12,019 nucleotides of DNA from Sphingomonadaceae bacterium. Lineage in GTDB: Bacteria > Pseudomonadota > Alphaproteobacteria > Sphingomonadales > Sphingomonadaceae. The position numbers and the translations under genes were made by a program. Below are positions 1 through 12,019 of the stretch, one piece after another (position 1 is the first letter of the stretch; each line of letters opens with the position of its first letter). The stretch spans positions 1 to 12,019 of the forward strand of contig JAGREF010000147.1 of assembly GCA_020446665.1 (NCBI GenBank). Direction: 5' to 3'. Under the pieces are notes generated by a model, which saw nothing but the letters and a program-made list of their open reading frames with translations, did not search any database and was not told the DNA's origin.

Positions 1-269
1 GCTACCGCGCGAGCAAGGCCGCGCTGAATATGCTGCTGAGGAATTTTGCGATCGAAATGGCGCGGCGCAATGCGGATTTCATCGTCGCAGGCCTGCACCC
101 CGGCACCGTGGATACGGCGCTGTCCGAACCGTTTCAGACAAACCTTGCCGAAGGGCAACTGACCGCGCCGGATGCTGCCGCCAGCAATTTGCTGACTGTA
201 CTGGCCGGGCTCACGCCAGAGGATAGCGGGCAGGTGTTCGACTGGCAGGGGGACAGAGTGCCGGATTAG
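1..269 (+). CDS. Short-chain dehydrogenase/reductase (SDR), C-terminal part
   Basis: The reading frame is open from the window edge and ends at TAG 267-269, so only the last 89 or so residues are present. The first visible residues are Y-R-A-S-K, the YxxxK catalytic motif of classical SDR oxidoreductases. The HPGTVDT segment about 30 residues later fits the family's PGxVxT loop that follows the cofactor site. The tail ends with DWQGDRVPD, as in C-factor-like SDRs. These enzymes are cytosolic NAD(P)-dependent oxidoreductases; the substrate cannot be told from this fragment. The start, the Rossmann glycine motif and the promoter lie outside the window. The next sequence downstream is repeat DNA holding an insertion sequence, so this gene does not appear to be in an operon with anything seen here. 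Family assignment is firm; specificity is unknown. Confidence 0.85.
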   Translation, partial: YRASKAALNMLLRNFAIEMARRNADFIVAGLHPGTVDTALSEPFQTNLAEGQLTAPDAAASNLLTVLAGLTPEDSGQVFDWQGDRVPD

Positions 270-359
270 ACGCAAATGGCAGCTATCCGCAACGCTTGCT
301 GGAAAAGCTGACTTTCCGGAGACGACCCAATTGCGGATATTTGTCATTTCTTCCCCCAA

Positions 360-380
360 CCCGTCACCCCGGACTTGATC
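360..380 (+). repeat. Left part of a 33-bp palindromic repeat, split by an insertion sequence
   Basis: The sequence begins cccgtcaccccgg and breaks off at position 380. Its missing arm, cggggtcccgct, is at 2531-2542 on the other side of the IS. Joined together (360-380 plus 2531-2542) they give a 33-base element that matches the reverse complement of 2882-2914 at 31 of 33 positions. The accccgg/ccggggt arms form a hairpin. Short palindromes of this look are dispersed, REP-like repeats in many alphaproteobacterial genomes (recalled, not searched). Confidence 0.85.
372..380 (+). repeat. Target-site duplication, left copy
   Basis: GACTTGATC directly precedes the left end of the IS and recurs directly after the right end at 2522-2530. 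IS1595-family elements usually duplicate 8 bp; the ninth matching base may be chance or a true 9-bp duplication. Confidence 0.8.
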
Positions 381-404
381 GGGAGTGATATAGATGACAA
401 AGCA
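381..404 (+). repeat. Left terminal inverted repeat of the IS
   Basis: It pairs with 2498-2521 at 20 of 24 positions; the longest identical blocks are tgatata and tgacaaagca. It contains a GGGAG Shine-Dalgarno-like block (381-385) and the ATG (394) of the first cargo ORF. Confidence 0.9.
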
Positions 405-603
405 CACCGATCTTGATATAAAATTTTTGCGTGACAGGCCGGATAGGTCCGAGAGTGAGAAAAAGCTTTCGGACCTTATCATCCGAGAACATGCGGCGTG
501 GGATAACGGGCCAGACTGGGATAGGGCGCGTGTACTTGCGAATGCAATCATCGATGCCATGAAATCAGAAGGGTATCCGACGACCAGCGAGTTCCGAGAC
601 TAA
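394..603 (+). CDS. Small uncharacterised cargo protein of the IS (69 aa)
   Basis: I do not recognise this family. The predicted protein is soluble, charged and probably helical, with a central W-D-N-G-P-D-W-D-R-A-R stretch and no membrane segment or signal peptide. The ATG lies inside the left terminal repeat of the IS, with GGGAG eight bases upstream, so the transposon end itself supplies the ribosome-binding site and start codon. The last 39 bases overlap the end of the convergent cargo gene (565-1323). No function can be assigned. It could be a chance ORF, but the good ribosome-binding site and the position at the element's edge favour a real gene. Confidence 0.5.
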   Translation: MTKHTDLDIKFLRDRPDRSESEKKLSDLIIREHAAWDNGPDWDRARVLANAIIDAMKSEGYPTTSEFRD

Positions 604-1323
604 TTTCCATAGTTCACTTCCCGGCTCGTGACCGGCCTTTTGCATTTCGCTCTGATGCCTTGTAGCAGTGGCACTACCAAGCATGAGTAGACTAAGGTCG
701 AATTGGAAATAGAATTGCTTTGCTGGCGGCGTAGTAAGCACCTCTTCTGATTGGAACTCGAATGTGGGAAAGTGCACAAAGTCACACCAGTTGAATGCCA
801 ATACCGGGATCGCCCAATACGCAATTAGAACGTCGAACTGCTGAAACTGTAGTATTTCGATCCCGGCTTGCAGCGCTTCCGGGCGGGGAAATGTTTTATC
901 GAGCACGGCAAAAGCGAGAGCGAGAGTTAACCTTCCTAGATCGCCCTTCCCAAGCATCACTATGTCATCTTTCGACCTGGTCACTAGATCGTATTTCTTG
1001 GGATCAAGCGTCGGATAAGTGCGGGCAAAGAGTTTGGAAGCAAAGCCGTCGGGACCAGGCTTCTGCCAGTTGGCTAACGTATCGTCATCACGGTTCTCAA
1101 ATTCAACAGTGTGCTTGCATAAGTGGCCTTCGCTACTGGGGCTAACATGCACGGACCATCGCTTTTCCTTCACGGGGAAGTCTGGCCCAAAAGATTCAGT
1201 ATAATCAAACCCTTTTGCCAGTACGACCAAATCGCCATTTGATCGTTCACGAATGGACATGACCTCGCGAAGCCGCCCTTTACACTTGACGGCAATGCGC
1301 GTTTTGGGTTTCCTTTTAGCCAC
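565..1323 (-). CDS. Uncharacterised cargo protein of the IS (about 252 aa)
   Basis: I do not recognise this protein. The frame is open from 1446, but the part before position 1323 is antisense to the small ORF at 1325-1459 and looks unlike protein. I take the GTG at 1323-1321 (V-A-K-R-K-P-K-T) as start; ATG 1260 (M-S-I-R-E-R-S-N-G-D) is an alternative giving 231 residues. Neither has a strong Shine-Dalgarno. Composition is that of a real soluble protein, with mixed charge and several Trp and Phe, including a W-A-I-P-V-L-A-F-N-W-C patch and a K-D-D-I-V-M-L-G-K-G-D stretch. There is no signal peptide or zinc motif. It is convergent with the 394-603 gene, overlapping by 39 bp, and starts 1 bp from the divergent 44-aa ORF. 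Cargo of an IS1595-type element; role unknown. Confidence 0.55.
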   Translation of the reverse strand: MAKRKPKTRIAVKCKGRLREVMSIRERSNGDLVVLAKGFDYTESFGPDFPVKEKRWSVHVSPSSEGHLCKHTVEFENRDDDTLANWQKPGPDGFASKLFARTYPTLDPKKYDLVTRSKDDIVMLGKGDLGRLTLALAFAVLDKTFPRPEALQAGIEILQFQQFDVLIAYWAIPVLAFNWCDFVHFPTFEFQSEEVLTTPPAKQFYFQFDLSLLMLGSATATRHQSEMQKAGHEPGSELWKLVSELAGRRIPF

Positions 1324-1324
1324 T

Positions 1325-1459
1325 ATGTCACAGACCGAACCAGCCACCACAGAAAACGAAGTGCTCAAGCGGATGCTGAACACTCCCCCTAAACCGCATA
1401 ATGCGGGCAAAGAGTCGAGTCCTAAGGCCAAGAAAGCCAAGGACAAGAAGGCCGACTAG
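1325..1459 (+). CDS. Small basic-tailed cargo protein (44 aa)
   Basis: From ATG 1325 the frame encodes 44 residues: an acidic N-terminus, then E-V-L-K-R-M-L-N-T-P-P-K-P-H, then a lysine-rich tail ending K-K-A-K-D-K-K-A-D. The L-x-T-P-P-K-P-H motif with a lysine tail is one I recall from short hypothetical proteins of many proteobacteria, which supports a real gene, but no function is known to me. The frame continues upstream to 1253, but that part is antisense to the cargo gene on the other strand and lacks this signature. The ribosome-binding site is weak. It lies between the 565-1323 gene, divergent from it, and the transposase gene, convergent with it. Confidence 0.5.
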   Translation: MSQTEPATTENEVLKRMLNTPPKPHNAGKESSPKAKKAKDKKAD

Positions 1460-1513
1460 CGGCGCTTCTTGTATGGCAGGAAGTCGAATGTAAGCTGCGG
1501 CGGCCCGACAGCC

Positions 1514-2473
1514 TTAGGCTGCGAGTTGACCAGTCCGCCGATAGGTCAGGCGGCGTCCTGTGATGCCCTGCAAGGCTTTCTCGCAACGCTCAAAGTCGTT
1601 GTCCTTGCGGGTGTTGTAACGGAAGTCGAATTCCGTGCAGTAGCGGTGCAGATGGTTCGCACTAAGGTGATAATAGGTGCCCGTCACGCCGCGCTTGAGG
1701 ATCGAGAAATAGCCTTCAATCGTGTTAGTATGGAACGGGCCTCGCACATATTCATCCTTGCCGTGGTTCACCACTTCATGCGTGAAGTCGCGGTTCATGT
1801 GGCGATACTGGCCAGCATCATCGGTGCAAAGCGTAGAGGCCTTATCCACTTGCTCAACAAGGATCGGACGCAGATTGGCAGCCGTGACGCTTTGAACGTG
1901 AACGGAGCGAACCTTACCGTCGCGCTCGACTAGCGAAAACACAGTTTCCTTGCCCCAATTGCCGCCAAGGCGACGCTTTGCGCGCTTGCTCTTGTGACGG
2001 TTCTTTTCCTTGCCGCCAATAAAAGTTTCGTCCGCTTCCACGGTTTTGCCTTCGCCACCGAGAGGCGGTTCACCATCAGCAGGGCGCATAGCTTCACGAA
2101 TGCGGTGAGACATGAACCAAGCCGTTTTCTGCGTCACGCCGAGCATACGGGCAAGCTGGTGGCCAGACATGCCGCGCTTAGACGAGCAAAGCAGGAAGGT
2201 CGCCAGCACCCATTTGTTGAGCGCGATCTTGGAACGCTCAAACACTGTGCCGACCGTCACCGTGTATTGCTGGCGGCAATCGTTACACTGGACAACACCC
2301 TTGCGAACCGTGCCGCCGGGATGCGCCTTAGTTGCCTTGCGCTTCTGCGGGGGAAGCCGCGTAGCATTGAACGAGCCGCAATGCGGGCAATAGGGGCCAT
2401 CGGGCCAACGCAAGCCTTCAAGGTGCTCGCGGGCTGCGTCTACATCGGTGAAGCGAGGGTGTGTAATGTCCAT
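1514..2473 (-). CDS. IS1595-family transposase (319 aa)
   Basis: A DDE-type transposase that cuts and joins the IS ends. Visible parts in order: an N-terminal zinc ribbon with C-P-H-C (29-32) and C-N-D-C (63-66); a helix-turn-helix at about 101-129 (G-M-S-G-H-Q-L-A-R-M-L-G-V); the first catalytic Asp in V-E-A-D-E-T-F-I-G-G-K (D148); the second in L-C-T-D-D-A-G-Q-Y (D218 or D219); and the last motif H-T-N-T-I-E-G-Y-F-S-I-L-K-R-G (248-262), where N250 or E253 completes the site. Length is normal for the family and there is no frameshift, so it should be functional. The start lies 48 bp inside the right end. An exact TTGACA lies in the right terminal repeat at 2508-2503, reading toward the gene, but without a convincing -10. 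A small CAGCC/GGCTG hairpin spans the stop codon. Confidence 0.95.
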   Translation of the reverse strand: MDITHPRFTDVDAAREHLEGLRWPDGPYCPHCGSFNATRLPPQKRKATKAHPGGTVRKGVVQCNDCRQQYTVTVGTVFERSKIALNKWVLATFLLCSSKRGMSGHQLARMLGVTQKTAWFMSHRIREAMRPADGEPPLGGEGKTVEADETFIGGKEKNRHKSKRAKRRLGGNWGKETVFSLVERDGKVRSVHVQSVTAANLRPILVEQVDKASTLCTDDAGQYRHMNRDFTHEVVNHGKDEYVRGPFHTNTIEGYFSILKRGVTGTYYHLSANHLHRYCTEFDFRYNTRKDNDFERCEKALQGITGRRLTYRRTGQLAA

Positions 2474-2497
2474 GCGCCATCAATGGCTTATCTAGCC

Positions 2498-2521
2498 TGC
2501 TTTGTCAAGTATATCATTACC
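2498..2521 (-). repeat. Right terminal inverted repeat of the IS
   Basis: Its reverse complement begins ggtaatgatata and matches the left end at 20 of 24 positions. It is followed at once by the right copy of the target duplication. Confidence 0.9.
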
Positions 2522-2530
2522 GACTTGATC
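2522..2530 (+). repeat. Target-site duplication, right copy
   Basis: GACTTGATC, identical to 372-380, lies directly outside the right end of the IS. Confidence 0.8.
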
Positions 2531-2542
2531 CGGGGTCCCGCT
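2531..2542 (+). repeat. Right arm of the split palindromic repeat
   Basis: cggggtcccgct completes the palindrome begun at 360-380. Before the IS arrived, this palindrome stood about 20 bp beyond the stop codon of the GIY-YIG gene. Confidence 0.8.
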
Positions 2543-2564
2543 ATTCTTACAGCGCAAGGCTTGC

Positions 2565-2864
2565 TCAAATGAGCAAATCATAGAGATCAGACCAGTCGGG
2601 ATTGGCTCGCTCAATCAGCTCGAATTTCCATTCGCGGCGCCAGCGTTTGATCCGCTTTTCATGCGCGATGCAGTCTTCGATGGAATCACCTTGCTCCGCC
2701 CAGACAAGGCGATGCAAGCCATATCGCGCACAGAAATCCGAACCGCTGCTCTCACGATGCTGGAAGATACGAGCGGCAAGATCAGACGTCACGCCGACAT
2801 AGATCGTCCCGCGATAGCGGTCGGCCGTGATGTAAACCCAGCCACCCTTGCGCTTGCGATCCAT
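2565..2864 (-). CDS. GIY-YIG nuclease family protein (99 aa, URI-like)
   Basis: The GIY-YIG fold cuts DNA with a catalytic Tyr, Arg and Glu. Here the first motif is W-V-Y-I (9-12), the second I-Y-V-G-V-T (21-26), then R32 and H36 in L-A-A-R-I-F-Q-H. A later E69-K-R-I-K-R-W-R-R-E-W-K segment holds the presumed metal-binding Glu, and the end N-P-D-W-S-D-L is typical of the short UvrC-like (URI) subgroup. At 99 residues it is a complete single-domain protein with no added DNA-binding domain. All key residues are present, so it is probably active. Apart from the later IS, the gene is framed by two inverted copies of one palindromic repeat. Its start overlaps the end of the upstream membrane-protein ORF by 76 bp in another frame. 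The ribosome-binding site is weak. Role unknown; a repair nuclease or a selfish repeat-associated nuclease are both possible. Confidence 0.9.
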   Translation of the reverse strand: MDRKRKGGWVYITADRYRGTIYVGVTSDLAARIFQHRESSGSDFCARYGLHRLVWAEQGDSIEDCIAHEKRIKRWRREWKFELIERANPDWSDLYDLLI

Positions 2865-3475
2865 GGCAGCACTTCAAGGGAAGCGGGACCCCGGGTCAAG
2901 CCCGGGGTGACGGGGTGTGGTTTGGTGGGGCAGCAAACCACCCCATTCCAGTCACTCAACGGCTCACAAGACTTAATGCGCTCCCCGCTGAGATTGAGCA
3001 TTACCGTCTGCGTGAAACCTTCGGGGTTGCGACCGGGTGATCTCACTATGGCGATCCCACCATCCGGAATGCCCTCACTGTAAAGGACCGCACGAGGTGG
3101 TATCCCCGCAAGCTCTCGCTCGTGCAAATCTGCAAAGGCCTTCTTCTGCCGAGTTGTGAACGCGTCCATCGCGACGGAACTCAAAATTACGGCTACTCCC
3201 ATGGCGGTAAGGGGGAGGATGCGACCCAAATGCATCCTCGTGCGTGAGGAATGATGAGCCGGCTTGAAGAAGACCGTTGCGGCGGCTGCACAGAAAGCCA
3301 CAAAGAAGATGATCGCCCAAGCAATGTGCCAGACGAGGATTGCTCCGAAATCGTTTCCTGTCCGAATGCTGTCGGGTCTGAACAGGGCTGCGGCGGCAAG
3401 ATAGATCGGGCAAAACAGCACCAGCAAACCAGCGGCAAATTTCTCGTTGAACGTGCATGATCGTAGGGTCTGCAT
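2789..3475 (-). CDS. Unrecognised membrane protein with a repeat-derived C-terminus (about 228 aa)
   Basis: I do not recognise the family. From ATG 3475 (M-Q-T-L-R-S-C-T-F-N) the protein has three hydrophobic stretches at about 13-32, 43-70 and 87-106, then a soluble region of about 65 residues ending M-L-N-L-S-G-E-R-I-K-S. After that the frame enters repeat DNA: P-L-S-D-W-N-G-V (172-179) comes from a 27-bp direct repeat, V-T-P-G-L-T-R-G-P from the palindrome at 2882-2914, and the last 25 residues lie in the shifted frame over the GIY-YIG start. The natural C-terminus has probably been lost and replaced by read-through. An upstream extension to 3568 would put a second P-L-S-D-W-N-G-V at the N-terminus, also repeat-encoded, so I prefer the start after it. 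No strong ribosome-binding site. It may be a decaying gene. Confidence 0.5.
   Translation of the reverse strand: MQTLRSCTFNEKFAAGLLVLFCPIYLAAAALFRPDSIRTGNDFGAILVWHIAWAIIFFVAFCAAAATVFFKPAHHSSRTRMHLGRILPLTAMGVAVILSSVAMDAFTTRQKKAFADLHERELAGIPPRAVLYSEGIPDGGIAIVRSPGRNPEGFTQTVMLNLSGERIKSCEPLSDWNGVVCCPTKPHPVTPGLTRGPASLEVLPWIASARVAGFTSRPTAIAGRSMSA
2882..2914 (-). repeat. Palindromic repeat, intact copy
   Basis: A hairpin of eight perfect base pairs, ACCCCGGG/CCCGGGGT, with a five-base loop (tcaag). The reverse complement matches the IS-interrupted copy at 31 of 33 bases, and the two differences are in the central part. It lies 17 bp upstream of the GIY-YIG start codon, in inverted orientation to the first copy. 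Confidence 0.85.
2917..2941. repeat. Hairpin adjoining the palindromic repeat
   Basis: GTGGTTTG and CAAACCAC form a perfect 8-bp stem around a nine-base loop. There is no T-run on either side, so it is not a standard intrinsic terminator. It overlaps the start of the 27-bp direct repeat by four bases. Confidence 0.6.
2938..2964 (+). repeat. 27-bp direct repeat, copy 1
   Basis: It begins ccaccccattccagtcactc and ends cggct. It matches 3511-3537 at 26 of 27 positions. The copies are 573 bp apart, a multiple of three, so both encode P-L-S-D-W-N-G-V in one minus-strand frame. Confidence 0.85.
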
Positions 3476-3510
3476 GGTGTTCCGAGAATAATGCAAGCTA
3501 TGTCCTCTTT

Positions 3511-3537
3511 CCACCCCATTCCAGTCACTCAGCGGCT
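3511..3537 (+). repeat. 27-bp direct repeat, copy 2
   Basis: Same sequence as 2938-2964 except for one A/G difference (3532). It lies upstream of the preferred start codon of the membrane-protein gene, so the two copies bracket that gene. The rest of the 116-bp gap 3476-3591 shows no gene; it holds an imperfect palindrome, gcggacgttcgc, at 3556-3567. Confidence 0.85.
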
Positions 3538-3591
3538 GATCTGACAGCCCCAATGCGGACGTTCGCAATCGCTTGCATTTGTCTGCGCAGC

Positions 3592-3895
3592 CTAGAAAAT
3601 GCCCACTGCCAGCTCTGCCCAGATCAGCAGGAACAGGCCGAGCATGGCGAGCGAAGCAAAGGCAAAGGCCTGTTTGCCCTGAAAAGCGCGGGCTGCCAGC
3701 TCAACACTTGCGCACAGCATCGCCAGCAAGCCGCCCATGACGATGAAATCGCCCGGTCCCCAAGTTCACTTCGCCGGTGAAGATCATGGCGATGGCGGGC
3801 ACGGCCAGCAAGGCAGCGGCTGTGCCCCACAGGGCGAGGCGCCATTTGCCAGACAGGCCGGTTCGGGTGCTTTCCATGGTGTTGAGTGTCGTCAT
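3592..3895 (-). pseudogene. Small three-helix membrane protein gene, broken by a 1-nt frameshift
   Basis: The start ATG (3895) overlaps the dehalogenase stop as ATGA. The first 44 codons, ending I-F-T-G-E-V-N, carry a hydrophobic helix. One surplus base at 3762-3763 (minus strand aacttgggg) then shifts the frame, and the actual product ends early as a 64-residue protein with an odd, basic C-terminal tail. Removing that base restores W-G-P-G-D-F-I-V-M-G-G-L-L, a second helix, a third helix and the end L-L-I-W-A-E-L-A-V-G-I-F before TAG at 3592-3594, exactly 100 residues in all. The W-A-E-L-A-V-G ending resembles small membrane proteins I recall from sphingomonads and xanthomonads; their function is unknown to me. 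The rest of the sequence is undamaged, so the change is recent or a sequencing error. Confidence 0.8.
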
Positions 3896-4779
3896 GCCTG
3901 TGCTGCCGTTTCCAGAATTGCCTCCACAAATCCCTGCGGATCGTCTTCCTGAATAAAGTGACCGCCTTTCAGCGTGCGATGCGGGGCGTTCTTGGCGCCG
4001 GGGACGCGTTCTTTGAACATGGCATCGCCCCCGCGCGTGATCGGGTCACGGTCGCTGAAGGCGCAGGTGAAGGGTTTGTCCCATTGCTCCAGCACAGCCC
4101 AGGCTGCCAGCTGGTCGGGCACGGCTTCATTATTGCCAAAGGGGACCAGCGACGGGAAAATCCGGGCTGCGGCCTTGCTGCCTCGCGTATCAAAGGGGGC
4201 ATTGTAAGCGGCCACTTCAGCAGCGGACAGTTCCCGTCTGGTGGCGGTCTGCAGGATCTTGCCGATTGGGAAGACCGGGCTGTATTTTGAAAATCTGCGC
4301 CATTTGGCGAATGCGGGCGGGGCGTCCTGCCCGGCTGGCAGGCCACCATTGGAGAGCACGACACCGGAAAAGCGATCAGGCATGGCGGCGAGCAGGCGCA
4401 GGCCCACCAGAGAGCCCCAATCCTGACAGGCGAGGAGGACATTCTCCAGTTTCAGTGCTTCGAACCATTCACGCATCCACGCCACATGCGCGGCATAGGT
4501 GAACGCGCCCTTGCTGGTCGGTTTGTCTGATTTGCCGAAACCAATCAGGTCAGGGGCCAGCGCCCGGAAACCAGCCGCGGCGACCGGGCCGACCATGTGG
4601 CGATAGAGATAGGACCAGCTCGGTTCGCCATGCATCATCAGCACCGGGCGGTCGTCACGCGGCCCTTCGTCAAGATAATGCACCCGCAACCCGCCCGGCA
4701 GCGTGTGATAATGCGGGGCGAAATCGTAATCCGGCAGATTGGCGAAGCGGGAATCAGGGGTGCGATGAATACGAGCCAT
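3892..4779 (-). CDS. Haloalkane dehalogenase (295 aa)
   Basis: An alpha/beta-hydrolase of the haloalkane dehalogenase family (EC 3.8.1.5), which hydrolyses carbon-halogen bonds to give an alcohol and halide. Visible motifs: the oxyanion segment H-G-E-P-S-W-S-Y-L-Y-R (50-60), where E52 and W55 are typical; the nucleophile Asp120 followed by Trp121 in C-Q-D-W-G-S-L-V-G-L, the Asp-Trp pair separating dehalogenases from esterases and the halide-binding Trp; an acid Asp near F-S-D-R-D-P-I-T (D245), placed as in subfamily I (DhlA-like); and the base His274 in G-G-H-F-I-Q-E-D-D-P. Length matches the family, and there is no signal peptide, so it should be cytosolic. It follows the Mur ligase gene by 53 bp on the same strand and is overlapped by the broken membrane-protein gene. 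Natural substrate unknown. Confidence 0.93.
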   Translation of the reverse strand: MARIHRTPDSRFANLPDYDFAPHYHTLPGGLRVHYLDEGPRDDRPVLMMHGEPSWSYLYRHMVGPVAAAGFRALAPDLIGFGKSDKPTSKGAFTYAAHVAWMREWFEALKLENVLLACQDWGSLVGLRLLAAMPDRFSGVVLSNGGLPAGQDAPPAFAKWRRFSKYSPVFPIGKILQTATRRELSAAEVAAYNAPFDTRGSKAAARIFPSLVPFGNNEAVPDQLAAWAVLEQWDKPFTCAFSDRDPITRGGDAMFKERVPGAKNAPHRTLKGGHFIQEDDPQGFVEAILETAAQA

Positions 4780-4832
4780 GGCTGAGTGTCTGCTGCAATT
4801 CGCGTTTCGTCAAATTGCGCCCTGTACCTCCG

Positions 4833-6269
4833 TCAGTTCAGCCCTTCGAACAGGCCTTGTGCGAAGTCGGTCAGCGTATCGTCACGCGCGCCCATGATCA
4901 CGATGCGGTCTCCGGGCCGGGCGATTTGCGCGATTTTCGCGCCGCAATCCTCGCGCGACGGGATATGGTGCAGGGTGAGCGGCTTGTCCTGCGCTGCCTC
5001 GCGAACCATGGCGATGATCCGCTCGCTGCCTTCGCTGCGGTTTACCGTGCCGCCGAAATAGACCGGATCACACAGGATCAGCACATCTTCCGCCGCCAGT
5101 TCTTTGGCAAAGGTCTTTGCCAGCTCGTGCCCCATCTGGCGCAGCGGGCCATAACCATGCGGCTGGAAGAAAGCGATGACGCGCCCCGGATGCGCCCGCA
5201 TGGCGCGCAATGTGGCGGCGCATTTCTTGGGATTGTGGCCGAAATCGTCAATCACGGTGATATTGTCGCCAGTCGTCCCGACAATGTCGAACCGCCGCGC
5301 CATGCCCCGGAAGCTGCGCAACGCCTGGACTGCATCTTCCACCGGCACGCCGGCTGCATTGGCCCCGGCAATGGCCGCCAGCGCGTTGGACAGATTATGC
5401 CGCCCCGGCATTGCGAGGTGCAGCGGGCATGCGGTCTTGTCACGCTTGTCGATCACCACCGCAGAGATCGACACCGGGTCTTCGACAATAGATCCTGCCT
5501 CGACCTTGATCAGTGCCTTGCGGCTATCGATGGCGAAAGGCAGCACGCCGTCCAGCCCGTCAGCGAGGTAATAGCTTTCATCATCGTCGAAATTGACGGC
5601 CGTCCGGGCTGATGCCTTCAGGAATTTGCGGAACAATGCGCGCAATTCCTCGATGCTCTTGTGGTCGAGGCTGACATTGAGCAGCACCCCGACCTTGGGC
5701 CGGTAGAGCGCGATGGAGCCGTCACTTTCATCCACTTCGCTGACGAAAGCCTGGCCGCTTCCCACCACGGCGCTGGCAAAGGGGGCCTCTGCGCTGCGGA
5801 AATTCTTCATCACCGCGCCGTTCATGATTGTCGGATCAAGTCCGACATCGGCGAGAATCCAGCCCAACATACCGGTGACGGTGCTCTTGCCGCTGGTGCC
5901 GGCCACGGCGATGCCAAAGGGGGCAGAGTTGAACAATTCGGACAGCAATTCCGCGCGCGTCATGCGGGAACAGCCCAGTTCGCGCGCGCGGACCATTTCG
6001 GGCACCGTGTCTTCCACCGCCGCGCTGGCGATCAGCACCTGATCGGCAGAGGTGATGCCGCTGCCATCCTGCGGATAGAGAGCGAAGCCTTCCTGTTCCA
6101 GCCAGGCGAATTTTTCCGGGCTGCGGCCCTGGTCACGGCTGCGGTCAGACCCCGCGACCTCAGCCCCGCGCCCGCGCAGAATTTGCGCCAGAGGCAGCAT
6201 GCCAGAGCCGCCAATGCCGCAAAAGAACCATGGGTGGCTGGTCAGCTCTGCCTTGTGGGAATCGTTCAT
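4833..6269 (-). CDS. Mur ligase family protein, MurC/Mpl-like (478 aa)
   Basis: An ATP-dependent amide ligase acting on UDP-MurNAc, in cell-wall synthesis (MurC) or in recycling of the murein tripeptide (Mpl). N-terminal UDP-binding motif C-G-I-G-G-S-G-M (17-24); ATP loop A-G-T-S-G-K-S-T (123-130); E-V-D-E-S-D-G-S (178-185); N-V-S-L-D-H-K (198-204); M-P-G-R-H-N-L-S-N-A (287-296); and D-D-F-G-H-N-P-K-K (341-349). The overall order is right and the length normal. The usual His of the G-T-H-G-K-T loop is Ser here, and the second His of the D-x-x-H-H-P motif is Asn, so it is divergent from typical MurC. It stands outside any division gene cluster and is divergent from an LD-carboxypeptidase gene, which favours a recycling (Mpl-like) role. 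That is inference; a plain MurC paralogue is possible. Confidence 0.85.
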   Translation of the reverse strand: MNDSHKAELTSHPWFFCGIGGSGMLPLAQILRGRGAEVAGSDRSRDQGRSPEKFAWLEQEGFALYPQDGSGITSADQVLIASAAVEDTVPEMVRARELGCSRMTRAELLSELFNSAPFGIAVAGTSGKSTVTGMLGWILADVGLDPTIMNGAVMKNFRSAEAPFASAVVGSGQAFVSEVDESDGSIALYRPKVGVLLNVSLDHKSIEELRALFRKFLKASARTAVNFDDDESYYLADGLDGVLPFAIDSRKALIKVEAGSIVEDPVSISAVVIDKRDKTACPLHLAMPGRHNLSNALAAIAGANAAGVPVEDAVQALRSFRGMARRFDIVGTTGDNITVIDDFGHNPKKCAATLRAMRAHPGRVIAFFQPHGYGPLRQMGHELAKTFAKELAAEDVLILCDPVYFGGTVNRSEGSERIIAMVREAAQDKPLTLHHIPSREDCGAKIAQIARPGDRIVIMGARDDTLTDFAQGLFEGLN

Positions 6270-6321
6270 GGCCCATGGCTATGCAGTTGTGCGCGGCAAC
6301 ACAAGGCGGCTAGATAGGCTT
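6270..6321. promoter_or_regulatory. Divergent intergenic region, Mur ligase / LD-carboxypeptidase
   Basis: These 52 bp separate the divergent starts and should contain or overlap both promoters. I see no clear -35/-10 pair or operator. An aaggcgg block at 6303-6309 lies somewhat far upstream of the carboxypeptidase ATG. Confidence 0.4.
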
Positions 6322-7149
6322 ATGACCCGCATTGCAATCTGCGCCCCGGCGACACCCATCACCCGCGAGCATGCCGATGCGGCGCGCGCGCTGGTGGCAG
6401 ACGAATATCCCGGCCTGTCGCTGCATTTTCACGAACAATGCTTCACCGGACTGGGCCATTTTGCGGGCTCGGATGTGAACCGGATGGATGCCTTTGTCGA
6501 ATGCGCCAATGATGTCTCTTTCGACGCGGTATGGTTCGCCAAGGGCGGCTATGGCTCCAACCGGATCGCGGCAGAGGCGGTGAAGAAGCTTGGCTATGCT
6601 GCGCGTAACAAGGCCTATGTCGGCTTCTCCGATTGCGGCTATCTGCTGGGCACGCTCTATCGCGCCGGGATCGGGCAGGCGGTGCATGGCTCCATGCCTG
6701 TCAGCAGCCGCAGCGAAAATGGCAAGGTCGCTTTGCGCCGCGTGCTGGACTGGTTTTCCGGCGATGATAGCGGGCTGGAGCCCTCGCTGGACGGTCGCCC
6801 CACGGTTGCCTTCAACCTGATGACGCTGGCGATGATGGCAGGCACGGACCTGATGCCTGATCTGACCGGTCACGTGGTGATCGTGGAGGAAGTGTCCGAA
6901 CATCTCTACGCGATTGACCGGCTGTTCTTCCACTTGGTCAACAACCTTCCGCCCGTTGCTGGCCTGCGGCTGGGCGCCATTACGGCAGTGCCGGAAAATG
7001 ACCGTCCATTCGGCCAGGAGGAAGAGGATATTGCCCGCTTCTGGTGCGCGCGGGCGGGGATTGACTATCTGGGCCGCGCCGAGGTGGGCCATACGGGCGG
7101 CAATCATGTTGTCCCCTTCGGGCTTGCGCGCAGCTTCAAGCGCTCATAA
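6322..7149 (+). CDS. ldcA: LD-carboxypeptidase, peptidase family S66 (275 aa)
   Basis: This cytosolic serine peptidase removes the terminal D-Ala from murein tetrapeptides during wall recycling, giving the tripeptide that Mpl ligates. Visible: K-G-G-Y-G-S-N-R (74-81); the nucleophile Ser103 in Y-V-G-F-S-D-C-G-Y; the Glu of the triad in I-V-E-E-V-S-E-H-L-Y-A-I-D-R (about E189); and the His in V-G-H-T-G-G-N-H-V-V-P-F-G (H257). All three catalytic residues are present. It is slightly shorter than most S66 enzymes (about 300). I start at ATG 6322 because M-T-R-I-A-I-C-A-P-A matches the family N-terminus; the open frame before it overlaps the divergent ligase. It is followed after 29 bp by fabD, so they may be co-transcribed. 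The gene symbol is by family; the exact ligand is inferred. Confidence 0.88.
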   Translation: MTRIAICAPATPITREHADAARALVADEYPGLSLHFHEQCFTGLGHFAGSDVNRMDAFVECANDVSFDAVWFAKGGYGSNRIAAEAVKKLGYAARNKAYVGFSDCGYLLGTLYRAGIGQAVHGSMPVSSRSENGKVALRRVLDWFSGDDSGLEPSLDGRPTVAFNLMTLAMMAGTDLMPDLTGHVVIVEEVSEHLYAIDRLFFHLVNNLPPVAGLRLGAITAVPENDRPFGQEEEDIARFWCARAGIDYLGRAEVGHTGGNHVVPFGLARSFKRS

Positions 7150-7178
7150 TCGCGCCGCCAAAGCAGGAGATAAAGAGA

Positions 7179-8114
7179 ATGCGAGCATTTGTTTTCCCGG
7201 GGCAGGGCAGCCAGAAAGTCGGCATGGGCAAGGAACTGGCCGATGCCAGCGCCGCCGCGCGCGAAGTGTTCGAGGAAGTGGACGATGCGCTGGGGCAGAA
7301 ACTCTCCGCTATCATGTTCGAAGGTCCCGAAGACCAGCTGACGCTGACCGAAAACGCGCAGCCCGCGATCATGGCCAATGCTATCGCCACTTTGCGCGTG
7401 CTGGAGCAGGAAGGCGGCATTGCGCTGGCGGATAAGGGCGATTGCGTCGCCGGGCATTCGCTGGGCGAATATACTGCCTTGTGCGCGGTGGGCGCTTTCT
7501 CGCTGGCGGATACGGCGCGGCTGCTCAAGCTGCGCGGGCAAGCGATGCAGGCTGCCGTTCCGGTGGGCGAGGGCGCGATGGCCGCGCTGCTCGGTGCTGA
7601 TCTGGAGAAAGCGCAAGCGCTTGCCGATGCTGCCGCCGAAGGGCAGGTGTGCGAAGTCGCCAATGATAATGACAGCACGCAGGTCGTGATCTCCGGCCAC
7701 CGCGAAGCAATTGAGCGGGCCGTGGCGCTGGTGAAGGATCACGGGATCAAGCGCGGCGTGTTGCTGCCCGTTTCCGCGCCCTTCCACTGCTCGCTGATGC
7801 AACCCGCCGCCGATGCGATGGCGGAGGCTCTGGGCAAGACTCCTCCGGGCGCCTTCACTCTGCCGCTCTATGCCAATGTCACCGCCGCGCAGGTGACCGA
7901 TCCGGCGCAGGAACTGGATCTGCTGGTGCAACAAGTAACCGGCCGTGTCCGCTGGCGCGAAAGCGTGCTCGCCATGCGCGCTGCAGGTATGGAACACTTC
8001 GTGGAACTGGGCGGCAAGGTGCTGGGCCCGATGATCGGCCGGATCGACAAGGAAGCCTCTGTGACCAGCGTGATAACGATGGAAGATATCGAGGCGCTGG
8101 CGAAGGAGATTTGA
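7179..8114 (+). CDS. fabD: Malonyl-CoA:ACP transacylase FabD
   Basis: It transfers malonyl from CoA to acyl carrier protein, the entry step of type II fatty-acid synthesis. At 311 residues it is of typical length. Motifs: F-P-G-Q-G-S-Q (6-12); the active-site Ser94 in G-H-S-L-G-E-Y (92-98); Arg119 in L-R-G-Q-A, which binds the malonyl carboxylate; and His203 in A-P-F-H-C-S-L-M. An AGGAG box (7165-7169) lies nine bases before the ATG, so the start is secure. In most proteobacteria fabG follows closely; here the 462-bp inverted-repeat unit with a nuclease gene lies between fabD and fabG, starting 10 bp after the fabD stop. It must alter or lengthen the shared transcript if the two are still co-transcribed. 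Confidence 0.97.
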   Translation: MRAFVFPGQGSQKVGMGKELADASAAAREVFEEVDDALGQKLSAIMFEGPEDQLTLTENAQPAIMANAIATLRVLEQEGGIALADKGDCVAGHSLGEYTALCAVGAFSLADTARLLKLRGQAMQAAVPVGEGAMAALLGADLEKAQALADAAAEGQVCEVANDNDSTQVVISGHREAIERAVALVKDHGIKRGVLLPVSAPFHCSLMQPAADAMAEALGKTPPGAFTLPLYANVTAAQVTDPAQELDLLVQQVTGRVRWRESVLAMRAAGMEHFVELGGKVLGPMIGRIDKEASVTSVITMEDIEALAKEI

Positions 8115-8124
8115 TTTATTGGGG

Positions 8125-8152
8125 CGCTCACAGAGGCACAGGGGCACAGAGG
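8125..8152 (+). repeat. Left inverted repeat of the GxxExxY unit
   Basis: CGCT followed by three tandem octamers, CACAGAGG, CACAGGGG and CACAGAGG. It matches the reverse complement of 8559-8586 at 26 of 28 bases. Its GGGG and last G serve as a possible ribosome-binding site and as the first base of the GTG start of the nuclease gene. Confidence 0.9.
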
Positions 8153-8544
8153 TGACTGGAGCAGAACGCGAAGAGCTTAACCGGTTGAGCGGCTTGGTTG
8201 TAGATCAATGCATTCGCATCCATCGCGATCTTGGCCCCGGATTGCTCGAGAGCGTGTATGAAACTGTGCTGGAAGGAGCGCTCCGGCGAGAGGGTTTGAA
8301 GGTGGCCCGGCAAGTGCCCGTTGATATTGAATATGACGGGATGAGCTTCAAGGCGGCATTCCGCATGGACATGCTGGTTGCAGATCGTCTGGTGCTGGAA
8401 ATCAAGTCAGTGGAAAAGCTCTCTAACTTGCATGCCAAACAATTGTTGACCTATCTGCGATTAACTCGGAGCCCTTTAGGGCTCCTGCTCAACTTCTCCG
8501 GCGAGACCATGAAAGAGGGTATTCGCCGGGTCATAGATATTTGA
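8152..8544 (+). CDS. GxxExxY-family protein, PD-(D/E)XK nuclease-like (130 aa)
   Basis: The name motif is G-L-L-E-S-V-Y (G30, E33, Y36), preceded by the usual N-R-L-S-G-L-V-V-D-Q-C-I-R-I-H-R-D-L-G-P. Further on, F-R-M-D-M-L-V (D73) and L-V-L-E-I-K-S-V-E (E83, K85), with a later Gln97, form the metal-binding core of the PD-(D/E)XK nuclease fold. All core residues are kept, so a DNA- or RNA-cleaving activity is plausible but unproven; the family's role is not established. I choose GTG 8152, which gives the usual family N-terminus, with GGGG seven bases upstream. A longer TTG start at 8119 would translate the repeat itself and is less likely. It lies between 28-bp inverted repeats, on the same strand as fabD and fabG. 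Confidence 0.88.
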   Translation: MTGAEREELNRLSGLVVDQCIRIHRDLGPGLLESVYETVLEGALRREGLKVARQVPVDIEYDGMSFKAAFRMDMLVADRLVLEIKSVEKLSNLHAKQLLTYLRLTRSPLGLLLNFSGETMKEGIRRVIDI

Positions 8545-8558
8545 TTTAGCGCTGAAAT

Positions 8559-8586
8559 CCTCTGTGCCTCCGTGCCTCTGTGAGCG
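8559..8586 (-). repeat. Right inverted repeat of the GxxExxY unit
   Basis: On the plus strand: CCTCTGTG, CCTCCGTG, CCTCTGTG, then AGCG. It is inverted to 8125-8152, with two differences in the middle octamer. It ends 13 bp before the GGAG ribosome-binding site of fabG. In a transcript the two repeats could pair into a long stem enclosing the nuclease gene. Confidence 0.9.
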
Positions 8587-8610
8587 TCCTAAGAATTTTG
8601 GAGAAATGAC

Positions 8611-9363
8611 ATGTTTTCGCTCGAAGGAATGACCGCCCTTGTTACCGGTGCCAGTGGTGGCATTGGGTCTTCTATCGCCCGTTCGCTGGCTTCGCAGGGG
8701 GCGCGGTTGGCGCTTTCTGGTTCCAATGCGGCCAAATTGCGCGCGTTCCGGGAAGAGCTGAATGACGAATATGGGCACGATCATGTGGAGATCACCTGCG
8801 ATCTGTCCAATGCCACGCAGGTAGAGGAACTGATCCCGGCCACCGTGGATACGCTCGGCAAGATTGACATTCTCGTCAACAATGCGGGCGTCACGCGCGA
8901 CAATCTCGCCATGCGGATTAAGGACGAGGAATGGGACGCGGTGATGAAGATCAACCTTGAGGCTGCCTTCCGCCTGATGCGCGCCAGCGCCCGCCCGATG
9001 ATGAAGGCGCGTTTTGGCCGCATCGTCACCATCACCAGCGTTGTCGGCGCGACCGGCAATCCGGGCCAGATGAACTATGCCGCAGCAAAGGCTGGTCTGG
9101 TCGGCATGACCAAGGCATTTGCGCAGGAAGTCGCCAGCCGCGGGATCACCGCCAATTGCGTCGCACCGGGCTTTATCCGCACGGCGATGACCGATGTTCT
9201 GCCCGATGCGCAGAAGGATGCGCTCAATGCCCGCATCCCCATGGGCCGCATGGGCGAGGGCGAAGATATTGGCGCTGCGGTGGCCTATCTCGCCAGCAAG
9301 GAAGCAGGCTATGTCACGGGCCAGACGCTGCATGTGAATGGCGGCATGGCGATGCTTTCCTGA
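8611..9363 (+). CDS. fabG: 3-oxoacyl-ACP reductase FabG
   Basis: An SDR enzyme that reduces 3-oxoacyl-ACP with NADPH in fatty-acid elongation. At 250 residues it is of typical length. Visible: T-G-A-S-G-G-I-G (12-19) for cofactor binding; D-I-L-V-N-N-A-G (86-93); the tetrad N115, S143, Y156 and K160 (N-Y-A-A-A-K); V-A-P-G-F-I-R-T for the following loop; and the C-terminal G-Q-T-L-H-V-N-G-G-M-A-M typical of FabG as opposed to other SDRs. GGAG at 8600-8603 lies seven bases before the ATG. With fabD it forms the fab locus. The usual next gene, acpP, is not in this window; dnaN follows on the same strand after 212 bp. Confidence 0.95.
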   Translation: MFSLEGMTALVTGASGGIGSSIARSLASQGARLALSGSNAAKLRAFREELNDEYGHDHVEITCDLSNATQVEELIPATVDTLGKIDILVNNAGVTRDNLAMRIKDEEWDAVMKINLEAAFRLMRASARPMMKARFGRIVTITSVVGATGNPGQMNYAAAKAGLVGMTKAFAQEVASRGITANCVAPGFIRTAMTDVLPDAQKDALNARIPMGRMGEGEDIGAAVAYLASKEAGYVTGQTLHVNGGMAMLS

Positions 9364-9403
9364 TCCGGCAGGCCGCGCTGTCCTGATTTTTGCGACACTT
9401 GCG

Positions 9404-9439
9404 GCGGATTCTGGAGAACTTTTCCCCAAAGAATCCGCT
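9404..9439. repeat. 9-bp inverted repeat in the fabG-dnaN gap
   Basis: GCGGATTCT (9404-9412) and AGAATCCGC (9431-9439) are perfect inverted repeats around an 18-base spacer. There is no T-run after it, so it is either a weak terminator for fabG or a binding site upstream of dnaN. A smaller AAGGC/GCCTT inverted repeat follows at about 9444-9459. The rest of the 212-bp gap shows no gene. Confidence 0.6.
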
Positions 9440-9575
9440 CTCAAGGCTAATGCGCCTTGCCGCGCTGGCCTGTGTCGCTAAGGATAAGTGACGATTTTCC
9501 GGCGCTCGCGGGCGATTCCGGCTATGGTTTGGCAGGAATGGCCCCCCGGCGCACAAGGGGGAAGAAGAAAGACCG

Positions 9576-10703
9576 ATGAAGGCCACAATCGAACGTGCCA
9601 ATTTGCTGCGCAGCCTGTCCCACGTACAGTCCGTGGTGGAGCGCCGCAACACGATCCCGATCCTTTCCAACGTCCTGATTGACGCTGACGCCAATGGCGC
9701 GGTGAAGGTGATGGCGACCGATCTCGACCTGCAAGTGGTCGAGAATATGAGCGCCGCTGCAGTCGAATCGCCGGGTTCGACAACTGTCTCGGCGCATCTG
9801 CTGTTCGACATTGCGCGCAAGCTGCCCGAGGGTAGCCAGGTGGTGCTGGAAACCGCGGATAACCGGATGGCGATCAAGGCCGGGCGCAGCCGTTTCAGCC
9901 TGCCGACGCTGCCGCGCGATGATTTCCCCGTGATCGTGGAAGGCGATCTGCCAACCAGCTTCGAAATTCCGGCCAAGGTGCTGGCAGAGCTGATTGACCG
10001 CACCCGCTTCGCGATTTCGACGGAAGAAACCCGCTATTACCTCAACGGCATCTTCCTGCACGTTACCGATGATGACAAGCCGGTGCTGAAGGCTGCTGCG
10101 ACGGACGGACACCGCCTCGCCCGCTTTACGCTGGAGCGTCCCGAAGGGGCCGAAGGCATGCCCGACGTCATCGTGCCGCGCAAGGCAGTGGCGGAATTGC
10201 GCAAGCTGCTGGAAGAAGCGCTGGACGCCAATGTCGCGATTGACCTGTCCGCCAGCAAGATCCGCTTCACCATGGGCGGTGAAGGCGGTGTGGTGCTGAC
10301 CAGCAAGCTGATCGACGGGACTTTCCCCGATTACAGCCGCGTGATCCCCACCGGGAATGACAAGCTGCTCAAGCTTGATCCGCGCAGCTTCTTCCAGGGT
10401 GTGGACCGCGTGGCCACCATCGCCACGGAGAAAACCCGTGCGGTGAAGATGGGGCTGGAAAACGACAAGATCGTGCTGTCCGTCACCTCGCCTGATAATG
10501 GCACGGCGACGGAAGAGGTCGCTGCTGAATATGGTTCGGACCAGTTCGAAATTGGCTTCAACGCCAATTATCTCAAGGACATCCTTGGCCAGATTGATGG
10601 CGATACGGTGGAACTGCATCTCGCCGATGCCGGTGCACCAACGCTGATCCGCAAGGATGACAAGAGCCCGGCGCTTTACGTCCTGATGCCGATGCGCGTG
10701 TGA
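9576..10703 (+). CDS. dnaN: DNA polymerase III beta subunit (sliding clamp)
   Basis: The clamp is a ring of two subunits, three domains each, that holds the replicative polymerase on DNA. The 375 residues match the family length. The start M-K-A-T-I-E-R-A-N-L-L-R-S-L-S-H-V-Q-S-V-V and the R-N-T-I-P-I-L-S-N-V segment (24-33) are hallmark N-terminal sequences. Central features include F-A-I-S-T-E-E-T-R-Y-Y-L-N-G and A-T-D-G-H-R-L-A. F-P-D-Y-S-R-V-I-P follows. The C-terminal A-L-Y-V-L-M-P-M-R-V matches the P-M-R/P-M-x-L end that lines the partner-binding cleft. A purine-rich AGGGGGAAGAAG block precedes the ATG. It is not next to dnaA here. The downstream secreted-protein gene overlaps the stop as TGATG, so the two are translationally coupled. 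Confidence 0.97.
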   Translation: MKATIERANLLRSLSHVQSVVERRNTIPILSNVLIDADANGAVKVMATDLDLQVVENMSAAAVESPGSTTVSAHLLFDIARKLPEGSQVVLETADNRMAIKAGRSRFSLPTLPRDDFPVIVEGDLPTSFEIPAKVLAELIDRTRFAISTEETRYYLNGIFLHVTDDDKPVLKAAATDGHRLARFTLERPEGAEGMPDVIVPRKAVAELRKLLEEALDANVAIDLSASKIRFTMGGEGGVVLTSKLIDGTFPDYSRVIPTGNDKLLKLDPRSFFQGVDRVATIATEKTRAVKMGLENDKIVLSVTSPDNGTATEEVAAEYGSDQFEIGFNANYLKDILGQIDGDTVELHLADAGAPTLIRKDDKSPALYVLMPMRV

Positions 10704-11095
10704 TGCGGCGCGGTGCCGTCGCTTCACTTTCGGCGCTGGCGCTGCTGACCTTGCCTTGGCCGCGCGTGGTTGCCGCACAGGAAGCCACGCCGCTGGAGCA
10801 GATCGACCCGGATCTGCGCTGCACCATCTGGTCTGGCGCGATCTTGCAGCTAATGGGCGAGGCTGACGGCAAGACCGCAATCACGGCTGCCTTCACTTTC
10901 TTCATGGGCCGTTTCGAAGGCCGCACGGGGGAAGCTATCGAACAGGCCATGACAAAGGAACGGATTGAGCTGGTCACAGCCGACATGGCCGCGTCCACCG
11001 AGTTTTGCGCAGGCCAGATGCAGGTTCTGGGTGACCGGCTGAGCAATTTCGGGCGGGAGCTTCAGCGCATGGATGGTAGCGCCGAAGGGCAGTGA
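10703..11095 (+). CDS. Small secreted protein of unknown function (130 aa)
   Basis: I do not recognise the family. The N-terminus is a classical signal peptide: M-R-R-G, a hydrophobic core S-L-S-A-L-A-L-L-T-L-P-W, then V-V-A-A before Q26, a likely signal peptidase I site, so the mature part of about 105 residues is periplasmic. It contains two cysteines (C40 and C102), which may form a disulfide, and looks mostly helical. ATG 10703 shares its A with the dnaN stop (TGATG); a GTG at 10700 would add one residue. The overlap means it is expressed with dnaN, though a link to replication is not implied. Its stop TGA is directly followed by the convergent stop of the next gene (TGATCA). Confidence 0.75.
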   Translation: MRRGAVASLSALALLTLPWPRVVAAQEATPLEQIDPDLRCTIWSGAILQLMGEADGKTAITAAFTFFMGRFEGRTGEAIEQAMTKERIELVTADMAASTEFCAGQMQVLGDRLSNFGRELQRMDGSAEGQ

Positions 11096-11818
11096 TCAAA
11101 CTGCGCTGGCAAGCTGCGCGACAGTGCTTTCCTTGCCCCGCCGTTCGCAAAATTCCGCCATGCTGCGCAGCAATTTCGCCAGCCGGTCACTTTTGCCATA
11201 GGTAGGGGCGTAGATACTGCCGCGCTTGCTGCCTTCCGCATCGGCAGCCCAGAATTCGTAACTTGTCCCATCCATGATGATGGCTGTGATTTCGCCCTTT
11301 TCAAAAGGGCGGATATCCACCAGCCCTGATTGCCACGCTCGCATCAGGAGTTGTGCAGTTTCGCCACTGATCCGCCTGCTGCAGCGCCGCAGAGGCACAT
11401 CGCGTGGATCGCGGGGCAGGCCGCGCATGATCTCGCGAATTTCCTGTTGCCGGGCCTTTTCGGCTTCGTCCGGCGGAATATCAACGCGCCTGACCGAACC
11501 ATTGCCATACATCCCGGCAAGGATGTAACGCCACAGATGCTCTTGCGGTGCCAGCACTTCAATCCGGTAACGGCCTCTCCGTTCGTGGAGCGCAACAGAT
11601 TTTTCGACTGTGAAACTGGGGATGATCGTGCCGTTCAGGATGGCGCTGTCCGCATAGGCATCGTCAAAGGCGGTGCGGAGCAGGGCGCTATATCCGCCAA
11701 GGCCCTTGTCCGGTTCAGCAATCGGTTCGAGGTGTTCCTGCGCCAGGCCAGCGGCAGGTATTGTGAAAGTCGCCAGCATGGCGGCCAGCGCCGCCAAAAA
11801 GGCGCGAAGGGCAGTCAC
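11096..11818 (-). CDS. Secreted protein of unknown function (240 aa)
   Basis: I do not recognise the family. It begins with a GTG and a signal peptide (L-R-A-F-L-A-A-L-A-A-M-L-A, then A-G-L-A before Q27), so it should be exported to the periplasm. The mature part has a central basic and acidic region (P-P-D-E-A-E-K-A-R-Q-Q-E-I-R-E-I-M-R), a conserved-looking D-G-T-S-Y-E-F-W near the C-terminus and two cysteines (R-R-C-S-R and E-F-C-E-R) that could pair. There is no lipobox or membrane anchor. The start overlaps the stop of the upstream reductase gene as GTGA, so the two are translationally coupled. It converges with the 10703-11095 gene with no bases between the two stop codons. Confidence 0.75.
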   Translation of the reverse strand: MTALRAFLAALAAMLATFTIPAAGLAQEHLEPIAEPDKGLGGYSALLRTAFDDAYADSAILNGTIIPSFTVEKSVALHERRGRYRIEVLAPQEHLWRYILAGMYGNGSVRRVDIPPDEAEKARQQEIREIMRGLPRDPRDVPLRRCSRRISGETAQLLMRAWQSGLVDIRPFEKGEITAIIMDGTSYEFWAADAEGSKRGSIYAPTYGKSDRLAKLLRSMAEFCERRGKESTVAQLASAV

Positions 11819-12019
11819 CGACCCGCCCGGATCATGGCCTCTACATCGACGAATTTCTCGCGCGGGGCACCGTCGCGAGCGGCCTGTTCTTCGGCCTCTT
11901 CGATCTTCTTCCAGTCGCGGAAGGTCACCACATCCAGCCCGCTTTCCTGCGCCAGCGCATCAAAGCCTTCGCGGCCCTCCTTGTTGCTCGTCCTCGCGGA
12001 GTGATCCGCGATGATCAGT
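11815..12019 (-). CDS. Probable ferredoxin-NADP+ reductase (FprA-like), C-terminal part
   Basis: Only the last 67 or so residues are in the window; the rest lies beyond the right edge. The visible end contains G-F-D-A-L-A-Q-E-S-G-L-D-V-V-T-F-R-D-W-K-K-I, then E-E-A-E, G-A-P-R-E-K-F and V-D-V-E-A-M-I. A Trp followed by an I-x-x-A-E helix and a G-x-P-R-x-K segment is the usual C-terminus of adrenodoxin-reductase-type (FprA) flavoproteins, which pass electrons between NADPH and ferredoxin. The FAD and NADP motifs cannot be checked here, so this is a pattern match from memory. Its stop overlaps the GTG of the secreted-protein gene. Confidence 0.6.
   Translation of the reverse strand, partial: LIIADHSARTSNKEGREGFDALAQESGLDVVTFRDWKKIEEAEEQAARDGAPREKFVDVEAMIRAGR

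Follow-up and report, generated by a model that had tools for sequence, protein, structure and literature searches.

A GxxExxY nuclease gene between inverted arms of tandem heptamers: a probable compact mobile unit with gene-less palindromic relatives

The stretch of DNA analyzed here (the window) comprises 12,019 nucleotides of contig JAGREF010000147.1 from a Sphingomonadaceae bacterium, whose genome assembly (G000) amounts to 2.37 Mb in 448 contigs and is 77% complete. Between the host genes fabD and fabG, the window carries a gene for a predicted PD-(D/E)XK nuclease of the GxxExxY family, enclosed by inverted repeats that we refer to as arms (Table 1). An earlier note, based on a reading of the letters, had described a GxxExxY gene inside 28-bp, octamer-built inverted repeats at this junction, and this description was confirmed: the two core arms are 28 nt long each, match at 26 positions in inverted orientation, and are made of CGCT and three octamers. 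As delimited by a repeat finder, the extended arms are 37 nt long and 86% complementary. This pairing is not due to chance, because the Smith-Waterman score of the left flank against the reverse-complemented right flank is 49, above the best score (34) of 422 control segments of the same size taken from other loci. A single strand of the unit also folds far better than its shuffles (z of -5.5). No Rfam match was obtained up to an E-value of 1 across positions 7900-8800 of the window. A 13-nt direct repeat (12/13 identical), possibly fortuitous, is present at the end of fabD (8106-8118) and at the end of the GxxExxY gene (8536-8548).

Table 1 Features of the window discussed in the text
Feature	Positions	Strand	Remarks
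fabD	7179..8114	+	Host gene upstream; the left end of the unit lies just past its stop codon
Left arm	8116..8152	+	Repeat finder; core 8125-8152 is CGCT + CACAGAGG CACAGGGG CACAGAGG
GxxExxY PD-(D/E)XK nuclease gene (predicted)	8152..8544	+	130 aa from the GTG start, or 141 aa from an alternative TTG at 8119
Right arm	8559..8595	-	Core 8559-8586 is the reverse complement of CGCT + CACAGAGG CACGGAGG CACAGAGG
GGAG	8600..8603	+	Likely replacement RBS of fabG
fabG	8611..9363	+	Host gene downstream; its gap to fabD is 2-3 nt, or the two genes overlap, in many relatives
Small GIY-YIG gene	2565-2864	-	Between inverted REP-like repeats (CTTGATCCGGGGTCCCGC), arms 2524-2555 and 2869-2900
IS1595-type transposase gene	1514-2473	-	PF12762, PF12760

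The window protein is a member of the GxxExxY family, with 127.3 bits against TIGR04256 (cut-off of 35) and 130.3 bits against PF13366. In an alignment of 15 relatives, no variation is seen at D73, K85, Q97, and G30 and hardly any at E33, Y36, and E83; the GxxExxY motif corresponds to G30, E33, and Y36. Based on the family, D73, E83, and K85 would be the catalytic residues of the predicted nuclease. Structure prediction gave a confident PD-(D/E)XK model (pLDDT of 95) whose structural neighbors include PD-(D/E)XK proteins; the catalytic domain of I-Bth0305I is found among the Foldseek matches, at rank 34 with an E-value of 0.79. Both the fold and the D, E-x-K motif of the PD-(D/E)XK superfamily are thus found in the window protein, and the retention of a full core, as claimed in the earlier note, is borne out by the PF13366 match, the three residues, and the model. 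No HUH/Y1 tyrosine transposase was detected in the protein, PF13366 and TIGR04256 being its sole matches at an E-value of 0.001. Within the unit as a whole, no recombinase gene was found, in agreement with the earlier reading that it holds no transposase. The family descriptions of TIGR04256 and PF13366 make no mention of arms, mobility, or dispersed palindromes.

The window copy has company. Genome G000 encodes a second GxxExxY gene, likewise inside inverted arms of three octamers, with other letters (CGCCAAGN), and one other genome of the same genus has one copy within inverted arms whose letters are different again (CGCAGAGA CGCGGAGG). Arms were scored at further loci by aligning the left flank to the reverse complement of the right flank, with a threshold of 30. 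The loci came from a scan of species genomes (named loci, the best 80 of at least 574 confirmed relatives, 79 of them scorable as one flank was too short), from a phylum sample (30 loci out of 200 genomes, with a match in 33 genomes), and from a family sample (119 genomes, plus four further regions). Paired arms were found at 70 of the 79 scorable named loci (median score of 48), at 22/30 phylum loci, and at 29/33 full-length family loci. With all sets pooled, they were present at 122 of the 144 loci having both flanks; the genome collections may overlap (L100 and L171, for example, are identical in FabD and FabG), and 120 of the 122 remain after the removal of identical proteins. The same threshold was reached by 4/422 control segments of the same size and by 206/790 mismatched pairs of left and right flanks. 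Among the 22 loci under the threshold, L170 still has visible arms and L183 is a 24-bit match. Such arms are therefore common around other GxxExxY genes, and the objection foreseen in the earlier note, that genes elsewhere might lack these repeats, does not hold.

Arms with a score of at least 30 were detected in at least 14 phyla: Pseudomonadota (41/41 loci), Verrucomicrobiota (8/11), Thermodesulfobacteriota (6/8), Planctomycetota (3/5), Chloroflexota (2/2), Gemmatimonadota (1/2), and, with one locus each, Cyanobacteriota, Myxococcota, Lentisphaerota, and each of five candidate phyla. The single Bipolaricaulota locus was under the threshold. Many of the loci in this count belong to metagenome bins, and a record named Arthrobacter (L089) was left out of it; this record, whose FabD/FabG and unit are almost identical to those of Sphingomonas L091, is probably misnamed. 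The hypothesis of a plasmid or phage cargo was unsupported, as the gene was found in 6 of 72,556 plasmid records and in none of 50,697 phage records when using the window protein as a query, a search that distant family members could escape. One confirmed GxxExxY locus was present among viral contigs.

The arms are made of tandem heptamers, mostly CRCNRAG, with about three per arm. Their spacing is most commonly 8 nt (277 cases), 9 nt (74), or 10 nt (26), and smaller or overlapping matches to the pattern also occur. One universal octamer was rejected, since the letters and the period vary by locus; the searchable octamer array proposed in the earlier note thus holds as an architecture common to the loci, but not as a single array. 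The left and right arms of one locus agree better with each other than do arms from different loci, which indicates that the pairing is kept as the letters change. Of the mismatches between arms, 117 are G-U compatible and 124 are of the A-C type, an even split. Because there is no G-U bias, the pairing appears to be kept at the DNA level and is not explained by RNA, and an RNA stem as its main cause was rejected. The same absence of bias speaks against another explanation, in which the gene belongs to the host: its arms would form a cis-regulatory or self-limiting stem (an operator or attenuator), their pairing being maintained for regulation, and it would have a housekeeping role in the processing of branched DNA or palindromes. 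This explanation also fits poorly with the patchy distribution of the gene (TIGR04256 over the cut-off in 19/119 family genomes), with its scattered presence at fabD-fabG, and with the gene-less copies dispersed in genomes (see below), and we consider it very unlikely.

The relation between arms and protein was analyzed on a tree of 141 proteins, 115 of which were labeled for arm letters and 113 for period, and the numbers of changes were compared with the minimum of 200 shuffles. Letter changes numbered 12 against a shuffled minimum of 22 at position 2, 30 against 36 at position 4, 14 against 28 at position 5, and 3 against 6 at position 7, and period changes numbered 14 against 23. Judged from these comparisons, arm letters and period track the protein lineage, and this co-variation suggests that the nuclease may recognize the arms. 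Clades that mix phyla in the tree point to horizontal movement of the gene and its arms together; it should be noted that many forks are not resolved because the protein is short.

The limits of the unit were sought as the end of DNA homology in 14 pairs of related copies, three of which have a common site on at least one side. In six of the 11 pairs at different sites (L243/L244, L168/L173, L168/L174, L122/L116, L122/L119, and L116/L119), homology extends from outer arm end to outer arm end, within about 8 nt, and the flanks beyond are without similarity, the right flank of L116 being too short to compare and its arms weak (score of 17). One genome contains both L243 and L244, whose proteins are 84% identical. 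In the other five pairs, homology does not reach from arm to arm, ending short on at least one side; among these, L178 and L191 have 190 nt of right flank in common, and the flank comparison was left out for L188/L173. That the unit moves as arm-gene-arm is considered very probable.

At the fabD-fabG junction, the state of relatives was established from 50 fabG loci (the 30 top-scoring and 20 more of the 119 genomes), with fabD adjacent in 44. Five of these 44 junctions contain GxxExxY, three contain another stretch of ~600 nt, and 36 have a short gap, which in 26 cases leaves 5-6 nt between the last aligned fabD codon and the fabG start. At empty junctions, AAGGAG is commonly found inside the 3' end of fabD and is likely the fabG RBS. 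The comparison with close relatives proposed in the earlier note therefore found the gap empty and tight, and not the same gene and repeats in all of them. The other ~600-nt stretches belong to L036 (G001), L042 (G214), and L061 (G259), and the junction may be a general insertion place. Overall, 10 of the 119 family genomes have the gene at fabD-fabG.

A total of 38 loci have the gene at this junction, and all of them fall in one protein clade (SH-aLRT of 99). On a FabD+FabG tree of 77 rows, including 33 further carriers, there are 10 changes between occupied and unoccupied states, against a shuffled minimum of 19; the proportions of carriers in this tree are meaningless, because the 28 named carriers were picked for the gene and the non-carriers for likeness to the window fabG. 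In the branch that includes the window, carriers are scattered among empty junctions. Where L086 has the unit, for example, 5 nt are present in the sister loci L038 and L045; the carrier L124 retains the right-hand bases ATGGAACACCGC of the empty L064. The identity of GxxExxY follows that of FabD/FabG in 34 of the 38 carriers (rho of 0.56, 561 pairs), and the two are uncorrelated in the 11 carriers of the window branch (rho of 0.14). This pattern suggests that the junction was seemingly entered more than once in the window branch, and the fabD-fabG copy looks mostly vertically inherited among the sampled Sphingomonas. A history of ancient vertical inheritance at this junction, followed by many losses, would agree with the 38 loci at one site, with their single protein clade, and with the apparently vertical Sphingomonas part. 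However, such losses would have to restore junctions of 2-3 nt, or overlapping ones, with the likely fabG RBS inside fabD, and they would leave the missing correlation between gene and fab identities in the window branch to be explained; we find this history quite unlikely. The empty fabD-fabG gap of L067 (G128) contains a solo octamer array, CGCCAAGA CGACAAGA, without the gene, perhaps a relic.

Arrays without a gene were counted in the same 119 family genomes as in the gene search, using a pattern of exactly three heptamers with a period of 8. Gene-less arrays were found in 16 of the 19 genomes with the gene versus 12 of the 100 without it (Fisher test, 7.7e-10, to be taken as a guide since the genomes are related); the other 3/19 were without arrays by this exact pattern. 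A reversed-pattern control gave 0 to 4 matches per genome. The genes' own arms were set aside by listing the array places in nine of the 16 genomes and by judging the other seven by number. In each of the nine, one or more arrays lie apart from its GxxExxY genes: between one and three in G000, G224, G245, G248, G249, and G280 (the last five having just one or two gene-less arrays each), and more in G273, G285, and G310. The other seven have more than two arrays per gene. All 16 therefore hold gene-less arrays, and the possibility that the co-occurrence merely counts the genes' own arms was rejected on the basis of the array places in nine genomes and the numbers in seven.

The extent of this dispersal varies. 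The incomplete genome G000 has three exact-pattern arrays on two other contigs, with letters unlike those of the window arms. The 12 arrays of G252 form six inverted pairs, one enclosing the gene and five enclosing spacers of about 96-103 nt. G302 has eight genes and 134 arrays; its palindromes, as read in 16 regions, mostly measure about 68 bp and have a spacer close to 22 nt. Among the named loci, 30 genomes were searched (those of 30 of the 50 loci L116-L165, almost all of them from other phyla), and 26 contained arrays, with a total of 626, own arms counted, versus 17 for the reversed pattern. When seven genomes were considered jointly, assigning the dispersed arrays of each to the arms of its own gene gave the best fit of all 5040 pairings (mean identity of 0.89 vs 0.81); taken singly, the arrays of G156 and G263 are slightly closer to the arms of another genome than to their own. 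When folded as single strands, four gene-less palindromes far outperform their shuffles (z of -6.2 to -10.9). Very probably, the gene-less palindromes are relatives of the unit. Of the minimal unit proposed in the earlier note, the association of gene and arms is supported; the unit does not stand alone, as gene-bearing genomes tend to hold similar gene-less arrays or palindromes.

Four palindromes of G302, within a 19-kb stretch, were examined by aligning this stretch to two genomes of the same genus, G313 (about 75-85% identical) and G222. At two of the four sites, the sequence is shorter in G313 (about 24 nt against about 320 in G302, and about 65 nt against about 226); the remaining two carry a different, longer sequence in G313 rather than an empty site. 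In G222, the gap is shorter and the palindrome absent at both sites read there. From these alignments, we infer that the palindrome-free state is the older one at G302 sites. The extra DNA of G302 includes other nested palindromes, so that a step sometimes involves more than a single element. At the few junctions that could be read (fabD-fabG and the G302 sites), no duplication of the target was seen. Systematic insertion into palindrome centers, striking in G302, was rejected as a general feature: outer paired flanks with a score of at least 30 were found in 8 of 39 gene-less palindromes, and in 105 of 780 mismatched, mostly same-genome, control pairs.

Several other arrangements were encountered. 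The gene-less palindromes of several genera at L223-L230 and L232 share a common spacer of about 93-103 nt, in which a small palindrome resembling GCGGCGAAGCCGC often lies close to one arm or to both. At L237, L238, and L240 (G201 and G290), the array pairs are reversed, with their outer ends toward a short center; G201 has no TIGR04256 match, and G290 is absent from the listed genomes with a match. At L235, L236, and L247-L263, some palindromes are symmetrically nested in others, of the same and of REP-like kinds. In a Roseiflexus bin, the gene of L118 (apparently contig C296 of G315, matched by position) seems to adjoin octamer arrays every ~90 nt.

The palindromes could also be spread by a RAYT, a GIY-YIG nuclease, or an IS, the GxxExxY gene being captured between the arms or landing there as a passenger. 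The arrays in 12/100 genomes without TIGR04256 and the nesting of several G302 and G263 palindromes with other palindromes would agree with such a scenario. It is difficult to reconcile with arm letters that follow the GxxExxY protein tree, with the co-occurrence of gene and gene-less arrays (16/19 vs 12/100), and with the paired arms of 122/144 genes, which a passenger would not need, and we regard it as unlikely. The explanation that we favor, and that we hold to be probable as a whole, is a compact mobile arm-gene-arm unit with a nuclease acting on its own palindromic arms. Its basis is comparative and consists of the architecture, the boundaries in several pairs, the coupling of letters to lineage, the association and resemblance of gene-less arrays, and the empty sites, all of which are shown by the sequence comparisons described above. 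Of the mobile or selfish nuclease unit proposed in the earlier note, mobility is supported by the empty fabD-fabG junctions of close relatives and by the 122/144 loci with arms; that the predicted nuclease is the mobilizer is, in our judgment, the better bet.

Such a unit would be about 460-480 bp long and consist of an inverted heptamer arm, the GxxExxY gene, and the second inverted arm. The nuclease would most likely recognize the heptamer arms, either as duplex repeats or as a hairpin or cruciform, and cut there. Through repair or strand transfer, a copy of the unit, or of a palindrome built from its arms without the gene, would then arrive elsewhere; the gene-less palindromes would be non-autonomous partners of the unit. 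At fabD-fabG, one lineage of the unit would have entered the same junction repeatedly in Sphingomonadales, like a homing gene. A hairpin- or homing-type mechanism is proposed tentatively and may well turn out otherwise, and the route of cutting and copying given here is likewise a conjectural one.

A published account (PMC3733652) describes RAYT-REP systems (REPtrons), REPINs, and TIRtrons as a nuclease-type gene between inverted repeats, with gene-less copies of the repeat dispersed, often close to one another and in opposite orientation; the repeats also occur in genomes that lack the gene. The enzyme of these systems, RAYT, belongs to the HUH/Y1 transposases (PMC3733652). As in RAYT-REP systems, dispersed gene-less copies of the flanking repeat occur in the same genome for the family of GxxExxY units. 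In contrast, the GxxExxY enzyme is a predicted PD-(D/E)XK nuclease and not an HUH/Y1 protein, and each of its arms is a run of about three heptamers in tandem, with letters that vary by protein lineage, and not a GTAG- or CGTC-tagged stem-loop. Homing endonuclease genes, including those of the PD-(D/E)XK type, are small, patchily distributed nuclease genes, typically inside an intron or intein. The occupied and empty alleles at fabD-fabG in relatives and the apparently repeated entry recall these genes, but the GxxExxY unit lies outside any intron or intein and has long inverted arms and dispersed gene-less copies. MITEs and insertion sequences have terminal inverted repeats and short non-autonomous copies. 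The GxxExxY unit shares terminal inverted repeats and short gene-less copies with them; unlike them, it is without a DDE, serine, or tyrosine recombinase, and its arms are internally repeated.

No account of GxxExxY genes with such arms was found among the matches listed in the open PubMed Central literature, and the listed papers that contain the word GxxExxY do so in passing. These units could plausibly represent a new class of bacterial mobile element, present in at least 14 phyla, in which a lone PD-(D/E)XK nuclease mobilizes its own tandem-heptamer palindromes, along with non-autonomous palindromes. A probable role would thereby be assigned to the GxxExxY family, known by its motif name alone, and a candidate partner enzyme to a large body of intergenic palindromes. 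As substrates, the arms can be tested directly, and the co-variation of letters with lineage offers a natural data set for DNA recognition.

A parallel is found in the same window, where a small GIY-YIG gene lies between inverted REP-like repeats (Table 1). Paired flanks with a score of at least 30 were present at 25 of 30 GIY-YIG genes from the family genomes, versus 2 of 119 control segments, with 49 of 300 for mismatched pairs, and many of these flanks carry a REP-like repeat starting with CGTC. The GIY-YIG gene is a candidate partner of CGTC-tagged REPs. Considered with the GxxExxY units, and with the same even-handed reserve, this parallel could mean that several unrelated nucleases, and not RAYTs alone, serve dispersed palindromes. 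G000 has four GIY-YIG copies, window copy counted, which are 94-100% identical. An IS1595-type transposase gene is located near the GIY-YIG gene of the window.
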